From Lachnospiraceae bacterium (GTDB taxonomy: Bacteria; Bacillota; Clostridia; Lachnospirales; Lachnospiraceae): a stretch of DNA of 64,000 nt. The position numbers and the translations under genes are program-made. Under the pieces are notes generated by a model, which saw only the letters and a list, made by a program, of their open reading frames with translations, was not told the DNA's origin and did no database searches. Positions 1 to 64,000 of the stretch are shown one piece after another. The DNA is taken from positions 117,715 through 181,714 of the forward strand of contig JAFSIQ010000044.1 in assembly GCA_017439675.1 (NCBI GenBank), read 5' to 3'. Position 1 is the stretch's first letter. Every line of letters starts with the position of its first letter.

Positions 1-1
1 A

Positions 2-574
2 ATGTATTCTGCCATAAAGGTGAATGGAAAGAAACTTTATGAGCTAGCTAGAGAGGGAATTGAAATTGAAAGAACCCCAAGAAGGGTAATCATTCATTCT
101 ATCGATATTCTTTCGGTTGATTTACCGTATATCAAGATGAAAGTTTCCTGTGGAAAGGGAACGTATATCCGTAGTCTTTGTAGGGATATTGGAGAACAAC
201 TTGGATGTGGTGGAATTATGGACAAATTGGTCCGTGGAAGTGTTAATGCTACAGAAACTGGTAAAGTGTTTACTGCGGAGGATGCATTAACTTTGTCACA
301 AATAGAAGAGCTGATTCGAAATGGTACAATAGAGGAATATATTTTATCCATTGATTCCTTATTCCCAACTTGTAAAAAGTGTCAGGTGAATATAGAGGGG
401 CAAAAAAAGCTTATGAATGGAAATATTTTGAAGTCTAAGGATTTTCAGGGTGAGCAACCGGATAAAGTCGATGGAAGTATTAGTCTAATATATGATAAAG
501 ATGGTACATTTACCGCAACTTATCAGTATGTAGCAAAGATGCATTGTTGGAAAGTGAATAAGATGTTTTTGTAA
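2..574 (+). CDS. truB: tRNA pseudouridine(55) synthase TruB, 3' part
   Basis: This is the C-terminal 190 residues of TruB, which isomerises U55 to pseudouridine in the T-loop of tRNAs. The gene is cut by the left edge of the window, so the ATG at position 2 is internal. What remains opens with the family motif MYSAIKVNGKKLYELAREG, then has the conserved KGTYIRSLCRDIGE segment that packs around the active site. The catalytic aspartate lies upstream, outside the window. A PUA-like tail rich in charged residues follows. truB followed by ribF is a common Firmicute order, and ribF starts 98 bp downstream. Family identification is secure; nothing can be said of the missing half. Confidence 0.93.
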   Translation: MYSAIKVNGKKLYELAREGIEIERTPRRVIIHSIDILSVDLPYIKMKVSCGKGTYIRSLCRDIGEQLGCGGIMDKLVRGSVNATETGKVFTAEDALTLSQIEELIRNGTIEEYILSIDSLFPTCKKCQVNIEGQKKLMNGNILKSKDFQGEQPDKVDGSISLIYDKDGTFTATYQYVAKMHCWKVNKMFL

Positions 575-672
575 TAAACTAGATTTGAAAGTGTTATTGC
601 AGGGGCGATTTAGTTAATAAAATTCAAATGTGTAAGTTTAATTTGATACAGCAGCGTGAGTAGGAGCAGAAT

Positions 673-1590
673 ATGATATATTTACAAAATGAAGAGGCAC
701 GACAATTTCATATTACTAATACAGCGGTAGCATTGGGTAAGTTTGATGGAATTCATGTGGGACACCAGATGTTAATAGATGGATTACTTGAAGAGAAAAA
801 GCAAGGTAGAATCGCGTTGGTGTTTACCTTTGGAGAAAGTCCTCTTGCTGTGTTGTCCGGAGGTTCAAGAAAGAACATATACACTCCTGAAGAAAAAGCA
901 TTATATTTCGAAGAACTGGGAGTAGATGTGTTGTTGGAATATCCATTCACAAAGGAATTTGCATCAATATATCCTGAACAGTTTGTGGAGGAGTGCTTAG
1001 TAAAGCAATTAGGCGTTTCCTCAGTGTATATAGGTGAGGATTTTCGGTTTGGAAAAATGCGAATGGGAAATGTTTCGCTGTTGAAATCTCTGGGCGCACA
1101 GTATCATTTTGAAACGCATGCAATTCCAAAGAAGACATTACATGGAAAGGTAGTAAGCTCCACGGGAATTCGAGATATGTTGGAGTCTAATCTTTATATT
1201 GCGAATGACATGTTAGGAAATCCATATTTTGTATATGGTGCAGTGGTTCATGGAAATCATTTAGGGCATACCATTGGTTATCCCACTATCAACCAAGAAG
1301 TTTCTGAGCAAAAGTTAATTCCTGCATTTGGTGTATATGCAAGCAGAGTATGTATTGAAGGGATTTATTACAGAGGTATTAGTAATCTTGGAAAGAAGCC
1401 TACTATTGATGGAGAACATCAGGTGGGATTGGAAACCTACATTTTAGATTATAATGGTGATTTGTATGGACGGTATCTCAAGGTAGAATTGTTGTATTTC
1501 ATTCGTCCGGAAGAGAAATTTTCAGGAGTGATAGAATTGAAAAAACAGATTCATAACGATATTGAAGTGATGTTAGAGGAATCGCTATAG
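673..1590 (+). CDS. ribF: bifunctional riboflavin kinase / FAD synthetase RibF
   Basis: This enzyme phosphorylates riboflavin to FMN and adenylylates FMN to FAD in the cytoplasm. The 305-residue length is normal for the two-domain protein. The N-terminal nucleotidyltransferase domain shows ALGKFDGIHVGHQ near residues 19-31, containing the HxGH ATP-binding motif. The C-terminal flavokinase domain starts near residue 185 and has the GYPTIN motif. AGGAG at 662-666 supports the ATG at 673. It follows truB, as in Bacillus, but rpsO, which often comes next, is replaced by a prenyl synthase gene 21 bp downstream, probably in the same operon. I see no FMN riboswitch in the 98 bp upstream. Confidence 0.95.
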   Translation: MIYLQNEEARQFHITNTAVALGKFDGIHVGHQMLIDGLLEEKKQGRIALVFTFGESPLAVLSGGSRKNIYTPEEKALYFEELGVDVLLEYPFTKEFASIYPEQFVEECLVKQLGVSSVYIGEDFRFGKMRMGNVSLLKSLGAQYHFETHAIPKKTLHGKVVSSTGIRDMLESNLYIANDMLGNPYFVYGAVVHGNHLGHTIGYPTINQEVSEQKLIPAFGVYASRVCIEGIYYRGISNLGKKPTIDGEHQVGLETYILDYNGDLYGRYLKVELLYFIRPEEKFSGVIELKKQIHNDIEVMLEESL

Positions 1591-1611
1591 TTAAATATAT
1601 GGAGGGGTATA

Positions 1612-2496
1612 ATGGATTTAAAAACGGAATTGCAAAAAAGAATAGAAGAGATTGAAAGTGTAATCGTTGGTTACTTACCAGAAGAAGCAGGATATCAAAA
1701 AACAGTGATTGAGGCGATGAATTATAGTGTCTTAGCAGGTGGTAAGCGGATTCGCCCGATGCTGATGCAGGAAACCTACCGATTGTTTGGTGGAACTGGT
1801 AATATTGTTGAGCCATTTATGTGTGCACTAGAAATGATACATACATATTCTTTGGTACATGATGACCTTCCGGCTATGGATAATGATGAGTATCGTCGCG
1901 GTAAGAAAACGACTCATGCGGTATATGGTGAGACTATGGGAATTCTTGCCGGTGATGGATTGCTTAATTACGCCTTTGAAGTTGTAAGTAGTGCATTTGA
2001 TATAGAGTGTAGTGAAAATGTTGCTAAAGCAATGCAAATCCTTGCTAAGAAAGCTGGTATTTATGGTATGATTGGTGGTCAGGTGGCAGATATTGAATCC
2101 GAGAACAAGTCGGTTGGAATTGAGACTATTGAATTTATTCATAAGATGAAGACCGGCGCACTGATTGAGAGTGCCATGTTAATTGGTGCTGTACTTGCAG
2201 GGGCAACGGATGAGGATATGCAAAAGATAGAGCAGATTGCGACAGATATTGGTGTTGCTTTCCAAATTCAGGATGACATTTTGGATTTAACTAGTACAAC
2301 AGAAGTGTTGGGCAAACCAGTGGGTAGTGATGAAAAGAATCACAAGTCCACCTATGTTTCTTTAAAGGGATTGGAGCAGTCGAAGAAGGATGTAGAATAT
2401 CTGTCTAATCGTGCTTTAGATACATTAGCTTCCTTGCCAGGGGAAAATGCATTCTTAGAGGAATTGATTCGTATGCTGATTGTGAGAGAAAAATAA
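1612..2496 (+). CDS. ispA: polyprenyl diphosphate synthase (farnesyl/geranylgeranyl type)
   Basis: This is a trans-prenyltransferase that condenses isopentenyl diphosphate with an allylic diphosphate to make C15-C20 isoprenoid precursors. The 294 residues match the IspA/FPS family. The first aspartate-rich motif is in VHDDLPAMDNDEYRRG (near residue 84) and the second is FQIQDDILD (near residue 221). The early GGKRIRP motif binds isopentenyl diphosphate. A strong GGAGG sits 8 bp before the ATG. It lies 21 bp behind ribF and is probably cotranscribed with it. In many clostridia ispA is next to xseB/dxs, and neither is here. Chain length cannot be read from sequence alone with certainty, so the symbol is by family. 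Confidence 0.9.
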   Translation: MDLKTELQKRIEEIESVIVGYLPEEAGYQKTVIEAMNYSVLAGGKRIRPMLMQETYRLFGGTGNIVEPFMCALEMIHTYSLVHDDLPAMDNDEYRRGKKTTHAVYGETMGILAGDGLLNYAFEVVSSAFDIECSENVAKAMQILAKKAGIYGMIGGQVADIESENKSVGIETIEFIHKMKTGALIESAMLIGAVLAGATDEDMQKIEQIATDIGVAFQIQDDILDLTSTTEVLGKPVGSDEKNHKSTYVSLKGLEQSKKDVEYLSNRALDTLASLPGENAFLEELIRMLIVREK

Positions 2497-2556
2497 ACAA
2501 AAAAATAATTTTCGGTTTGTTGCCTATCAAAAGTATTAGTACAATAAAATGAATTT

Positions 2557-2606
2557 AATAAAATACACCATGTAAAGAAAAAATGCTTGACATGGTGTGT
2601 TTTATT
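2557..2606 (+). terminator. 17-bp inverted repeat overlapping the ylxM promoter
   Basis: Arms 2557-2573 and 2590-2606 pair over 17 positions with one G-U/A-C type mismatch, around a 16-nt A-rich loop. The right arm ends in GTTTTATT, a weak T tract. It probably ends the ribF-ispA transcript. The right arm also contains the -35 box of the next promoter, so the two signals share DNA. Confidence 0.6.
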
Positions 2607-2615
2607 GTATATACT
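2587..2615 (+). promoter_or_regulatory. sigma-A type promoter of ylxM-ffh
   Basis: TTGACA at 2587-2592, a 17-bp spacer and TATACT at 2610-2615. This is close to consensus with ideal spacing. Transcription would start near 2622, about 40 bp before the ylxM ATG. The -35 box lies inside the right arm of the preceding inverted repeat. Confidence 0.75.
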
Positions 2616-2661
2616 AGTCAAGGTTGATGTAAAGAAAAAATACTTTACAGAGGTGAAAGAT

Positions 2662-3018
2662 ATGGAAAAGATGGTTCGACAAGCGTTATTATTTGATTTC
2701 TATGGTGAACTTTTGACAGAACACCAGAAGAACATCTATTCCGATATTGTGTTAGATGATTTATCCTACTCAGAAGTTGCAAGAGATGAAGGTATTAGCC
2801 GTCAGGGTGTATACGATCTTGTAAAACGATGTGATAAGATATTAGAAGATTACGAGAACAAGCTTCAATTAGTTGCAAAGTTTTTAGAGACAAAGGAACG
2901 CGTGAGTCAGATTCACGAATTGGCAACCGAGTTGAAGGGTATGACAGATAGAGAAGTCTTGCAAGAAAAACTCAATGAAATTGAGGAGATTTCCAAGGCG
3001 ATTTATGAGAGCTATTGA
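2662..3018 (+). CDS. ylxM: YlxM-family DNA-binding protein, SRP-associated
   Basis: This 118-residue protein belongs to the UPF0122/YlxM family, small helix-turn-helix proteins encoded just before ffh in Firmicutes and linked to the signal recognition particle. A sigma-factor-like HTH is visible in DDLSYSEVARDEGISRQGVY (about residues 31-50), followed by a helical tail with coiled-coil character. The reading frame is open from 2587, but AGGTG at 2651 and similarity to the family point to the ATG at 2662. The gene sits behind a strong promoter and 95 bp upstream of ffh, which fits a role as accessory or regulator of SRP. The biochemical role in this organism is inferred from context. Confidence 0.9.
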   Translation: MEKMVRQALLFDFYGELLTEHQKNIYSDIVLDDLSYSEVARDEGISRQGVYDLVKRCDKILEDYENKLQLVAKFLETKERVSQIHELATELKGMTDREVLQEKLNEIEEISKAIYESY

Positions 3019-3113
3019 CGAATTACAGTAGAGTGACCTGACATATATAGTAGTTCAATCAGATTGAATATCATGTATGTGAATGTTGATTCCGATTGCT
3101 AGGAGGCAAATAT

Positions 3114-4454
3114 ATGGCATTTGAGAGTTTATCAGATAAATTACAGAATGCATTTAAGAAGTTAAGAAGTAAGGGGGCGCTTACGGAGGCTGACGTTAAG
3201 GAGGCGATGAAAGAGGTTAAGCGTGCGTTACTAGAAGCAGATGTTAACTTTAAGGTGGTTAAGCAGTTTATCAATTCTGTCAGTGAACGTGCAGTTGGTG
3301 AGGATGTGTTAAAGGGTCTTAATCCGGGACAGATGGTAATTAAGATTGTTAAGGAAGAGATGAACAAACTGATGGGTTCTGAGACAACAGAGATTAAACT
3401 TCTTCCTTCGAATGAAGTGACAGTTATCATGATGTGTGGTCTTCAGGGTGCAGGTAAAACAACCACCGTTGCAAAGCTTGCAGGTAAATATAAGGAAAAG
3501 GGCAAGAAATGCCTGCTTACCGCCTGTGACGTGTATCGTCCCGCTGCCATTAAGCAGTTAGAGATTAATGGTGAAAAACAAGGAGTTCCTGTATTTACAA
3601 TGGGGGCTAATAATTCACCAGTAGATATTGCAAAAGCCGCTGTGGAGCATGCAGCGAAGAATCATATACAGATTGTATTTTTAGATACCGCAGGACGTTT
3701 GCATGTAGATGAAGCCATGATGGAAGAGCTACAGCAGATGAAAGCAAATGTTGCGGTTACATACACCATTTTAACTGTGGATGCCATGACAGGTCAGGAT
3801 GCAGTGAATGTAGCTACTAACTTCAATGAACAGATTGGTATTGATGGTGTAATCCTTACAAAATTAGATGGTGATACCCGTGGCGGTGCAGCACTTTCCA
3901 TCAAAGCGGTTACTGGAAAGCCTATTTTCTATGTGGGTATGGGTGAGAAGCTTTCCGACCTTGAGCAGTTTTATCCAGACCGTATGGCAAGCCGTATTCT
4001 TGGCATGGGTGATGTGGAATCTCTGATTGAAAAAGCACAGAATGCCATTGATGAAGACAAAGCCAAGGAAATGGAGCAAAAGATGCGAAAGGCAACTTTT
4101 GATTTCAATGACTTTTTAGATAGTATGGACCAGATGGAGAAGATGGGAGGATTACAGAGTATGCTTTCCATGCTACCTGGTATGGGCAATCAGTTGAATA
4201 ATGTGGACGTGGATGAGAAGCAGATGAATCGTCCCAAATCCATTATTCTTTCCATGACGAAAGAAGAGCGTTCGAATCCAAAGATTTTGAATGCTAGCCG
4301 TAAGAAAAGAATTGCCAATGGAGCTGGTGTGGATGTCAGTGAAGTCAATCGTCTGATTAAGCAGTTTGAACAGATGCAGAAAATGATGAAGCAGATGTCT
4401 GGTATGATGGGTGGTAAGCGTGGTAAACGTTTCCGCATGCCATTTGGATTCTAA
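3114..4454 (+). CDS. ffh: signal recognition particle protein Ffh (SRP54)
   Basis: Ffh is the GTPase of the signal recognition particle. It binds signal sequences as they leave the ribosome and delivers the complex to FtsY at the membrane. The 446 residues contain the N domain (1-90), the G domain with P-loop GLQGAGKTT near residue 108, DTAGR (G3) and TKLDGDTRGG (G4 and following), then a methionine-rich M domain (about 300-446) including GGLQSMLSMLPGM and many MKQM runs. AGGAGG at 3101-3106 fixes the ATG at 3114; an upstream in-frame start at 3096 has no site. Neighbours ylxM and rpsP match the Bacillus order. Confidence 0.98.
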   Translation: MAFESLSDKLQNAFKKLRSKGALTEADVKEAMKEVKRALLEADVNFKVVKQFINSVSERAVGEDVLKGLNPGQMVIKIVKEEMNKLMGSETTEIKLLPSNEVTVIMMCGLQGAGKTTTVAKLAGKYKEKGKKCLLTACDVYRPAAIKQLEINGEKQGVPVFTMGANNSPVDIAKAAVEHAAKNHIQIVFLDTAGRLHVDEAMMEELQQMKANVAVTYTILTVDAMTGQDAVNVATNFNEQIGIDGVILTKLDGDTRGGAALSIKAVTGKPIFYVGMGEKLSDLEQFYPDRMASRILGMGDVESLIEKAQNAIDEDKAKEMEQKMRKATFDFNDFLDSMDQMEKMGGLQSMLSMLPGMGNQLNNVDVDEKQMNRPKSIILSMTKEERSNPKILNASRKKRIANGAGVDVSEVNRLIKQFEQMQKMMKQMSGMMGGKRGKRFRMPFGF

Positions 4455-4528
4455 TTGATGTAAAAACCATTATGGTTTGGACATAAAAGAGCACATAGTG
4501 TGCAAATATTAAAGGAGGTGAAATGACA

Positions 4529-4771
4529 ATGGTAAAGATGAGATTAAAGAGAATGGGATATAAGAGACATCCTTTCTATAGAATTGTAGTTGCAGATGCA
4601 CGTTCTCCAAGAGATGGTAGATTCATCGAGGAAATCGGTACTTATGATCCTAATCAGGAGCCAAGCGTAGTTAAGGTTGACGCTGAGGCAGCTAAGAAGT
4701 GGTTAGCAAATGGTGCTCAGCCAACAGAGACAGTTGCTAAGCTTTTGAAGCAGGCAGGAATTGAGAAGTAG
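4529..4771 (+). CDS. rpsP: 30S ribosomal protein S16
   Basis: S16 is a small-subunit assembly protein. The 80-residue sequence has the family signatures [20 protein letters not shown] and [16 protein letters not shown]. Two ATGs lie 6 bp apart (4523 and 4529). A perfect AAAGGAGGTG at 4511-4520 is too close to the first and well placed for the second, and starting at 4529 gives the usual MVK... start, so I prefer 4529. It lies 68 bp after ffh and 21 bp before the KH-domain gene, the standard ffh-rpsP-khpA-rimM-trmD-rplS arrangement. Confidence 0.96.
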
Positions 4772-4792
4772 AACTTGGGAGGTTATTCGTAA

Positions 4793-5020
4793 ATGAAGGA
4801 ATTAGTAGAAGTAATAGCAAAATCCCTAGTTGATCACCCTGAACAGGTTGAAGTATTCGAGACTTCAAAGGATGACGCCATTTATGTTGAGCTTAAGGTT
4901 GCCCAGGAGGATATGGGTAAAGTAATCGGTAAGCAGGGTAGAATTGCAAAATCTATCCGTACAGTTGTGAAAGCAGCTGCTTCTAAGGGTGATAAGAAGG
5001 TAATTGTAGACATCAAATAA
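4793..5020 (+). CDS. khpA: KH-domain RNA-binding protein KhpA (YlqC)
   Basis: KhpA is a single type II KH-domain protein that binds RNA, usually with partner KhpB, and affects cell division and elongation in Gram-positive bacteria. The 75 residues are the full family length. The RNA-gripping loop is seen as VIGKQGRIAKSIR near residues 43-55 (the GxxG motif GKQG). It is preceded by GGAGG and lies 21 bp after rpsP. A strong hairpin terminator follows at 5042-5118, so the ylxM-ffh-rpsP-khpA transcript probably ends here. Confidence 0.95.
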   Translation: MKELVEVIAKSLVDHPEQVEVFETSKDDAIYVELKVAQEDMGKVIGKQGRIAKSIRTVVKAAASKGDKKVIVDIK

Positions 5021-5041
5021 TTGTTGTTTACTTAAAAGTAC

Positions 5042-5118
5042 GTCGGTACTTAAATAGTTCCCATTCGGATACAAAAGGTCCTCAATGGGAAGCTGTTTCA
5101 AGTACCGACTTATTTTTT
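5042..5118 (+). terminator. intrinsic terminator after khpA
   Basis: A long imperfect stem: GTCGGTACTT (5042-5051) pairs with AAGTACCGAC (5100-5109), and inside it CCCATT pairs with AATGGG around an 18-nt loop. The stem is followed by TTATTTTTT. It separates the ffh operon from the next small gene. Confidence 0.8.
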
Positions 5119-5129
5119 GGAGGAGTATA

Positions 5130-5432
5130 GTGAAGATTAGAATTCAATGGCTGCACAGTGTAGATTTAATATGGATTCCTGATATAATAGAAAAAGATAT
5201 ACAGCGATACCAAGAGGATTTTATTATGTGGGTAGATGGAGTTTCTTTTGATGACAAGCTTAGGGAAGGGACTTGTTTTGGGACAGAGCATTTTGTCAAT
5301 TATTTGAATGAATGGGTATTGACTGATATAGGAGAAACGAATGAAAAGGTGTCTATTATAGCACAGAATTATGAACCAGAGACTGAGAGAGAAAAGAAAG
5401 AATTTGATAATATGAAGAAGTTATATTTCTAA
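5130..5432 (+). CDS. hypothetical protein, 100 aa
   Basis: I do not recognise this family. The frame is open from 5085, but a strong GGAGGA at 5119-5124 points to the GTG at 5130, giving 100 residues beginning MKIRIQWLHSVDLIW. It has no membrane segment and no signal peptide, is acidic and rich in Trp, Asp and Glu, and ends in a charged helix (EREKKEFDNMKKLYF). It occupies the position between khpA and rimM where Bacillus carries ylqD, but I see no clear similarity to YlqD. It follows a terminator, so it either has its own promoter or depends on readthrough. Confidence 0.6.
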   Translation: MKIRIQWLHSVDLIWIPDIIEKDIQRYQEDFIMWVDGVSFDDKLREGTCFGTEHFVNYLNEWVLTDIGETNEKVSIIAQNYEPETEREKKEFDNMKKLYF

Positions 5433-5518
5433 TAATAAGTTTTTATAGGGTTACAAATGATAAAGAAAATAATGTTTGAAGAATGCAGAATGTTATAAAA
5501 TGATATCTAGGAGGAAGA

Positions 5519-6028
5519 ATGGAAGATTTATTACAGATTGGTGTGATTACATCCACACATGGAATTCGTGGTGAGGTCAAGGTATTTCCTACTACGGATG
5601 ACAACAAACGATTTAAGAAACTAAGGGATTGTTTCGTTGAATTTCGAGGCGAAATGCTTCCTATAAAAGCGAATGGATGTAAGTTTTTTAAGAACATGGT
5701 TATTCTCAAGTTTGAGGGTATTGATAATATTAACGACGTAGAAAAGTACAAGCAGTGCAAGCTGTATGTAGACCGTGCACATGCTGTAAAGCTTGAAAAG
5801 GATGAGTATTTTATAGCAGATCTAATTGGGACATCCGTTTATCGCGAAGATGGCGGTTTGCTCGGTGAGCTTACTGAGGTGATTCAGACGGGAGCCAATG
5901 ATGTGTATGTGGTTACCAGTGAGGATGGTAAAGAGTTGCTGTTACCAGCTATTGCAGAATGTGTACTAGAAGTTAAGATTGAAGAAAAGAAAATGACGGT
6001 TCACGTGATGAAAGGATTGGAGGATTAG
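5519..6028 (+). CDS. rimM: ribosome maturation factor RimM
   Basis: RimM helps fold the 30S head by binding S19 during 16S rRNA processing. The 169 residues have the usual two parts: an N-terminal barrel starting [20 protein letters not shown] and a C-terminal PRC-barrel with the segment [13 protein letters not shown] and LLPAI near residues 123-148. An AGGAGG lies just before the ATG at 5519. The stop codon is followed after 1 bp by the trmD ATG, so the two are translationally linked, as is normal for this pair. Confidence 0.96.
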
Positions 6029-6029
6029 G

Positions 6030-6791
6030 ATGCATTTTCACATTTTAACATTGTTTCCAGAGATGGTAATGGATGGGCTTAACACTTCCATCACTGGACG
6101 GGCAATGAAGAATGGACATATTACAGTTGAAGCAACTAATATTCGGGATTTTGCAGAGAATAAGCATGGGCATGTAGACGACTATCCTTATGGCGGCGGT
6201 GCTGGAATGGTAATGCAGCCGGGTCCGGTGTACCGTGCGTATGAATATGTAAAGAATCAGATAGATGAGCGGATAAAGTCTAGCCAGGTAGATTCTCAAG
6301 TCACATCAGAAGAAAATTCTATGTTGGAGAATGATGGTGATTTTCAAAAAAAACCAAGAGTTATCTACATGACACCGCAAGGAAAGGTTTTCAATCAGTC
6401 CATTGCGGAGGAATTAGCAAAGGAAGAGGACTTGGTTTTGCTTTGCGGTCATTACGAGGGAATTGACGAAAGAGTGTTGGAAATGATTGTAACCGATAAC
6501 TTATCCATTGGGGATTATGTCTTGACGGGTGGTGAGCTTCCTGCTATGGTTGTAATAGATGCAGTTTCTAGACTGGTTCCGGGAGTTCTTAACAATGATG
6601 TAAGTGCAGAATTTGAAACATTTCATGACAATTTGTTAGAATATCCGCAATATACTAGACCAGAGGAATTTATGGGAAGAAAGGTGCCGGAGGTATTGCT
6701 TTCAGGACATCATAAGAATATTGACGCTTGGAGAAGGGAACAGTCTTTACAGCGCACAAAAGAAAGAAGACCTGATTTGTTGTCGGATTAA
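6030..6791 (+). CDS. trmD: tRNA (guanine-N1)-methyltransferase TrmD
   Basis: TrmD methylates G37 next to the anticodon, using S-adenosylmethionine, which prevents +1 frameshifting. The trefoil-knot SPOUT fold is evident from [35 protein letters not shown] and [19 protein letters not shown]. The 253 residues are slightly long because of a low-complexity polar stretch at about residues 84-108 ([18 protein letters not shown] and following), which sits in a variable surface loop. It overlaps the end of rimM by sharing its ribosome-binding site. A coiled-coil membrane protein gene, not rplS, comes next. Confidence 0.97.
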
Positions 6792-6805
6792 TAGGAGAAA
6801 TGTAC

Positions 6806-7921
6806 ATGGAGCTTGGAGGATTTGGCTTTGAAAAGCCAGAGTTAATGAAAATTGCAGAGGAAATCTACAGCCTGCGACACAAACGACAAGGATTAGAATT
6901 GGAGCTTACCAGTGAGGAGTTTCATCAATCTTATATCCCACAAAGAAGAAATTTGGCAAAAGGGGAAGTGTTCCAACGGTTTGCACTTATCATACCAATT
7001 ACAGCTATGTTGATTGGTTGTGTTATTTATTCGCTATATTATGTTATTAACGGGGCTGAAACGAGACAAAGTGGAGCAGATGGAGTTATTTTGTTGTTTG
7101 CAGCACTATTTCTAGCATTTGGTGGTTATACGGATGTTTTATTAATCAAACGTCAGATATACTTGATGCGCATATTATCATGGAGTGATAATCCAGAGAT
7201 GGCTTATCGAAAAGGAATGGAAAATGGCGTTGTATCCATTCAGGGAGATGAACAGCATTCTAAGAACCGAATTGAGTCACTGAAAAGCTCTGTTGAGTCG
7301 ATTGATTTGCAGATTATTGAATTAGAGGAACGTCAAAAACGATTGATGGCAGAGAAACAGCGCAGTGAAGCATTTCTCAAGGAAAAGGGTGTTTTGTTTG
7401 ATGAAGACCCGAACAAGCCCCAAAAAAAGGGTGCGTTTTCACTTAAGGAGGATGCAACAGGTACATTAAATGCAGCAATGTTAGATGAGATGTATGCAGT
7501 AGAGGAAAAATATTTAAAGGGATGTATTAACGACCTAGAGGTTGAAATTCACATCCTTAACAAACAAATTACGCAGCTTGATGATGATTTTGAAGCAATC
7601 AAGCACAATATAATTATGACTGGCTGTGCATTTCTTTTTTTGTTAGCAATACAAGTATTTCTAAGTGGCGTTATTGGCTTTTTTACCGCTTTGTTTTTTG
7701 CAGTGGCTAGTACTGCGTATATCATTTATATGGAAACAAAATGTAAACGGACAGTGGCCTTATATTTGATTGAACATGATAATAATCTTATTAAGGAATA
7801 TGCATTTTGTCACAATTTAGAGCCGATGCACAGAAAACGTTCAGAGATATTAGAACATATTGAGATATACAAACGTGAGCTGGCAGATATTAAACTGAAA
7901 CGCGAGAGGATTGTGTTTTAA
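6806..7921 (+). CDS. coiled-coil membrane protein of unknown function
   Basis: Not a family I recognise. Two ATGs lie at 6800 and 6806, and AGGAG at 6793-6797 suits the second, giving 371 residues. There are two pairs of hydrophobic segments: about residues 61-82 (LIIPITAMLIGCVIYSLYYV) with 93-110, and about 274-312. Between them runs a long charged coiled coil (about 145-260) rich in Glu, Lys and Gln. A second helical tail follows the last membrane pair. It starts 14 bp after trmD and is probably cotranscribed, although trmD and rplS are usually adjacent in Firmicutes, so it looks like an insertion into the cluster. A structural or septum/envelope role is possible but unsupported. Confidence 0.7.
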   Translation: MELGGFGFEKPELMKIAEEIYSLRHKRQGLELELTSEEFHQSYIPQRRNLAKGEVFQRFALIIPITAMLIGCVIYSLYYVINGAETRQSGADGVILLFAALFLAFGGYTDVLLIKRQIYLMRILSWSDNPEMAYRKGMENGVVSIQGDEQHSKNRIESLKSSVESIDLQIIELEERQKRLMAEKQRSEAFLKEKGVLFDEDPNKPQKKGAFSLKEDATGTLNAAMLDEMYAVEEKYLKGCINDLEVEIHILNKQITQLDDDFEAIKHNIIMTGCAFLFLLAIQVFLSGVIGFFTALFFAVASTAYIIYMETKCKRTVALYLIEHDNNLIKEYAFCHNLEPMHRKRSEILEHIEIYKRELADIKLKRERIVF

Positions 7922-7939
7922 AAATATGCGAAATAATGC

Positions 7940-7968
7940 TTGCATTTTATAGTTACTTATGGTAAATT
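7940..7968 (+). promoter_or_regulatory. probable promoter of rplS
   Basis: TTGCAT at 7940-7945, a 17-bp spacer and TAAATT at 7963-7968. Both boxes are imperfect (about 4-5 of 6 matches), but spacing is ideal. It would give a leader of about 110 nt before rplS. Confidence 0.45.
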
Positions 7969-7974
7969 TAATGA

Positions 7975-8086
7975 GTTGTGATTTCCCTTGGGAATTACAT
8001 AGATTAGGGATGGTCCTCTGCGAGTTATATGTAAAACGTCTGCGAGACAGTCTTGTAAGAACATCTTATATTTTAAGGAGGTCGTC
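7975..8086 (+). promoter_or_regulatory. structured 5' leader of rplS
   Basis: The 110-nt leader contains a small perfect hairpin (TTCCC-TT-GGGAA near 7982) and repeated CTGCGAG segments (8018 and 8040). Low-GC Gram-positive bacteria are known to have an L19 autoregulatory leader at this place. I could not match a consensus, so this is a position-based guess. Confidence 0.3.
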
Positions 8087-8434
8087 ATGAACGATATTAT
8101 TAAGAACATCGAAGCTGCTCAGTTAAAGGCTGAGGTTACAGACTTCAACGTAGGAGATACAGTTAAGGTATCTGCAAAGGTAAAAGAGGGTAACAGAGAA
8201 AGAATTCAGGTTTTCGAAGGTACCGTAATTAAGCGTCAGGGTGGAAGCAACAGAGAAACATTTACAGTTCGTAAGAACTCTAACGGTGTTGGTGTTGAGA
8301 AGACTTGGCCATTGCATTCTCCAATCGTAGAGAAGATTGAGGTTGTAAGACGTGGTAAGGCTAGACGTGCTAAGTTATATTACTTACGTGATAGAGTTGG
8401 TAAGGCAGCTAGAGTAAAAGAATTAGTAAAATAA
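8087..8434 (+). CDS. rplS: 50S ribosomal protein L19
   Basis: L19 lies at the 30S-50S interface. The 115 residues show the family signatures [47 protein letters not shown] and [23 protein letters not shown] strong AAGGAGG sits before the ATG at 8087. Its own probable promoter and a terminator directly downstream suggest that it can be transcribed as a single gene. Confidence 0.98.
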
Positions 8435-8439
8435 TCAGA

Positions 8440-8475
8440 AAGGCTGGAGTAAATATTACTCTAGCCTTTATTTCT
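8440..8475 (+). terminator. intrinsic terminator after rplS
   Basis: AAGGCTGGAGTAA and TTACTCTAGCCTT form a 13-bp stem with one G-U pair around a 3-nt ATA loop, followed by TATTTCT. It starts 5 bp after the rplS stop codon. Confidence 0.85.
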
Positions 8476-8596
8476 ATGAAAATTTGGAGTATAATAAGTA
8501 GTTGTTGATAAATGCAATATAATAATTGTACAACATTATTGGTATGGAAATCATTATAACAAAGAATGACAGGATACATTTTATCTCGGAGGGATT

Positions 8597-9181
8597 ATGA
8601 GGCGTCGTAGAAGATATCGAAGTAGTTACGATAGAGAAGAATTTGATATGAAAGATTTTATGGCTGAGGTAGGACGCTGGGCGTTATCAATACTAGTCGT
8701 GGTAATCTTAGCATACAGTATCGTTACTTTTGGTGTTCAATCCGTGACTATGATTGGACAAAGTATGGAACCAGCACTTTCAAATCAAGATGTTGTCTTG
8801 ATTGACAAACGCGCTTATACATTTAAAGACCCAGAGCGATATGATATCATTGCATTTAAGCTGAAGGAAGACACGGAATCTTATTTCAATATTAAAAGAA
8901 TTATCGCTTTGCCGGGCGAAACAATACAGATTAAAAACGGTCGAATTTTCATTAATGGGGAGGTTTTAAATGATATGCCATTTGAAGATTTGATTATGAC
9001 AGAAGGACTTGCTATTGATGAAGTTACGTTGGGTGAGGACGAATATTTCCTAATGGGTGATAATTGTAATAATAGCGAGGATTCCCGTTATGTCAATATT
9101 GGTAATATTTCGGAGAAAGAGATTAGCGGAAAGGTATTCTTCCGTATTTCCCCGAGAGATTCCTTTGGAACAGTAGAATAA
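8597..9181 (+). CDS. lepB: signal peptidase I (first copy)
   Basis: Type I signal peptidase, which cuts signal peptides from Sec-exported proteins on the outer face of the membrane. The 194 residues start with an arginine-rich cytoplasmic tail (MRRRRRYRSSYDR), then a single membrane anchor at about 30-48. The catalytic serine is in GQSMEP near residue 56, and the lysine is in NIKRIIALPGE near residue 98. The C-terminal box MGDNCNNSEDSR matches the family. CGGAGG precedes the ATG. A TATAAT at 8490-8495 may be its -10 box. It is separated from a second lepB (10076) only by rbgA. Confidence 0.95.
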   Translation: MRRRRRYRSSYDREEFDMKDFMAEVGRWALSILVVVILAYSIVTFGVQSVTMIGQSMEPALSNQDVVLIDKRAYTFKDPERYDIIAFKLKEDTESYFNIKRIIALPGETIQIKNGRIFINGEVLNDMPFEDLIMTEGLAIDEVTLGEDEYFLMGDNCNNSEDSRYVNIGNISEKEISGKVFFRISPRDSFGTVE

Positions 9182-9221
9182 GAAGGAGGATGCATTGTAA
9201 TCGGTACAATGCAGATTAGAG

Positions 9222-10070
9222 ATGAATATACAGTGGTATCCTGGTCATATGACGAAAGCAAAACGTATGATGCAGGAAGATATTAAGTTAATTGATATTG
9301 TCATTGAATTATTGGATGCGAGAGTTCCGATTAGTAGTCGGAATCCTGATATTGATACACTGGCACAGAATAAGTTTCGTCTTGTATTGCTGAACAAATG
9401 TGATTTGGCAGATGAAGATGTGAATACACAATGGGAAGCTTATTTTAAGGAAAAGGGGACTATGGTGGTAACCATCAATGCCCGTAGTGGACAGGGAATG
9501 AAATTGATTACATCCAAGGTTCAGGAAGCTTGCAAGGAAAAAATCGAGCGCGACCGGAAACGTGGAATTATGAACAGACCGATTCGTGCTATGATAGTGG
9601 GAATTCCGAATGTGGGGAAATCCACATTTATTAATTCCTATGCAAAGAAAGCCTGTACCAAGGTGGGTAATAAACCGGGAGTAACTAAGGGAAAGCAGTG
9701 GATTAAGATTAACAAAAATGTAGAGCTTTTAGATACCCCTGGAATTTTATGGCCGAAGTTTGAGGACCAGATGGTGGGAGAACATTTGGCTTTTATCGGC
9801 TCGATTAACGATGAGATTTTGCAAAAGACAGAACTTGCATGCGACCTAATTTCTTTTATGGTGAAAGAGTATCCAGGTGTTTTAAAGGAGCGTTATCAGA
9901 TTGAGGAGACAGATGGTAGTGCTACTATTTTAGAAGGTATTGCCCGGAATAGAGGTTGTCTTTTGAAAGGGAATGAATTGAACTATGAAAAGGCTGCAAT
10001 TATTTTACTAGACGAATTCCGCAATGGTAAGCTAGGGCGGATTTCACTAGAAAAACCAGAAAAGGAGTAA
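9222..10070 (+). CDS. rbgA: ribosome biogenesis GTPase RbgA (YlqF)
   Basis: RbgA is a circularly permuted GTPase needed for late assembly of the 50S subunit. The motif order is permuted as expected: NKCDLAD (G4) near residue 66, then IVGIPNVGKSTFIN (G1) near 125 and LLDTPGILWPKF (G3) near 173. The N-terminus IQWYPGHMTKAKR is characteristic, and the 282-residue length is normal. The ATG at 9222 lies 40 bp after lepB. There is no near-perfect SD, but AGAT-rich sequence precedes it. Six bp separate it from the second lepB, so the three genes form one unit. Confidence 0.96.
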   Translation: MNIQWYPGHMTKAKRMMQEDIKLIDIVIELLDARVPISSRNPDIDTLAQNKFRLVLLNKCDLADEDVNTQWEAYFKEKGTMVVTINARSGQGMKLITSKVQEACKEKIERDRKRGIMNRPIRAMIVGIPNVGKSTFINSYAKKACTKVGNKPGVTKGKQWIKINKNVELLDTPGILWPKFEDQMVGEHLAFIGSINDEILQKTELACDLISFMVKEYPGVLKERYQIEETDGSATILEGIARNRGCLLKGNELNYEKAAIILLDEFRNGKLGRISLEKPEKE

Positions 10071-10075
10071 GGATA

Positions 10076-10639
10076 ATGGCAAAGAAAAATGAACCAACAA
10101 AGGAAATTAATTGGGTAAAAGAAATAATTGAAATGGTTATCTATATTGCATTTGTTTTATTGGCAGTTTGGTTGATCATAACGTATGTAGGTCAGAGAAC
10201 CGAGGTGAGTGGCGATTCCATGTATAATACGTTGGAAGATGGTGATAACCTTTGGATTGATAAACTATCCTATAAGTTTAATGAGCCAGAACGATTCGAT
10301 ATTGTAGTATTTCCGTTTCATGGTAGTGAAGTTTTCTACATAAAAAGAATTATTGGACTGCCGGGTGAGACAGTTCGTATTGATGAGGATGGTAACATTT
10401 ATATTGACGGAGAGATATTGGAGGAAAACTATGGTTATGAGACCATTTCGCCTAGTATGATAGGACGAGCCGATGAAGAGATTAAGCTTGGTGCAGATGA
10501 ATACTTTGTAATGGGTGATAATCGTAATGACAGTAAGGATTCCCGAACGGAAGAGGTAGGTAACATTCACTTAGATGAGTTAGAGGGAAAGGTTGCGCTT
10601 CGCATATGGCCATTTAATAAGTTTGGAAAAGTGGAATAA
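10076..10639 (+). CDS. lepB: signal peptidase I (second copy)
   Basis: A second type I signal peptidase of 187 residues. It has a short cytoplasmic N-terminus, one membrane anchor (about 18-39), the catalytic serine in SGDSMYNTL, the lysine in YIKRIIGLPGE and the conserved MGDNRNDSKDSR box. It differs from the first copy in its N-terminal tail, which lacks the arginine cluster, and in much of the substrate-binding region, so it is an old paralogue and not a recent duplicate. Multiple SPases with overlapping substrates are common in Firmicutes. It overlaps the rbgA unit and is ended by a strong terminator. Confidence 0.95.
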   Translation: MAKKNEPTKEINWVKEIIEMVIYIAFVLLAVWLIITYVGQRTEVSGDSMYNTLEDGDNLWIDKLSYKFNEPERFDIVVFPFHGSEVFYIKRIIGLPGETVRIDEDGNIYIDGEILEENYGYETISPSMIGRADEEIKLGADEYFVMGDNRNDSKDSRTEEVGNIHLDELEGKVALRIWPFNKFGKVE

Positions 10640-10644
10640 GGATA

Positions 10645-10692
10645 TTAGGGTAATTATGGAAGATAATTTCACGATTACCCTAATTGTTTTTT
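10645..10692 (+). terminator. intrinsic terminator after second lepB
   Basis: TTAGGGTAAT (10645-10654) pairs perfectly with ATTACCCTAA (10674-10683), followed by TTGTTTTTT. It starts 6 bp after the stop codon. Confidence 0.88.
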
Positions 10693-10772
10693 CTTTATAG
10701 ATAATTTCGTTGGAATTATTCTATGAAAATAGAGTGTTTTACAATAACGATACAGGAAGGTTAGGTACGGAT

Positions 10773-11525
10773 ATGGGTATATCGGAAATTAAGAATATGT
10801 TAAAGGAAGCTAGCATTGAAGAGTTACGAGAGTTGCTTCCTCAATTTGAATCAGATGAGAGAGCTGGAGTGGTAAAGCTTTTGGAGAGTGCAAGAAAACG
10901 AATCGCCGCATTTGAAACAGAGGTGGAACGAACCTATGCTATGAAGGAATATGAACGAAAATACGAAAATTGCCGATATATATGTGGAATAGATGAAGTG
11001 GGTCGTGGACCTTTGGCTGGACCCGTAGTGGCAGCGGCCGTTGTTTTGCCAAAGGATGTTGACATCTATTATCTCAATGATTCTAAGCAGTTATCTGCGA
11101 AGAAACGAGAGGAATTGTATGACGAGATTATGGAAAAAGCGGTTGCAGTAGGTGTGGGATTTTCGGATGAGAAATGTATTGACGAGATTAACATTTTACA
11201 GGCAAATTACGTGGCAATGAGAGATGCAATTTCTAAGCTTTCGGTGAAACCGGATATACTATTAAATGATGCAGTTACAATTCCTGGTGTGGAAATCCCA
11301 CAGGAATCCATTATTAAAGGGGATACCAAGAGTGTTTCCATTGCAGCAGCCAGTATTATTGCAAAAGTAACGCGTGACCGTTTTATGGTAGAGATTTCAG
11401 AAAAATATCCGGAGTATGATTTTGCTAGCAATAAAGGTTATGGAAGTCCAAAACACCTTGCAGCACTGAAGGAAATCGGACCATGTGAAATACACAGACG
11501 TAGTTTTATTGGAAACCTGATATAA
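10773..11525 (+). CDS. rnhB: ribonuclease HII
   Basis: RNase HII removes RNA from RNA-DNA hybrids and single ribonucleotides from DNA. The catalytic core is clear: CGIDEVGRGPLAGPVVAA carries the first Asp-Glu pair (near residues 74-75), the next acid is in LLNDAV, and IAAASIIAKVTRDRFM is the conserved helix. An N-terminal helical domain of about 65 residues (ISEIKNMLKEASIEELRELL) is typical of Gram-positive enzymes. The frame is open from 10710, but this domain starts naturally at the ATG at 10773, where a weak AGG-containing site precedes it. The rbgA-rnhB order matches Bacillus. Confidence 0.95.
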   Translation: MGISEIKNMLKEASIEELRELLPQFESDERAGVVKLLESARKRIAAFETEVERTYAMKEYERKYENCRYICGIDEVGRGPLAGPVVAAAVVLPKDVDIYYLNDSKQLSAKKREELYDEIMEKAVAVGVGFSDEKCIDEINILQANYVAMRDAISKLSVKPDILLNDAVTIPGVEIPQESIIKGDTKSVSIAAASIIAKVTRDRFMVEISEKYPEYDFASNKGYGSPKHLAALKEIGPCEIHRRSFIGNLI

Positions 11526-11625
11526 TCTAGAAAGCTATGTGAGTGCAACGAACACTGACCTGAAGCAGAGCGAAAGCAAAGTGATGTGTTCATGCAAAAG
11601 GATAAAAATGGAGAGGAGGATCGTC

Positions 11626-13488
11626 ATGCAGATTGGTAATAGAGTTGTGCAAAGCTATGATGCAAATATACAAGATAGAAGTAAATTGGATAGTGCAAAA
11701 GCAACAGAACAAACGAAGCAGACGCAATCCTCATCTGCAGTAGCAGCATTGAAGGAAGGAGTAGTATTCAAGGGTGAGGTCTTGAATATTGTAGATGATA
11801 AGATAACGATTACATTAGAAGATAAAGCACAGCTTATAGCTCGCTTGCAAGAGGGTGTAGAGCTTGGTGTTGGTGACCGCTTACTCTTTGCTGTGAAAGA
11901 GAATAATGCCAGTCAGATATTGATAAAACCATTATTTGATTCGTTACATAGTGCCCAGACCCAGGTTTTGGAGCGTGCTTTAGACGCCGCGGGACTTTCA
12001 CCCACAGAGAAGAATTTTTCTGCCGCCAAGGAATTGATGGATGCAGGTTTACCAGTGGATAAGGGTAATATGGTAAAGCTTCTTTCACAGAGTATGAAGT
12101 TTGAAGGTACTTCCATGCAGACTTTGGTGGGACTTAATAAGATGAATATACCAGTAACAGAAGGAAATATCGCACAGTACGAGCGTTATCAGGGGATGCA
12201 ACATCAGTTGAGTGGCGATATTAGCATGGCTGCCGATGGTATGGCGTCATTTACACAGGCGTTTCCAGAGGGGACGAGTAGTTCAACGCTTGTCAATGTT
12301 GCCAATCAAATATTAGATATGTTTACAATGGAGCAGGGGACGGATGGAACCAATCAAACTGCGAATTTGTCAGATGTGGCGATGTTGGCGGAAGCACAAC
12401 TATCCGAAAAACTTACCGAAGGAGGAGCTGTTTCGAAGGAACAGGGAACGCTTTCTAATACAAATGCTACCGTACAGATACTGGGTGCTGGTGGCGAAGT
12501 AACAACAGCAATGGCAGCAGAAGGAAGTACAGTTCCTATAGATGGGAATGCTGTATCTTTGGAGAATGGTATGCTAAGCAATCAAGATGATGAACTGATT
12601 GAGAGCAGAACGGAAGCAGAACAGGCAGGAAAAGATAATGGAAAACTGTCAGTTTCTCTTTCTCAAATTACAGAAAATACAGGATTAACCAAGGAAGGTG
12701 TAACACAGCTTTCTAATTTATTGAATAAAGCAGGTCTAAGTGGGGAACAGCTTCAGACGTTATATCAAAATTCCAATTCGCCGGAAGAATTGATGAAAAA
12801 TATGTTACAGATGTTGAACGCATCAACTGGTAATGAACAGGCAGTTCGCAATGTATTAGATTCCAATGAGTTTCGTAAAATACTTTCAGATATCGTTAAA
12901 AGGAATTGGGCGTTAAATCCAAAGGATATGAAAGATCCAAAGGAAATTGATGAATTATATGAGCGCATTGTTAAGCAAAGTAAGACCTTTGAAAATATGA
13001 TATCCAATAGTGGTGGTGAGCCAAAGCAGTTTGAGCAAAGCTTCCAGAATATGCGCCAAAATATGCAGTTTATGGAACAACTCAATAATCAAATGATATA
13101 TGCCCAGATGCCGTTGAAATTATCTAATCAGAATGCCAATTCGGAACTTTACGTCTATGCAGACAAGCGAAAACTCGCCCAGAAGAAAGATGGTATCAGC
13201 GTAATGCTTCATTTGGATATGGATAATCTTGGACAGACGGATATTCATGTCACTTTGACAGGTAGCAATGTAAATGCAAGATTTTACCTAAATGAACAGG
13301 AAAGTGTAGATATTGTGGCAGAAAATATCAATCAGTTAGCAAAACAGCTAGCCAACAGAGGATTTTCCCTCACTAATGAAGTGATTAAACGACAACCTCA
13401 AGAATCTATCAATAAGGTAGTGGATGAGGTGATTGACGAAAATGCCGAGCGAAGCATCAAGCGTTATACATTTGATGCGAGAACCTAA
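11626..13488 (+). CDS. FliK-like (hook-length control-like) protein at the ylqG position
   Basis: A 620-residue protein with a strong AGAGGAGG before the ATG at 11626; longer in-frame starts upstream lack a site. The C-terminal about 130 residues (LPLKLSNQNANSELYVYADK through NINQLAKQLANRGF) resemble the Flg_hook domain of FliK: a beta-rich module whose substrate reading 'LHLDMDNLGQTDIHVTL' fits the family. The N-terminal part has a conserved GVVFKGEVLNIVDDKITI patch, and the middle is low-complexity, rich in Gln, Asn and Thr. It is followed by an FlhB C-domain-like gene, the same pair and place as ylqG-ylqH after rnhB in Bacillus. No flagellar operon is present in the window. The actual role is unknown. 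Confidence 0.72.
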   Translation: MQIGNRVVQSYDANIQDRSKLDSAKATEQTKQTQSSSAVAALKEGVVFKGEVLNIVDDKITITLEDKAQLIARLQEGVELGVGDRLLFAVKENNASQILIKPLFDSLHSAQTQVLERALDAAGLSPTEKNFSAAKELMDAGLPVDKGNMVKLLSQSMKFEGTSMQTLVGLNKMNIPVTEGNIAQYERYQGMQHQLSGDISMAADGMASFTQAFPEGTSSSTLVNVANQILDMFTMEQGTDGTNQTANLSDVAMLAEAQLSEKLTEGGAVSKEQGTLSNTNATVQILGAGGEVTTAMAAEGSTVPIDGNAVSLENGMLSNQDDELIESRTEAEQAGKDNGKLSVSLSQITENTGLTKEGVTQLSNLLNKAGLSGEQLQTLYQNSNSPEELMKNMLQMLNASTGNEQAVRNVLDSNEFRKILSDIVKRNWALNPKDMKDPKEIDELYERIVKQSKTFENMISNSGGEPKQFEQSFQNMRQNMQFMEQLNNQMIYAQMPLKLSNQNANSELYVYADKRKLAQKKDGISVMLHLDMDNLGQTDIHVTLTGSNVNARFYLNEQESVDIVAENINQLAKQLANRGFSLTNEVIKRQPQESINKVVDEVIDENAERSIKRYTFDART

Positions 13489-13538
13489 GGATTAGGCAAT
13501 TGACTAAATATGTGGATAAGTGAAAGGAGGAATACACT

Positions 13539-13826
13539 GTGGAATACAATAAGCCAGAAAAAAAGAAAAAAGCAGTTGCATTAAGCTATGATCCGAATAA
13601 TCAAGCTCCACAGGTGGTTGCCTCCGGTCAGGGTGCCATTGCGGAACGTATTATTGAAACGGCTAAGGAAGCGGATGTGGCAACCTACAAGGATGAAGGT
13701 TTGGCAGATACTCTGTTAAAGCTAGAAATTGGGGATATGATTCCACCAGAACTTTATGGTGTAGTAGCAGAGATTCTTGTATATGTGGACCGCATGGACA
13801 AGATTAAAAGCAAGGTTATGAAATAG
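13539..13826 (+). CDS. FlhB C-terminal-domain-like protein (YlqH family)
   Basis: A 95-residue, stand-alone version of the cytoplasmic C-terminal domain of the flagellar export switch FlhB. The start KKKKAVALSYDPNNQAP aligns with the part of FlhB that directly follows its NPTH autocleavage site, so this protein begins where cleaved FlhB-CC would begin and lacks the membrane half and the cleavage motif. Later motifs DTLLKLEIGDMIPPELYGVV also fit. The start is GTG at 13539 behind AAAGGAGG. It is paired with the FliK-like gene 50 bp upstream, mirroring the FliK-FlhB partnership. Function is unknown. Confidence 0.85.
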   Translation: MEYNKPEKKKKAVALSYDPNNQAPQVVASGQGAIAERIIETAKEADVATYKDEGLADTLLKLEIGDMIPPELYGVVAEILVYVDRMDKIKSKVMK

Positions 13827-13878
13827 TGAACTGTGTAATCTATTGGAAAATAATTGAAAGAAGGAATAACACACTTCT

Positions 13879-14244
13879 ATGATAAAGGAACAAAACAAAC
13901 GTAAACTTGGAGCAAAGATAGAACAAATGGTAAGCGAATATCTTACTGCTCACGGATTTGTGATTCTTGAGATGAATTACCGTTGCAGGCAGGGCGAAGT
14001 GGATATTGTTGCAAGGGATGCGGAATACTATGTATTTATTGAGGTGAAGTATCGCAATAGCACAAGGTACGGAACGCCTGAGGAAGCGGTTGGGATTTCC
14101 AAGCAACGACGCATTAGCAAAGCGGCGCAGTATTATCTGTATAGTCACAGACTGGATGAAAGTATACCAGTTCGATTTGATGTGGCAGCGGTGTTACAGA
14201 ATAAGATTAATTACTATAAGAATGCATTTGAGTTTATCGCATAG
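13879..14244 (+). CDS. yraN: YraN family (UPF0102) nuclease-like protein
   Basis: A 121-residue member of the YraN/UPF0102 family, which has an endonuclease-like PD-(D/E)XK fold. The motif GEVDIVARDAEYYVFIEVKYR (about residues 36-56) supplies the predicted Asp and the Glu-x-Lys of the active site, and GTPEEAVGISKQRRISKAA is the conserved following helix. The cellular role is not established. An AAAGAAGG site precedes the ATG at 13879. It follows the rnhB cluster as in many Firmicutes, where yraN lies next to rnhB or dprA. Confidence 0.92.
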   Translation: MIKEQNKRKLGAKIEQMVSEYLTAHGFVILEMNYRCRQGEVDIVARDAEYYVFIEVKYRNSTRYGTPEEAVGISKQRRISKAAQYYLYSHRLDESIPVRFDVAAVLQNKINYYKNAFEFIA

Positions 14245-14270
14245 ATAAATGATTTTAACTAGGATTCGTT

Positions 14271-14303
14271 TGATAATGGGAGAAGAATAGATAATGGGAG
14301 AAG
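14271..14303 (+). repeat. 15-bp tandem duplication at the pgeF start
   Basis: GATAATGGGAGAAGA occurs twice, at about 14271 and 14289, separated by ATA. The second copy supplies both an ATG and the GGGAG used by pgeF. It looks like a simple slippage duplication of the ribosome-binding region. Confidence 0.7.
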
Positions 14304-14308
14304 AGAAA

Positions 14309-15160
14309 ATGAAACTTCAGTATATTAATAAAACCAATACATGTCAGATAAAAGAAAATGCAGGTGTTACCTACATTACGTTTCCTAAGCTAGAGCAATA
14401 TAATGATGAAATGTTACATGGATTCTCTACCCGTCTAGGCGGTGTGTCAAAAGAACACCTGGGGTTCATGAACCTTAGCTTCACCAGAGGGGATGAGATA
14501 GAAGCTGTGTCGGAAAACCATAGACGTTTTGCAAAAGCGTTGGGCTATGATGAAAGCAAACTGGTATTTTCCAATCAGGTTCATTTAACGAACTTTTATA
14601 AGGTGACAAGTAAAGATTGTGGTAAAGGGATTACGAGGGAAAGCGATATTCTCGAAATTGATGGTTTAGTAACCAATGAACCAGATGTTCCGCTTATTAC
14701 ATTTTATGCGGATTGTGTTCCTTTATTTTTCTATGATCCAGAAAAGAAAGTAATCGCTATGGCTCATTCTGGTTGGAAGGGAACGGTAGAACGAATTGGT
14801 GCGAAAATGGTTTCTTATATGGGAACGGAATATGGTTCCAAGCCAGAGGATATTATATGTGCCATTGCACCATCTATTTGTCAGAAATGCTACGAAGTAA
14901 GCGAGGATGTAGCACTTCGTTTTCTTGAGGTGTTTGGTGATGAATATGGTGATGCACTTTTATACAAGAAGGAGAATGGAAAATATCAATTGAATCTTCA
15001 TAAGGCTTGTGAGATAACCTTATTGGATGCTGGTATTAGACCAGAACATCTAGATATTACAGATATTTGTACTTGTTGCAATCCAGAATTTTTGTTTTCA
15101 CATCGTGCGAGTAATGGCATGCGTGGTAATCTTGCGGGTGTAATGATGCTTAGAGAATGA
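14309..15160 (+). CDS. pgeF: PgeF/YfiH family laccase-domain protein (peptidoglycan editing factor)
   Basis: This belongs to the DUF152/YfiH family. Members have been reported as multicopper-type polyphenol oxidases, purine nucleoside phosphorylases/adenosine deaminases and, in E. coli, as the peptidoglycan editing factor PgeF. Metal-site residues are visible in FYADCVPLFFYDPE, AMAHSGWKGTVERIG and CTCCNPEFLFSHR. Two starts are possible: ATG 14294 and ATG 14309. GGGAG at 14296-14300 is 8 bp before the second and lies inside the first codon run, so I prefer 14309 (283 residues). A 15-bp sequence is tandemly repeated just upstream, which duplicates the ribosome-binding site. Confidence 0.9.
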   Translation: MKLQYINKTNTCQIKENAGVTYITFPKLEQYNDEMLHGFSTRLGGVSKEHLGFMNLSFTRGDEIEAVSENHRRFAKALGYDESKLVFSNQVHLTNFYKVTSKDCGKGITRESDILEIDGLVTNEPDVPLITFYADCVPLFFYDPEKKVIAMAHSGWKGTVERIGAKMVSYMGTEYGSKPEDIICAIAPSICQKCYEVSEDVALRFLEVFGDEYGDALLYKKENGKYQLNLHKACEITLLDAGIRPEHLDITDICTCCNPEFLFSHRASNGMRGNLAGVMMLRE

Positions 15161-15263
15161 ATATTGAACGATAATATTAAAATAATAGATAAAAAAGCTC
15201 AAATGGTTGATTAACTTGCGGCTTTATCATATTGTTTTTCTGGTTTGTTTAGTGAAAATGTAT

Positions 15264-15292
15264 GTTTACAAAACCATTTCTCTATTGTAAAC
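15264..15292. promoter_or_regulatory. dyad upstream of der
   Basis: GTTTACAA (15264-15271) and TTGTAAAC (15285-15292) are perfect inverted repeats 13 bp apart. They lie about 85 bp before the der start in a 216-bp intergenic gap. This could be a regulator-binding site. It has no T tract and so is not a typical terminator. I see no other feature in the gap except a weak hairpin near 15190-15226. Confidence 0.4.
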
Positions 15293-15376
15293 TATGGAGA
15301 GTTGCAGTTTGAGATTAGTAGTATGCAGATAGGATTTGAGAAAAGCGGAATTGCTTTTTAGAAAAGGAGGATGACA

Positions 15377-16702
15377 ATGAGTAAACCAATTGTTGCCATC
15401 GTAGGAAGACCAAATGTTGGTAAATCCACATTATTTAATGTGTTAGCTGGTTCTAAGATTTCTATTGTAAAGGATACCCCTGGCGTAACTAGGGATCGTA
15501 TCTATGCAGATGTGAACTGGTTAGATTATAATTTTACAATGATTGATACTGGTGGTATTGAGCCAGAGAGTCAGGATATCATTATTAGGAGTATGCGTGC
15601 GCAAGCACAGATAGCGATTGATACGGCGGATGTTATTATGTTTATTGTGGATGTCCGTCAAGGCTTGGTGGATGCAGACCACAAGGTGGCAGATATGCTT
15701 CGCCGTTCCCATAAGCCAGTTGTTTTGGTAGTGAATAAAGTAGATAACTTTGATAAGTTCATGCCAGACGTATATGAGTTTTATAACTTGGGTTTAGGCG
15801 ATCCGTTTCCAGTTTCTGCAGCTTCTCAGTTGGGGCTTGGTGATATGCTTGATGAGGTGGTATCTCATTTTGATATGGAAGCGAAGAGCGAGGAAGAAGA
15901 TGACAGACCGAAGATTGCTATTATCGGTAAACCAAATGTTGGAAAGAGCTCTATTATTAATAAATTGCTAGGTGAGGACCGTGTAATTGTCTCTGACATA
16001 GCGGGTACTACCCGTGATGCCATTGATACACCAGTGGTGCGTGGAGAGAGAGAATACGTGTTTATTGATACCGCAGGACTTCGCCGTAAGAGTAAGATTC
16101 ATGAGGAAATCGAGCGTTTTTCCATTATTCGTACTGTGTCTGCGGTGGAGCGTGCAGATGTGTGTGTGTTGGTTATTGATGCCACAGAGGGTGTGACAGA
16201 ACAGGATGCAAAGATTGCAGGTATTGCTCATGAGCGTGGCAAAGGTATGATTATTGCTGTGAATAAATGGGACGCTATCGAGAAGAATGATAAGACAGTA
16301 TATAAGTTTGAAGAAGAGGTTCGAAGAATTCTTTCCTTTATGCCTTATGCAGAGGTGATGTTTATCTCCGCGAAGACGGGACAACGTCTTCCGAAGCTGT
16401 TTGATATGATTGACATGGTAGTGGATAACCATGCATTGCGAATTGGTACAGGCGTATTGAATGAAATTCTTACAGAGGCAGTTGCGATGCAAGAGCCACC
16501 ATCAGACAAGGGTAAGAAGCTTCGTCTTTACTATATGACAGAGGTTGCGGTAAAGCCACCTACCTTTGTTATCTTTGTAAATGACAAGAATTTGACTCAT
16601 TTCTCGTACACAAGATATATTGAGAACCGTATGAGAGATGCTTTTGGATTTAAAGGTACGCCTCTTAAGTTCATTTATCGCGAAAGAAAAGAGAAAGGTT
16701 GA
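15377..16702 (+). CDS. der: ribosome biogenesis GTPase Der (EngA)
   Basis: Der is an essential GTPase with two tandem G domains needed for 50S assembly. Both P-loops are present: [12 protein letters not shown] near residue 9 and [12 protein letters not shown] near residue 182, with G3 motifs DTGG and DTAG and G4 motifs NKVDN and NKWDA. A C-terminal KH-like domain follows. The length of 441 residues is normal. AAGGAGG ends just before an ATG at 15371, too close to be used, and is well placed for the ATG at 15377. It is the first gene of the conserved der-plsY-gpsA-spoIVA neighbourhood. Confidence 0.97.
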
Positions 16703-16711
16703 TAATACAAT

Positions 16712-17428
16712 ATGGAAATCTTAGTTAGAGTGCTTTGTGTGGTAATGGGATATTGCTTTGGTATGATACAGACTGCATTTATATATGGAAAAATGCATGG
16801 AATTGATATTAGAGAACATGGAAGTGGCAATTCAGGAACCACAAATGCATTACGTGTTCTTGGAAAGAAAGCGGGTCTGATTGTATTGCTTGGTGATTTT
16901 TTCAAGGCTGGTATTATGTGTATTCTTGCAAGAGTAATTGGAACCATGTTTTTCCCAGATATCCTATATCCAATGATTTTGTGGGGTGGTCTTGGTGTTG
17001 TACTTGGACATAACTTCCCATTCTATATGAACTTCAAGGGCGGAAAGGGAATTGCCGCAACTGCAGGAGTTATCTTTGGTACTTTGGACTGGAGATTGTG
17101 GTTGATTTGCTTGTTCTCCTTTGTAATTTGCGTTGTGATTACCCGTTATGTTTCTCTTGGTTCTTTGATTGTTGTGACGTTATTATTTGCAAGCTTTATG
17201 TTCTTCGGTATGACAGGCAATATTATCAATCCAGTTACCGATATGCCTTATGCTGGCGAGGAATTGATTGAGTGTTATGTCATTTTGTTCCTATTTGGTG
17301 CGTTGGCATTTGAGCGTCACAAGGCAAACATTGGACGGTTGATTCGTGGAGAAGAAAATAAGATATTCTCTAAGAAACCAGAGATGGAAGAGACAGCGGA
17401 ACAGGCAAAAGAGGAAGCAACAGAGTGA
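16712..17428 (+). CDS. plsY: glycerol-3-phosphate acyltransferase PlsY
   Basis: PlsY transfers an acyl group from acyl phosphate to glycerol 3-phosphate, the first step of phospholipid synthesis, in the membrane. The 238-residue protein has about five hydrophobic segments. Conserved motifs are GSGNSGTTNALRVLGKKAG near residue 35, GHNFPFYMNFKGGKGIA near 105 and a further polar loop in the C-terminal half. The extra charged tail (EENKIFSKKPEMEETAEQ) is cytoplasmic and longer than in many homologues. It starts 9 bp after der, and gpsA, which makes its substrate, lies 106 bp downstream, a coherent pathway pair. Confidence 0.95.
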   Translation: MEILVRVLCVVMGYCFGMIQTAFIYGKMHGIDIREHGSGNSGTTNALRVLGKKAGLIVLLGDFFKAGIMCILARVIGTMFFPDILYPMILWGGLGVVLGHNFPFYMNFKGGKGIAATAGVIFGTLDWRLWLICLFSFVICVVITRYVSLGSLIVVTLLFASFMFFGMTGNIINPVTDMPYAGEELIECYVILFLFGALAFERHKANIGRLIRGEENKIFSKKPEMEETAEQAKEEATE

Positions 17429-17533
17429 TTGACTAGAATATAATATGATAAATTGTAATTGCTTGATTATTATATTACTTATAAAAGCAATCTATATAAT
17501 AAGAATCAAACGATATCCGAAAGGAGTGTAGGT

Positions 17534-18544
17534 ATGAAGAAAGTATGTGTATTAGGTGCAGGAAGCTGGGGAACAGCGTTATCGATTGTATTAGCAAATA
17601 ATGGTCATGATGTGACGGTATGGTCCATTGACCCGGAAGAGGTTTTGATGCTTAAGGATTATAGAGAGCAGAGAGACAAGCTGCCAGGTGTTATGGTTCC
17701 AAGTGTCATTGAATTTACAACTGATATGGAGATGGCAGTTTCTGGTGCAGAGGTTATCGTATGCGCAGTACCATCCCCATTTGTTCGTTCCACTATGAAG
17801 AGTGCAGCTCCATATGTGACAGAGGGTGCTGTTATTGTGGATGTAGCGAAGGGTATTGAAGATGGTACATACAAGACAATGACAGAGATTATAGAAGAGG
17901 AATGTCCAAAGGCTTGTGTTGCAATTCTTTCTGGACCAAGCCATGCGGAAGAGGTAGGACGTAAGATTCCAACTACAGTGGTTGCCGGCGCAAAGTGCAA
18001 AAAGGTAGCAGAGCTAGTACAGGATGTCTTTATGAATGAGGTGTTCCGTGTATACACTAGTCCAGATGTAATTGGTATTGAGCTTGGCGGTTCCCTTAAG
18101 AATGTCATTGCTTTGGCGGCTGGTGCCATTGATGGTTTAGGTATGGGTGATAACACAAAGGCTGCCCTTATGACAAGAGGTATTTCAGAGATTTCCCGTC
18201 TTGTGGTGGCAATGGGCGGACATATGGAAACGGTTGCTGGCTTATCTGGTATCGGTGATTTGATTGTTACCTGTACATCGAAGCATTCCAGAAACCGTAA
18301 TGCAGGTTTCTTATTAGGTCAGGGTAAAACCTATCAGGAAGCCATGGATGAGGTAAAGATGGTGGTAGAAGGTGTATATTCTGCAAAGGCTGCCCTTGCT
18401 CTTGGTCAGAAGTATGGAGTTTCCATGCCGATTGTAGAAGCGGTCAATGCAGTTCTCTTTGATGGTGCAGATGTGAAGGAAGCGACAAAGCAGTTGTTGA
18501 TGCGTGATAGAACATCAGAAGCATTGAATTTGGAGTGGAATTAA
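17534..18544 (+). CDS. gpsA: glycerol-3-phosphate dehydrogenase (NAD(P)+) GpsA
   Basis: GpsA reduces dihydroxyacetone phosphate to sn-glycerol 3-phosphate for phospholipid synthesis. The Rossmann motif GAGSWGTALSIVLANNG begins at residue 8. Substrate and catalytic motifs include LSGPSHAEEV, GGSLKNVIALAAGAIDGLG with the catalytic lysine, and GDNTKAALMTRGI. The length of 336 residues is normal. An open frame extends upstream to 17459, but AAGGAGTG before the ATG at 17534 decides the start. A terminator follows at 18589. In Bacillus and many clostridia spoIVA lies close downstream; here two accessory genes intervene. Confidence 0.96.
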   Translation: MKKVCVLGAGSWGTALSIVLANNGHDVTVWSIDPEEVLMLKDYREQRDKLPGVMVPSVIEFTTDMEMAVSGAEVIVCAVPSPFVRSTMKSAAPYVTEGAVIVDVAKGIEDGTYKTMTEIIEEECPKACVAILSGPSHAEEVGRKIPTTVVAGAKCKKVAELVQDVFMNEVFRVYTSPDVIGIELGGSLKNVIALAAGAIDGLGMGDNTKAALMTRGISEISRLVVAMGGHMETVAGLSGIGDLIVTCTSKHSRNRNAGFLLGQGKTYQEAMDEVKMVVEGVYSAKAALALGQKYGVSMPIVEAVNAVLFDGADVKEATKQLLMRDRTSEALNLEWN

Positions 18545-18588
18545 AATAGTATAATGAAAGAGAATGGTATAGATTTTCTCATACATAT

Positions 18589-18617
18589 AAGAGATCAGTT
18601 TAAAACTGGTCTCTTTT
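18589..18617 (+). terminator. terminator after gpsA, copy 1 of a duplicated hairpin
   Basis: AGAGATCAGTTT and AAACTGGTCTCT pair over 12 positions with one mismatch, followed by TTTT. The hairpin is nearly identical, with one extra base, to that at 20425-20456 at the other end of the ATPase gene. Confidence 0.8.
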
Positions 18618-18693
18618 GCTAGCAAACAAAGGTTGTAAATGTAACAGGAATCGGATAAAATAAAGTTAATTGTAAATGGATAGCGAGGTGAGA

Positions 18694-20400
18694 ATGTTGG
18701 GAAGAACCGTAGGAATTGGAATACAAGATTTTGATAAGATTATTGAAGGAAATTACTTCTATGTGGACAAAACTTCTTTCATTAAAGAATGGTGGGAGAA
18801 CGGAGATGATGTAACACTAATTACTCGTCCCCGTCGTTTTGGTAAAACCTTGAATATGAGTATGTTAAACCGATTCTTTTCTCTTGATTTTGCAGGAAAA
18901 GGAGAGATATTTGAAGGCCTTTCTATCTGGGAAGAGGAGAAATACAGAAATCTACAGGGGACTTATCCAGTAATTAACCTTTCCTTTGCTAATGTGAAGG
19001 AAAATAGTTTTGAGGCTACGAGAGAGAAGCTTTATCAATCCATCGTAAGTCAATATAGTAAATACAGTTTTTTGCTGACAAGTGATGTGCTAACAGATAT
19101 TGACAAAGACTTTTTTAGACGTATCTCTATGGATATGAAAGAAACCGATGCGACTTCGGCATTACACAATTTGTCCGATTATTTGCATCGATACTATAAG
19201 CAAAAAGTTATCATCCTTTTGGATGAATACGATACCCCGATGCAGGAAGCCTATGTGAATGGATTCTGGGATGATTTGGTTGCATTTACGAGAAGTATGT
19301 TCAATGCCACATTTAAGACAAACCCGCATCTTGCAAGAGGCGTTATGACTGGAATTACCAGAGTGAGCAAGGAGTCCATATTTTCAGATTTGAATAACCT
19401 TGAGGTGGTTACTACAACTTCCGATAAATACGCAACGGCTTTTGGATTTACAGAGGAAGAAGTGTTTGCAGGACTAGACGAGTGCGAACTTAGTTCAGAA
19501 AAAGACAAAGTAAAAGAATGGTATGATGGATTCATCTTTGGAAGTCATGCAGACATCTATAATCCATGGTCCATATTGAACTTCTTGGATAAAAGGAATT
19601 ATACCACCTATTGGGCGAACACCAGCTCCAATAGTCTGGTTGGAAAGCTCATCCGGGAAGGAAATGGGGAAATCAAGGTACAGTTTGAAGAATTGTTACA
19701 GGGAAAGATTCTGCGCGTCCCAGTGGATGAACAAATCGTATACAACCAGTTAGACGATAATGAGAATGCCATCTGGAGTCTGTTGCTCGCCAGTGGATAT
19801 TTGAAGGTATTGTCTCGTGACGACATGAGTGCTTCGGAAGATGGTGAAGAGGCTTGTTATGAGCTTGCGCTTACGAATCTTGAAGTAAGAAGGATGTTCA
19901 AAGATATGGTAAGGTCTTGGTTTCGAAAGACGAACGCAGATTACAATGCATTTATTAAGGCAATGTTATTGCAGGATGTGGATGCTATGAATGAATATAT
20001 GAGCCAGATGAGCCTGGAATTGTTTAGTAGCTTTGACACAGGAAAGAGAGCATCAACAAAAGCACAACCGGAGCGGTTTTATCACGGCTTTGTATTAGGG
20101 TTGATGGTGGATTTACAACGGGATTATACGGTGACCTCCAACCGTGAAAGTGGCTTTGGCAGATATGATGTAATGCTTGAGCCGAAGACCCCAGAAAAGA
20201 ATCCTGCAGTCATTATTGAATTCAAGGTGCTGAATGTAAGAAGAGAGACTTCCTTGGAAGAAACTGCGCAAGCAGCGTTAGCCCAGATAGAAGAAAAGCA
20301 ATATGCAACAGCACTTCTTGCAAAGGGTGTACCAGAAGATAAGATATATAAGTATGGCTTTGCCTTTGAGGGAAAGAATGTGTTAATCGAACAAGGATAA
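18694..20400 (+). CDS. AAA-ATPase-like / PD-(D/E)XK nuclease-like protein
   Basis: A 568-residue member of the AAA-ATPase_like plus PDDEXK_9 family (also called DUF1703), abundant in Lachnospiraceae and Bacteroidetes and often present in many copies per genome. The N-terminal region has a signature FYVDKTSFIKEW and the P-loop TRPRRFGKTLNMSML (near residue 49). Walker B reads VIILLDEYDTPM. The C-terminal region has nuclease-like elements RYDVMLEP and IIEFKV, the D and E-x-K of a PD-(D/E)XK fold. GAGGTGAGA precedes the ATG at 18694; the ATG at 18676 has no site. It lies between near-identical terminators in a cluster whose conserved order lacks it. Its biological role is unknown; defence or mobile-element roles are speculative. 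Confidence 0.85.
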   Translation: MLGRTVGIGIQDFDKIIEGNYFYVDKTSFIKEWWENGDDVTLITRPRRFGKTLNMSMLNRFFSLDFAGKGEIFEGLSIWEEEKYRNLQGTYPVINLSFANVKENSFEATREKLYQSIVSQYSKYSFLLTSDVLTDIDKDFFRRISMDMKETDATSALHNLSDYLHRYYKQKVIILLDEYDTPMQEAYVNGFWDDLVAFTRSMFNATFKTNPHLARGVMTGITRVSKESIFSDLNNLEVVTTTSDKYATAFGFTEEEVFAGLDECELSSEKDKVKEWYDGFIFGSHADIYNPWSILNFLDKRNYTTYWANTSSNSLVGKLIREGNGEIKVQFEELLQGKILRVPVDEQIVYNQLDDNENAIWSLLLASGYLKVLSRDDMSASEDGEEACYELALTNLEVRRMFKDMVRSWFRKTNADYNAFIKAMLLQDVDAMNEYMSQMSLELFSSFDTGKRASTKAQPERFYHGFVLGLMVDLQRDYTVTSNRESGFGRYDVMLEPKTPEKNPAVIIEFKVLNVRRETSLEETAQAALAQIEEKQYATALLAKGVPEDKIYKYGFAFEGKNVLIEQG

Positions 20401-20424
20401 AATAGTCATTGACGAAAGCTATTT

Positions 20425-20456
20425 AAGAGATCAGTTTCAAAACTGGTCTCTTTTTT
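20425..20456 (+). terminator. terminator after the ATPase gene, copy 2 of a duplicated hairpin
   Basis: The arms and their order repeat the hairpin at 18589-18617 with one inserted C in the loop and a longer T6 tract. Together they form direct repeats about 1.84 kb apart that bracket the ATPase gene. Confidence 0.85.
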
Positions 20457-20525
20457 AGTAGGACAGGTGTTGTTTACTTGTTCTTGTTTTTGTTCGATTT
20501 CACCTAAACTTCATAAAAAATTTAG

Positions 20526-20553
20526 TGAACATATCTAGTTTTTTTGATATAAT
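20526..20553 (+). promoter_or_regulatory. probable promoter of the secreted protein gene
   Basis: TGAACA at 20526-20531, a 16-bp spacer and a perfect TATAAT at 20548-20553 preceded by TGA. Transcription would start about 95 bp before the gene. The rest of the 256-bp gap holds only the terminator and a long AT-rich stretch. Confidence 0.6.
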
Positions 20554-20656
20554 AAGTACGCCTATGGGTATCTGTACCCTATCATATGATTTGTCAGAGG
20601 ATGAGACAGAAGAAAAATCAGTGAAATACACTATGTAGAATGAAGGAGGAGTTCAA

Positions 20657-23600
20657 ATGAACAAAGTTAAGAAACAGGGAAAACGCATGTTAAGCCTCTT
20701 GCTTTGCACTGCATTAGCAATGTCAGGACTGATGGTTCCGACAAAGCAGGTTCGTGCAGTGGAAACACAGGCAGAAGAAAACACAGGCAACACAAAAACC
20801 ATCGCAGGACTTGGTACAAGTGTGATAGCTAACCCGACAGACCCCGGTGATGATACAACAAAAGCATGGGCAGGAAGCTATGTGTATTATGGAAATTATG
20901 ACGCAAACGGTGACGGTACAGCAGAGCCTGTAAAATATCGTGTACTGGATGCAAGTACAACAGATTTCAGTGCAGATGGAACGACACAGACCATGTTCCT
21001 TGATTGTGACAGTATTCTGTACTATCAAAAATTTGATAACGATGGTACTGCCAATGAAGCTGATAAAAAAGCAAACGACTGGTCAATCAGTGACGTGAAA
21101 AGCAGTTTGAATGGAGACGGCTTTTTGAATAAAGAGGGAGTGTTTACCACTGCCGAAAAGAATGCTATCGCCGCAAGCAACGTGGATAGCCATCCATTGA
21201 CAACAGATAGTGAAACGGGAGTCAATGTGGCAAGCTGGACGCAAGGTGCTTTTGTAAATTATGTGGCATTAGACGGAGAGCAAATCTTTTTACTGGATGC
21301 AGAAGATGTGTCCAACGGAGCATACGGATATAGCATGCCGGATGCTGGTTGCGAAAACCGCAAGAAGACAGGCAGCTCTGCTGCCTCTTGTTGGCTCCGG
21401 TCTGCCAACTATCTTTATGGTTACAACGCCGGCTGTGTCTACGACGGCGGCATCAACAACTTCACTGTCTACGGCGATTACCCCGGTGTGAGTCCCGCTT
21501 TGAATTTGAATCTGTCATCTGTCATCTTCTCATCTGTCATCTCTGGAACTGCCGGGGAGACAGGCGCAGAGTATAAGCTGACACTGTTAGACAGTGACAT
21601 GACCATTGCGGCAAATTCAGATGCAACAAGAAATGGTAAAACAGTAACCGTTCCATATAGTATCAGTGGAAATAATAGTGGCAATGCCACACAGGTTTCC
21701 GTGTTAGTTCTGGATAAGGAATACACAGCAGGTAATACCAATGGAGCAACTGTTTTAGATTATCAGAAATTAAATGTAGATAGTTTTTCTGCAAGCGGAA
21801 CAGGAACCTATACCCTTCCGGATTCTTTGGCAAATGCGAGAATGGGGCTGGATTATTATGCATACATCGTAGCTGAGGATATCAATGGAGAAAAGGAAAC
21901 GGACTACGCAAGTACTCCGGTTGCCATTCCTTGGGCGGTACCGGTAGCAAAGCAGATGAACTTTGGCACACAGGGTATCATCGACCCGGCAGTACCAAAC
22001 AGCGCCAGTGACGCATGGAAAGGCTGCTATGTGTACTATGGAAATTATGACGCAGGTAATGATGGGACAGCAGAGCCTGTAAAATATCGTGTACTGGATG
22101 CAAGTACCACAGATTACAGTGCAGATGGAACGACACAGACGATGTTCCTTGATTGTGACAGTATTCTGTACTATACGCCATTTGATGGGGAAGAACCATA
22201 TAGCAATGTATGGAAAGATAGTCCGATTTATACAAGTCTCAATGGAGACGGCTTTTTGAATAAAGACGGAGTGTTTACCACTACCGAAAAGAATGCCATT
22301 GCAGCAAGTACAGTGGCTAGCCATGCATTGACAACGGATAGTGCAACGGGAGTCAATGTGGCAAGCTGGACGCAAGATGCTTTTGTAAATTATGTGGCAT
22401 TAGACGGAGAGCAAATCTTTTTACTGGATGCAGAAGATGTGTCCAACGGAGCATACGGATATAGCATGAAGGATAGTGGTTGTGAAAACCGCAAGAAGAC
22501 AGGCAGCTCTGTTGCCTATTGGTGGCTTCGGTCTGCCGACAGTTCTTATGGTAACCACGCCGGCTCTGTCCGCGGCGACGGCCACATCGACAACGACCGT
22601 GTCGACTACATTTACCCCGGTGTGAGTCCCGCTTTGAATTTGAATCTGTCATCTGTCCTCTTCTCATCTGCGAGCGCAGTGAGCAAATCTTCTGCTCTTA
22701 CAAGTGGCAGTGCTGAGATTGGTACGACATCGAATACCCAGTGGAAGCTGACATTGAAAGATGATGCGAAATCAGTAAAACTTACAGAGGGAAGAAGCGT
22801 AACGAAAGCAAGTGATGGAACCACCATAACCGTGCCATATACATACACAGACAAGGAAAATGTAACAGACAGTGAGAAAGTAAACCAGATTTCCGTAATG
22901 ATTACGGACAAAGCTTATGATGCAGAAAAAGCAGCAAATGCACAGGAAGCACAGATTCTGTATTACGGTGCATTGCAGAATATAAAGAATGCAGAAGGAA
23001 CAGCTAGTACGGTAGCAGAGTCTTCCACCGGAACCTTTGCACTTCCAAGTGGTTTGACAGGAACTTTGGGAACAGATTACCACATCTATCTCTTGGCAGA
23101 GCATGTAAATGCAGACAACTCTACGGATTATGCAAGTGAACCGAAAGAAGTAACTGCTATTTTGGATGAGGTAGATACGGTCACCGTGCCAAGTATTGAT
23201 ACACCGATAGCAGAACAGCCTTTTGAGGGAGAAATAACCATATCATCCACTGGTGTAGCAGAAAAAGCAACACTTGCATGGAAAAAGAATGATACAGAAG
23301 CAACCGGCAATGCAGAGTGGAAAACCACCTATCAGGCATATGTGACATTGACAGCAGCGGATGGATATGCATTTACCAATACCACAGGAGCAACCTTGAA
23401 TGGACAGCCTGTGGACACAGAAAATATCACATTGAACAAGGACGGAACACTTACCATTGCCTGTGGAGAATATACGACAGCAACCAGAAAGACGGAAAGT
23501 GCAGCCGCACCGGAAGTACCAACACAATTTGTGAATTATTACACGGCAGAAAATGTGCTTTCTGCTGATGAATTGAAAGTACCTGCTAAGGTAACCTTGG

Positions 23601-24841
23601 AAGGAACAACACAGCCAAATCCGGAAGAGATGGAAGTGGAATGGAGCATTGCCAATGAAGGCGGTGCGGCATACGATGCCACTCCGACAGCGACCAATAC
23701 CTTCAAATGGACAGTAAAAGAGTCTGAGTATGTAGACTATGATTTGAATGGCGTAACGATGGAAGGAACGGTTACCATTCGGAATAAGAGATATGTACCG
23801 GAGGTAACTTCGGTTCCAACAGTGGCAGAGAGGGTATATCATCCGACGAAAGTGTTAACGGATACCGATTTGACAGGTGGCGAGGTAAAAGACAAAGACG
23901 GCACTGCGCTTGCAGGAGCCTGGAGTTGGAAAAAACAGAATGTAATTCCTTCTGTAGCAGACAGCGAGAAGACACAATATGAAATCACATTTACACCGAA
24001 AGATGCTGAACATTACGAGCCGATTACGACAGAGATTACTGTTAAGGTTACCAAAGCAACTCCTGTGATGGTAGAAAAGCCTTCTGCGGCAAATATTACT
24101 AGTGGTAACGCTTTGGCAAGTTCAGTATTATCTGGTGGAAAGGTACAGTATGGAGATTCTGATACAACAATGGTTGCAGGAACTTGGAGTTGGAAGGATG
24201 CCACAATCAAGCCTTCTACAGCAGACAGTGGCGTAACAGAGTACGATGTGGTGTTTGTGCCGACAGATGCAGTGAACTACAATTCGGTTGAAACAAAGAT
24301 TACAGTGCTCCTTAGTACACCAACCACTGGAACGATAGATACATCCGATGATGGCAAAGCAACCTATAAGGTAACAACGGCTGACCTTACAAACGGAACC
24401 GTAACCTACGTTGCACCAACCAATAAGAAAGCAACTACCGTTACGATTCCAGATACAGTTGTGATGGATGGTGTGACCTATAAGGTAACTTCTGTTGAAA
24501 AGAAAGCATTTAAGAACAATAAGAAAATCAAGAAGGTAACCATTGGAAAGAATGTAAAGACCATTGGTAAGGAAGCATTCTCAGGATGTAAGAAAATGAC
24601 TTCCATAACTATCGGAAAGAACGTGAGCAAGATTGATTCCAAAGCCTTCTACGGATGTAGCAAGTTAAAAACGCTTACCATTAAGTCAAGTAAGCTGACC
24701 ACAAAGAAGATTGGAAGTAAAGCATTTTCAAAGACATCAAAGAGTATGACTGTGAAAGTACCGAAGAAGAAATTCAAGACATACAAGTCCATGCTTATTA
24801 AACGTGGTGTGAATAAGAAGGCTAGATTCAAAAAGAGCTAA
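20657..24841 (+). CDS. large secreted surface protein with two DUF6273-like domains and BspA-like repeats
   Basis: A 1394-residue secreted protein. A signal peptide occupies about residues 1-35 (KQGKRMLSLLLCTALAMSGL). Two homologous domains lie at about 70-290 and 453-670, each starting YVYYGNYDA and VKYRVLDAS, passing WSI/LNGDGFLNK, FLLDAEDVSNGAYGYS and ending WLRSA...YPGVSPALNL. They match the DUF6273/formylglycine-enzyme-like C-type-lectin fold. A beta-rich stretch with Ig-like repeats follows (700-1250), then BspA-type leucine-rich repeats (about 1270-1370: VEKKAFKNNKKIKKVTIG) and a very basic tail. There is no LPXTG or membrane anchor. AAGGAGGAG precedes the ATG. Within each domain, residues 251-274 and 628-652 look like hypervariable patches (see findings). 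Attachment or ligand binding is inferred. Confidence 0.9.
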   Translation: MNKVKKQGKRMLSLLLCTALAMSGLMVPTKQVRAVETQAEENTGNTKTIAGLGTSVIANPTDPGDDTTKAWAGSYVYYGNYDANGDGTAEPVKYRVLDASTTDFSADGTTQTMFLDCDSILYYQKFDNDGTANEADKKANDWSISDVKSSLNGDGFLNKEGVFTTAEKNAIAASNVDSHPLTTDSETGVNVASWTQGAFVNYVALDGEQIFLLDAEDVSNGAYGYSMPDAGCENRKKTGSSAASCWLRSANYLYGYNAGCVYDGGINNFTVYGDYPGVSPALNLNLSSVIFSSVISGTAGETGAEYKLTLLDSDMTIAANSDATRNGKTVTVPYSISGNNSGNATQVSVLVLDKEYTAGNTNGATVLDYQKLNVDSFSASGTGTYTLPDSLANARMGLDYYAYIVAEDINGEKETDYASTPVAIPWAVPVAKQMNFGTQGIIDPAVPNSASDAWKGCYVYYGNYDAGNDGTAEPVKYRVLDASTTDYSADGTTQTMFLDCDSILYYTPFDGEEPYSNVWKDSPIYTSLNGDGFLNKDGVFTTTEKNAIAASTVASHALTTDSATGVNVASWTQDAFVNYVALDGEQIFLLDAEDVSNGAYGYSMKDSGCENRKKTGSSVAYWWLRSADSSYGNHAGSVRGDGHIDNDRVDYIYPGVSPALNLNLSSVLFSSASAVSKSSALTSGSAEIGTTSNTQWKLTLKDDAKSVKLTEGRSVTKASDGTTITVPYTYTDKENVTDSEKVNQISVMITDKAYDAEKAANAQEAQILYYGALQNIKNAEGTASTVAESSTGTFALPSGLTGTLGTDYHIYLLAEHVNADNSTDYASEPKEVTAILDEVDTVTVPSIDTPIAEQPFEGEITISSTGVAEKATLAWKKNDTEATGNAEWKTTYQAYVTLTAADGYAFTNTTGATLNGQPVDTENITLNKDGTLTIACGEYTTATRKTESAAAPEVPTQFVNYYTAENVLSADELKVPAKVTLEGTTQPNPEEMEVEWSIANEGGAAYDATPTATNTFKWTVKESEYVDYDLNGVTMEGTVTIRNKRYVPEVTSVPTVAERVYHPTKVLTDTDLTGGEVKDKDGTALAGAWSWKKQNVIPSVADSEKTQYEITFTPKDAEHYEPITTEITVKVTKATPVMVEKPSAANITSGNALASSVLSGGKVQYGDSDTTMVAGTWSWKDATIKPSTADSGVTEYDVVFVPTDAVNYNSVETKITVLLSTPTTGTIDTSDDGKATYKVTTADLTNGTVTYVAPTNKKATTVTIPDTVVMDGVTYKVTSVEKKAFKNNKKIKKVTIGKNVKTIGKEAFSGCKKMTSITIGKNVSKIDSKAFYGCSKLKTLTIKSSKLTTKKIGSKAFSKTSKSMTVKVPKKKFKTYKSMLIKRGVNKKARFKKS
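21407..21478 (+). other. candidate DGR variable region 1
   Basis: The 24 codons coding residues 251-274 of the surface protein. They are GC-rich and made almost wholly of NNC and NNT codons, unlike the flanking NNA/NNG-rich sequence. Compared with the second copy at 22538, differences fall in bases 1 and 2 only at variable codons, for example TAC/AAC, TTC/GAC, ACT/CGT. This is what adenine mutagenesis of AAC/AAT template codons would leave. Confidence 0.65.
22538..22612 (+). other. candidate DGR variable region 2
   Basis: The 25 codons coding residues 628-652, at the same place in the second domain copy. One codon is extra compared with region 1. The third base agrees with region 1 at all fifteen variable codons I aligned, while bases 1 and 2 vary. 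Codons that are constant (GCC GGC, GTC, TAC CCC GGT GTG) lie between them. Confidence 0.65.
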
Positions 24842-24853
24842 TGAATGAAATAG

Positions 24854-24887
24854 ATACAGCGGAGCAATGAAAGTTGTTCCGCTGTAT
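24854..24887 (+). terminator. hairpin after the surface protein gene
   Basis: ATACAGCGGAGCAA and TTGTTCCGCTGTAT form a 14-bp stem with one G-U pair and a 6-nt loop. It starts 13 bp after the stop. Only TGTCATATT follows, so it is a weak intrinsic terminator or an mRNA-end stabiliser. Confidence 0.65.
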
Positions 24888-24964
24888 TGTCATATTCCTC
24901 CTTGAAGGTGCATATATTCTCTTTAGGATAATAATGATACGCATTATATTTGAAGGAGGATTCT

Positions 24965-26440
24965 ATGAAAGAGCAATTTGACGTCTATCAGGATATAAAA
25001 GAACGCACCGGCGGTGATATGTACATAGGAGTTGTAGGACCTGTAAGAACCGGTAAGTCCACATTTATTAAGAGATTCATGGAAACACTGGTTTTACCAG
25101 GAATGGAGGAAGGTTCTGAAAAAGAGAGAACCGTGGACGAATTGCCACAAAGTGGTTCGGGAAGAATGATTACCACAACAGAGCCGAAGTTCATTCCAAA
25201 GCAAGCGGCAAAAATTTCTTTGAATAAGGAAACAGATATTAACGTAAGACTGGTAGACTGTGTGGGATATATGGTGGATGGTGCGGCTGGGCATCTTGAA
25301 GAAGACAAGGAACGCCTGGTAAAAACACCATGGTATGATTATGAGATTCCATTTACAAAAGCAGCACATATTGGGACGAAAAAGGTTATGACAGACCATT
25401 CTACCATTGGTGTGATTGTGACAGGTGACGGTTCCTTTGGCGAAATCGGACGAGAGGGATTCTATCCCATTGAAAAAGAATTAGTGGAAGAAATGAAATC
25501 TTTAGGAAAGCCATTTATTGTTATCTTGAATAGTATCAAACCAGCAAGCCGTGAGGTGCAGGATTTGGCAGAGGAATTAACCAATCAATATGGTGTGAAA
25601 GTGCTTCCGGTTAATTGTGACCAGTTACGAGCAAATGATATTATTGAGATTTTAAAACACATTTTGTTGGAATTTACAGTGAATCAAATTAACTTTTATA
25701 TTCCGAAGTGGGCAGAAACCCTGGATGCAGAACATCCAATTAAACAGTCTATATTAGAATATGCAAGACAAATTCTAGCGGAATGTGATGGAATGAAAAA
25801 GATTTACGAAATGCCGTTGCCAGAGAGTGAATATATCAAGGAAGCAACCATTTCCAAATTGAATTTAAAGGATGGAACAGCCAATGTACAAATTACCATT
25901 CCAGAAAATTATTATTACGAAATGTTAAGCAATCTCTTCGGAGCTCCAGTAGAAAATGAATATGATTTCCTTACCATGCTTAAGGATGTAGCCAATAGAA
26001 GAAAAGAATATGAGCATGTTGCAGATGCTATGAGTAGTGTACAGATGAAAGGATACGGCTTGGTGATGCCGGAGAAGGAAAATATAACCTTGGCAGAGCC
26101 AGAGTTAATCAAACATGGTAACAAATATGGAATTAAGATTAAAGCAAATGCTCCATCCCTACATTTCATCAAAGCCAATGTTTCCACTGAGATTGCACCG
26201 ATTGTAGGTACAGAGGAGCAGGCGAAGGATTTCTTGGCTAATATGAAAGAACAGTTAAAGAGTTCACCGGAAGCTTTATGGAAAATTAATATTTTTGGTA
26301 AGACGGTAGAGCAGATGGTAGAAGAAGGCTTGGTGTCAAAATCCAATAAGATAAATGACGATTCCCAGATTCGATTGCAGGATACCATGGAGAAGATTAT
26401 CAATGATAGCAATGGAGGAATGGTGTTTATTATTATATAA
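24965..26440 (+). CDS. spoIVA: stage IV sporulation protein A (SpoIVA)
   Basis: SpoIVA is the ATPase that polymerises on the forespore surface to form the base layer of the spore coat and is needed for coat and cortex assembly. The P-loop GPVRTGKSTFI lies near residue 24, and the family signature ETLVLPGM follows. The length of 491 residues matches the Bacillus protein (492). The frame is open from 24950, but AAGGAGGA before the ATG at 24965 decides the start. Its presence indicates a spore former. SigE control is expected from the family; I found ATATT and GATACG elements upstream at an odd spacing, so I do not call the promoter. Confidence 0.96.
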   Translation: MKEQFDVYQDIKERTGGDMYIGVVGPVRTGKSTFIKRFMETLVLPGMEEGSEKERTVDELPQSGSGRMITTTEPKFIPKQAAKISLNKETDINVRLVDCVGYMVDGAAGHLEEDKERLVKTPWYDYEIPFTKAAHIGTKKVMTDHSTIGVIVTGDGSFGEIGREGFYPIEKELVEEMKSLGKPFIVILNSIKPASREVQDLAEELTNQYGVKVLPVNCDQLRANDIIEILKHILLEFTVNQINFYIPKWAETLDAEHPIKQSILEYARQILAECDGMKKIYEMPLPESEYIKEATISKLNLKDGTANVQITIPENYYYEMLSNLFGAPVENEYDFLTMLKDVANRRKEYEHVADAMSSVQMKGYGLVMPEKENITLAEPELIKHGNKYGIKIKANAPSLHFIKANVSTEIAPIVGTEEQAKDFLANMKEQLKSSPEALWKINIFGKTVEQMVEEGLVSKSNKINDDSQIRLQDTMEKIINDSNGGMVFIII

Positions 26441-26445
26441 TCAGT

Positions 26446-26474
26446 TTGCCTTTTTGTGAAAATTCGTATATAAT
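26446..26474 (+). promoter_or_regulatory. promoter of scpA-scpB
   Basis: TTGCCT at 26446-26451, a 17-bp spacer and TATAAT at 26469-26474. It lies between the spoIVA stop and scpA. The start of transcription falls in the left arm of the following inverted repeat, so the 5' end of the mRNA or the upstream message can fold there. Confidence 0.65.
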
Positions 26475-26517
26475 AAGTAAGCTATTTTACAGTGTAATTT
26501 AGCTTACTTATTTTATT
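26472..26517 (+). terminator. perfect 13-bp hairpin before scpA
   Basis: AATAAGTAAGCTA (26472-26484) and TAGCTTACTTATT (26500-26512) are perfect inverted repeats, followed by TTATT. It probably terminates spoIVA, but overlaps the scpA -10 box and start site. Confidence 0.6.
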
Positions 26518-26529
26518 GGAGAAATGTAC

Positions 26530-27366
26530 ATGGGAATCGCTTATAAGTTACAGGTCTTTGAAGGTCCGTTAGACCTGTTGTTGCATTTAATTGAAAAGAA
26601 TAAGGTTGATATTTATGATATTCCAATTGTTACTATAACAGAGCAGTATTTGGAGTATGTGGAGCAGATGCAGGAGCAGGATATGGACATCATGAGTGAG
26701 TTTCTGGTGATGGCAGGTACGCTTTTGCAGATTAAGTCCAAGATGCTTCTACCTAAGGAAGAAGTGGAAGAAGAGGAAGAGGATGATCCAAGAGCAGAGC
26801 TTGTGCGCCGTTTGTTGGAGTACAAGATGTACAAATATGCAGCATTGGAGCTTAAGGATATGGAGTTAGATGCATCCCATAATCTCTACAAGAAACCAAC
26901 AATTCCGAAAGAGGTTGCATCTTATCGGGAAGAGATTGACCCCGCGACCTTGGTAGATGGCATGACTCTTAATATGTTGAATGACATTTTTAAGTCTATT
27001 ATGCGGAAACAGGTTGACAAGATAGACCCGATTCGTTCGAAGTTTGGAACCATTGAAAAGGAAGAAATCAATATCGAAGACCGCATGGTTCAGATTCGAG
27101 AAGAGGTAAGAGGTCTTAAAGGAATTAACTTTAGAACTCTATTGGAGTCTCAACCTACTAGAATGAATATCATTATCACATTTATGTCGATATTGGAATT
27201 GATGAAGGTGGGAGCGATTACCATTCGACAAGAAGAGACCTTTGGCGAAATTGTAATTGATTCATTAGATGAGTTAGAACCAGCAGGCTCCAAAGAAGAG
27301 AATTCTAATGAGGAAGATAAATCGGAGAAAGAAGATACATTTAAGAAGGATAATATGGGAGAATAG
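26530..27366 (+). CDS. scpA: segregation and condensation protein A
   Basis: ScpA is the kleisin subunit that bridges SMC heads and recruits ScpB, helping to compact and separate chromosomes. The 278-residue protein starts with the family hallmark YKLQVFEGPLDLLLHLIEK, then an acidic stretch (EEVEEEEEDDPRAELVRRLLEYKMYK) and a C-terminal winged-helix region. Two ATGs lie 6 bp apart. GGAG is two bases from the first and 8 from the second (26530), so I use the second. The scpB start follows after 4 bp. A charged tail (SNEEDKSEKEDTFKKD) is an extra beyond the core. Confidence 0.95.
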   Translation: MGIAYKLQVFEGPLDLLLHLIEKNKVDIYDIPIVTITEQYLEYVEQMQEQDMDIMSEFLVMAGTLLQIKSKMLLPKEEVEEEEEDDPRAELVRRLLEYKMYKYAALELKDMELDASHNLYKKPTIPKEVASYREEIDPATLVDGMTLNMLNDIFKSIMRKQVDKIDPIRSKFGTIEKEEINIEDRMVQIREEVRGLKGINFRTLLESQPTRMNIIITFMSILELMKVGAITIRQEETFGEIVIDSLDELEPAGSKEENSNEEDKSEKEDTFKKDNMGE

Positions 27367-27370
27367 AAGT

Positions 27371-27955
27371 ATGGAACAGGATATCAATGTAATAGAAGGT
27401 AGAATTGAAGCGATTCTGTTTTCCGTAGGAGAAGCAGTTGACCGTGAACGGATTGCACAGGCGTTAGAATTAGACGTAGATACGGTTGTAAAGATTGTAC
27501 ATAACATGATGGACAAGTATGACAGTGCAGATAGAGGTATACGCATTATTGAGATTGAAGATTCCTTTCAAATGTGTACGAAGGCGGATTATTATGACAC
27601 CTTGATTAAGGTTGTCAATATTCCAAAGAAGCATGTGCTGACAGATGTGTTATTGGAGACGTTATCTATTGTTGCTTACAAGCAACCAATTACCAGACAG
27701 GAAATCGAGGCAATCAGAGGAGTTTCCTGCGTGCATGCAGTGAACAAGCTAGTAGAATACAATTTGATTCATGAGGTCGGAAGATTAGATGCTATTGGTC
27801 GTCCAATTTTGTTTGGAACCACAGACGATTTTCTTCGTAGCTTTGGTGTACAATCCACTGATGAATTGCCAATTATTACACCGGATAAGATTGAAGATTT
27901 CAAGCAACAGGCTATGGAAGAAGCGCAGCTCACCTTTGCTCCGGTAAAGGATTGA
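27371..27955 (+). CDS. scpB: segregation and condensation protein B
   Basis: ScpB forms winged-helix dimers that bind ScpA in the SMC complex. The 194 residues include IEGRIEAILFSVGEAV at the start and the second winged helix VLLETLSIVAYKQPITRQEIEAIRGV, both characteristic. An earlier ATG at 27308 is inside scpA and has no site, so the start is 27371, 4 bp after scpA ends. The pair is normally encoded with the SMC complex genes elsewhere and is a single transcription unit here. Confidence 0.96.
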   Translation: MEQDINVIEGRIEAILFSVGEAVDRERIAQALELDVDTVVKIVHNMMDKYDSADRGIRIIEIEDSFQMCTKADYYDTLIKVVNIPKKHVLTDVLLETLSIVAYKQPITRQEIEAIRGVSCVHAVNKLVEYNLIHEVGRLDAIGRPILFGTTDDFLRSFGVQSTDELPIITPDKIEDFKQQAMEEAQLTFAPVKD

Positions 27956-28050
27956 TGGTTATATACGGATACTATAAAAGAATTAATTTTGAATAATATT
28001 TAAAATGACAGTTTCATATACTTGTATCAACGAGATGCAAGTGTGGAAAT

Positions 28051-29358
28051 ATGTCATTTTTTAATTGGAAAGATAATAAAGGCAAAAACAAGAAAAGAGA
28101 AGGAACACAATATGACTGGGATACATTGTTAATATGGGGATTTGCAGCTTGTCTAGCAATATGTTGTCTCTTATTTAAGCAATATGATAATATAAATGAT
28201 AGTAGACAGCAAATAGCAATCCATCATTTTGATTATTCGGAGGAGAGAGTTGAGACAGTTGATGGAGAGATAGAAGAGGATAATGCCCCAGCGAATTTGT
28301 ATGCCAAGTATGCACTTTTGATGGATGCAAGCAATCGAAGAGTTCTCTTTGAAAAATCAGGATATGAAAAAGTTCCTATGGCGAGTACCACAAAGATTAT
28401 GACTTTACTTGTAACCCTGGAAAATGCAAATTTACAGGATAAAGTAACGGTTTCGGAATATGCGGCTTCTATGCCGGATGTACAATTAAATATACGGGAG
28501 GGTGAACAGTATGTCTTGTCAGATTTGTTATATTCTTTAATGCTAGAGTCTCATAATGACACAGCGGTTGCTATAGCAGAACATGTGGGAGGAAGTGTAG
28601 AGGGATTTGCAGAAATGATGAATCAAAAAGCGAAAGAACTAGGAGCTTATAATACTAATTTCGTTACACCTAATGGCTTGGATGCACCGGAGCACTATAC
28701 AACGGCTTACGATTTGGCTTTGATTGCAAGTTATGCAATACAAAATGAAGCATTTTTACAATACACACAAGCAGCATCTCATAGCTTTCAGGAGATATCC
28801 ACAGGTAGAAGCTTTACGGTAAATAATAAGAATAAATTCTTGAGTTCCTATGATGGTGCCATCGGTATTAAAACGGGTTTTACCAATGATGCAGGCTATT
28901 GCTTTGTAGGAGCAGTTCGACAGCAGGAAAAAACCTTTGTCAGTGTTGTGCTTGCTTGTGGATGGCCACCAAATAAAAATTATAAGTGGAAGGATACTAC
29001 AAAGCTGATGGATTACGGAGTAAACGAATTTGAAATGAAGGAAATTATTACGAAAGGCACCGCATTCCAACAAATTCCGGTGGACAATGCAATCGAGGGA
29101 AATACCATTACACCACAGGTTACAGAATCGGTTTCTTTATTGGTGGGAAAAGAGGATATTTCCTATGACGTTAAATTACCAAAACTGCTATCTGCTCCTG
29201 TGGAAGAGGGAGAAACGGTAGGAGAGGTTGTCATTTATATCGGTGATGAAATATATAAGGTGTTGCCTTTGCATTCCGTGGAGGAACGAAATGAGATTAC
29301 ATACCAATATATTTTAGAAAATATATTAAGAGATTATTTCTTTATCTTCCAAGGTTGA
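28051..29358 (+). CDS. D-alanyl-D-alanine carboxypeptidase, N-terminally anchored
   Basis: A serine-type D-Ala-D-Ala carboxypeptidase (peptidase S11) that trims pentapeptide side chains in peptidoglycan. The catalytic motifs are clear: ASTTK (SxxK) near residue 112, SHN (SxN) near residue 169 and KTGFT (KTG) near residue 274. The N-terminus has a hydrophobic segment at about 28-44 after a basic start, without a typical cleavage site, so it is likely anchored in the membrane. A C-terminal PBP5-like domain follows. A second DacF-like protein lies at 37300. Genes scpA-scpB-dac follow each other in Bacillus as well, where dacB is nearby. A weak site precedes the ATG. Confidence 0.93.
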   Translation: MSFFNWKDNKGKNKKREGTQYDWDTLLIWGFAACLAICCLLFKQYDNINDSRQQIAIHHFDYSEERVETVDGEIEEDNAPANLYAKYALLMDASNRRVLFEKSGYEKVPMASTTKIMTLLVTLENANLQDKVTVSEYAASMPDVQLNIREGEQYVLSDLLYSLMLESHNDTAVAIAEHVGGSVEGFAEMMNQKAKELGAYNTNFVTPNGLDAPEHYTTAYDLALIASYAIQNEAFLQYTQAASHSFQEISTGRSFTVNNKNKFLSSYDGAIGIKTGFTNDAGYCFVGAVRQQEKTFVSVVLACGWPPNKNYKWKDTTKLMDYGVNEFEMKEIITKGTAFQQIPVDNAIEGNTITPQVTESVSLLVGKEDISYDVKLPKLLSAPVEEGETVGEVVIYIGDEIYKVLPLHSVEERNEITYQYILENILRDYFFIFQG

Positions 29359-29383
29359 CTTTTTTGCTTCAACGTGCTAAACT
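29355..29383 (+). promoter_or_regulatory. probable promoter of the DAHP synthase gene
   Basis: TTGACT at 29355-29360, a 17-bp spacer and TAAACT at 29378-29383 with an extended TGC before it. The -35 overlaps the stop codon of the upstream carboxypeptidase gene. Confidence 0.5.
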
Positions 29384-29440
29384 GTCAAACAGAGTCATTA
29401 TGACGGACATTTATATTAAGACACGAAGGAGAGTTTGAAG

Positions 29441-30472
29441 ATGGGTTTACATTACATTTCACAGGTTCCATCGGCAGAAGAGATTAAAGAATTATTTCCG
29501 ATGAGTCCAGAGCTTACTAAGATTAAAGAAGAAAGAGATGCAGAGATTGCAAAAGTCTTTAAGAGCGAATCGGATAAATTTATTGCGATTATTGGTCCAT
29601 GCTCCGCAGATAACGAAGATGCGGTATTAGATTATATCAGTCGTCTTGCAAAGGTGCAGGAGAAGATAAAGGATAAGATTATTATCATCCCTAGAATTTA
29701 TACGAATAAACCGAGAACCAACGGTTCTGGTTACAAGGGAATGTTGCATCAGCCAAATCCGGAGGAGAAGCCAAACTTCATTGAAGGATTAAAGGCAATT
29801 CGTAAAATGCACATTGATTCCATTGCAGAGACAGGTTTGACAGCAGCAGATGAGATGCTTTATTCCGATAACTGGCCATACATGTCAGATATTTTATCCT
29901 ATGTAGCGGTTGGTGCCCGTTCAGTTGAGAACCAGTCTCATAGATTGACGGCATCTGGTATTGATGTACCGGTAGGTATGAAGAATCCTACATCTGGTGA
30001 TTACTCTGTTATGATGAATTCTTGTATTGCTGGTCAGTCAAAGCATACATTTATGACTGCCGGATGGGAAGTAAAGTCGGATGGTAATCCACTTACACAC
30101 TGTATTTTGAGAGGTTCCTTGAACCGTCACGGTGTTTCAATGCCTAATTATCATTATGAGGATTTGATTTTGTTATACGAGGCTTATCAGAAGTTTGATA
30201 CCCTTAAGAATCCGGCGGTGATTGTGGATGCAAACCATAACAATTCCGGTAAGAAATGGGATCAGCAGCCACGTATCGTAAAAGAAATTCTTCACAGCAT
30301 GCGTCACAGTGATGAAGTTAAGAGCATTGTGAAGGGTGTTATGATTGAATCCTACATTGAAGACGGTAATCAGGCAATCGGTGCAGGATGCTATGGTAAG
30401 TCCATCACAGACCCATGTCTCGGATGGGAAAAGTCAGAGAAATTATTGCTTGAGATGGCAGAGTTGTTATAA
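29441..30472 (+). CDS. 3-deoxy-7-phosphoheptulonate synthase (class I, AroG-like)
   Basis: This enzyme joins phosphoenolpyruvate and erythrose 4-phosphate, the entry step of aromatic amino acid synthesis. The 343 residues fit the AroG/F/H-like class I family: IGPCSADNEDAV, PRIYTNKPRTNGSGYKGM, GARSVENQSHR, CILRGSLNRHGV and DANHNNSGKKWDQQ for metal and substrate binding. An earlier TTG at 29435 is possible, but GAAGGAGAG sits 10 bp before the ATG at 29441. Which amino acid inhibits it cannot be seen. No other aromatic genes are nearby. Confidence 0.95.
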   Translation: MGLHYISQVPSAEEIKELFPMSPELTKIKEERDAEIAKVFKSESDKFIAIIGPCSADNEDAVLDYISRLAKVQEKIKDKIIIIPRIYTNKPRTNGSGYKGMLHQPNPEEKPNFIEGLKAIRKMHIDSIAETGLTAADEMLYSDNWPYMSDILSYVAVGARSVENQSHRLTASGIDVPVGMKNPTSGDYSVMMNSCIAGQSKHTFMTAGWEVKSDGNPLTHCILRGSLNRHGVSMPNYHYEDLILLYEAYQKFDTLKNPAVIVDANHNNSGKKWDQQPRIVKEILHSMRHSDEVKSIVKGVMIESYIEDGNQAIGAGCYGKSITDPCLGWEKSEKLLLEMAELL

Positions 30473-30587
30473 TGAGTCAAATTTTGCTTGCGAGTTTGAA
30501 GTTTCAGAAATTCTTTTGTTGTCTCGTCAACTAATTCGTAGTAAACTGAATATGCTATTAAATTTATACAAATGAGGGAGAGAGAAT

Positions 30588-31355
30588 ATGGAAAGATTAA
30601 AAATAGCTTTGCTCTTAGGTGGTGTTGTTTTTATGTTCTTAGGAATCCGAGATATGTATTATGAAAGTCAGACACCATCAGATTTTAATAATATGGTTGA
30701 AGCTGACTTTGAAAAGGGTATGATTGTTGAAGGTGACTTATATGCGAATCTTGGTTGTTTTGAGGAAAACTACAGAACAAAGTATGGTGTGAAACAAGGA
30801 AATTCTCAGTATAATTATATGATTCCAGTTGGTGAAACTCAATACATGGGGCTACTGAATAATACAGTGGATTTAGAGACAGCATTGAATCAACAAGCTG
30901 ATGAAACATTTTCTCTTATGTTAGGAGAAACTACAGATGACCCTGCACCGGTTCATTTTAAGGGACGTGTGGTGAAGATGACAGATGAGACAAAAGGGTA
31001 TTTAAGAGATTATATGTTAGAGCTTGGTTTTACGACGGAAGAAGTGGATGACTACATTTTGCCATACTATATTAAGTGTGAAATATATGGTGGTGGTGTG
31101 TGGATGGCACTGATTGGATTGGTATTTTTTGTGATAGGTGTTTTATCCTATGTAATTCCTTACATGAGTGCACGAAAGAAACAAGATGTTATAGTTGCGA
31201 ATAGCAACACGAGCAGTTCGTATAATAACACAACAGAAGAAAGTTTTCGGAATGCATTTGATGAGATGGATACTATTTCCTCTACAACATCAACAGCAGG
31301 TTTGGGAGCTGGATTGGTGGATGATGCACCAAAGTCTGGTTTGAGTTTGAAATAA
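30588..31355 (+). CDS. membrane protein of unknown function, 255 aa
   Basis: I do not recognise the family with confidence. It starts MERLKIALLLGGVVFMFLG, an N-terminal hydrophobic helix (about 3-20), continues with an exposed, mainly acidic domain (about 25-165) and has a second membrane helix (WMALIGLVFFVIGVLSYVIP, about 172-192). A polar, Ser/Thr-rich tail (SNTSSSYNNTTEESFRNAF) then follows. An SD of GGGAGAG precedes the ATG, 115 bp after the DAHP synthase gene. Extracytoplasmic placement of the middle domain is a guess. A strong terminator follows. Confidence 0.75.
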   Translation: MERLKIALLLGGVVFMFLGIRDMYYESQTPSDFNNMVEADFEKGMIVEGDLYANLGCFEENYRTKYGVKQGNSQYNYMIPVGETQYMGLLNNTVDLETALNQQADETFSLMLGETTDDPAPVHFKGRVVKMTDETKGYLRDYMLELGFTTEEVDDYILPYYIKCEIYGGGVWMALIGLVFFVIGVLSYVIPYMSARKKQDVIVANSNTSSSYNNTTEESFRNAFDEMDTISSTTSTAGLGAGLVDDAPKSGLSLK

Positions 31356-31360
31356 AAGTA

Positions 31361-31436
31361 AACAGCAATTGTCATTATACACATCATCACAGAGAATCAG
31401 TGATAGGTGCACAAGCGGTGACAATTGCTGTTTTTT
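31361..31436 (+). terminator. intrinsic terminator before the HSP90-like operon
   Basis: AACAGCAATTGTCA (31361-31374) pairs perfectly with TGACAATTGCTGTT (31419-31432) across a 44-nt apical region, followed by TTTT. It insulates the following two-gene unit. Confidence 0.82.
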
Positions 31437-31506
31437 GGCTAGAAGAGGTTATAATAAGGACGAAACCGAGAAAAACATATTAGATTATTTTCTAAATATA
31501 GAATTC

Positions 31507-31535
31507 TTGTTTTAACGTTAAAATTATAGTAATAT
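31507..31535 (+). promoter_or_regulatory. promoter of the HSP90-like operon
   Basis: TTGTTT at 31507-31512, a 17-bp spacer and TAATAT at 31530-31535. Not a strong match, but spacing is ideal and it lies directly in front of a palindromic site. Confidence 0.5.
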
Positions 31536-31544
31536 TTATATTGA

Positions 31545-31571
31545 ATAGATAATTTATCTATACTTATCTAT
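31545..31571 (+). promoter_or_regulatory. palindrome with extra half-site, candidate operator
   Basis: ATAGATAA (31545-31552), one base, then TTATCTAT (31554-31561) form a perfect 17-bp palindrome; a third half TTATCTAT follows at 31564-31571. The site covers the likely transcription start of the HSP90-like operon, a usual place for a repressor. The regulator is not in the window. Confidence 0.5.
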
Positions 31572-31631
31572 ACCAATGTAATCGAAAGGAGAAATGTGCG
31601 TTAATTTTTATGTGCAGCATGAGATTGAATT

Positions 31632-33413
31632 ATGGAAGAATTTAGATTTAAAGTAAATTTAGGAGGTATGATTGAGATATTGTCAGACCACTTATACAGT
31701 AGTCCAGATGTATATATCCGAGAATTGTTACAAAATGGTGTAGATGCTATTGTTGGAAGAGAAAAAGTAGATGAAGAATATAAACAGAAGCAGCAAGGAA
31801 AATTATCACTCAAACTGGATGAGCAAAAAAGCCTTTCTTTTCGAGATAATGGTGTGGGATTAACCAAGGAGGAAATACATCGCTTTCTGGCGATTATTGG
31901 TGAATCTTCGAAACGAGATATAGAAAGCGGAAAAATATTATCTGATTATATTGGACGGTTTGGGATTGGGATGTTGTCTTGTTTTATGGTTGCTGACAAT
32001 ATATGTATTCGTACACGTTCTGTTTCAAGTAATGTTAGCTATGAGTGGATAGGTAAACCAGATGGTACCTATACGTTAGTAGAACTACAACAAGAAATTC
32101 CTGTTGGAACAGAAATTTATCTTGAAGCGAAAAATGGATGTGAAGAATATTTTAAGAAAGATAAAGTGGAAGAATTGTTGATGCATTATGGGTTTATTTT
32201 ACCATATCCTATTTTATTAGATGATGGTGTTGATAAAAAAAGAGCGAATCCAACAAATCTTCCGTGGGAAGGAAATTCTATTAATAAACAAGAGTTGTTG
32301 ATGTTTGGACAGATTATGTTTCAAACACAATTTATGGATTGTATTGTTCTTCACTCAGAAGAGGGTCAATTGGACGGTGTTGCATATATTTTGCCATATT
32401 CAGTACAACCATCTACCAAGCAAAACCATTTGATTTATTTGAAAAATATGCTGCTAACCGAAAAAGGTCAAAATATATTACCTGATTGGGCGGTGTTTAC
32501 AAAATGTATTATTAATGCTAGGGAACTGCGACCAACAGCTTCGCGAGAAAGCTTTTATGAAGATGAAACACTCGAATTGGCGAGAAATGAAATTGGGAAA
32601 TGTATTGCAGATTACCTGAAAGAATTAGCTCAACATGATAAAATAACATTTCAACAATTTTTGGATGTGCATAGCTTAGTTGTAAAAAGCATAGCAATAG
32701 AGGATGATGAGTTATATCAAATCTTTATTGAGTATTTAGAATTTGTTACAACACGTGGAGTAATGACAGGACGAGATTTATGTTATTCAAACGAACCGTT
32801 ATTGTATTGTGGTATGGATGAATATCGTCAACTATCACAAATGTTTTTCGCACAAGGTAAGCTATTGATTAATGCAGGGTATGTATATTCGAGAGATTTA
32901 TTGTTAAAAATGCAGGATTTATTTGATGTAGAAGTTTTACCTGTCGACTTTTCGGAAGTAGAGGATTTACTAAAGGATGTTAGTCTTGAGGAAGCAGAAG
33001 ATGCGGTTGATTTATTAGAGGTAGCAGAAACGATATTAAAACCGTTTGCTTGTGATGTGGAAATCAAACAATATATTCCTGCCAATCTTCCTGCGTTTTT
33101 TTATCAAAATGAAGATGCAAAATTATTAAATGAAATTAAACGTGTTCAAGAAAAAGGGGATAATTTATTTTGGAATCTGTTAAATAATTTTGCTGACGAA
33201 ATTGAAGAAAAAGCGGATGCAGTATTATATTTTAATATGCGTAATCCTATTGTGAAAAAAATGATTACTACAGATAATCGAAAAATGCTAGAAGACATTA
33301 TTATCATTTTATATGTTCAAACTCTTTTGATAGGAGGCTTTCCTCTTCGTAATAATGAGTTAGGGATGATGAATGATAGGTTATTATCAATTATGGAACG
33401 AAATTTATTGTAG
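31632..33413 (+). CDS. divergent HSP90-family ATPase (HtpG-like)
   Basis: A 593-residue HSP90-family protein. The GHKL ATPase is recognisable: IRELLQNGVDAI (N-box with Glu and Asn, near residue 28), FRDNGVGLTKEEI (G1, near residue 72), YIGRFGIGMLSCFMVAD (near residue 107) and GTEIYLEAK. A middle domain includes the RELRPTASRESF segment with the catalytic arginine region (near residue 301). It is only distantly like HtpG and its C-terminal third is poorly conserved. It may be a specialised chaperone and not the housekeeping HtpG. An AAGGAG about 37 bp before the ATG leaves the start uncertain. It is paired with the helical gene 33470 behind one promoter. Confidence 0.85.
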   Translation: MEEFRFKVNLGGMIEILSDHLYSSPDVYIRELLQNGVDAIVGREKVDEEYKQKQQGKLSLKLDEQKSLSFRDNGVGLTKEEIHRFLAIIGESSKRDIESGKILSDYIGRFGIGMLSCFMVADNICIRTRSVSSNVSYEWIGKPDGTYTLVELQQEIPVGTEIYLEAKNGCEEYFKKDKVEELLMHYGFILPYPILLDDGVDKKRANPTNLPWEGNSINKQELLMFGQIMFQTQFMDCIVLHSEEGQLDGVAYILPYSVQPSTKQNHLIYLKNMLLTEKGQNILPDWAVFTKCIINARELRPTASRESFYEDETLELARNEIGKCIADYLKELAQHDKITFQQFLDVHSLVVKSIAIEDDELYQIFIEYLEFVTTRGVMTGRDLCYSNEPLLYCGMDEYRQLSQMFFAQGKLLINAGYVYSRDLLLKMQDLFDVEVLPVDFSEVEDLLKDVSLEEAEDAVDLLEVAETILKPFACDVEIKQYIPANLPAFFYQNEDAKLLNEIKRVQEKGDNLFWNLLNNFADEIEEKADAVLYFNMRNPIVKKMITTDNRKMLEDIIIILYVQTLLIGGFPLRNNELGMMNDRLLSIMERNLL

Positions 33414-33469
33414 ATTATATTGATTGAATGTTAACATTTCGATGTAATCGAAGAAGGTGGAGGTACTAT

Positions 33470-34561
33470 ATGGGAAGTGATACAATAAATGAAATCTGGC
33501 GAGAAAGTTATTATGTCCAACCGGGAATAGAAAGAATGAAAATATACAAGCGAGGTTGGGAAGAAGCAGATAAATGCAAGGATTATAATAATCAAATTGA
33601 ATTTCGCATAGAGTATATGCAAGATGCATGTTTCTATGATGACGTAATGGAAATCTATATCGTAATGCCGGAATTATTAAAGCTACATGATGAATATATG
33701 GCGGAATATGGAGAAAATCCATATACAGGTAGTGTCATGTGGAACTACAAATGGATTTTGGGAAATGCAATGGATTTTTACCAGATAACAGAAGAACAGT
33801 TTGAAGCGTTTACAGCAGATTTTAAGAATCGATGCTTACAATATGGTTTTTCGCTAAGAACATATTATGAGTACTGTTTTATGTTTTATAAATTTTCAAA
33901 TTGGGAAAAGGCGGATTATTCATACAAAATGTTTATGAAATGTAATCGAGATAGGTTAAGTGATTGTATTGCATGTGAAAGAGATGTGGAAATAGATTAT
34001 CTATTAGCGGTAGGTGATATTGAGAAAGCATTGCTTCGTGCAAAACCATTACTTAATCGAAACATGACATGTGCAGAAGTACCAGAAATTACTTATGGTA
34101 AATTTTTAAGATATTACAATTTTCAAATTGCAGATGGGAATAATGAAGTCATTGAAATAGCAAATGAATATAGTGATAAAATTAGAAATTCTATTACTAG
34201 AAAGAAAATAGCACAAGAATATCAAGGAGATGTTCTCCTCAATTATAGTTTGACAAACCCGACCAAAGGATTAACATACTACAAAAGAAATTGGGGATTT
34301 TTTGAGAAAAATCGTAATCCAGTACAGAAATTTTACTTTGCAGTAGGAGTTATAAGATTGTTTAAAAATATGAATGATAAATCGATTTATAAGATGAAAT
34401 TACCTTCAAACCACCCATTGTATCAGGAAGGAAATGAATATGAAATATCCACTGTACAGAAATATTATGACAATTATGCGATTGATATGGCTAAAAAGTT
34501 AGATTATAGAAATAAAAATACATATTATATGGATGTTTACAAAAGATATGTAGAAGTGTAA
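33470..34561 (+). CDS. alpha-helical, TPR-like protein partner of the HSP90-like gene
   Basis: A 363-residue protein of unknown family. It is mainly helical, with repeated aromatic-rich helix pairs, for example NWEKADYSYKMFMKCN, DIEKALLRAKPLLNRN and SLRTYYEYCFMFYKF (about 130-220), suggesting tetratricopeptide-like repeats. There is no signal peptide, membrane segment or catalytic motif that I can identify. The GTGGAGG site fixes the ATG at 33470, although the frame opens at 33428. It follows the HSP90-like gene by 56 bp, probably on one transcript. A co-chaperone or client-adaptor role is inferred from TPR similarity and proximity. Confidence 0.7.
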   Translation: MGSDTINEIWRESYYVQPGIERMKIYKRGWEEADKCKDYNNQIEFRIEYMQDACFYDDVMEIYIVMPELLKLHDEYMAEYGENPYTGSVMWNYKWILGNAMDFYQITEEQFEAFTADFKNRCLQYGFSLRTYYEYCFMFYKFSNWEKADYSYKMFMKCNRDRLSDCIACERDVEIDYLLAVGDIEKALLRAKPLLNRNMTCAEVPEITYGKFLRYYNFQIADGNNEVIEIANEYSDKIRNSITRKKIAQEYQGDVLLNYSLTNPTKGLTYYKRNWGFFEKNRNPVQKFYFAVGVIRLFKNMNDKSIYKMKLPSNHPLYQEGNEYEISTVQKYYDNYAIDMAKKLDYRNKNTYYMDVYKRYVEV

Positions 34562-34617
34562 TAGTTGTTTTGTTTACACAATTTTTATTGTAATTTACTT
34601 TGTGGGAGGTGCTATAT

Positions 34618-35805
34618 ATGTTCAAACGAGTAATATGGATAATACTAGACAGCGTTGGAATTGGGGAACTTCCGGATGCAGAGAGATTTGGAGACGTAGG
34701 TGCAGATACCCTTGGAAATATTATGAAAGTACGTGGTCATTTGGATGTACCGAATCTTGAAAAATTGGGGTTGTTTGCCATTGATGATACGAAATTACCT
34801 AAGACGGATGTAACACCGATTAGTGCTTACGGAAAAGCAAAAGAGTTATCCAACGGAAAAGATACCACAATTGGACATTGGGAGATGATTGGGATTGAAA
34901 CAAAGCAAGCATTTCCGACATATCCGAACGGTTTTCCAAAAGAACTCATGGATGAATTTGTAAAGCGTACAGGTTGCAAGGGCTATCTTGGAAATTGTGT
35001 TGCCAGCGGAACACAGATTATTAACGAGCTTGGCAATAGTCATGTAAGCACAGGTTATCCAATTGTGTATACATCTGCGGATTCTGTCTTTCAGATTGCG
35101 GCGCATGAGGATGTGATTCCGGTGACAGAACTTTACAAAATGTGCGAGATTGCAAGAGAAATGTTAACTGGTGAACATGCTGTTGCAAGAGTGATTGCAA
35201 GACCGTTTATAAAAGATGACAATCAAGAAGATGGAAAGCGATATGTAAGAACGGCGAATCGACGCGATTTTTCCTTGATGCCATCGAAGGAGAGTTTGCT
35301 TTGTTATCTCACGGATGCAGGGTATCGTGTGACTGCAATTGGAAAGATAGAGGATATTTTTTGTGGTGTGGGAATTGGTGATGCAGTTCATACCAAGAAT
35401 AATATGGATGGCATGGAAAAAACGTTAGATTTCATGGAAACCCAACACGAAGGATTGATTTTCACCAATTTGGTTGAATTTGATTCTACATGGGGTCACC
35501 GAAGAGATGTGGAAGGTTATGCAAAGGGATTAGAAGACTTTGATAAGGAGCTTGGCAAATTGCTTGAGTTAATGCGACAGGATGATTTGTTGATTATCAA
35601 TGCAGACCATGGTTGCGATCCAACCTTTAGAGGAACTGATCACACAAGAGAACACATTCCGGTTTTGATGTACCATAAGGGGATGAAAGAAGGAATTAAT
35701 CTTGGTGTCTTGAACACATTTGCAGATGTCGGTGCAACCATTGCAGACAACTTTGGCGTAAAGGAATTAATGGTGGGAAACAGTCTTAAAAAGCAAATTT
35801 GCTAA
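34618..35805 (+). CDS. deoB: phosphopentomutase DeoB
   Basis: DeoB interconverts ribose/deoxyribose 1-phosphate and 5-phosphate, joining nucleoside phosphorolysis to sugar metabolism. The 395 residues show the alkaline-phosphatase-superfamily hallmarks: RVIWIILDSVGIGELPDA with the metal-binding aspartate at the start and DADRFGDVGADTLGNI-like motifs following, KDTTIGHWEM with the phosphorylated threonine region, and INADHGCDPTFRGTDHTRE near the C-terminus for metal ligands. GTGGGAGG precedes the ATG at 34618. pdp lies 70 bp downstream, a pair that consumes nucleosides. Confidence 0.96.
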   Translation: MFKRVIWIILDSVGIGELPDAERFGDVGADTLGNIMKVRGHLDVPNLEKLGLFAIDDTKLPKTDVTPISAYGKAKELSNGKDTTIGHWEMIGIETKQAFPTYPNGFPKELMDEFVKRTGCKGYLGNCVASGTQIINELGNSHVSTGYPIVYTSADSVFQIAAHEDVIPVTELYKMCEIAREMLTGEHAVARVIARPFIKDDNQEDGKRYVRTANRRDFSLMPSKESLLCYLTDAGYRVTAIGKIEDIFCGVGIGDAVHTKNNMDGMEKTLDFMETQHEGLIFTNLVEFDSTWGHRRDVEGYAKGLEDFDKELGKLLELMRQDDLLIINADHGCDPTFRGTDHTREHIPVLMYHKGMKEGINLGVLNTFADVGATIADNFGVKELMVGNSLKKQIC

Positions 35806-35875
35806 GGAAGTATTGTGGTGTAACGGAAAATGACATAGTAATAAGTAAAATGACTTGTAGATACGGGGGTGCGCT

Positions 35876-37231
35876 ATGAACACATACGATATTATAATGA
35901 AAAAAAGAGATGGTCATGTTCTTGACAAAGATGAGATTGTATATATGGTAAATGGTTATACTAAGGGAGAAATCCCAGATTACCAGATGTCAGCATTTTT
36001 AATGGCAGTATATTTTAGAGGAATGAACCATGAAGAAACTACGATGCTTACGATGGCGATGGCGGATAGTGGAGACCGTTTGGATTTATCAGGTATAGAC
36101 GGAATTAAGGTCGACAAACATTCCACTGGTGGCGTGGGAGATAAGACTAGTTTGATTGTGGGGCCGATTATTGCAAGTCTTGGTGTTCCAGTGGCTAAAA
36201 TGAGCGGAAGAGGGCTAGGGCATACTGGTGGAACGATTGATAAGCTAGAAGGAATACCAGGGTTTTCTACAAGTATTTCTGAGGAGGATTTTATTCGCCA
36301 AGTGAATGAAACGGGATTAGCAATTGTTGGACAGACTGCGAACCTTGCTCCGGCGGATAAGAAGATATATGCTTTGCGCGACGTCACAGCTACAGTGGAT
36401 AATGTGTCTTTAATTGCGGCAAGTATTATGAGTAAGAAGTTAGCAGCTGGTGCGGATGCGATTGTGTTAGATGTGAAAGTGGGAAGTGGTGCGTTTATGA
36501 AGACAATAGAAGACGCACGGCTATTGGCAAAAACTATGGTTGCAATTGGTACTTTGGCAGGAAAGGAAACTACAGCAGTTATTACAGATATGAACGAGCC
36601 ATTAGGCAATGCCGTTGGTAATATTTTAGAAGTACAAGAGGCGGTAGAATGCTTACAAGGAAAAGGAGAAACTCGCCTTATGGAGGTTTCTAAGGTACTT
36701 GCTGGCTATATGTTAGTGTCTGCAAAGAAAGCAGATTCTTTTGAGGATGCAATGAAGCTTGTAGAAGATAGCATTTCATCAGGTGCTGCATATAATAAAA
36801 TGATTGATTTTGTGGCTGCACAACATGGAAATACCGCATATTTAAGAAATATGGACACCTTTGAAAAAGCGAAATTTACGAGGGTGGTAACAGGAAGAGA
36901 TTTATTTGCTGCAAGTGAAGAATCATCTTCTTTTGACAAAGCCTATCTGACCGCCTGCAATAATCAGGAAATAGGAATGACCTCTCTAGTGTTAGGCGGA
37001 GGACGCGAGACAAAGGAAAGTGAAATTGATTTGACTGTAGGAATTCATCTTTGTAAGCATTTAGGAGATTTCGTTCTTGCTGACGAAGAAGTAGCGGTTC
37101 TTTACGGAAATGATGAGAACAAATTAGAAGTAGCATTTAACCGTTTTGTCAAAGCGTATACACTATCTCAAACGAATACATTTACTAATAAAATTGTATA
37201 TGAAGTGATTACGAAAAAAGATATTGGTTAA
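35876..37231 (+). CDS. pdp: pyrimidine-nucleoside phosphorylase
   Basis: Pdp cleaves uridine, thymidine and deoxyuridine with phosphate to give base and pentose 1-phosphate, the substrate of DeoB. The glycosyltransferase family motifs are present: VDKHSTGGVGDKTSLIVGP (phosphate binding, near residue 80), KMSGRGLGHTGGTIDKLE and SIMSKKLAAGADAIVLDVK. The 451 residues match the Bacillus enzyme's length. It is the second gene of a salvage group that continues with punA at 41942, although three cell-envelope genes lie in between. Confidence 0.95.
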   Translation: MNTYDIIMKKRDGHVLDKDEIVYMVNGYTKGEIPDYQMSAFLMAVYFRGMNHEETTMLTMAMADSGDRLDLSGIDGIKVDKHSTGGVGDKTSLIVGPIIASLGVPVAKMSGRGLGHTGGTIDKLEGIPGFSTSISEEDFIRQVNETGLAIVGQTANLAPADKKIYALRDVTATVDNVSLIAASIMSKKLAAGADAIVLDVKVGSGAFMKTIEDARLLAKTMVAIGTLAGKETTAVITDMNEPLGNAVGNILEVQEAVECLQGKGETRLMEVSKVLAGYMLVSAKKADSFEDAMKLVEDSISSGAAYNKMIDFVAAQHGNTAYLRNMDTFEKAKFTRVVTGRDLFAASEESSSFDKAYLTACNNQEIGMTSLVLGGGRETKESEIDLTVGIHLCKHLGDFVLADEEVAVLYGNDENKLEVAFNRFVKAYTLSQTNTFTNKIVYEVITKKDIG

Positions 37232-37299
37232 AATATAGAATATAGAATAAATGATGTTGATTTCTAATAAGATAATAGAAAAAGGAATTGGTACTCCAA

Positions 37300-38559
37300 T
37301 TGAAAAAGAAATCGATTATTTGTCTTATTTTAGCTTTATGCTTGAGTTTTCAATCATTTTGTGTGGTATATGCTACTGAGGCGAGCACTACCACTGAAGT
37401 ACAAAAAGATTTATCAGAGGAGTTAGATGAGGCTCAAGAGTCTGAAACCGAGCAGAACGCGACTAATCAGTCGGTTCTGGATATCCAATCACCTTCTGTC
37501 GTGTTAATGGAATTAAATAGTGGACAGATTTTATACGAAAAAGAGGGAGAAACCGCTAGAAAACCAGCATCAGTAACAAAGCTGATGACCATGTTATTAG
37601 CGTTTGAAGCGTTGGATTCCGGTCAATTAACATTGGAAAGCAATGTGGTGGTATCTGCTCATGCAGCTAGTATGGGTGGAAGTCAGGTTTTTTTAGAAGA
37701 GAATGAACAACAGACAGTACATGATATGTTAAAATGTATTATTGTGTCTTCTGCCAACGATGCAGCAGTTGCAATGGGAGAAACGATTGCCGGAAGCGAA
37801 GAGGGCTTTGTACAAATGATGAATGACCGGGCAAAGGCGTTGGGAATGAAACAGACAAACTTTGCCAATGCTTGTGGATTAGAAGCAGAAGGTCATGTGA
37901 TGAGTGCTAAGGACATTGCAATTTTATCAAGAGAATTGCTATTACATCATCCAGAAGTACTCGATTATACCACAATATGGATGGATACCATTATACACAA
38001 AACGAACAAGGGAGAATCCGAATTTGGCTTGGCGAATACCAACAAATTCCTTAAGAAGTATGAAGGTGCCAATGGTTTGAAAACTGGTTACACCTCTGCG
38101 GCAGGCTTTTCGATGTCGGCAACAGCAACTAGAAACGGAACAACCTTGATTGCAGTTGTAATGGGTTCCGAGACGAAGGATATCCGCTATGCCGATGCAG
38201 CTAAACTTTTAGATTACGGATTTGCTAATTGTAGCATTTACGAGGACAATAAAGTCCTAGATGGTGACAATCAGCTTTCTATTAAGGCAGGAACGGAGGA
38301 AACTGTTACTGTGAAGGCCGAAAATACATTCCGCCATGTATTCGTAGGTGGAAAGGGCGATGAAGAGGTTGAGAAAGAGATAGTGATGCTGAAAGAAGAA
38401 GCACCGGTGAAAAAGGGTGAGATTGTTGCGAAGGTAGAATACAAACAGGGAGATAAATTGCTTGGTAGCGTCGATGTCATTGCTGTAAAAGAAGTGAAAA
38501 AAGCAAAATATTACCATACATTTCAAAAGCTGTTTTATCAGTTTTTGCAGTTAAAATGA
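37300..38559 (+). CDS. D-alanyl-D-alanine carboxypeptidase, DacF-like
   Basis: A second S11 peptidase. A signal peptide covers about the first 25 residues (KKKSIICLILALCLSFQSF). The catalytic motifs are ASVTKLM (SxxK), SSANDAA (SxN) and LKTGYTSAAGF (KTG). A PBP5-like C-terminal domain follows. I place the start at the TTG at 37300 (419 residues), as the other in-frame TTG at 37288 is only one base from AAAGGA. A small perfect hairpin (AATTGG-TACT-CCAATT, 37286-37301) includes the first bases of this start codon and could affect translation. Unlike the copy at 28051 it has a clear cleavable signal peptide, so is secreted and tethered at its C-terminus. Confidence 0.92.
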   Translation: MKKKSIICLILALCLSFQSFCVVYATEASTTTEVQKDLSEELDEAQESETEQNATNQSVLDIQSPSVVLMELNSGQILYEKEGETARKPASVTKLMTMLLAFEALDSGQLTLESNVVVSAHAASMGGSQVFLEENEQQTVHDMLKCIIVSSANDAAVAMGETIAGSEEGFVQMMNDRAKALGMKQTNFANACGLEAEGHVMSAKDIAILSRELLLHHPEVLDYTTIWMDTIIHKTNKGESEFGLANTNKFLKKYEGANGLKTGYTSAAGFSMSATATRNGTTLIAVVMGSETKDIRYADAAKLLDYGFANCSIYEDNKVLDGDNQLSIKAGTEETVTVKAENTFRHVFVGGKGDEEVEKEIVMLKEEAPVKKGEIVAKVEYKQGDKLLGSVDVIAVKEVKKAKYYHTFQKLFYQFLQLK

Positions 38560-38630
38560 TGTGTGATGGCGATTTAGCATACATGTTTTTATGCAACGCA
38601 ATGGAAAAGTTTCAATTAAAGGAGATACAA

Positions 38631-39521
38631 ATGAATTTGTGCTTGAATATATTGGGAATTCTTAGTATACTAGGGGTTGCTTGTTTGTCGATAATTCTGA
38701 TTATCAGCTATTTTGAGAATCGAAAATTGTTGGTTACCAAGTATTCCATAAATGATAATCGAATACCAGATAACTTTCGTGGATTTCACATTGTACAGTT
38801 GTCTGATTTGCATAATGCATCATTTGATGAGGCGAATTCTAAGCTTTATGGTGTTATAAATGAGTTGGCCCCGGATATCATAGTAATAACTGGTGATATG
38901 ATTATTGGAAAGCCAGGGATGGATGTGATACAAGTGGTTGAGTTTATGAATTCCCTTTGCAAAATTGCACCTGTATATTTCAGTATGGGAAATCATGAGC
39001 TTCGCGTTAGCCTATATGCAGACACATATGGCAATATGTGGAAGGTATTTATGGAACATATTTCGCCAGATGTGCATTTATTATTCGACGAAACTGCCGA
39101 TATCATAAGAGGGGATGAGAAGATATCTTTGTATGGATTGAATCTTACACCCGAATTGTATAAACGGTTTAAACACACACCAATGCCAGAGAATTATCTT
39201 TCGGAGCTTTTTGGAACATGCAACCGCAAGAATTATCACATTTTTATGGCACATAATCCGGACTATTTTCCGGACTATGTAAAGTGGGGCGCAAACCTAA
39301 CCTTTTCTGGTCATGTACATGGTGGAATGATTCGAATTCCATGGCTTGGAGGAGCGCTTTCGCCGATGATACATTTTTTTCCGAAATATGATAAGGGAGT
39401 GTTTCAAATTGGCGAACAGTATATGGTTTTAAGTGGTGGATTGGGAAATCACACGTTCAAGTTTAGGGTAAACAACCTTCCAGAGGTTGTGTCCGTTACG
39501 TTAAATGCAGACGAGATGTAG
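38631..39521 (+). CDS. metallophosphoesterase, membrane-anchored (YkuE/YaeI-like)
   Basis: A calcineurin-like metallophosphoesterase of 296 residues. After an N-terminal membrane helix (about 8-28) the metal-binding motifs follow in order: QLSDLHNASF (D and H), ITGDMI (D), MGNHEL (N and H), MAHNPDYF (H) and FSGHVHGGMIRIPWLGG (GHxHGG). This pattern fits the YkuE/YaeI group of phosphoesterases, some of which act on lipid-linked substrates at the membrane. The frame opens at 38556, but AAAGGAGA decides the ATG at 38631. The substrate is unknown. Confidence 0.9.
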   Translation: MNLCLNILGILSILGVACLSIILIISYFENRKLLVTKYSINDNRIPDNFRGFHIVQLSDLHNASFDEANSKLYGVINELAPDIIVITGDMIIGKPGMDVIQVVEFMNSLCKIAPVYFSMGNHELRVSLYADTYGNMWKVFMEHISPDVHLLFDETADIIRGDEKISLYGLNLTPELYKRFKHTPMPENYLSELFGTCNRKNYHIFMAHNPDYFPDYVKWGANLTFSGHVHGGMIRIPWLGGALSPMIHFFPKYDKGVFQIGEQYMVLSGGLGNHTFKFRVNNLPEVVSVTLNADEM

Positions 39522-39553
39522 TCTGATGAAATAGATATTATAGGAGAGTAATA

Positions 39554-41653
39554 ATGGACGATAAGAAAAACACATTATCTGAAGAAACAAAAGGAATATC
39601 ACCGGAGGAAGTGATTGAGGTTGTTGGTTTTGATGATATCAAAAGTGCACTGAGCAAACTGGATGCAAAGCAGGAGCAGCTAGAAAAAGAAAAGAAGGAA
39701 GAGGCTGCTAAGCAATCAGATGAGCAGAAAAAAGAAACCGCATCTGTTAAAGTTGATGATGAGAAGAAGGATGAGAAATCCGTTGATGCATCATTAGATA
39801 CTTCGAAAGGAAATTCAGATAAGAAGACAGATTTGGATGAGAAGAAAGAATCGGATGAAAAGAAACTTTCTGACGAGAAGAAGGAATTAGATGAAAAGAA
39901 GACTTCTGATGAGAAGAAGGAATTAGATGAAAAGAAGACTTCTGATGAAAAGAAGGAATCGGATGAAAAGAAGACTTCTGATGAAAAAAAGGAATCGGAT
40001 GAAAAGAAATCTTCCGATGACAAAAAATCTTCCGATGAAAAGGATGCAACTCCTACCAACAAAGACAGTGGGAAAGCACTTACACAAAGTAAGCGTTTGG
40101 CAGATGCTAAAGCAGCAAGTGCTGCAAAAGCAGAGGCAGAGAGTGCGGTTACCACAACACCGAAAAAAGAAAAGAAAAAAGGTAAGGGAATTGCTGTTTT
40201 CTTTGGTGTATTAGTTGTGCTTGTTTTAGCTGCGTATGTTGGCGGTGTTGTGTATTTCTCTAACTATTTCTATCCAGATGTAGCAATTAATGGTGTCGAT
40301 GTATCCAATATGGATCAGGCGGCTGCCAAGAAGACTCTGGATGATTTTAATAAGAATTATACATTGACCCTAGACACTATTGATGGAAAACAAGTGGTAA
40401 TTCAGGGTGCAGATATCGCAATGGAAATCAAATTAAAGGATGAGTTCGGCAAGTGTCTGAAAGAACAGGAACCATACATGTGGTTTGTGAATCTTGGCAA
40501 TCATCATGATTATGTGATTGCGGCAGATGCAACGTGGGATGCAGAGAAGCTGGAGTCTTTGTATGCGGATATGAAGATGCTGGATAAGAAGTATATGACT
40601 GCACCGAAGGATGCTTATATCGGCATGGAGGATGGCAAGTTTACTATTGTGAAAGAAGAGTTGGGTACAACGCTTGATGTTGATACATTTAAGAAAGTGG
40701 TAGATAACTGTCTTGCTTCAGTAGTTGCAAGTGCGAACTTAAAGGATTTAGAATGTTATGAGTTGCCTTCAATTTATGATACAGATGACTCGCTTGCCAA
40801 TGATTTGGCAGCAATGGGAGATTATGCAAATGGTGTCATCACTCTTCAATTAGATGACTTGACATTAGAGCCAGGAATGGAGTTATATGATGCAGTTTTA
40901 GAAAAGGATGGCGATGGCTATACTGTATCTAAGACGAAGGTAGCAAAATATGTAAAATCCTTGGCGGATCAATATGATACGATGGGCAAGGAAAGAACCT
41001 TTACTACATCTTTTGACGACAGGGTAATCAAGATTAGCGGTACAGCATTTGGTTATGAGATGGATCAAGAAGCAACGACGACTGCTTTGTACAATGCTTT
41101 AAACGAAAAGAAAGCAGCTACAGTAGAGGTTGTGTTTAAGACCAAGGGACGTACACTTCAAGGAGAAAATGATATTGGAGATACATACATTGAGGTAAAC
41201 TTATCAGAACAGTATGTTGTAGGATACAAGGATGGTAAGAAGGTTGTAGAAGGAGATTGTGTATCTGGTTGTGAGGCCAACGGAAATGGAACCTGTCTTG
41301 GATTGTATGTAATTCAGGATAAGTTGAGCCCTACGGTTCTTCGGGGTCAGCAGGTTGAAGTTACGGAGACTGTTACCAAAAAGAATAAGAAGGGTAAGAA
41401 GGTTAAGGTTAAGAAGACAAAGATGGAATACGAGTACGAATCACCGGTTACGTATTGGTTACAGTTCAATGGTGGTTATGGTTTACATGATGCTGCAGGT
41501 TGGAGAAGCTCATATGGTGGTAGTATTTATTACTATAATGGCTCACATGGTTGTGTCAATCTTCCTCTTGATGTAGCAGAGAAATTATATGAGGTGTTCC
41601 AGTTAGATGACCCAGTTCTTGTATATTTTTGGGATAACGAAAATCGTAAGTAA
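39554..41653 (+). CDS. L,D-transpeptidase with repeat-rich cytoplasmic domain
   Basis: A 699-residue type II membrane protein. The first about 205 residues are highly charged, with six units of a 12-residue Lys-Lys-Glu-Ser/Leu-Asp-Glu repeat from residue 97 (36-bp period at 39842-40045). One membrane helix follows at about 213-236. The exterior has a peptidoglycan-binding region (SNYFYPDVAINGVDVSNMD) and a C-terminal YkuD domain with the cysteine motif SHGCVNLPLDVAEKLYE at about 661-677. It should form 3-3 cross-links in peptidoglycan. Cysteine and histidine of SHGC are intact. The ATG follows AGGAGAG. The cytoplasmic repeat length probably varies between strains. Confidence 0.93.
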   Translation: MDDKKNTLSEETKGISPEEVIEVVGFDDIKSALSKLDAKQEQLEKEKKEEAAKQSDEQKKETASVKVDDEKKDEKSVDASLDTSKGNSDKKTDLDEKKESDEKKLSDEKKELDEKKTSDEKKELDEKKTSDEKKESDEKKTSDEKKESDEKKSSDDKKSSDEKDATPTNKDSGKALTQSKRLADAKAASAAKAEAESAVTTTPKKEKKKGKGIAVFFGVLVVLVLAAYVGGVVYFSNYFYPDVAINGVDVSNMDQAAAKKTLDDFNKNYTLTLDTIDGKQVVIQGADIAMEIKLKDEFGKCLKEQEPYMWFVNLGNHHDYVIAADATWDAEKLESLYADMKMLDKKYMTAPKDAYIGMEDGKFTIVKEELGTTLDVDTFKKVVDNCLASVVASANLKDLECYELPSIYDTDDSLANDLAAMGDYANGVITLQLDDLTLEPGMELYDAVLEKDGDGYTVSKTKVAKYVKSLADQYDTMGKERTFTTSFDDRVIKISGTAFGYEMDQEATTTALYNALNEKKAATVEVVFKTKGRTLQGENDIGDTYIEVNLSEQYVVGYKDGKKVVEGDCVSGCEANGNGTCLGLYVIQDKLSPTVLRGQQVEVTETVTKKNKKGKKVKVKKTKMEYEYESPVTYWLQFNGGYGLHDAAGWRSSYGGSIYYYNGSHGCVNLPLDVAEKLYEVFQLDDPVLVYFWDNENRK
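39842..40045 (+). repeat. 36-bp tandem repeat in the L,D-transpeptidase gene
   Basis: Units begin at 39842, 39878, 39914, 39950 and 39986, each 36 bp (KKxxDEKKxSDE), and a partial unit starts at 40022. The units at 39878 and 39914 encode identical residues. Slippage could change unit number. Confidence 0.85.
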
Positions 41654-41715
41654 TACAACCAAAATGATAAATGGTTTCTTGTAAAAATTTTTTTGTTATG
41701 ACTATGACAATGAGA

Positions 41716-41770
41716 GAAAATACACTTTTGTGTTATGAGAATTGCCTCATACATGAAAGTGTTTTTCTTT
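41716..41770 (+). terminator. hairpin after the L,D-transpeptidase gene
   Basis: GAAAATACACTTT (41716-41728) pairs with AAAGTGTTTTTC (41756-41767) with one bulge, and inside it TATGAG pairs with CTCATA. TTTCTTTG follows. It is a probable terminator in the 288-bp gap before punA. Confidence 0.65.
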
Positions 41771-41790
41771 GTCAAAAGGAGAACTAAAAA

Positions 41791-41841
41791 ATGAATTGTT
41801 ATATATTTATGATAAATGACACTGGACGTTGTCGTGGATAA
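41791..41841 (+). CDS. possible 16-residue leader peptide upstream of punA
   Basis: AAAGGAG at 41775-41781 is followed 9 bp later by an ATG with 16 codons (MNCYIFMINDTGRCRG) and a TAA. It is too short to judge on its own; the good site and position 100 bp before punA are the only support. It could be a regulatory leader or a chance reading. Confidence 0.25.
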   Translation: MNCYIFMINDTGRCRG

Positions 41842-41941
41842 TTGATACAATTGTTTTTAATAATTTGAAGTTAAGTTACATGGTTGAAAGAGTACGATAA
41901 CTGTGTAAAACATGTTTTTTTTGATTGAGGAGGTATGTGTT

Positions 41942-42763
41942 ATGGGGAAGATTATAGACCGGGTGAATCAGTGTTTGGATTGTGTGAGAAGAAAGACGGA
42001 TTTTATTCCGAGAGTTGCACTGATATTAGGCTCTGGATTAGGCGATTTGGCAGAACAGATTGATACGGTGTGTAGTATTGATTATTCAGAAATAGAAGGA
42101 TTTCCGCAATCAACAGTAGTCGGACATAAGGGAAGATTTGTACTTGGTTATATTGAGAACACACCGGTAGTGATTATGCAGGGCAGAGTACATTATTATG
42201 AAGGATATTCCATGGAGGATGTGGTGTTACCGGTTCGCTTGATGCATGCTATGGGAGCAGAGATTTTGTTTTTGACCAATGCAGCAGGAGGTTTAGGCAA
42301 TGGTTTTCAATGTGGTGATTTGATGTTGATTACAGACCATATTGGATGCCTTGTACCAAATCCTTTGTTAGGTGAAAATGAAGATGCGTTGGGAACCAGA
42401 TTTCCAGATATGAGTTCTGTCTACGATAAGTCCTTACAGGGAATTATTCAATCAGCGAGTAAAGAGGTTGGAATTCAAATGAAAGAGGGAGTTTATTTGC
42501 AGCTAACCGGACCAAGCTATGAAACACCGGCAGAAATTCGTATGTGTAAGGTGCTTGGTGCATCTGCGGTTGGTATGAGTACGGCTGTGGAAGCTATTGC
42601 TGCCAATCATATGAAAATGAAAATATGTGGTATATCATTTATTTCTAATTTGGCGGCGGGTATTAGTGAAACACCGCTTTGTCATGAGGAGGTTAAGGCG
42701 GCGGCTGATGCGGTTGCTCCAAAATTTCAAGCCTTGGTAAAGCTTGCTATCGCCAAAATGTAG
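41942..42763 (+). CDS. punA: purine nucleoside phosphorylase (trimeric, PunA)
   Basis: Purine nucleoside phosphorylase splits inosine and guanosine with phosphate. The 273 residues match the trimeric PNP family: LILGSGLGDLAEQID (phosphate loop), SIDYSEIEGFPQSTVVGHKG, the glycine-rich LTNAAGGLGNGF, and GPSYETPAEIRM; EVKAAADAV ends the protein. An earlier in-frame ATG at 41912 lacks a site, while GAGGAGG fits the ATG at 41942. With pdp and deoB it forms a nucleoside salvage group, and its product ribose 1-phosphate is a substrate of DeoB. Confidence 0.96.
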   Translation: MGKIIDRVNQCLDCVRRKTDFIPRVALILGSGLGDLAEQIDTVCSIDYSEIEGFPQSTVVGHKGRFVLGYIENTPVVIMQGRVHYYEGYSMEDVVLPVRLMHAMGAEILFLTNAAGGLGNGFQCGDLMLITDHIGCLVPNPLLGENEDALGTRFPDMSSVYDKSLQGIIQSASKEVGIQMKEGVYLQLTGPSYETPAEIRMCKVLGASAVGMSTAVEAIAANHMKMKICGISFISNLAAGISETPLCHEEVKAAADAVAPKFQALVKLAIAKM

Positions 42764-42782
42764 TTGGCAAAGGAGGGGTTTT

Positions 42783-44087
42783 ATGCGGATTCGATTTCAT
42801 GACGCCCGCATTCTCACTATGAGAGATAATGAAGAGTGTTTTCAGGGAGAAGTATGGGTACAAGGTGACAAAATTGAAAAGGTAATTTGTGGAGAATGGA
42901 ATAACGATTCAGACGAGCACTTTGATCAACAGATTGATTGTATGGGAAACTTGCTGATGCCAGGATTTAAGAATTGTCATGCCCATGGACCGATGACATT
43001 TCTTCGTTCCTTTGCGGATGATTTGCCGTTGCAGGAATGGTTGAATACCTTAGTGTTTCCTGCAGAGGCAAAACTAAAGTCTGAGGATATCTACACTCTT
43101 ATGCAGCTTGCTATTTTAGAGTATGTTAAAGGTGGGATTACCACAAGCTTTGAAATGTATTTTCATCCAGAGATAATTGCAAAGGCTTGTATTGATATGA
43201 ATTACCGAGTTGTGTTGTCAGGAACAGTATTTGGTGATGAAAATAGTGTAAATCGGGCAATGGATACCTTGAGACAGGATTATGATGCGTTTCATCAATG
43301 TCATTCTTTGGTGGATTACCGCTTGGGGTTTCACTCAGAATATAGTTGTTGCAAGGAGTTGTTGAAAGAGATTGCTAAGCTTAGTCATCAGAAAGAAACA
43401 CCTGTCTATATGCACAACAGCGAAACCCAACGAGAGGTCAATGAGTGTATGAAGCGACATGGTATGACTCCAGTTCAGCTTATGAATGATGTTGGATTGT
43501 TTGAATATGGTGGTGCAGGGCACCATTTACTCTATACGGATGAGAAGGATAGAGAGATATTGAGAGAAAAAGATATCTACGTTGTGACCAATCCGTCCTC
43601 CAATCTAAAGCTTGCAAGTGGTATTGCACCAATTAAGGAGTACTTAGATTGTGGTATCAAGGTTGCAATCGGAACAGATGGACCGGCAAGCAATAACAGT
43701 TTGAATTTCTTTAAAGAAATGTATCTGGTATCTAACTTACAAAAGGTAAAGTATCAGGATGCAGCTGCAATAAAGCCAATGGATGTCCTTCATATGGCGA
43801 CTGTTCAAGGTGCTAGATTGTTGGGAATGTCGGACTGTGACTGTATTGAAGAGGGAAAGCGGGCCGATATGATTCTAATTGACTTGCTAAAGCCGAATAT
43901 GCAGCCTATGAATCATTTGGTATCGAATTTGATTTATAGTGGAAGTAATGATAATGTGATTATGACAATGATTGCAGGTAAGATTTTATATGCCAACGGT
44001 AGCTATTGTAGTGAATGGAATCCGTTGGATATATATGAAAAAGCCAATTATATTATTCGGCGAATTGAATATGAAATTAGTTCTTGA
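42783..44087 (+). CDS. amidohydrolase, MTA/SAH-deaminase-like
   Basis: An amidohydrolase-superfamily zinc enzyme of 434 residues. Metal ligands and signature are in MPGFKNCHAHGPMTFLRSFADD (near residue 60), HNSETQRE (a catalytic glutamate) and GTDGPASNNSLNF (aspartate). The pattern matches 5'-methylthioadenosine/S-adenosylhomocysteine deaminases and related guanine/cytosine deaminases. It starts 19 bp after punA behind AAAGGAGGGG, so a purine-related substrate is likely. Substrate specificity cannot be settled by eye; guanine or chlorohydrolase-type activity cannot be excluded. Confidence 0.85.
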   Translation: MRIRFHDARILTMRDNEECFQGEVWVQGDKIEKVICGEWNNDSDEHFDQQIDCMGNLLMPGFKNCHAHGPMTFLRSFADDLPLQEWLNTLVFPAEAKLKSEDIYTLMQLAILEYVKGGITTSFEMYFHPEIIAKACIDMNYRVVLSGTVFGDENSVNRAMDTLRQDYDAFHQCHSLVDYRLGFHSEYSCCKELLKEIAKLSHQKETPVYMHNSETQREVNECMKRHGMTPVQLMNDVGLFEYGGAGHHLLYTDEKDREILREKDIYVVTNPSSNLKLASGIAPIKEYLDCGIKVAIGTDGPASNNSLNFFKEMYLVSNLQKVKYQDAAAIKPMDVLHMATVQGARLLGMSDCDCIEEGKRADMILIDLLKPNMQPMNHLVSNLIYSGSNDNVIMTMIAGKILYANGSYCSEWNPLDIYEKANYIIRRIEYEISS

Positions 44088-44126
44088 TTCCGAGTCCTCT
44101 CATATACTATATGGGAGGGCGTTTTT

Positions 44127-44735
44127 ATGTATATTAGATGGAAAGGGCTTGGGTTTGTTGTTTTTATTATATTAGTAGAAGTGTTTGTGATTAATGGCGT
44201 TGAGGCATCCCTGTACCGCTGTCTTGAAAAACGGAAAGTGCAAGAAATTCAGGATTTACAAACGGTACAATCTGTTGTAGAAGAAATAAGTTGTTTTCCG
44301 ATACCTATATCTCATCGACATCAGGTTTCTTATCAGAACGATTTCGGTGCTAGTCGGGGAAGCGGTGTTCATGAAGGGTGTGACATTATGTCAAATGTAA
44401 ATGAAGCTGGTGTTATTCCAATTGTGAGTGCTACAGATGGTGTCATTACCAATCTTGGTTGGCTGTATTTGGGTGGATACCGTGTGGGGATTACGTCGAA
44501 AAATGGAAATTACTATTATTATGCTCATTTTGACTCCTATTCTAAGCGATTGAAGGTAGGAGAAGAAGTGCAGGCTGGGGAGTTTCTAGGTTTTATGGGA
44601 TGTACCGGTGAAGGTGAAGAGGGGACGAGTGGAAAATTTCCGGTTCATTTACATTTTGGAATCTATGTGACAGATAAAGATGGAACGGAAAAAGCTGTCA
44701 ATCCTTACCATTATTTGACGAAAATAAATGATTAG
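44127..44735 (+). CDS. M23-family (LytM-like) metallopeptidase
   Basis: A 202-residue protein with a short N-terminal hydrophobic anchor (VVFIILVEVFVINGVEA) and a catalytic M23 domain. The zinc ligands are in GVHEGCDIMS (HxxxD) near residue 85 and VHLHFGI (HxH) near residue 172. The fold of VVSATDGVITNLG, YYYAHFDS and GEFLGFMGCTGE matches LytM peptidases, which cut peptide cross-bridges in peptidoglycan or activate amidases. The start behind GGGAGGG is ATG 44127. It is the short, single-domain type with no LysM or coiled coil. Confidence 0.92.
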   Translation: MYIRWKGLGFVVFIILVEVFVINGVEASLYRCLEKRKVQEIQDLQTVQSVVEEISCFPIPISHRHQVSYQNDFGASRGSGVHEGCDIMSNVNEAGVIPIVSATDGVITNLGWLYLGGYRVGITSKNGNYYYYAHFDSYSKRLKVGEEVQAGEFLGFMGCTGEGEEGTSGKFPVHLHFGIYVTDKDGTEKAVNPYHYLTKIND

Positions 44736-44764
44736 GAAACCTTTTAATTTGTATCATGTCGTGT

Positions 44765-44770
44765 TATAAT
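44765..44770 (+). promoter_or_regulatory. extended -10 promoter of the alarmone synthetase
   Basis: TGTTATAAT is a full -10 with the extended TGn element. A -35 is not evident (TTTTAA at the right distance). Transcription would start near 44777 and produce a 110-nt leader. Confidence 0.5.
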
Positions 44771-44801
44771 ATTTACAACTGTGTATAAGTGATGTGGGTG
44801 G

Positions 44802-44829
44802 TTGCAGAGAGTGCGTACTCTGCAATTTT
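44802..44829 (+). terminator. hairpin in the alarmone synthetase leader
   Basis: TTGCAGAG (44802-44809) pairs with CTCTGCAA (44818-44825), followed by TTTTAATG. It could be a leader attenuator, because the likely promoter lies upstream of it. Confidence 0.5.
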
Positions 44830-44886
44830 AATGCGAATGAAATTATGTAAAAACATTAAGATTTTAGAGAACGAGGTGACAACAAT

Positions 44887-45690
44887 ATGGAAATTCAGCT
44901 TTGGCGTGAGATACTAGATCCTTATCGGTTGGCGGTGGATGAGTTGGTGGTTAAGTTTAACCATATTATCGAGGAATATCGCAATGCCGGATTATATTCA
45001 CCGATTGAACAGGTAACAGGACGAGTTAAGAAGATATCCAGTATTTTGGATAAGATGCAAAAGAAAAATATTGCAATTGAGGAGATTGATGACCGTATAT
45101 CTGATATGGCAGGTATTCGAATTATGTGTCAGTTTGTTGAGGATATTGAAAAGGTTGTAGAGATTATACATAAGCGTACTGACATGGAAGTAGTGACGGA
45201 GAAGGACTATATCAATAATATGAAGGACAGCGGATATCGAAGCTATCACATGATTATATATTATGACGTATATACATTAGACGGAACTAAGAGAATCCAG
45301 GCAGAAATTCAGATTCGAACTTTGGCGATGAACTTTTGGGCTACCATTGAGCATTCCCTTCAATACAAGTATAAGGGTAATATGCCAACACATATCAAGG
45401 AGAAGCTTCTAAAGGCTTCTGATGCAATTATTGTTTTGGATGAAGAAATGGGTGCTGTGCGTGATGAGATTATGGATGCACAGAATATTTTCCAGCTTAA
45501 GGCTACAATTGTTTCTGACATCTTAATCAATATCCAGAATCTTTATAAGGTTGCTAGCAAGCGAGAGGTGCTTAAGATTCAGGATGAATTTTATAAGGTT
45601 TATCAATTAGAAGATTTTGAGCAATTAGAACGCTTCTCAAAACAGCTTGATATTATTTCTGAAGGCTACAAAGCCCAGAGCCTATACTAA
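44887..45690 (+). CDS. small alarmone synthetase (RelQ/YjbM-like GTP pyrophosphokinase)
   Basis: A single-domain (p)ppGpp synthetase of 267 residues. It has the synthetase motifs RISDMAGIRIMCQF (near residue 74), MKDSGYRSYHMIIYY (near residue 115) and EIQIRTLAMNFWATIEHSLQYK, which bind and transfer pyrophosphate from ATP to GTP/GDP. There is no hydrolase (HD) domain or TGS/ACT domain, so it is the short RelQ type. AACGAGGTGACA is the site of the ATG at 44887. Its leader contains a hairpin with a short T tract, and the synthetase may be regulated there. Confidence 0.92.
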   Translation: MEIQLWREILDPYRLAVDELVVKFNHIIEEYRNAGLYSPIEQVTGRVKKISSILDKMQKKNIAIEEIDDRISDMAGIRIMCQFVEDIEKVVEIIHKRTDMEVVTEKDYINNMKDSGYRSYHMIIYYDVYTLDGTKRIQAEIQIRTLAMNFWATIEHSLQYKYKGNMPTHIKEKLLKASDAIIVLDEEMGAVRDEIMDAQNIFQLKATIVSDILINIQNLYKVASKREVLKIQDEFYKVYQLEDFEQLERFSKQLDIISEGYKAQSLY

Positions 45691-45692
45691 AA

Positions 45693-45754
45693 ACCTGTCA
45701 AGCGATATGTCTCATGCAAGCTTGCTTGTGATGAGACATAATCATTTGACAGGT
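45693..45754 (+). other. 62-nt stem-loop after the alarmone synthetase gene
   Basis: ACCTGTCAA pairs with TTTGACAGGT, then TATGTCTCAT with ATGAGACATA, and GCAAG with CTTGC near the tip. The stem is almost fully paired but lacks a T run, so termination there is uncertain. It precedes a pair of structured repeats. Confidence 0.6.
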
Positions 45755-45774
45755 ATAACAATATGAGCATGTAG

Positions 45775-45842
45775 ACCGATAGGTTGGAATGCGAATATTG
45801 TTTGCAATTGCGAGAGTACGAAGTACGTAGCAATTGTTTTAG
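45775..45842 (+). repeat. structured repeat unit 1
   Basis: A 28-base leading block (starts ACCGATAGGTTGGAATGC, ends AATATTGTT) is followed by a hairpin: CAATTGC (45805-45811) pairs with GCAATTG (45830-45836) and inner GTAC-GAA-GTAC. TTTTAG ends the unit. The second unit at 45868 repeats the block exactly. Confidence 0.75.
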
Positions 45843-45867
45843 TAATTGTAAAACAATAAGCAAAACA

Positions 45868-45937
45868 ACCGATAGGTTGGAATGCGAATATTGTTGGCGA
45901 GTGCAAAAGTGTGAAACGCGAAGCAATCGCTTTTTAG
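45868..45937 (+). repeat. structured repeat unit 2
   Basis: The first 28 bases match unit 1 exactly. The hairpin GCGAGTGC (45897-45904) / GCAATCGC (45923-45930) has one mismatch, and its inner stem GTGT-GAA-ACGC has different bases from unit 1 but still pairs. TTTTTAG ends it. This keeps structure while changing sequence. The following gene begins 20 bp later. Confidence 0.75.
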
Positions 45938-45956
45938 TTTATATGTGGAGGATAAC

Positions 45957-47345
45957 ATGGAATTACCAATAGCATTTGAACAGAAAATGAAAGAAATGTT
46001 AGGGCCAGATTATGAGAATTATCTGGCCTCTTTTGAGTGTGAGGCACATCAAGGTTTGAGAGTGAATACTTCTAAAATTTCTGTAGAGGACTTTCTTGCA
46101 ATATCACCATATGTGTTAAACCCAGTTCCTTGGTGCCCGAATGGTTTTTATTATAAAAAGACAGAGAAACCTGCAAAGCATCCGTTTTACTTTGCGGGAC
46201 TTTACTATATTCAAGAACCTTCCGCTATGACTACAGCAAGTCTTTTGCCAGTAGAGGAAGGGGATGTAGTGTTGGATTTGTGTGCAGCACCTGGTGGTAA
46301 GTCAACAGAGCTTGCAGCAAAGCTTAATGGAACGGGGTTATTGGTTACCAATGATATTAGCAATTCCAGAGCAAAGGCATTACTAAAGAATATTGAGGTG
46401 TTTGGTGTGGGAAATGCACTAGTTACCAGTGAGCCACCGAATGAATTGGCGAAGCGTTTTCCTGCCTTTTTTGATAAAATTTTAATTGATGCGCCTTGCT
46501 CTGGTGAAGGTATGTTTCGTAAACAAGCCAATATGACAAAGGCTTGGGAGAGCAATGGAGTGGATTTGTTTGTTGGATTGCAGCGTTCTATTCTGAAGGA
46601 AGCGGTTACCATGCTAAAACCGGGTGGTACCATCATATATTCTACCTGTACATTTTCAAAAGAAGAAAACGAGCAATCTATTGAGTATTTGTTGTCATTG
46701 GATGATTCGCTGAAAATAGTTGAATTACCGATGGTGGACGGCTTTGATACTGGACATCCAGAATGGGGGAATACGAATAACCAGGAGCTCACCAAATGTA
46801 GAAGGCTATGGCCACATCGCATTGAGGGCGAAGGGCATTTTGTGGCAATGGTAACCAAAGAGATTGATAATGATAGACCATATGCTTCGCCTGTAGTGGA
46901 GTATGCGTTTTCAAAGGAGAAAATGAGCAAGGAAGCGGAAGAGTTTATCAAAAGCTTAGATTATCCATTTGATATGACAAGATTTGATGTGCAAAAAGAA
47001 AGAGTTTTTTATATACCAAAGCAAATGCCACATGTAAAAGGATTGCGAATCCTTCGGTGTGGTCTTTATATGGGAGATATGAAGAAAAACAGATTTGAAC
47101 CAAGTCAGTCCCTTGCTATGTTTTTGAAGGCAGAGCAATATCCCAATGTGGTAAAACTTACTGAGGAAGATGACAGGGTGATTAAGTATCTAAAGGGTGA
47201 AACAATAGAGCTAACTACTGGGGAAGAAGAAAAAGTCAAGGATGGTATGTGTTTGATTTGTGTTAGAGATTATCCTCTTGGTTTCGGTAAATTGAATCGT
47301 GGAACAGTGAAGAACAAATATCTTCCTGGTTGGAGATGGATGTAG
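45957..47345 (+). CDS. rsmF: rRNA (cytosine-C5)-methyltransferase, NOL1/NOP2/Sun family (RsmF-like)
   Basis: A 462-residue S-adenosylmethionine-dependent m5C rRNA methyltransferase. Motifs: LCAAPGGKSTELAAKL (SAM, near residue 104), DAPCSGEGMFRK (the PC catalytic motif, near residue 180) and STCTFSKEENEQSIEYLL (the TC motif with the second catalytic cysteine). A C-terminal PUA/NOL1-like domain follows. This matches the RsmF (YebU) arrangement. The start at ATG 45957 follows GTGGAGGA, and a GTG at 45945 is in frame. The structured repeats end 20 bp upstream. Confidence 0.93.
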   Translation: MELPIAFEQKMKEMLGPDYENYLASFECEAHQGLRVNTSKISVEDFLAISPYVLNPVPWCPNGFYYKKTEKPAKHPFYFAGLYYIQEPSAMTTASLLPVEEGDVVLDLCAAPGGKSTELAAKLNGTGLLVTNDISNSRAKALLKNIEVFGVGNALVTSEPPNELAKRFPAFFDKILIDAPCSGEGMFRKQANMTKAWESNGVDLFVGLQRSILKEAVTMLKPGGTIIYSTCTFSKEENEQSIEYLLSLDDSLKIVELPMVDGFDTGHPEWGNTNNQELTKCRRLWPHRIEGEGHFVAMVTKEIDNDRPYASPVVEYAFSKEKMSKEAEEFIKSLDYPFDMTRFDVQKERVFYIPKQMPHVKGLRILRCGLYMGDMKKNRFEPSQSLAMFLKAEQYPNVVKLTEEDDRVIKYLKGETIELTTGEEEKVKDGMCLICVRDYPLGFGKLNRGTVKNKYLPGWRWM

Positions 47346-47366
47346 AGATTATGTTACAGGGGATAC

Positions 47367-48173
47367 ATGAATAGTTTGGATGAAAATGAAGGAGACAATA
47401 ACAAGTCAAAGGTATTAACAATGAACAAAAGAATTGCAGTGATAACGGGTGCATCTTCTGGTATGGGTCAGGAGTTTGTGCGACAATTGGATATATGTAC
47501 AAGATACATGGATGAGGTTTGGGTGATTGCTAGACGGGAAGAACGTTTGCTAGAACTGAAGAAAGAAATGACGCATTTTGATGTTCGCGTAATTCCTCTC
47601 GATATCTGTAATAATACAGATCTGGATAAGTTGTCCGAGCTATTAGCAGAGGAGATGCCGGATGTCCGTTTGCTCGTCAATGCTGCCGGAGTTGGAAAGG
47701 CAGGTCGATTTGTTGAGCTTTCTCATTGGGAAATTGGTAATATGATTAATGTTAATTGCAAAGCATTATTGGAAATGACACATAGAGTATTACCATATAT
47801 GAAAAGGAATTCCAGAATAATTCAGGTGGCTTCTGCATCTGCATTTATGCCACAAAAGGAATTTTCAGTATATGCTGCAAGTAAGGCGTTGGTTTTGAGC
47901 TTCTCACGAGCTTTGAGAGCGGAAATAAGGGATATGGGTATATCATTAACGGTTGTATGCCCGGGTCCGATTAAAACGGAGTTTTTGGAAATATCCAATG
48001 GTGGACAAGAACAAAAACCTCTCAAAAAGCTAGTTACTGTTTCCGTTGAACCAGTAGTTGCGAAAGCATTAAGGGATGCCAAGGCTGGGAAAGAGCTATC
48101 TATCTATGGTATACCGATGCAAATGGTATATGTGGCATCAAAAATATTACCACATGGATTGTTTTTAAAATGA
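47367..48173 (+). CDS. short-chain dehydrogenase/reductase
   Basis: A classical SDR. The cofactor motif TGASSGMGQEF lies near residue 26, NAAGVGKAG near residue 108 and the catalytic pair in YAASKALV (YxxxK) near residue 168, preceded by the active-site serine (VASASAF). The pattern resembles the DltE/YqjQ-like group, which has SDR members of uncertain substrate. Two starts are possible: ATG 47367 with AGGGG close by, and ATG 47421 with a weak AAAGG site. I keep the longer (268 residues). The last residues (ILPHGLFLK) look like a membrane-associated tail. Confidence 0.88.
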   Translation: MNSLDENEGDNNKSKVLTMNKRIAVITGASSGMGQEFVRQLDICTRYMDEVWVIARREERLLELKKEMTHFDVRVIPLDICNNTDLDKLSELLAEEMPDVRLLVNAAGVGKAGRFVELSHWEIGNMINVNCKALLEMTHRVLPYMKRNSRIIQVASASAFMPQKEFSVYAASKALVLSFSRALRAEIRDMGISLTVVCPGPIKTEFLEISNGGQEQKPLKKLVTVSVEPVVAKALRDAKAGKELSIYGIPMQMVYVASKILPHGLFLK

Positions 48174-48271
48174 TTCTTTTTCGATGGAATGTATGATGAA
48201 AGTTACCGTGATAAAGTCACAGACATTTTACAGGAGAGATTTGTGGTGGAATTGCAGGAGTTTGACAGAAG

Positions 48272-49189
48272 ATGAATCAAAGAATGAAAGGAAATCTTTT
48301 GCTGTTTTTAACAGCATTTATCTGGGGCTGTGCCTTTGTTGCACAGCGCACCGGAATGGAATATATTGGTCCACTTACATTTAATGGGATTCGAAGTATT
48401 GTGGGTGGAGTGACGTTGCTTATATATCTGTTTGTACGAACTAGATTACAGAAAAAGACTGAGTCGAATGTTAAGGATGAAAGTTTGCCTCAACCGCCAT
48501 CTAAGAAATTTACTTTTTTATGTGGACTTGTATGTGGTATTTGTCTGTTCGCAGGAACTACCCTACAACAGATGGGTATGGTATATACCACTGCTGGAAA
48601 GGCTGGATTTATTACAGCTTTGTATATTATCCTTGTTCCACTTGTAGGAATTCTTCTTGGAAAGAAGATTCGCTTGGTTGTATGGGGCGGTGTTATTTTA
48701 GCATTAATGGGATTATATCTATTATGTGTTGGTGAAGATTTTACAGTGAATAAAGGAGATATGTTAATCCTTCTTTGTTCCTTTGCATTTACGATACATA
48801 TTACCTTTGTGGACAAGGTGTCGCAACGAATTGATGGTGTTGTGATATCCTGTATCCAGTTGTTTGTCTGTGGCGTGATTTCTATCCCTGGGATGATTTT
48901 ATTGGAAGAAATCGATTGGAATTTGATATTACAGTGTATGATTCCGATTTTATACGCTGGTGTGTTGTCTTGTGGTGTGGCTTACACCTTGCAGATTGTG
49001 GCACAAAAGTATACTGAGCCAACAGTTGCATCTATGATTATGAGCTTAGAATCTGTATTTGCGTTGCTGTCTGGCATGATTATTTTGAAGGAAACCATTA
49101 AACCGATGGAGATTCTTGGGTGTGTGATTATGTTTGTCGCCATAATTCTAGCACAGTTGCCAGAGAGAAAAACAAAGAGTGTAGAATGA
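48272..49189 (+). CDS. EamA/DMT-family transporter
   Basis: A 305-residue membrane protein with about ten hydrophobic segments arranged as two EamA domains, the drug/metabolite transporter topology. The first domain begins NLLLFLTAFIWGCAFVAQR, and the second begins after residue 150 with a similar short helix set including the glycine-rich PILYAGVLSCGVAYTL. Substrates of this family are varied (metabolites, amino acids), and none can be assigned. The start is ATG 48272, with AGGAG 11 bp before it. It lies between SDR and RluA-like genes without a functional link. Confidence 0.9.
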   Translation: MNQRMKGNLLLFLTAFIWGCAFVAQRTGMEYIGPLTFNGIRSIVGGVTLLIYLFVRTRLQKKTESNVKDESLPQPPSKKFTFLCGLVCGICLFAGTTLQQMGMVYTTAGKAGFITALYIILVPLVGILLGKKIRLVVWGGVILALMGLYLLCVGEDFTVNKGDMLILLCSFAFTIHITFVDKVSQRIDGVVISCIQLFVCGVISIPGMILLEEIDWNLILQCMIPILYAGVLSCGVAYTLQIVAQKYTEPTVASMIMSLESVFALLSGMIILKETIKPMEILGCVIMFVAIILAQLPERKTKSVE

Positions 49190-49240
49190 GAGTACGTTAC
49201 GAGAAGATAAATAGAAGATGAATGAAAACCGAGGTTTTGC

Positions 49241-50365
49241 ATGCAAGAAATTATTATTAGTGAAGCAAATGCTGGGCAGCGTCTTAACAAATTCTTAGGA
49301 AAGTATCTAGATGATGCTCCGCAAAGCTTTGTATACAAAATGCTTCGCAAGAAGAACATTAAAGTGAATAAAGGGAAAGCTACAGGGAATGAGGTTTTAC
49401 AGTTAGGTGACACTGTACAGATATTTATGACAGATGACACCATTGCTAATTTTCGGAAAGATAAGAGGGTTCCAGTGTTTGCTGACAGTTGCATTACTTC
49501 TGTTTTTAACTTAAAGCAGGAAGATGAGTTAAATACAACTGAAACTAGATTGATGAATCGAGCTGATAGGAAGGTAGTGGACGCATTAAGGGATGTTCCG
49601 GTATTATATGAGGATGATAATATTATTATTCTGAATAAACCAGCAGGGATGTTGTCTCAGAAGGCGGAAGCATCGGACTATTCCTTGAATGAACGCATAG
49701 TGGATTATTATAACGACAAGGAATCTGCCAATCCTTTGTTTACCCCATCGGTATGTAACCGTCTAGACCGTAATACTAGCGGAATCATTTTGGCAGGAAT
49801 GTCCCTAAAGGGCTCTCAGATGCTTTCTCGAATTTTGAAGGATAGAACGCTAGATAAATACTATTTAACTATCGTTTCTGGAAGGGTGGAACAGGCAAGC
49901 ACCATCAAAGGTTTTTTGGCTAAGAAAGCCAGTCACAACCAAGTTGTTGTGTATGAGAGTTTGGAACAGGCAAAGAAACATGGTGTCGATAAGCCGGCAT
50001 TTATTGAAACCAGATATGAGCCGTTAGATTATGGCAAATTTCAAAATATGGAGTTTACATTACTAAAGGTGAAGCTGATTACTGGTAAAACTCACCAGAT
50101 TCGTGCGCATTTACGCTCGGTGGGACACCCAATTATCGGAGATGGTAAATATGGACTCAAAAGTGTGAATGCAGTAATCAAGAAAGAGTTTGGTTTAAAA
50201 CATCAATTGTTGCATGCGTATGAGATTACGTTTCCGAAGAACTTTGAGCTTGCAAAGGAATTAAGTGGAAAGCAAATTCATGCGACTTTACCAAAGGAGT
50301 TTACAACTATCTTACACTCCTTGCAGATGCATTTTGCAATCGTGACAGATATAAATGAAATATAA
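49241..50365 (+). CDS. RluA-family pseudouridine synthase (RluC/D-like)
   Basis: A 374-residue pseudouridine synthase for rRNA. An N-terminal S4 RNA-binding domain (QRLNKFLGKYLDDA, residues about 12-60) is followed by the catalytic domain: ILNKPAGMLSQK, VCNRLDRNTSGIIL (the catalytic aspartate is in RLDRNTSG) and KTHQIRAHLRSVGHPIIGD. This fits RluC/RluD-like enzymes that act on 23S rRNA positions. An insertion between the S4 domain and the catalytic core (about 90-115) is unusual. The start ATG at 49241 has a weak upstream site. recU is downstream. Confidence 0.93.
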   Translation: MQEIIISEANAGQRLNKFLGKYLDDAPQSFVYKMLRKKNIKVNKGKATGNEVLQLGDTVQIFMTDDTIANFRKDKRVPVFADSCITSVFNLKQEDELNTTETRLMNRADRKVVDALRDVPVLYEDDNIIILNKPAGMLSQKAEASDYSLNERIVDYYNDKESANPLFTPSVCNRLDRNTSGIILAGMSLKGSQMLSRILKDRTLDKYYLTIVSGRVEQASTIKGFLAKKASHNQVVVYESLEQAKKHGVDKPAFIETRYEPLDYGKFQNMEFTLLKVKLITGKTHQIRAHLRSVGHPIIGDGKYGLKSVNAVIKKEFGLKHQLLHAYEITFPKNFELAKELSGKQIHATLPKEFTTILHSLQMHFAIVTDINEI

Positions 50366-50466
50366 TATGTATTATTCATAATATTAATTTATACAAAGGA
50401 GACGAAGTTTTTGACATTTGTATTGATTAAAGGAAAGAAAGAATAATGCGTCTTTGAGGTGGGAAA

Positions 50467-51015
50467 ATGGGAACATGGAATTCCAGAGGTCTTCGAGGTT
50501 CAACCTTTGAAGAACTTATCAATATGACAAATGATATATATGTGGAAAAAAATCTTGCTTTAGTGCAAAAGATTCCAACCCCAATTACACCGGTAGAGAT
50601 TAATCAGTCTACGAGACAGATTACCCTTGCTTATTTTGAGAAGGATTCTACCGTTGATTACATTGGTGTAGTGCAGGGAATTCCGATTTGTTTTGATGCT
50701 AAGGAATGTAATACTGATACTTTTCCAATGCGCAATATTCATGAACATCAGCTGAATTTTATGGAACGCTTTGAAATCCAGGGTGGAGTTAGTTTTTTGC
50801 TAATCTATTTTACAACGAGAAACGAATATTATTATTTGCCGTTTCGCGTGTTGAAGGAATACGTAGAACGCATTGAACGAGACGGACATGTGAAGAATTT
50901 CAAATATGAAGAATTAGACCCGAAGTATTTTATTAAATCCCAAGGCGGGGCGTTGGTGCATTATTTAGAAGCCATGAATACGGACTTGGTAGAGCGGAAG
51001 AATAAAGAGGTATAA
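50467..51015 (+). CDS. recU: Holliday junction resolvase RecU
   Basis: RecU cuts Holliday junctions during recombinational repair in Firmicutes. The 182 residues show the start GTWNSRGLRGSTFEELINM, VDYIGVVQGIPICFDAKEC (the Asp and Glu-x-Lys-like catalytic residues) and QLNFMERFEIQGGVSFLLI. In Bacillus recU lies next to ponA, which is not here. The site GAGGTGGG precedes the ATG at 50467. The gene is followed by two small membrane proteins of unknown role. The family is confident; the partner arrangement is unusual. Confidence 0.94.
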   Translation: MGTWNSRGLRGSTFEELINMTNDIYVEKNLALVQKIPTPITPVEINQSTRQITLAYFEKDSTVDYIGVVQGIPICFDAKECNTDTFPMRNIHEHQLNFMERFEIQGGVSFLLIYFTTRNEYYYLPFRVLKEYVERIERDGHVKNFKYEELDPKYFIKSQGGALVHYLEAMNTDLVERKNKEV

Positions 51016-51056
51016 TTTTAAGGAATACCTTGTGATTTCTATGGAGGAAGGATAGT

Positions 51057-51467
51057 ATGTACGATATATCCAATGATGAACTAAAATATACTATATTAAT
51101 ATTGGTATTGTGTATAGTGTTCATTTTATTATTTCAACCCCTTAAGAATAGTTTTCGTTTTTTAACATGCCGTAAAAAGGTTTCTGCAATATGTAAATCA
51201 CTTCATATTAATCCGATATACCATTGGTATCAGCATTCTGTAACGTATCAGTATTATTATAAAGGAAAAGAATATGTATCAACAGATAAATATTTATCAT
51301 GGAGCGAGCGTCATTACGGGCCCATGGAAGGTGAAAAGTTTGATTTATATATCTGCGTCAAAAGACCGAAATCTTTCAAACATCCCAATATTATTTTTGA
51401 TGATTTGTTTATGAGTCTTTTAGGTATTGCCTTGATTTTAGTGAGTATTATTGTTTTTATAACATGA
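51057..51467 (+). CDS. DUF3592-like membrane protein, short paralogue
   Basis: A 136-residue protein of unknown function with a membrane helix at each end (about 9-27 and 115-135) and a middle domain including CRKKVSAICKSLHINPIY, SVTYQYYYKGKEYVST and SERHYGPMEGEKFDLYICV. The middle resembles DUF3592-type extracytoplasmic domains and is clearly related to the C-terminal part of the next gene (YRHSITYQFDYDGNEYTVI). GGAGGAAGG precedes the ATG. It lies 41 bp after recU and is probably expressed with it or the following gene. Confidence 0.7.
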   Translation: MYDISNDELKYTILILVLCIVFILLFQPLKNSFRFLTCRKKVSAICKSLHINPIYHWYQHSVTYQYYYKGKEYVSTDKYLSWSERHYGPMEGEKFDLYICVKRPKSFKHPNIIFDDLFMSLLGIALILVSIIVFIT

Positions 51468-51520
51468 AATACGAATGCGATAGAGCGGACGAATAAAATG
51501 TTTTTTGTGAGGCGCGTTAT

Positions 51521-52264
51521 ATGAGTGAAGAAGAGATTTTAAATGAGGATGTTCAAAAGTCCAAAGTGAATAATCGAAATCGAAAAATATTATGGTGTAC
51601 ATATACTATTATTTCGGTCGTAGCTATATTACTTTTTCATAACGCACATAATTATGCCTATATGTGCTATTTCATCGGACAATATGCATTTGTTATGAAT
51701 TTCGTACTGTTTTCTTTTTTATGTAAAAAAGGACTATCCACTACCAGTATGCGCATATTAGCAATTGGGGGCTCGTTTGTAGGGCTCGGAATTGTTTTAT
51801 GGGGATATCACAAGTATCACGATTTGGCTGTGGCAAAAGCGTTAACAGAAAGGGTTTTGGATGTAAGCATGCCGGTATTGTTTCTGTTACTCACTGTTAT
51901 GTTTTTCTTTCTTCCGATAAGACATCTGTATTGTCGATTTATATGCAAAGAAAAAGTGCAGGCGGTATGCATTAAGTCAGAAGTAGAGTATAGTGGATAT
52001 TATCCTGGTTTCTCTAATAGTCAAGAAAGATACCGGCATAGTATTACTTATCAATTTGACTACGATGGAAATGAGTACACTGTGATAGAGAATTACCTAG
52101 TACCCTATAAAGAAGGACCTCGCATTGGTCAAATAAAAGAAATATATATATGTAACACAAATCCAGATTGTTATTGGCATAAAGAAATACAACGAGACGA
52201 CAAAGAGTATATTTTTTTAAGTATCATTTGCTTTTTTATCTTTATTCTTTCGATATTACCTTGA
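51521..52264 (+). CDS. DUF3592-like membrane protein, long paralogue
   Basis: A 247-residue relative of the previous protein. It has an N-terminal set of about four hydrophobic helices (residues 22-125), then the shared domain (CKEKVQAVCIKSEVEYSGYY to IGQIKEIYICNTN) and a final membrane helix (SIICFFIFILSILP). The two genes therefore share a C-terminal domain but differ in the number of membrane segments. Only a weak GAGG site precedes the ATG. The function is unknown. The shared domain can be compared over about 90 residues. Confidence 0.7.
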   Translation: MSEEEILNEDVQKSKVNNRNRKILWCTYTIISVVAILLFHNAHNYAYMCYFIGQYAFVMNFVLFSFLCKKGLSTTSMRILAIGGSFVGLGIVLWGYHKYHDLAVAKALTERVLDVSMPVLFLLLTVMFFFLPIRHLYCRFICKEKVQAVCIKSEVEYSGYYPGFSNSQERYRHSITYQFDYDGNEYTVIENYLVPYKEGPRIGQIKEIYICNTNPDCYWHKEIQRDDKEYIFLSIICFFIFILSILP

Positions 52265-52283
52265 CACATCATGCCCTTTTGTT

Positions 52284-52313
52284 TTGACTAGTTTAATGTT
52301 TTTATAGTATAAT
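52284..52313 (+). promoter_or_regulatory. promoter of the Uma2-family gene
   Basis: TTGACT at 52284-52289, an 18-bp spacer and a perfect TATAAT at 52308-52313. Confidence 0.65.
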
Positions 52314-52368
52314 AGGAAATTGAATAGAAAAAAGAAAATTATATTTGTTTCGGAAGGGAGAGTTTGTT

Positions 52369-52917
52369 ATGCCATTACCAAAACAAGATGATTATACAGT
52401 TGATTACATTTATTCACTTCCAGAGGGACAACGTGCAGAGCTCATAGATGGTGTTATCTATGACATGGCACCCCCGAATAGAATGCATCAGGAAATTGTT
52501 TCGCAATTAACAAAAGTCATTGGTCAATATATTGACAAGAATAATGGGCAATGTAAAATCTACCCGGCTCCATTTGCTGTTTTTTTGAACGATGATGACA
52601 GAAATTATGTAGAACCGGATATATCTGTAATTTGTGATAAGAATAAGTTAGACGATAAGGGGTGTAACGGTGCGCCAGATTGGATTGTTGAAGTTGTATC
52701 ACCGAGCACCAAACGTATCGATTATGGTATCAAATTATTCAAGTATCGTACAGCTGGTGTTCGAGAATATTGGATTATTAATCCGCTTACCAATTCTGTC
52801 AATGTATTTGATTTGGAAAATGATGAAAAGAGTGATCAATATACATTTGATGACGACATTGAAGTATGCATATATGAAAATTTGATAATTAATATTTCGG
52901 AATTAATCAAAGATTGA
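52369..52917 (+). CDS. Uma2-family (DUF820) endonuclease-like protein
   Basis: A 182-residue member of the Uma2/DUF820 family, which has a PD-(D/E)XK nuclease-like fold and is especially abundant in cyanobacteria and several other phyla. Typical motifs are RAELIDGVIYDMAPP (near residue 26), VEPDISVICD and PDWIVEVVSPSTKRIDYGIK, where D, D and E-x-x-S-P-S-T/K positions form the proposed active site, followed by REYWIINP. The start at ATG 52369 follows GGAAGGGAG; an upstream ATG at 52345 has no site. It has its own promoter. The biological function of the family is not settled. Confidence 0.88.
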   Translation: MPLPKQDDYTVDYIYSLPEGQRAELIDGVIYDMAPPNRMHQEIVSQLTKVIGQYIDKNNGQCKIYPAPFAVFLNDDDRNYVEPDISVICDKNKLDDKGCNGAPDWIVEVVSPSTKRIDYGIKLFKYRTAGVREYWIINPLTNSVNVFDLENDEKSDQYTFDDDIEVCIYENLIINISELIKD

Positions 52918-52977
52918 AAATTGTTCGTGATTACGAATAATAAATAATTAACAGATAATGTAACAAGGAGATAAGTT

Positions 52978-54084
52978 ATGGCAAAGAAAATCATTTTAAC
53001 TGGAGACAGACCAACAGGAAGATTGCACGTGGGACATTATGTGGGCTCGCTTAAGAGAAGAGTGGAACTACAGAATTCTGGAGAATATGACAAGATATAT
53101 ATTATGATTGCAGATGCACAGGCGCTTACTGATAATGCAGACAATCCGGATAAGATTCGTGAGAATATTATTGAGGTTGCTTTAGATTACCTTGCTTGCG
53201 GAATAGATCCTGCAAAGTCAACAATTTTGATTCAATCGCAGATTCCACAGCTTACTGAGCTTTGTTTCTATTATATGAATATAGTTACAACAGCACGTTT
53301 GGAGCGTAATCCGACCATTAAGTCTGAAATTAAGATGCGTGGATATAGCGAGAATGACGGCGAAGGTAAAGGTATACCAGTGGGCTTCTATACATATCCA
53401 ATCAGCCAGGCGGCAGACATTACTGCATTCCAGGCAACAACAGTTCCTGCTGGTGAAGACCAGAAGCCAATGGTGGAACAGACAAGAGAGATTGTGCATA
53501 AGTTTAATACTGTGTACGGTGAAGCGCTTACAGAACCAAGCATTTTATTGCCAGACAACGAAGCCTGTTTGAGACTTCCTGGTATTGATGGTAAGGCAAA
53601 AATGAGTAAGTCCCTTGGAAACTGCATTTACCTATCAGAGGAGCCAGATGAGATTCAAAAGAAGGTTATGAGTATGTTTACAGACCCTGATCATATTAAG
53701 ATTACAGACCCTGGTAAATTAGAGGGTAACACTGTATTTACTTATTTGGATGCATTTAGCAGACCAGAGCATTTTGAACGTTATTTACCAGAGTATGCAA
53801 ACCTTGACGAATTGAAGGAACATTATACACGGGGCGGTCTTGGCGATGTGAAGGTAAAGAGATTCCTTAACAGTGTGATTCAGGAGGAATTAGAGCCAAT
53901 CCGTAATCGTAGACATGAATATGAAAAAGACATTGCATATGTATACGATGTGTTAAAGAAGGGTAGTGAAGAGGCAGAACGCGTAGCACAAGAGACATTA
54001 GATAAGGTGAAGGCTGCAATGCGTATCAATTACTTTGATGATAAAGATTTGATTGCAAGTCATATTGCAAAATATCAAAAATAA
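52978..54084 (+). CDS. trpS: tryptophanyl-tRNA synthetase
   Basis: TrpS charges tRNA-Trp with tryptophan. The 368-residue class I synthetase shows the HIGH-like RLHVGHYVGSLKRR near residue 15 and KMSKSLGN near residue 203. TGDRPTGRLHVGH fits the family start. AAGGAG precedes the ATG at 52978. It lies 60 bp after the Uma2 gene. A strong terminator follows at 54108. There is no T-box leader: the upstream gap is only 60 bp and has none of the required motifs. Confidence 0.97.
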   Translation: MAKKIILTGDRPTGRLHVGHYVGSLKRRVELQNSGEYDKIYIMIADAQALTDNADNPDKIRENIIEVALDYLACGIDPAKSTILIQSQIPQLTELCFYYMNIVTTARLERNPTIKSEIKMRGYSENDGEGKGIPVGFYTYPISQAADITAFQATTVPAGEDQKPMVEQTREIVHKFNTVYGEALTEPSILLPDNEACLRLPGIDGKAKMSKSLGNCIYLSEEPDEIQKKVMSMFTDPDHIKITDPGKLEGNTVFTYLDAFSRPEHFERYLPEYANLDELKEHYTRGGLGDVKVKRFLNSVIQEELEPIRNRRHEYEKDIAYVYDVLKKGSEEAERVAQETLDKVKAAMRINYFDDKDLIASHIAKYQK

Positions 54085-54107
54085 AAATTGACTGAATGAA
54101 GTCTTTA

Positions 54108-54136
54108 ACGAGAGGTTTTTGACCTCTCGTTTTTTT
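54108..54136 (+). terminator. intrinsic terminator after trpS
   Basis: ACGAGAGG and CCTCTCGT form a perfect 8-bp stem around TTTTTGA, followed by seven T. Confidence 0.9.
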
Positions 54137-54164
54137 ACTTTGTTCTTTGGACACCGCTCGCGCG

Positions 54165-54190
54165 CTAAGAGTTTGCTTGCAAACTCTTAG
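54165..54190 (+). other. perfect 11-bp inverted repeat upstream of the his promoter
   Basis: CTAAGAGTTTG (54165-54175) and CAAACTCTTAG (54180-54190) with a CTTG loop. It lies between the trpS terminator and the his promoter and has no T run. It could be an operator or a second hairpin. Confidence 0.5.
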
Positions 54191-54207
54191 TTCTAGTATA
54201 AATTGTA

Positions 54208-54236
54208 TTGACATCTGATGACGAATTGAATATAAT
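54208..54236 (+). promoter_or_regulatory. consensus promoter of the his operon
   Basis: TTGACA at 54208-54213, a 17-bp spacer and TATAAT at 54231-54236, a perfect sigma-A promoter. It leaves a leader of about 118 nt before hisZ. In the leader, CGAAGTAA (54259) can pair with TTACTTCG (54321), followed by GTTTTG, possibly a leader attenuator. Confidence 0.8.
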
Positions 54237-54360
54237 AACCATGATTTTAGTGTGCTATCGAAGTAACACTGCAACGTGATAAAGTGATTGGTTGAAAAGA
54301 ATCTCAATATGTGTTAATATTACTTCGGTTTTGTGCAAATTAAGATAAAGGAGAATAGAT

Positions 54361-55623
54361 ATGATGGAAAAACTGTTACATACCCCAGAGGGTGTAAGGG
54401 ATATTTATGACAACGAATGCAAGAAGAAATTAAAGGTTCTTGATAAGATGCATCATGCCCTTTCTTTATACAGTTATAACGATATTGAAACACCAACCTT
54501 TGAATTTTTTGATATATTCAATCAGGACAAGGGTTCGGCTATATCCAATGAAATGTACAAGTTTTTTGATAGAGAGAATAATACCTTGGTGCTGCGCCCG
54601 GATATGACTCCTAGCATTGCAAGATGTGTAGCAAAATATTACAATGATGAAGAATTGCCAATTCGTCTATGCTATCAAGGAAAGACATTTATGAATACGC
54701 ATAATCATCAGGGTAAGTTAAATGAGATTACACAGCTTGGTGCAGAGCTGATTAATGATGATTCTTCTGCTGCGGATGCAGAGGTGATTGCAACAGTAAT
54801 TGACTGTTTCCTTGCTACTGGTTTGAAGGAATTCCAAATTGAGATTGGTGAAGTGGATTTCTTTAAAGGTGTATTGGAAGGTTCTGGATTGGATGATAAC
54901 ACCGTAGATGAGATTCGTGGATTGATTCATAACCGCAATTTTTTTGGGTTGGAAATTCTGATTAAAGAATTGGAGTTATCTAATGATGTAAAAAATGTAT
55001 TACTAAGCTTTGATCAGTTGTTTGGTGGATTAGAAATGCTTGATATAGCCAAGAAGCTTGTCTCGAATCAGACATCAATTGAAGCAATTGAACGTTTAGA
55101 GAAGGTATATAAAGCACTATCATATTCTGGCTATGAGCAGTATATCAGCTTTGATTTTTCGTTGCTCAGCCGTTATGAGTATTACACTGGAATTGTATTT
55201 CGTGGATACACCTATGGAACTGGTGACGCGGTTGTAAAAGGTGGACGTTATAACAATTTGTTAAAGCAATATGGAAAGGATGCTCCAGCAATTGGGTTTG
55301 CATTTTATATTGATGACTTGATGATGGCAATTTCCAGACAAAAGATTAAGGTAGCCGTTGACAATTCAGACAGCATTATTCTTTATAACATTGAACAACA
55401 GGAAACTGCAATTCGTATTGCAAATCATTTAAGAAAAACTGACCGCAAGGTGGAGTTGATTCGAAAATCTAAGAAAAAAGATGTTACAGCTTATGCAGAG
55501 TATGGTAAAAAGAATCATTTTTCGGGGATGTTTTATCTGACCTCTGATACCACGGTTGATATTCATGATTTTGTGTCAGATGAGATAGCTAGTGCATTGG
55601 TTGAAGATATTGAAATGTCATAA
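54361..55623 (+). CDS. hisZ: ATP phosphoribosyltransferase regulatory subunit HisZ
   Basis: HisZ is a histidyl-tRNA synthetase-like protein that combines with short-form HisG to make an active, feedback-regulated ATP phosphoribosyltransferase. The 420 residues show class II synthetase features: TPEGVRDIYDNE at the start, VLRPDMTPSIARCVA (motif 2 region), RLCYQGKTF and KGGRYNNLLKQYG. It lacks the catalytic function of HisS, as the family implies. AAAGGAG fits the ATG at 54361 (a second ATG follows directly). Its presence next to short hisG is diagnostic of the HisG-HisZ arrangement. Confidence 0.93.
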   Translation: MMEKLLHTPEGVRDIYDNECKKKLKVLDKMHHALSLYSYNDIETPTFEFFDIFNQDKGSAISNEMYKFFDRENNTLVLRPDMTPSIARCVAKYYNDEELPIRLCYQGKTFMNTHNHQGKLNEITQLGAELINDDSSAADAEVIATVIDCFLATGLKEFQIEIGEVDFFKGVLEGSGLDDNTVDEIRGLIHNRNFFGLEILIKELELSNDVKNVLLSFDQLFGGLEMLDIAKKLVSNQTSIEAIERLEKVYKALSYSGYEQYISFDFSLLSRYEYYTGIVFRGYTYGTGDAVVKGGRYNNLLKQYGKDAPAIGFAFYIDDLMMAISRQKIKVAVDNSDSIILYNIEQQETAIRIANHLRKTDRKVELIRKSKKKDVTAYAEYGKKNHFSGMFYLTSDTTVDIHDFVSDEIASALVEDIEMS

Positions 55624-55731
55624 CCAATTAAGTCATGCACGGTCATGGTAAATGGATATGTGCAATATTATTTACTGTGCGCAGTAAAGATGGTAACAAC
55701 AAACTTATAGAATTTATAGCGAGGAAGCAAT

Positions 55732-56379
55732 ATGAGATATTTAACATTTGCGTTAGCCAAGGGAAGACTTGCAAAAAAGACCTTGGGCTATCTTGAACAA
55801 ATCGGAATTACTTGTGAGGAAATGAAAGACCCAGATACAAGAAAGCTTATTTTTGTGAATGAAGAATTGAAACTTCGTTTCTTTTTAGCAAAAGCAGGAG
55901 ATGTACCAACCTATGTTGAATACGGCGCAGCTGATATTGGTGTGGTTGGTAAAGATACCATTATGGAAGAGGAACGAGATAATATCTACGAAGTGTTAGA
56001 TTTGGGCTTTGGCAAGTGTAGAATGTGTGTCTGTGGACCAGAATCTGCTCAAGAAACTTTACAGAAGAATGAAATTATTCGTGTCGCAAGTAAGTACCCA
56101 AACATTGCAAAGAATTATTTTAAGACAAAGAAAAATCAGACGGTGGAGATTGTGAAGCTAAATGGTTCTGTAGAACTTGCGCCGATTGTGGATTTATCTG
56201 ATGTCATTGTAGATATCGTTGAGACAGGTACAACCTTGAAGGAGAATGGACTTGGCGTATTAGAAGAGATTTGCCCATTGTCTTGTCGTATGGTTGTTAA
56301 TAAGGTGAGTCTTAAAATGGAACAGGAACGTATCATGAAGATTGTAAAGGATTTGAAGAAGCTACTTTATGAGGATTGA
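55732..56379 (+). CDS. hisG: ATP phosphoribosyltransferase, short form HisG
   Basis: HisG joins ATP and phosphoribosyl pyrophosphate in the first step of histidine synthesis. The 215 residues are the short form, without the C-terminal ACT-like regulatory domain, which therefore needs HisZ. Motifs: LTFALAKGRLAKKTLGYLE, AADIGVVGKDTIMEE and the phosphate-binding VDIVETGTTLKENGL. GCGAGGA precedes the ATG at 55732. A 108-bp gap separates it from hisZ, with no obvious terminator, and hisD follows after 20 bp. Confidence 0.97.
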   Translation: MRYLTFALAKGRLAKKTLGYLEQIGITCEEMKDPDTRKLIFVNEELKLRFFLAKAGDVPTYVEYGAADIGVVGKDTIMEEERDNIYEVLDLGFGKCRMCVCGPESAQETLQKNEIIRVASKYPNIAKNYFKTKKNQTVEIVKLNGSVELAPIVDLSDVIVDIVETGTTLKENGLGVLEEICPLSCRMVVNKVSLKMEQERIMKIVKDLKKLLYED

Positions 56380-56399
56380 GCTAAGAAAGGATGAAAGAA

Positions 56400-57689
56400 A
56401 TGCGTATTGTAAAATTAACATCAGAAACAAAGCAAAATTTGTTAGACGACTTATTAAAAAGAAGTCCTAACAATTATACGGAATATGCAGATACAGTACA
56501 GGAAATTGTTGATAATGTGAAAGAGAATGGTAACAAAGCCTTGTTTGAATATACAAAAAAGTTCGACAAAGCTGATATCAACGAAGGTAATATTAAAGTT
56601 ACAAAAGAAGAAATTGAGGAAGCTTACAAGCAGGTAGATGAGCATTTATTAGAGGTCATTCGTAAAGCTTTAGTAAATATTCGTACATATCATGAGAAGC
56701 AAAAACAGTATAGCTGGTTCGACACGACGGAAAATGGAACAATGTTAGGACAGAAAGTAACTGCTATGAATTCTGTTGGTGTATATGTTCCAGGCGGTAA
56801 AGCAGTTTACCCATCCTCTGTATTGATGAATATTGTTCCCGCCAAAGTAGCAGGTGTCAAGAATATTATTATGACGACACCTTGTAATGCGGAAGGCAAA
56901 GTGTATCCAACCACATTGGTTGCAGCAAATGAAGCAGGTGTAAATGCTATCTATAAGGCAGGTGGCGCGCAGGCAATCGCAGCTCTTGCATATGGTACCG
57001 AGTCTGTTCCGAAGGTGGATAAAATTGTAGGTCCTGGTAATATCTTTGTCGCTTTGGCAAAACGTGCGGTATATGGTTATGTAAGCATTGATTCTATTGC
57101 TGGTCCTTCAGAAATTTTGGTGTTGGCAGATGAAACTGCGAATCCTCGCTTTGTAGCTGCGGATTTATTATCCCAGGCAGAACACGACGAGTTGGCATCT
57201 GCAATTCTTGTTACAACATCAGAGGAGTTAGCCCAGAAGGTTTCTGTGGAAGTTGATAAATTTATTGTCGAATTAAGCAGAAGTGAAATTATGCAGAAGT
57301 CTATTGATAATTATGGATATATTCTTGTGGCAGAGAACATGGAAGATGCCATTTCAGCAGCAAATGATATTGCAAGTGAGCACTTAGAGATTGTGACAAA
57401 GAATCCGTTTGAGGTAATGATGCGCATTCGAAATGCAGGTGCAATCTTTATTGGAGAATATAGTTCTGAACCACTTGGTGATTATTTTGCTGGTCCAAAC
57501 CACGTATTGCCAACCAACGGTACTGCAAAGTTCTTCTCGCCACTTAGCGTAGATGATTTTGTAAAGAAGTCTAGTATCATTTATTATTCTAAGGAAGCGT
57601 TAGAACCAGTACATCAGGATATTATTGATTTTGCAACCAGCGAACAATTGACCGCACATGCGAATTCTATTAAAGTTAGATTTGAATAG
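56400..57689 (+). CDS. hisD: histidinol dehydrogenase HisD
   Basis: HisD oxidises histidinol to histidine in two NAD-dependent steps. The 429 residues contain YVPGGKAVYPSSVLMNIVPA, the zinc-binding elements near QAEHDELASAIL and SEHLEI, and the C-terminal GPNHVLPTNGTAKF motif. The zinc histidines in these match the family. An earlier ATG at 56391 directly follows AAAGG and is too close; the ATG at 56400 has proper spacing. A perfect inverted repeat and T-rich tract follow, and hisB is next, 176 bp downstream. Confidence 0.97.
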   Translation: MRIVKLTSETKQNLLDDLLKRSPNNYTEYADTVQEIVDNVKENGNKALFEYTKKFDKADINEGNIKVTKEEIEEAYKQVDEHLLEVIRKALVNIRTYHEKQKQYSWFDTTENGTMLGQKVTAMNSVGVYVPGGKAVYPSSVLMNIVPAKVAGVKNIIMTTPCNAEGKVYPTTLVAANEAGVNAIYKAGGAQAIAALAYGTESVPKVDKIVGPGNIFVALAKRAVYGYVSIDSIAGPSEILVLADETANPRFVAADLLSQAEHDELASAILVTTSEELAQKVSVEVDKFIVELSRSEIMQKSIDNYGYILVAENMEDAISAANDIASEHLEIVTKNPFEVMMRIRNAGAIFIGEYSSEPLGDYFAGPNHVLPTNGTAKFFSPLSVDDFVKKSSIIYYSKEALEPVHQDIIDFATSEQLTAHANSIKVRFE

Positions 57690-57715
57690 TGGATTTATGA
57701 AGAACCTTTCACTTT

Positions 57716-57755
57716 GATATGCCCCTTGTCTACTTGACAAGGGGCATATCATTTT
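57716..57755 (+). terminator. perfect 15-bp hairpin after hisD
   Basis: GATATGCCCCTTGTC (57716-57730) and GACAAGGGGCATATC (57736-57750) pair without mismatch around TACTT, followed by ATTTT. It splits hisZ-G-D from hisB-I; hisB may have its own promoter (TGATAAAAT near 57819). Confidence 0.8.
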
Positions 57756-57865
57756 ATAAACGGTTCCTCTTTTCTTTGAAAAAAACACTTAAATTGTGGT
57801 ATTTTGAAAAAGAATATGATAAAATACATATTTGTGAAAGATTGCTTAGTTAGAAAGGAGTTCAT

Positions 57866-58459
57866 ATGGCAGATAGAATAGCGTATATCGAGAGAAAAAC
57901 CAACGAAACAGATATTAAATTAGAATTAAACTTAGATGGTACTGGTCAAACAAAGATTGACACTGGAATCGGTTTCTTTGATCACATGTTGAATTCCTTT
58001 GCCAGACACGGCTTCTTTGATTTGAAACTTTCGGTAAAGGGAGATTTGTATGTAGATTCCCATCACACGATTGAAGATACTGGAATTGTGTTAGGACAAG
58101 CAATCAAGAAGGCGTTAGGAGACAAGAAGGGAATCAAACGCTATGGTCAGAGAATTTTACCAATGGATGAGACATTGATGCTTTGTGCACTTGATTTATC
58201 TGGTAGACCATATTTTTCCTATAATATGTCTTTGACGGTTGACCAGGTGGGATATTTTGACACAGAAATGGTAAAAGAATTTTTCTATGCGGTATCGTAT
58301 GGTGCAGGAATGAATTTACATATCAAACAATTAGATGGTAGTAATAATCATCACTTGATTGAGGCTGCATTTAAGGCATTTGCAAAAGCATTGGATGAAG
58401 CAACTCAGGTTGATCCACGGATGAGAGACGAAGTTCTTTCGACGAAGGGCTCTTTATAA
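57866..58459 (+). CDS. hisB: imidazoleglycerol-phosphate dehydratase HisB
   Basis: HisB removes water from imidazoleglycerol phosphate, the sixth step of histidine synthesis. The 197-residue monofunctional form contains DTGIGFFDHMLNSFARHGFF (metal histidines), DSHHTIEDTGIVLGQAIKKALGDKKGIKRYG and NNHHLIEAAFKAFAKAL. GAAAGGAG precedes the ATG at 57866. No phosphatase domain is fused, as usual in Firmicutes. hisI is next. Confidence 0.97.
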   Translation: MADRIAYIERKTNETDIKLELNLDGTGQTKIDTGIGFFDHMLNSFARHGFFDLKLSVKGDLYVDSHHTIEDTGIVLGQAIKKALGDKKGIKRYGQRILPMDETLMLCALDLSGRPYFSYNMSLTVDQVGYFDTEMVKEFFYAVSYGAGMNLHIKQLDGSNNHHLIEAAFKAFAKALDEATQVDPRMRDEVLSTKGSL

Positions 58460-58540
58460 TGGAATTTGAAGTTTTTATGAATAAAGACGAGAATACAATC
58501 TAATAACAAGGAATGTATCCGAACTTAGGAGGAAACAAAC

Positions 58541-58915
58541 ATGAATAATCAAATAGAATATGTGGCAAAACCTATGACTAGTAGTCAGAATTTTGACACA
58601 TTCAAGCTAGACAGCAATGGATTGATTCCGTGTATTACACAAGATTATCAAACCAATGAGGTTTTGATGATGGCGTATATGAACAAAGAATCCTTTGAAA
58701 AAACGTTGGAGACAGGTTATATGGTATACTATTCCAGAAGCCGGAAGAAACTATGGAAGAAGGGTGAGGAAAGTGGTCATTTACAATTTGTGAAGGATTT
58801 ACGTATTGATTGTGACAAGGACACGATTTTAGCGAAGGTTGCACAAATTGGTGTGGCGTGTCACACCGGTAATCCAACTTGTTTTTATACATCATTAACC
58901 GATGAACTGAAGTAA
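58541..58915 (+). CDS. hisI: phosphoribosyl-AMP cyclohydrolase HisI
   Basis: HisI opens the adenine ring of phosphoribosyl-AMP. The 124 residues contain [50 protein letters not shown] and [13 protein letters not shown], where the cysteines bind zinc. The pyrophosphohydrolase (HisE) domain is missing, so it is monofunctional. AGGAGG precedes the ATG. hisE, hisF, hisA and hisH are not in this window, so the pathway is split between loci. Confidence 0.97.
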
Positions 58916-58952
58916 AATATCAAATGTTATCATACACGATGGAGGTAGAAAA

Positions 58953-59144
58953 ATGGAATTTGTTAGTGAATTATTAATGTATCTGTTCAAGTTTGTTGTT
59001 TATATCGCAGTTACAATTGTTGCGGTATTGTGTGGTATTAAGCTTAAGAAAAATAAGCTTGCAAAAGCTGCTGTTGAAGCGGAGGCAACAGTAGCGGAAA
59101 CAACAGAAAAGAAAACGGTTGATGAAATAGAAAGTGAAGCATAA
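58953..59144 (+). CDS. small membrane protein, 63 aa
   Basis: A tiny protein with one hydrophobic helix (LLMYLFKFVVYIAVTIVAVLCG, about residues 7-28, run shortened here) and a charged, Ala/Glu/Lys-rich tail. I recognise no function. GGAGGTAG precedes the ATG, and it lies between hisI and alaS with only 15 bp to alaS, so it is probably cotranslated. Small single-pass proteins next to alaS occur in Lachnospiraceae, but I cannot assign a role. Confidence 0.65.
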   Translation: MEFVSELLMYLFKFVVYIAVTIVAVLCGIKLKKNKLAKAAVEAEATVAETTEKKTVDEIESEA

Positions 59145-59159
59145 GAGAGGTACAAAAAC

Positions 59160-61796
59160 GTGAAGAAATATGGTTTGAATGAATTAAGAAGAATGTATTT
59201 GGAATTTTTTGAGAGCAAGGATCATCTTAAGATGAACAGTTTTTCGTTGGTTCCACAGAATGATAATTCGTTATTATTAATTAATGCGGGTATGGCTCCC
59301 CTTAAGCCTTACTTTACCGGACAGGAAATTCCACCACGCAAGCGTGTGACAACCTGTCAGAAGTGTATTCGTACTGGTGATATTGAGAATGTTGGTAAGA
59401 CAGCGCGTCATGGTACTTTCTTCGAGATGTTGGGTAACTTCTCATTTGGTGATTATTTTAAGAGAGAAGCAATTGCTTGGTCATGGGAGTTCTTAACAGA
59501 AGTGTTAGAAATGGACCCAGAGCGTCTATATCCATCTGTATACGAAGAGGATGATGAGGCGTTTGATATTTGGAATAAGGAGATTGGTATTGCACCAGAG
59601 CGCATTTACCGTTTTGGTAAGGCAGATAACTTTTGGGAGCATGGTTCAGGTCCTTGTGGTCCTTGTTCTGAGATTTATTATGACCGTGGCGAGAAATATG
59701 GTTGTGGTAAGCCTGGTTGTGAGGTTGGTTGTGATTGTGACCGTTACATGGAAATCTGGAACAACGTATTTACCCAGTTTGATGGTGATGGAAAGGGTAA
59801 CTACGAAGAGTTAGAGACTAAGAACATTGATACCGGTATGGGATTGGAACGTTTGGCTTCCGTTGTTCAGGACGTTGACTCTATCTTTGATGTAGATACT
59901 ATTTTCGCACTTCGTAGTAAGGTTTGTGAATTGGCAAATGTAGAATACAAGACCGATGAGAACAAGGATATTTCTATTCGTTTGATTACTGACCATATTC
60001 GTTCGTCTACATTTATGATTTCAGATGGTGTTATGCCTACCAATGAAGGTAGAGGATATGTGCTTCGTCGTTTGATTCGTCGTGCGGCTCGTCATGGACG
60101 TTTGCTAGGTATTGATGGAACTTTCCTTGCAAAGCTTTCTGAGACAGTAATTGAAGGCTCTAAGGATGGATATCCAGAGTTAGATGAGAAGAAGGAATTT
60201 ATTTTCCGTGTATTAACACAGGAAGAAAATCAGTTTAATAAGACAATCGACCAGGGGCTTGCAATTCTTGCAGAAATGGAAGAGGAGCTTGCTAAGAGTG
60301 GTAATAAGACATTAACAGGTGCAGATGTATTTAAGCTCTATGATACCTTTGGATTCCCAGTAGATTTGACAAAGGAAATTCTGGAAGAAAAGGGCTATAA
60401 TATCGATGAAGAAGGTTTCAAGGTATGCATGGAGGAGCAGAGAGTAAAGGCTCGTACAGCGCGTAAGGAAACCAACTACATGGGTGCAGATGCCACTGTA
60501 TACGACGAGATTGATCCATCTATTACAACAGAGTTTGTTGGATATGATAATGATGCATACGATTCTAAGATTACAGTACTTACTACAGACCAGATTGTGG
60601 AAGCAATTGTGGCTGGTGATGAAGCAACCTTGTTTGTAGAGCAGACACCATTTTATGCTACTATGGGTGGTCAGCAGGGTGATACCGGTGTGATTACCAC
60701 ATCTGACGCAGAATTTGTTGTAAAGGAGACTGTTAAGTTAAAAGGTGGCAAGTATGGCCATATCGGAACAGTGACGAAGGGAATGTTCAAGATTGGCGAT
60801 ACTGTAACACTTTCCATTGATACAGATGGTAGAGCAGACACCTGTAAGAACCACAGTGCGACACACTTGTTGCAGAAAGCGCTTAAGATGGTACTTGGTA
60901 ACCATGTAGAGCAGAAGGGTTCTTTGGTTACTCCAGATAGACTTCGTTTTGACTTTTCGCATTTCTCTCCAATGACGGAGGATGAGATTGCACAGGTTGA
61001 AGCAATTGTGAATAAAGAGATTTCTAATGCGTTACCAGTTAATATTGCAGAGATGTCAATTGAAGACGCAAAGAAAACTGGTGCTATGGCATTGTTTGGT
61101 GAGAAGTATGGTGACACTGTAAGAGTAGTTAACATGTCTGATTTCTCTATTGAGTTGTGTGGTGGTACCCATGTTAAGAATACAAGTGCAATTACCACAT
61201 TTAAGATTGTATCAGAGGCTGGTGTTGCAGCTGGTGTGAGACGTATTGAAGCGTTGACTGGCGAAGGAGTATTTAACTACTACAAGGAAATCGAGAAGAA
61301 GATGATGGAAGCTTCTAAGATTTTGAAGGCGAATCCAGACCAGTTATTAGATAAGCTTACAAGTACATTAGCTCAGCTTAAGGAGGTTTCTTCTGAAAAT
61401 GAATCTCTTAAGGCTAAGCTTGCCAATGAGTCCTTGGGAGATGTAACATCTGATATGGTTTCTGTTGGCGATTTCAATATTATTGCAACTGCTGTGGAAG
61501 GTGTTGATATGAACGGTCTTCGTGACTTAGGCGACCAGTTAAAGGCGAAGGTTTCAGAAGGTATTGTTGTAATTGCTTCTGTTAATGATGGTAAGGTGAA
61601 CTTAATCGCCATGGCAACTGATGCTGCGGTGAAGTCTGGTGCCCATGCAGGTAACTTGATTAAGGAAGTTGCTCCACTTGTTGGTGGTGGCGGCGGTGGT
61701 CGTCCAAATATGGCACAGGCTGGTGGTAAGAACCCGGCAGGTATTGCTGATGCAATCGCGAAAGCAAAGGAAGTTGCTTCTGGTCAGTTAGGATAG
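59160..61796 (+). CDS. alaS: alanyl-tRNA synthetase
   Basis: AlaS charges tRNA-Ala and edits mischarged Ser or Gly. The 878-residue protein has the class II core (MAPLKPYFTGQEIPPRKRV, QKCIRTGDIENVG, HGTFFEMLGNFSFGDYF, GMGLERLASV), the editing domain with NHSATHLLQKALKMVLG and CGGTHVKNT (metal histidines and cysteine), and the C-terminal GGGGGGRPNMAQAGG region. The start is a GTG at 59160 preceded by AGAGAGG. A terminator follows at 61820. The length is normal for the full enzyme. Confidence 0.97.
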   Translation: MKKYGLNELRRMYLEFFESKDHLKMNSFSLVPQNDNSLLLINAGMAPLKPYFTGQEIPPRKRVTTCQKCIRTGDIENVGKTARHGTFFEMLGNFSFGDYFKREAIAWSWEFLTEVLEMDPERLYPSVYEEDDEAFDIWNKEIGIAPERIYRFGKADNFWEHGSGPCGPCSEIYYDRGEKYGCGKPGCEVGCDCDRYMEIWNNVFTQFDGDGKGNYEELETKNIDTGMGLERLASVVQDVDSIFDVDTIFALRSKVCELANVEYKTDENKDISIRLITDHIRSSTFMISDGVMPTNEGRGYVLRRLIRRAARHGRLLGIDGTFLAKLSETVIEGSKDGYPELDEKKEFIFRVLTQEENQFNKTIDQGLAILAEMEEELAKSGNKTLTGADVFKLYDTFGFPVDLTKEILEEKGYNIDEEGFKVCMEEQRVKARTARKETNYMGADATVYDEIDPSITTEFVGYDNDAYDSKITVLTTDQIVEAIVAGDEATLFVEQTPFYATMGGQQGDTGVITTSDAEFVVKETVKLKGGKYGHIGTVTKGMFKIGDTVTLSIDTDGRADTCKNHSATHLLQKALKMVLGNHVEQKGSLVTPDRLRFDFSHFSPMTEDEIAQVEAIVNKEISNALPVNIAEMSIEDAKKTGAMALFGEKYGDTVRVVNMSDFSIELCGGTHVKNTSAITTFKIVSEAGVAAGVRRIEALTGEGVFNYYKEIEKKMMEASKILKANPDQLLDKLTSTLAQLKEVSSENESLKAKLANESLGDVTSDMVSVGDFNIIATAVEGVDMNGLRDLGDQLKAKVSEGIVVIASVNDGKVNLIAMATDAAVKSGAHAGNLIKEVAPLVGGGGGGRPNMAQAGGKNPAGIADAIAKAKEVASGQLG

Positions 61797-61819
61797 TAAA
61801 AATATAAACGATAACAACA

Positions 61820-61853
61820 ACCTCTGGTAGTAATCTGCCAGAGGTATTATTTC
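61820..61853 (+). terminator. intrinsic terminator after alaS
   Basis: ACCTCTGGTAG (61820-61830) pairs with CTGCCAGAGGT (61835-61845) around TAAT, followed by ATTATTTCT. The next gene begins 14 bp later. Confidence 0.8.
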
Positions 61854-61867
61854 TTGTGGTAGTGTGT

Positions 61868-62305
61868 ATGAATATCAAACGAGGTATTGAACAATTTAAA
61901 CAGGATATTTTAGATTGGTATAAGGGTATATTAGCTGCATTTGTATATATAATAGTGTCAAATTGGGCGTTTGGAACAGTGTGTACCTTGGCTATCGCCA
62001 CAGGCTTACCTTGTCCTGCGTGCGGTTTAACGCGGGCAGGATTTTCCTTTCTTACTTTTCAATGGGCAGATGCGTGGAATTATAACTGTGTTATTTTTCT
62101 AATTGTCCCTTTTATTTTGTATTGTGTTATTTGCAGATATGGATTGGGGTGTAAATGCCGTGGGTGCATATTCTGGCTAATAATAATTGTAATTTGCCTG
62201 ATTATGTTGTATACTTACCGCATGATAAACTTTTTCCCGGATGTAGAGCCGGTGATATATCGTAAAGAGAATCTATTACGGTTTCTTAGAAATACATTTC
62301 TATGA
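61868..62305 (+). CDS. DUF2752-family membrane protein
   Basis: A 145-residue membrane protein of the DUF2752 family, recognisable by the motif LPCPACGLTRA (two cysteines) near residues 46-56, flanked by hydrophobic segments (about 21-43 and 72-92, and a third near 104-122). The frame opens with GTG at 61856, but the ATG at 61868 is the more natural start; neither has a clear SD. The function is unknown. The start lies just after the alaS terminator, so readthrough or a promoter inside alaS may be needed. Confidence 0.8.
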   Translation: MNIKRGIEQFKQDILDWYKGILAAFVYIIVSNWAFGTVCTLAIATGLPCPACGLTRAGFSFLTFQWADAWNYNCVIFLIVPFILYCVICRYGLGCKCRGCIFWLIIIVICLIMLYTYRMINFFPDVEPVIYRKENLLRFLRNTFL

Positions 62306-62335
62306 ACATATATTTAAAATGAGGAGGAAAAGAGA

Positions 62336-62581
62336 ATGAATAACGAAATGACATTAGGTAAGTGGTTGATAGTTTTGCTGATTCTTATGATTCCATGTGT
62401 TAACATTATTATGTTGTTTGTATGGGCATTTGGTAGTAATGACTATCCTTCAAGAAAGACATTTGCACAGGCTTATTTGATATATACACTGATTGTTTTT
62501 GTATTATCATTTGCATTAAGTGCTGTATTTGGTGCATCTATGACTGCATTAATGTCTGAGTATATGTTAATGGTGCTATAA
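62336..62581 (+). CDS. small membrane protein, 81 aa
   Basis: Two hydrophobic segments (LIVLLILMIPCVNIIMLFVW and TLIVFVLSFALSAVFGAS) joined by a loop SNDYPSRKTFAQAY. The pattern resembles small two-helix proteins often paired with DUF2752 genes, but I do not recognise the family with certainty. GAGGAGGAAAAG precedes the ATG, 30 bp after the DUF2752 gene, so the two probably form an operon. A strong hairpin follows. Confidence 0.7.
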   Translation: MNNEMTLGKWLIVLLILMIPCVNIIMLFVWAFGSNDYPSRKTFAQAYLIYTLIVFVLSFALSAVFGASMTALMSEYMLMVL

Positions 62582-62605
62582 TTATAGTATACATATTACG
62601 CAGAT

Positions 62606-62675
62606 AAGAAAGAGCATGGTTTCAGATTTGGTGTCGTGACGATTCACAATCTTGAATTATGCTTTTTCTTTTTTT
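62606..62675 (+). terminator. hairpin with T tract after the small membrane gene
   Basis: AAGAAAGAGCAT (62606-62617) pairs with ATGCTTTTTCTT (62659-62670) with one mismatch, and the inner part GATT/AATC and GTG/CAC also pairs. TTTTT follows. Confidence 0.7.
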
Positions 62676-62691
62676 AATAAAGAAAAATTTT

Positions 62692-62754
62692 AGCGTTGAC
62701 AGATTATATTATCGGTGCTATAATCACTAACATACTTTAAAGCGTTGAAGCGTT
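62692..62754 (+). repeat. three AGCGTT direct repeats around the promoter
   Basis: AGCGTT occurs at 62692-62697 (overlapping the -35), 62741-62746 and 62749-62754, the last two 8 bp apart, in the same direction. This could be a regulator-binding array on both sides of the promoter. Confidence 0.5.
62696..62724 (+). promoter_or_regulatory. consensus promoter of the orphan aldolase gene
   Basis: TTGACA at 62696-62701, a 17-bp spacer and TATAAT at 62719-62724, a perfect match. AGCGTT repeats overlap and follow it (62692, 62741, 62749). Confidence 0.8.
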
Positions 62755-62788
62755 AAAATCTCAAATGAGGATAAAAGGAGAAATGATT

Positions 62789-63763
62789 ATGGCAAGAAAA
62801 GGTAATTTGATGGGTGTAAGACCAGACATTAAGGTTTTGGATTGCACCATTCGTGACGGCGGATTGTGTAACAACTTTGAATTTACAGATGAGTTTGTTA
62901 GAGAATTATATAAGACCAATGTAAAAAGCGGTGTTGATTATATGGAGTTTGGTTATAAAGCTAGCCGTAATTTGTTCGACGAAAAAGATTTTGGAAAATG
63001 GAAGTTCTGTAAAGAAGAGGATATACGAGCGATTGTGGGAGAGAACATCTCTGATATGAAGATTGCAGTAATGGCTGATGTGGGAAGATGCGATTTCAAG
63101 ACGGATTTTCTTCCAAAGTGCGAAAGTGTAATTGATATGGTACGTGTGGCTTGTTACATTCACCAGATACCAGCTGCAATTGAGATGATTGAATATTTTC
63201 ATGAATTAGGATACGAAACTACCTGTAATATTATGGCGATATCTCAAGCAAATTCAAATCAGGTTGAAGAAGCTTTAGCAATGTTAGCAGAAAGTAGTGT
63301 AGATGTTATTTACCTGGTAGATAGCTACGGTTCGCTTTATCCTGAAAATGCAGGTGACCTTGCTAAGGTTTATCTGAAAGCAGTAGAATCTATCGATAAG
63401 CAGATTGGATTCCATGCTCACAATAATCAGAATTTGGCATTTGCCAATACCATTGAAACATTGTCTTATGGTGTTTCTTACTTGGATGCGACAGCACTAG
63501 GTATGGGTAGAGGAGCCGGAAACTGTGCTATGGAATTATTATTAGGATTTTTGAAGAATCCGAAGTACAGTTTATACAGTTTGTTGACTTTTATTGAGAA
63601 CTACATGATTCCTTTAAAAGAACAAGGAGTAGTATGGGGATTTGATCTACAGTACATGTTTACTGGTCAATTGAATCGTCATCCGCGTGAAGCTATGGCT
63701 TTTACAGATGAAAAACGCAAAGATTATTGCGAATTTTACAAGAGTTTGCTTGAAAATTACTAA
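62789..63763 (+). CDS. DRE-TIM metallolyase/aldolase-like enzyme
   Basis: A 324-residue protein of the HMG-CoA lyase/4-hydroxy-2-oxovalerate aldolase group. The DRE-TIM motif is in LDCTIRDGGLCNN (near residue 17) and the metal histidines in GFHAHNNQNLAF (near residue 212). GMGRGAGNCAMELLLGFL matches the C-terminal part of the barrel. There is no C-terminal acetaldehyde dehydrogenase or communication domain. ATG 62789 is 8 bp from AAGGAG, whereas 62783 is too close. The gene stands alone behind a perfect promoter, and its substrate is unknown. Confidence 0.85.
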   Translation: MARKGNLMGVRPDIKVLDCTIRDGGLCNNFEFTDEFVRELYKTNVKSGVDYMEFGYKASRNLFDEKDFGKWKFCKEEDIRAIVGENISDMKIAVMADVGRCDFKTDFLPKCESVIDMVRVACYIHQIPAAIEMIEYFHELGYETTCNIMAISQANSNQVEEALAMLAESSVDVIYLVDSYGSLYPENAGDLAKVYLKAVESIDKQIGFHAHNNQNLAFANTIETLSYGVSYLDATALGMGRGAGNCAMELLLGFLKNPKYSLYSLLTFIENYMIPLKEQGVVWGFDLQYMFTGQLNRHPREAMAFTDEKRKDYCEFYKSLLENY

Positions 63764-63795
63764 CAATCATTTGCATATACTCGACAAAATAGGTA

Positions 63796-63823
63796 TTGAC
63801 GTATTGTAAATTTATGTTATAAT
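63796..63823 (+). promoter_or_regulatory. promoter of rpsU
   Basis: TTGACG at 63796-63801, a 16-bp spacer and TATAAT at 63818-63823 with an extended TGT. It is close to consensus, and the leader of about 70 nt contains TTGTGT-GGATA-ACACAA. Confidence 0.7.
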
Positions 63824-63897
63824 CTTATTTGTGTTTTAAATAACCCAAGGTTGTGTGGATAACACAATATGCAACTGAAGGGAGGTCGGGTGAGAGA

Positions 63898-64000
63898 ATG
63901 TCAAATGTAGTAGTAAAAGAAAACGAGACTTTAGACAGCGCTCTTCGTCGTTTCAAGAGAAATTGTGCGAAGGCTGGTATTCAGCAGGAGATTCGTAAGA
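63898..64000 (+). CDS. rpsU: 30S ribosomal protein S21, 5' part
   Basis: The first 34 codons of rpsU are here; the gene is cut by the right edge. S21 is a small-subunit protein needed for translation initiation. The visible part, [20 protein letters not shown] followed by [13 protein letters not shown], matches the family. The site GAAGGGAGG is 14 bp before the ATG at 63898. A promoter at 63796-63823 lies just upstream. Confidence 0.95.

Follow-up and report, generated by a model that had tools for sequence, protein, structure and literature searches.

Probable variable regions of a diversity-generating retroelement in both DUF6273 domains of one Lachnospiraceae protein

DUF6273 is an established target of diversity-generating retroelements (DGRs) in phages, for which a C-type-lectin-like model has been put forward (PMC10743442, PMC11792537), and a C-type-lectin fold is stated for DUF6273-like domains (PMC10743442). 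The Faecalibacterium prophage proteins described in PMC11792537 carry the variable region (VR) at the C-terminus of DUF6273 and show A-directed changes, and the 'tentaclins' of PMC10743442 likewise have a variable region in DUF6273 with changes directed at adenines. Several VRs in one open reading frame (ORF) are described for 31 of the 271 multi-VR DGRs in PMC6642488. Three VRs are found in tandem FGE-sulfatase units of one ORF in Marichromatium purpuratum, a case for which the authors leave artefact or pseudogene open, and the DiGReF table has an entry for a Lachnospiraceae bacterium whose DGR has two VRs, without stating whether both lie in one protein (PMC3521204). Targets can also lie far from the enzyme that rewrites them, as reported for the remote variable proteins of cyanobacteria (PMC7517822) and for Pseudogulbenkiania, where a target is found more than 370 kb away and distal targets accompany a strongly mutated reverse transcriptase (RT) (PMC3521204). 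The survey approach in PMC8144416 would, by its own statement, not detect remote targets.

The DNA analysed here (the window) is a stretch of 64,000 nucleotides from the genome of a Lachnospiraceae bacterium that is 70% complete and distributed over 50 contigs. Its gene at 20657..24841 (+ strand) encodes a 1394-residue protein that is probably secreted, judging by eye from the N-terminus, and that consists of two DUF6273 domains, a long middle region and a C-terminal BspA-type LRR_5 region (residues 1276-1371; 24482..24769, + strand). Pfam recognizes DUF6273 in two stretches (8e-14) and LRR_5 at 4e-21; by Pfam and alignment, the approximate bounds of the two domain copies are 20870..21538 and 22019..22669 (both + strand). 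An earlier note on this DNA had called the two domains almost identical; two DUF6273 copies are indeed present, but their amino-acid identity of 76% falls short of that description. AlphaFold2 returned a mean pLDDT of 34 for the domain, and a PDB sequence search for it gave no match. In the 70%-complete genome, DUF6273 was found at this gene only. The gene is placed between gpsA together with an ATPase-like gene and spoIVA. The ATPase-like gene, of AAA-ATPase_like/PDDEXK_9 type, lies at 18676-20400 between gpsA and the target gene; this stretch is absent from the related locus L011, where 56 bases separate the end of the gpsA match from the match around the target.

At the C-terminal end of each DUF6273 domain, a domain known as a DGR target, codon alignment delimits a variable patch, VR1 at 21407..21478 and VR2 at 22538..22612 (both + strand). 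The fifteen variable codons with constant third base claimed in the earlier note were recovered as 14 differing aligned codons plus a one-codon gap (15 with the gap placement used there), and the 22 changed bases fall 13 times at position 1, nine times at position 2 and never at position 3. The upstream part of these two domains offers 168 aligned codons, of which 46 differ, with changes at the first (20), second (22) and third (30) codon positions. A third-base change is therefore present in 0/14 differing codons of the patch versus 30/46 upstream (Fisher p=1.7e-5); counted over all codons, third bases differ in 0/44 codons of patch and 3' flank versus 30/168 upstream (Fisher p=0.001). Moreover, every patch codon ends in C or T (27/27 in VR1 and 28/28 in VR2, constant codons included), compared with 350 of 476 codons (74%; range 10/27 to 25/29) in 17 other copies of the domain, a sum made by hand that leaves out patches with the pattern, two RT-linked copies and one near-duplicate. 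Just ahead of the patch, outside the variable region, some further codons differ (TCT/TAT, TGT/TGG, CTC/CTT), and in two of these the third base is affected; third-base changes start again directly before the patch, at 21389 and 21395.

A similar situation is present in some relatives. A scan of species genomes yielded six loci with a relative, five from Lachnospiraceae or Lachnoclostridium and one from Butyrivibrio. C/T-ending codons make up 28/28 of the patch in the second domains of both L009 and L010 and 29/30 in L011, and the constant codons of these patches are mostly as in the window; the pattern is absent from the first domain of L009 (22/28 C/T-ending) and from L012-L014. When four patches from three genomes were taken together (VR1 and VR2 of the window, that is win1 and win2, the second-domain patch L009b, and L011), alignment columns holding an A varied in 30/34 cases versus 86/209 upstream (p=1.7e-7), columns without A varied in 6/44 versus 41/295 (p=1), and constant columns were A in 4/42 versus 123/377 (p=0.001), the rows being related, so that the p-values are indicative. 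Columns holding G or T were also more variable in the patch (p=1e-4 and 6e-4, respectively) and C columns were not; columns without G (10/44 versus 63/341) or without T (14/46 versus 75/354) were near background, and those without C (24/46 versus 61/381) above it. Among the bases, adenine thus gives the strongest signal of patch variation, though not the only one, and the G and T signals would also be expected where A is replaced by other bases.

The third base is also kept in amino-acid-changing codons more often in the patch than upstream, with p=6e-4 for win1-win2, 0.04 for win1-L009b, 2e-4 for win2-L009b and 0.003 for win2-L011; the excess is not significant in two of the six pairs, win1-L011 (p=0.13) and L009b-L011 (p=0.55). 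In the DGR-like set, 3 of 26 codons vary at the third position, compared with 26/28 and 28/28 in two non-DGR control sets, which are saturated and from which an adenine preference is not assessable. As a separate observation, L009 and L010 share a near-identical island (7400-9700 in each) that holds the target gene and lies directly after a diverged guaA, and the two copies differ at 15 sites between 7400 and 9620, which speaks for a recent transfer of the target gene. Four of the differences lie inside the target gene, between 8654 and 9620, and three of these are located in the patch of the first domain, where L009 has A and L010 has G each time; they carry little weight, this copy being one without the C/T-ending pattern (22/28).

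The DNA downstream of the patches is conserved as well. After VR1 lies a conserved 3' block at 21485..21535 (+ strand; GGTGTGAGTCCCGCTTTGAAT...), which recurs with one base of difference after VR2 at 22619..22669 (+ strand); the sequence that comes after both window patches is GGTGTGAGTCCCGCTTTGAATTTGAATCTGTCATCTGTC. Codons that encode the same amino acid are identical to those of the RT-linked orthologue in G072, a genome from another genus of the family, more often in the block than upstream: 18/21 versus 35/69 for win1, 15/16 versus 31/73 for win2, 15/16 versus 33/72 for L009b and 18/22 versus 30/67 for L011 (p=1e-4 to 0.003). The pair G072-G344 behaves in the same way (13/16 versus 26/72, p=0.001). 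The test is not significant in the other 12 of 17 pairs, which comprise win1 with win2, L009a and L009b, where codons are alike throughout; win1 with G344 (14/18), G029 (12/17) and G287 (10/17); and G254b (twice), G128b, G431, L012 and G128b-G431, where the block is not or barely raised. A homing signal at the 3' end of a VR would be expected to look like this, and the block may represent an initiation-of-mutagenic-homing region, a role that we infer from this codon conservation. Most of the block is also present in the homologues L101 (G344) and L102 (G029), where no DGR RT was found in genomes that are 99-100% complete; both are further candidates for orphan variable regions.

As the earlier note had stated, no DGR-like RT was found within the 64-kb window. 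A DGR profile search of the 70%-complete genome also found none, nor was a template matching the patches found there, so that the whole-genome search for a DGR RT and an AAC/AAT template proposed in that note returned neither. A scan of the window, of 19.7 kb adjoining it and of the locus of the only RT seen in this genome gave, as the best alternatives to the patches, stretches with at least 24 non-adenine mismatches in 90-93 bases, whereas the G440 control was recovered with 0. Directly upstream of the window gene there is no RT remnant (best E 3.8). The relatives with the same patches (G060, G061, G062/G003) yielded no RT of any kind, G003 (L011) and G340 (L009) being about 90% complete. 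Phages, plasmids and viral contigs gave no match to the domain, and viral contigs none to the 21-base 3' block.

The RT of this genome is a UG26-type (DRT) enzyme at G000:C50:49420-50046 (L001:1105-2334, - strand). It was rejected as a DGR RT on the basis of its padloc scores (541.6 bits for UG26 versus 135.2 for the generic RT model), and its locus was discarded as a template source, since it holds no template-like stretch. By eye, G018, G029 and G064 contain similar-looking RTs. Of six RT loci in ten homologue genomes, the five that were viewed (all but L025) were also set aside, since they look by eye like group II intron or UG26-like proteins; tool classification covered the own-genome RT only.

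Real templates of the expected kind are found elsewhere in the family. A 138-nt template probe was deduced from the two patches by writing AAC or AAT wherever their codons vary, and it was run against 397 Lachnospiraceae family genomes, an even draw from a larger group, with two candidates scored per genome. It matched 18 of the 397 genomes at E<=1e-4, own genome included; several matches are template repeats (TRs), and others are variable regions or chance repeats. Seven template-like loci were scanned, and six of them (L029, L030, L032, L035, L039, L041) contain a TR-VR pair that, over the span scanned, differs at template adenines only; the scan of L028 found none, and L037 is a template-like match outside these seven. 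In L030 (= L089, in G440), TR and VR differ by 21 adenine mismatches and 0 others in 72 bases, and the cassette comprises a DUF6273 target, a bAvd-like protein (below the Pfam cut-off) and an RT with GNQTSQ and YMDD motifs. The corresponding RT motif is GSQVSQ in L035 and L041 and takes divergent forms in L032 and L039. The RT frame at L029:1744-2406 (G351:C10) lacks the middle of the enzyme by eye, only model positions 211-343 being matched; lying beside a clean TR-VR pair and a DUF6273-like target, it is perhaps another broken DGR. An RT profile built from five of these RTs matched 45 of the 397 family genomes at E<=1e-30, a count of individually unchecked matches. Scanning of 35 distinct loci, L029 and L138 being the same place, found a TR-VR pair in 25 and none in 10.

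Beside homologues of the window protein, RTs are present in various states of preservation. In G072, the start of the orthologue (57% identity over residues 5-433) overlaps the stop codon of an RT that is truncated at its front by the end of the contig. This fragment is recognized by the DGR profile at 8e-38, and its nearest RTs are those of L029 and L030 (49%); in the patch of the orthologue, 25/28 codons end in C or T. The rest of this RT and its template were searched for and not found. In G021, which belongs to the genus of the window, the gene for a secreted protein with two DUF6273 domains and fn3 is immediately preceded by an Avd-RT fusion ORF; this ORF has an Avd-like start (Pfam bAvd 3e-4, below the cut-off) and an RT part without about the first 120 model positions, and no template was found on its 3.8-kb contig. 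The two patches of this protein, with flank, differ in 4/44 third bases versus 83/145 upstream, and in 1/41 within a core that was picked by eye and that overlaps the upstream 145 by six unchanged codons. Repeated writing from one template would be expected to produce such a third-base pattern. The C/T rule fails here, with 19/28 C/T-ending codons in each patch, the exceptions being mostly constant codons.

A further member of the genus, G025, carries a frame-broken pseudogene of an RT C-terminus upstream of two tandem DUF6273 proteins (L168:900-7076), the first with LRR_5 by Pfam and the second LRR-like at its end by eye. Third bases differ freely between the patches and flanks of these two proteins (16/14/15), and the patches look decayed or not tied by one template. 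Across the 18 orthologue regions examined, a DGR RT was nearby in two, L089 (G440) and L090 (G072). A DGR of another kind is present in the same genus at G014:C15 (L167), with a clean TR-VR pair (TR at 10568, VR at 11228), an RT frame of 359 codons and adjoining ORFs that look like phage tail genes by eye.

Collectively, these data indicate, with a probability of roughly 0.86, that VR1 and VR2 are variable regions of a DGR, written from one template. The base pattern, the adenine-linked variation across genomes and the linkage of RT and target in relatives are direct observations; the A-to-N change is deduced from them, the template itself never having been seen. In such a scheme, an RNA template with AAC/AAT codons would be copied by an error-prone DGR RT misreading adenines, and the mutated cDNA would replace the C-terminal patch of both DUF6273 domains in one secreted protein, changing the likely binding surface of each. 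A single template would have served both copies, at a time when divergence of the two domains was already under way. The retrohoming steps, the binding of a ligand by the patch and the use of one template for both patches are inferred. Third bases show no decay between VR1 and VR2 (0/44), which makes the latest writing appear recent when set against the domain duplication. Thus, the part of the earlier note that proposed DGR-type variable regions is well supported, in view of the codon pattern, the adenine link, the RTs of G072 and G021 and the real templates in the family. Its further suggestion that the element works in trans or from a distant locus stays tentative: in the 70%-complete genome one UG26 RT and no template were found, and loss of the element fits as well.

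Two explanations depart from the writing of both patches in place. Ordinary domain duplication, followed by diversifying selection on surface residues and a codon bias for C/T endings, would dispense with a DGR altogether, and other DUF6273 copies are indeed rich in C/T endings (the 350/476 given above); selection on amino acids would not keep third bases as they are kept in the patch, however, and it would leave unexplained both the third-base contrast in G021 and the RTs beside homologues, so that we regard this account as very unlikely. Somewhat less improbable, and still unlikely, is that recombination with paralogues, or with transferred copies that had been diversified by a DGR elsewhere, imported one or both patches. 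The gene family does move, as seen from the island beside guaA in L009/L010 and the window copy at gpsA/spoIVA. However, DUF6273 was found in the own genome (70% complete) at the window gene only, an exchange between the two copies would have evened out the 14 differing codons as well, and third-base changes resume directly before the patch.

If the two patches were written by a DGR, as we favour, it may be asked where this element is. One answer, to which we give a little under an even chance, is that the DGR has been lost from the lineage and that the patches are frozen and kept by selection. A DGR RT was found in 0/4 genomes with the patch pattern (own, G060, G061, G062/G003), and the genus RTs that lie beside similar proteins are the truncated Avd-RT fusion of G021 and the C-terminal pseudogene of G025; against this, third bases have not decayed between VR1 and VR2, and the genomes are incomplete (70% for the own genome, about 90% for two relatives). 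The clean third bases of both patches and the missing 30% of the own genome are in turn what makes an active remote element possible, in which an intact Avd-TR-RT unit elsewhere in the genome, on a prophage or on a plasmid rewrites both patches. Remote targets in cyanobacteria (PMC7517822) and Pseudogulbenkiania (PMC3521204), as described there, and the family-wide matches of the DGR RT profile also speak for such a unit, to which we give a chance only slightly lower than to loss. Yet neither the own genome nor the relatives that share the patches yielded a DGR RT, and the searches of phages, plasmids and viral contigs for the domain, and of viral contigs for the 3' block, were negative. Because two members of the genus carry a broken RT and four genomes are blank, we lean slightly towards loss of the element over its continued activity at another site.

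In the prophage DUF6273 proteins and tentaclins, as in the window protein, it is DUF6273 that holds the variable region, located in the prophage proteins at the C-terminus of the domain, and their A-directed changes have a likely counterpart in the window patches; they are, as described, proteins of DGR-carrying phages (PMC11792537, PMC10743442), whereas the window protein appears to be cellular and secreted, has a BspA-type LRR tail and two patches, and is one for which no DGR RT was found. Two VRs in one protein, which the earlier note considered unusual, are indeed uncommon and nevertheless have precedents (PMC3521204, PMC6642488). As in Marichromatium, each VR of the window protein has its own tandem domain, although of another domain family (PMC3521204), and the multi-VR DGRs of both compilations were, on their accounts, identified by RT and TR, neither of which was found for the window patches. 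The remote variable proteins of cyanobacteria (PMC7517822) and the Pseudogulbenkiania targets (PMC3521204) resemble the window gene in having the VR away from a working RT, and remnants suggest loss of a local RT there as in the relatives of the window; a matching TR is described in the same genome in those cases, whereas none was found in the window genome. The DGR of G440 (L030/L089), from the same family, has a DUF6273 target with the same patch codon order, but it writes a single patch from a cassette in cis, whereas the window protein has two patches and no cassette was found. A search of the open literature, outside which most subscription papers fall, returned no description of a secreted DUF6273-LRR protein of cellular origin that carries two VRs.

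Each element of the case has precedents, and the twist is recognition without a template. These results suggest that DGR targets can be recognized by comparing tandem patches and relatives, which matters because surveys that need a VR next to an RT miss such genes. It is conceivable, if rather unlikely on present evidence, that a family of mobile secreted proteins of Lachnospiraceae with tandem DGR-written binding patches outlives its retroelement, the RT/template unit being repeatedly deleted (as fused Avd-RT, pseudogene or absence) and the patches and homing block staying behind, rewritable by a shared DGR that visits in trans. With RTs that are cut off, fused, broken or absent beside the same kind of protein, this genus and family make it testable how a hypermutation system is lost and what then becomes of its targets.
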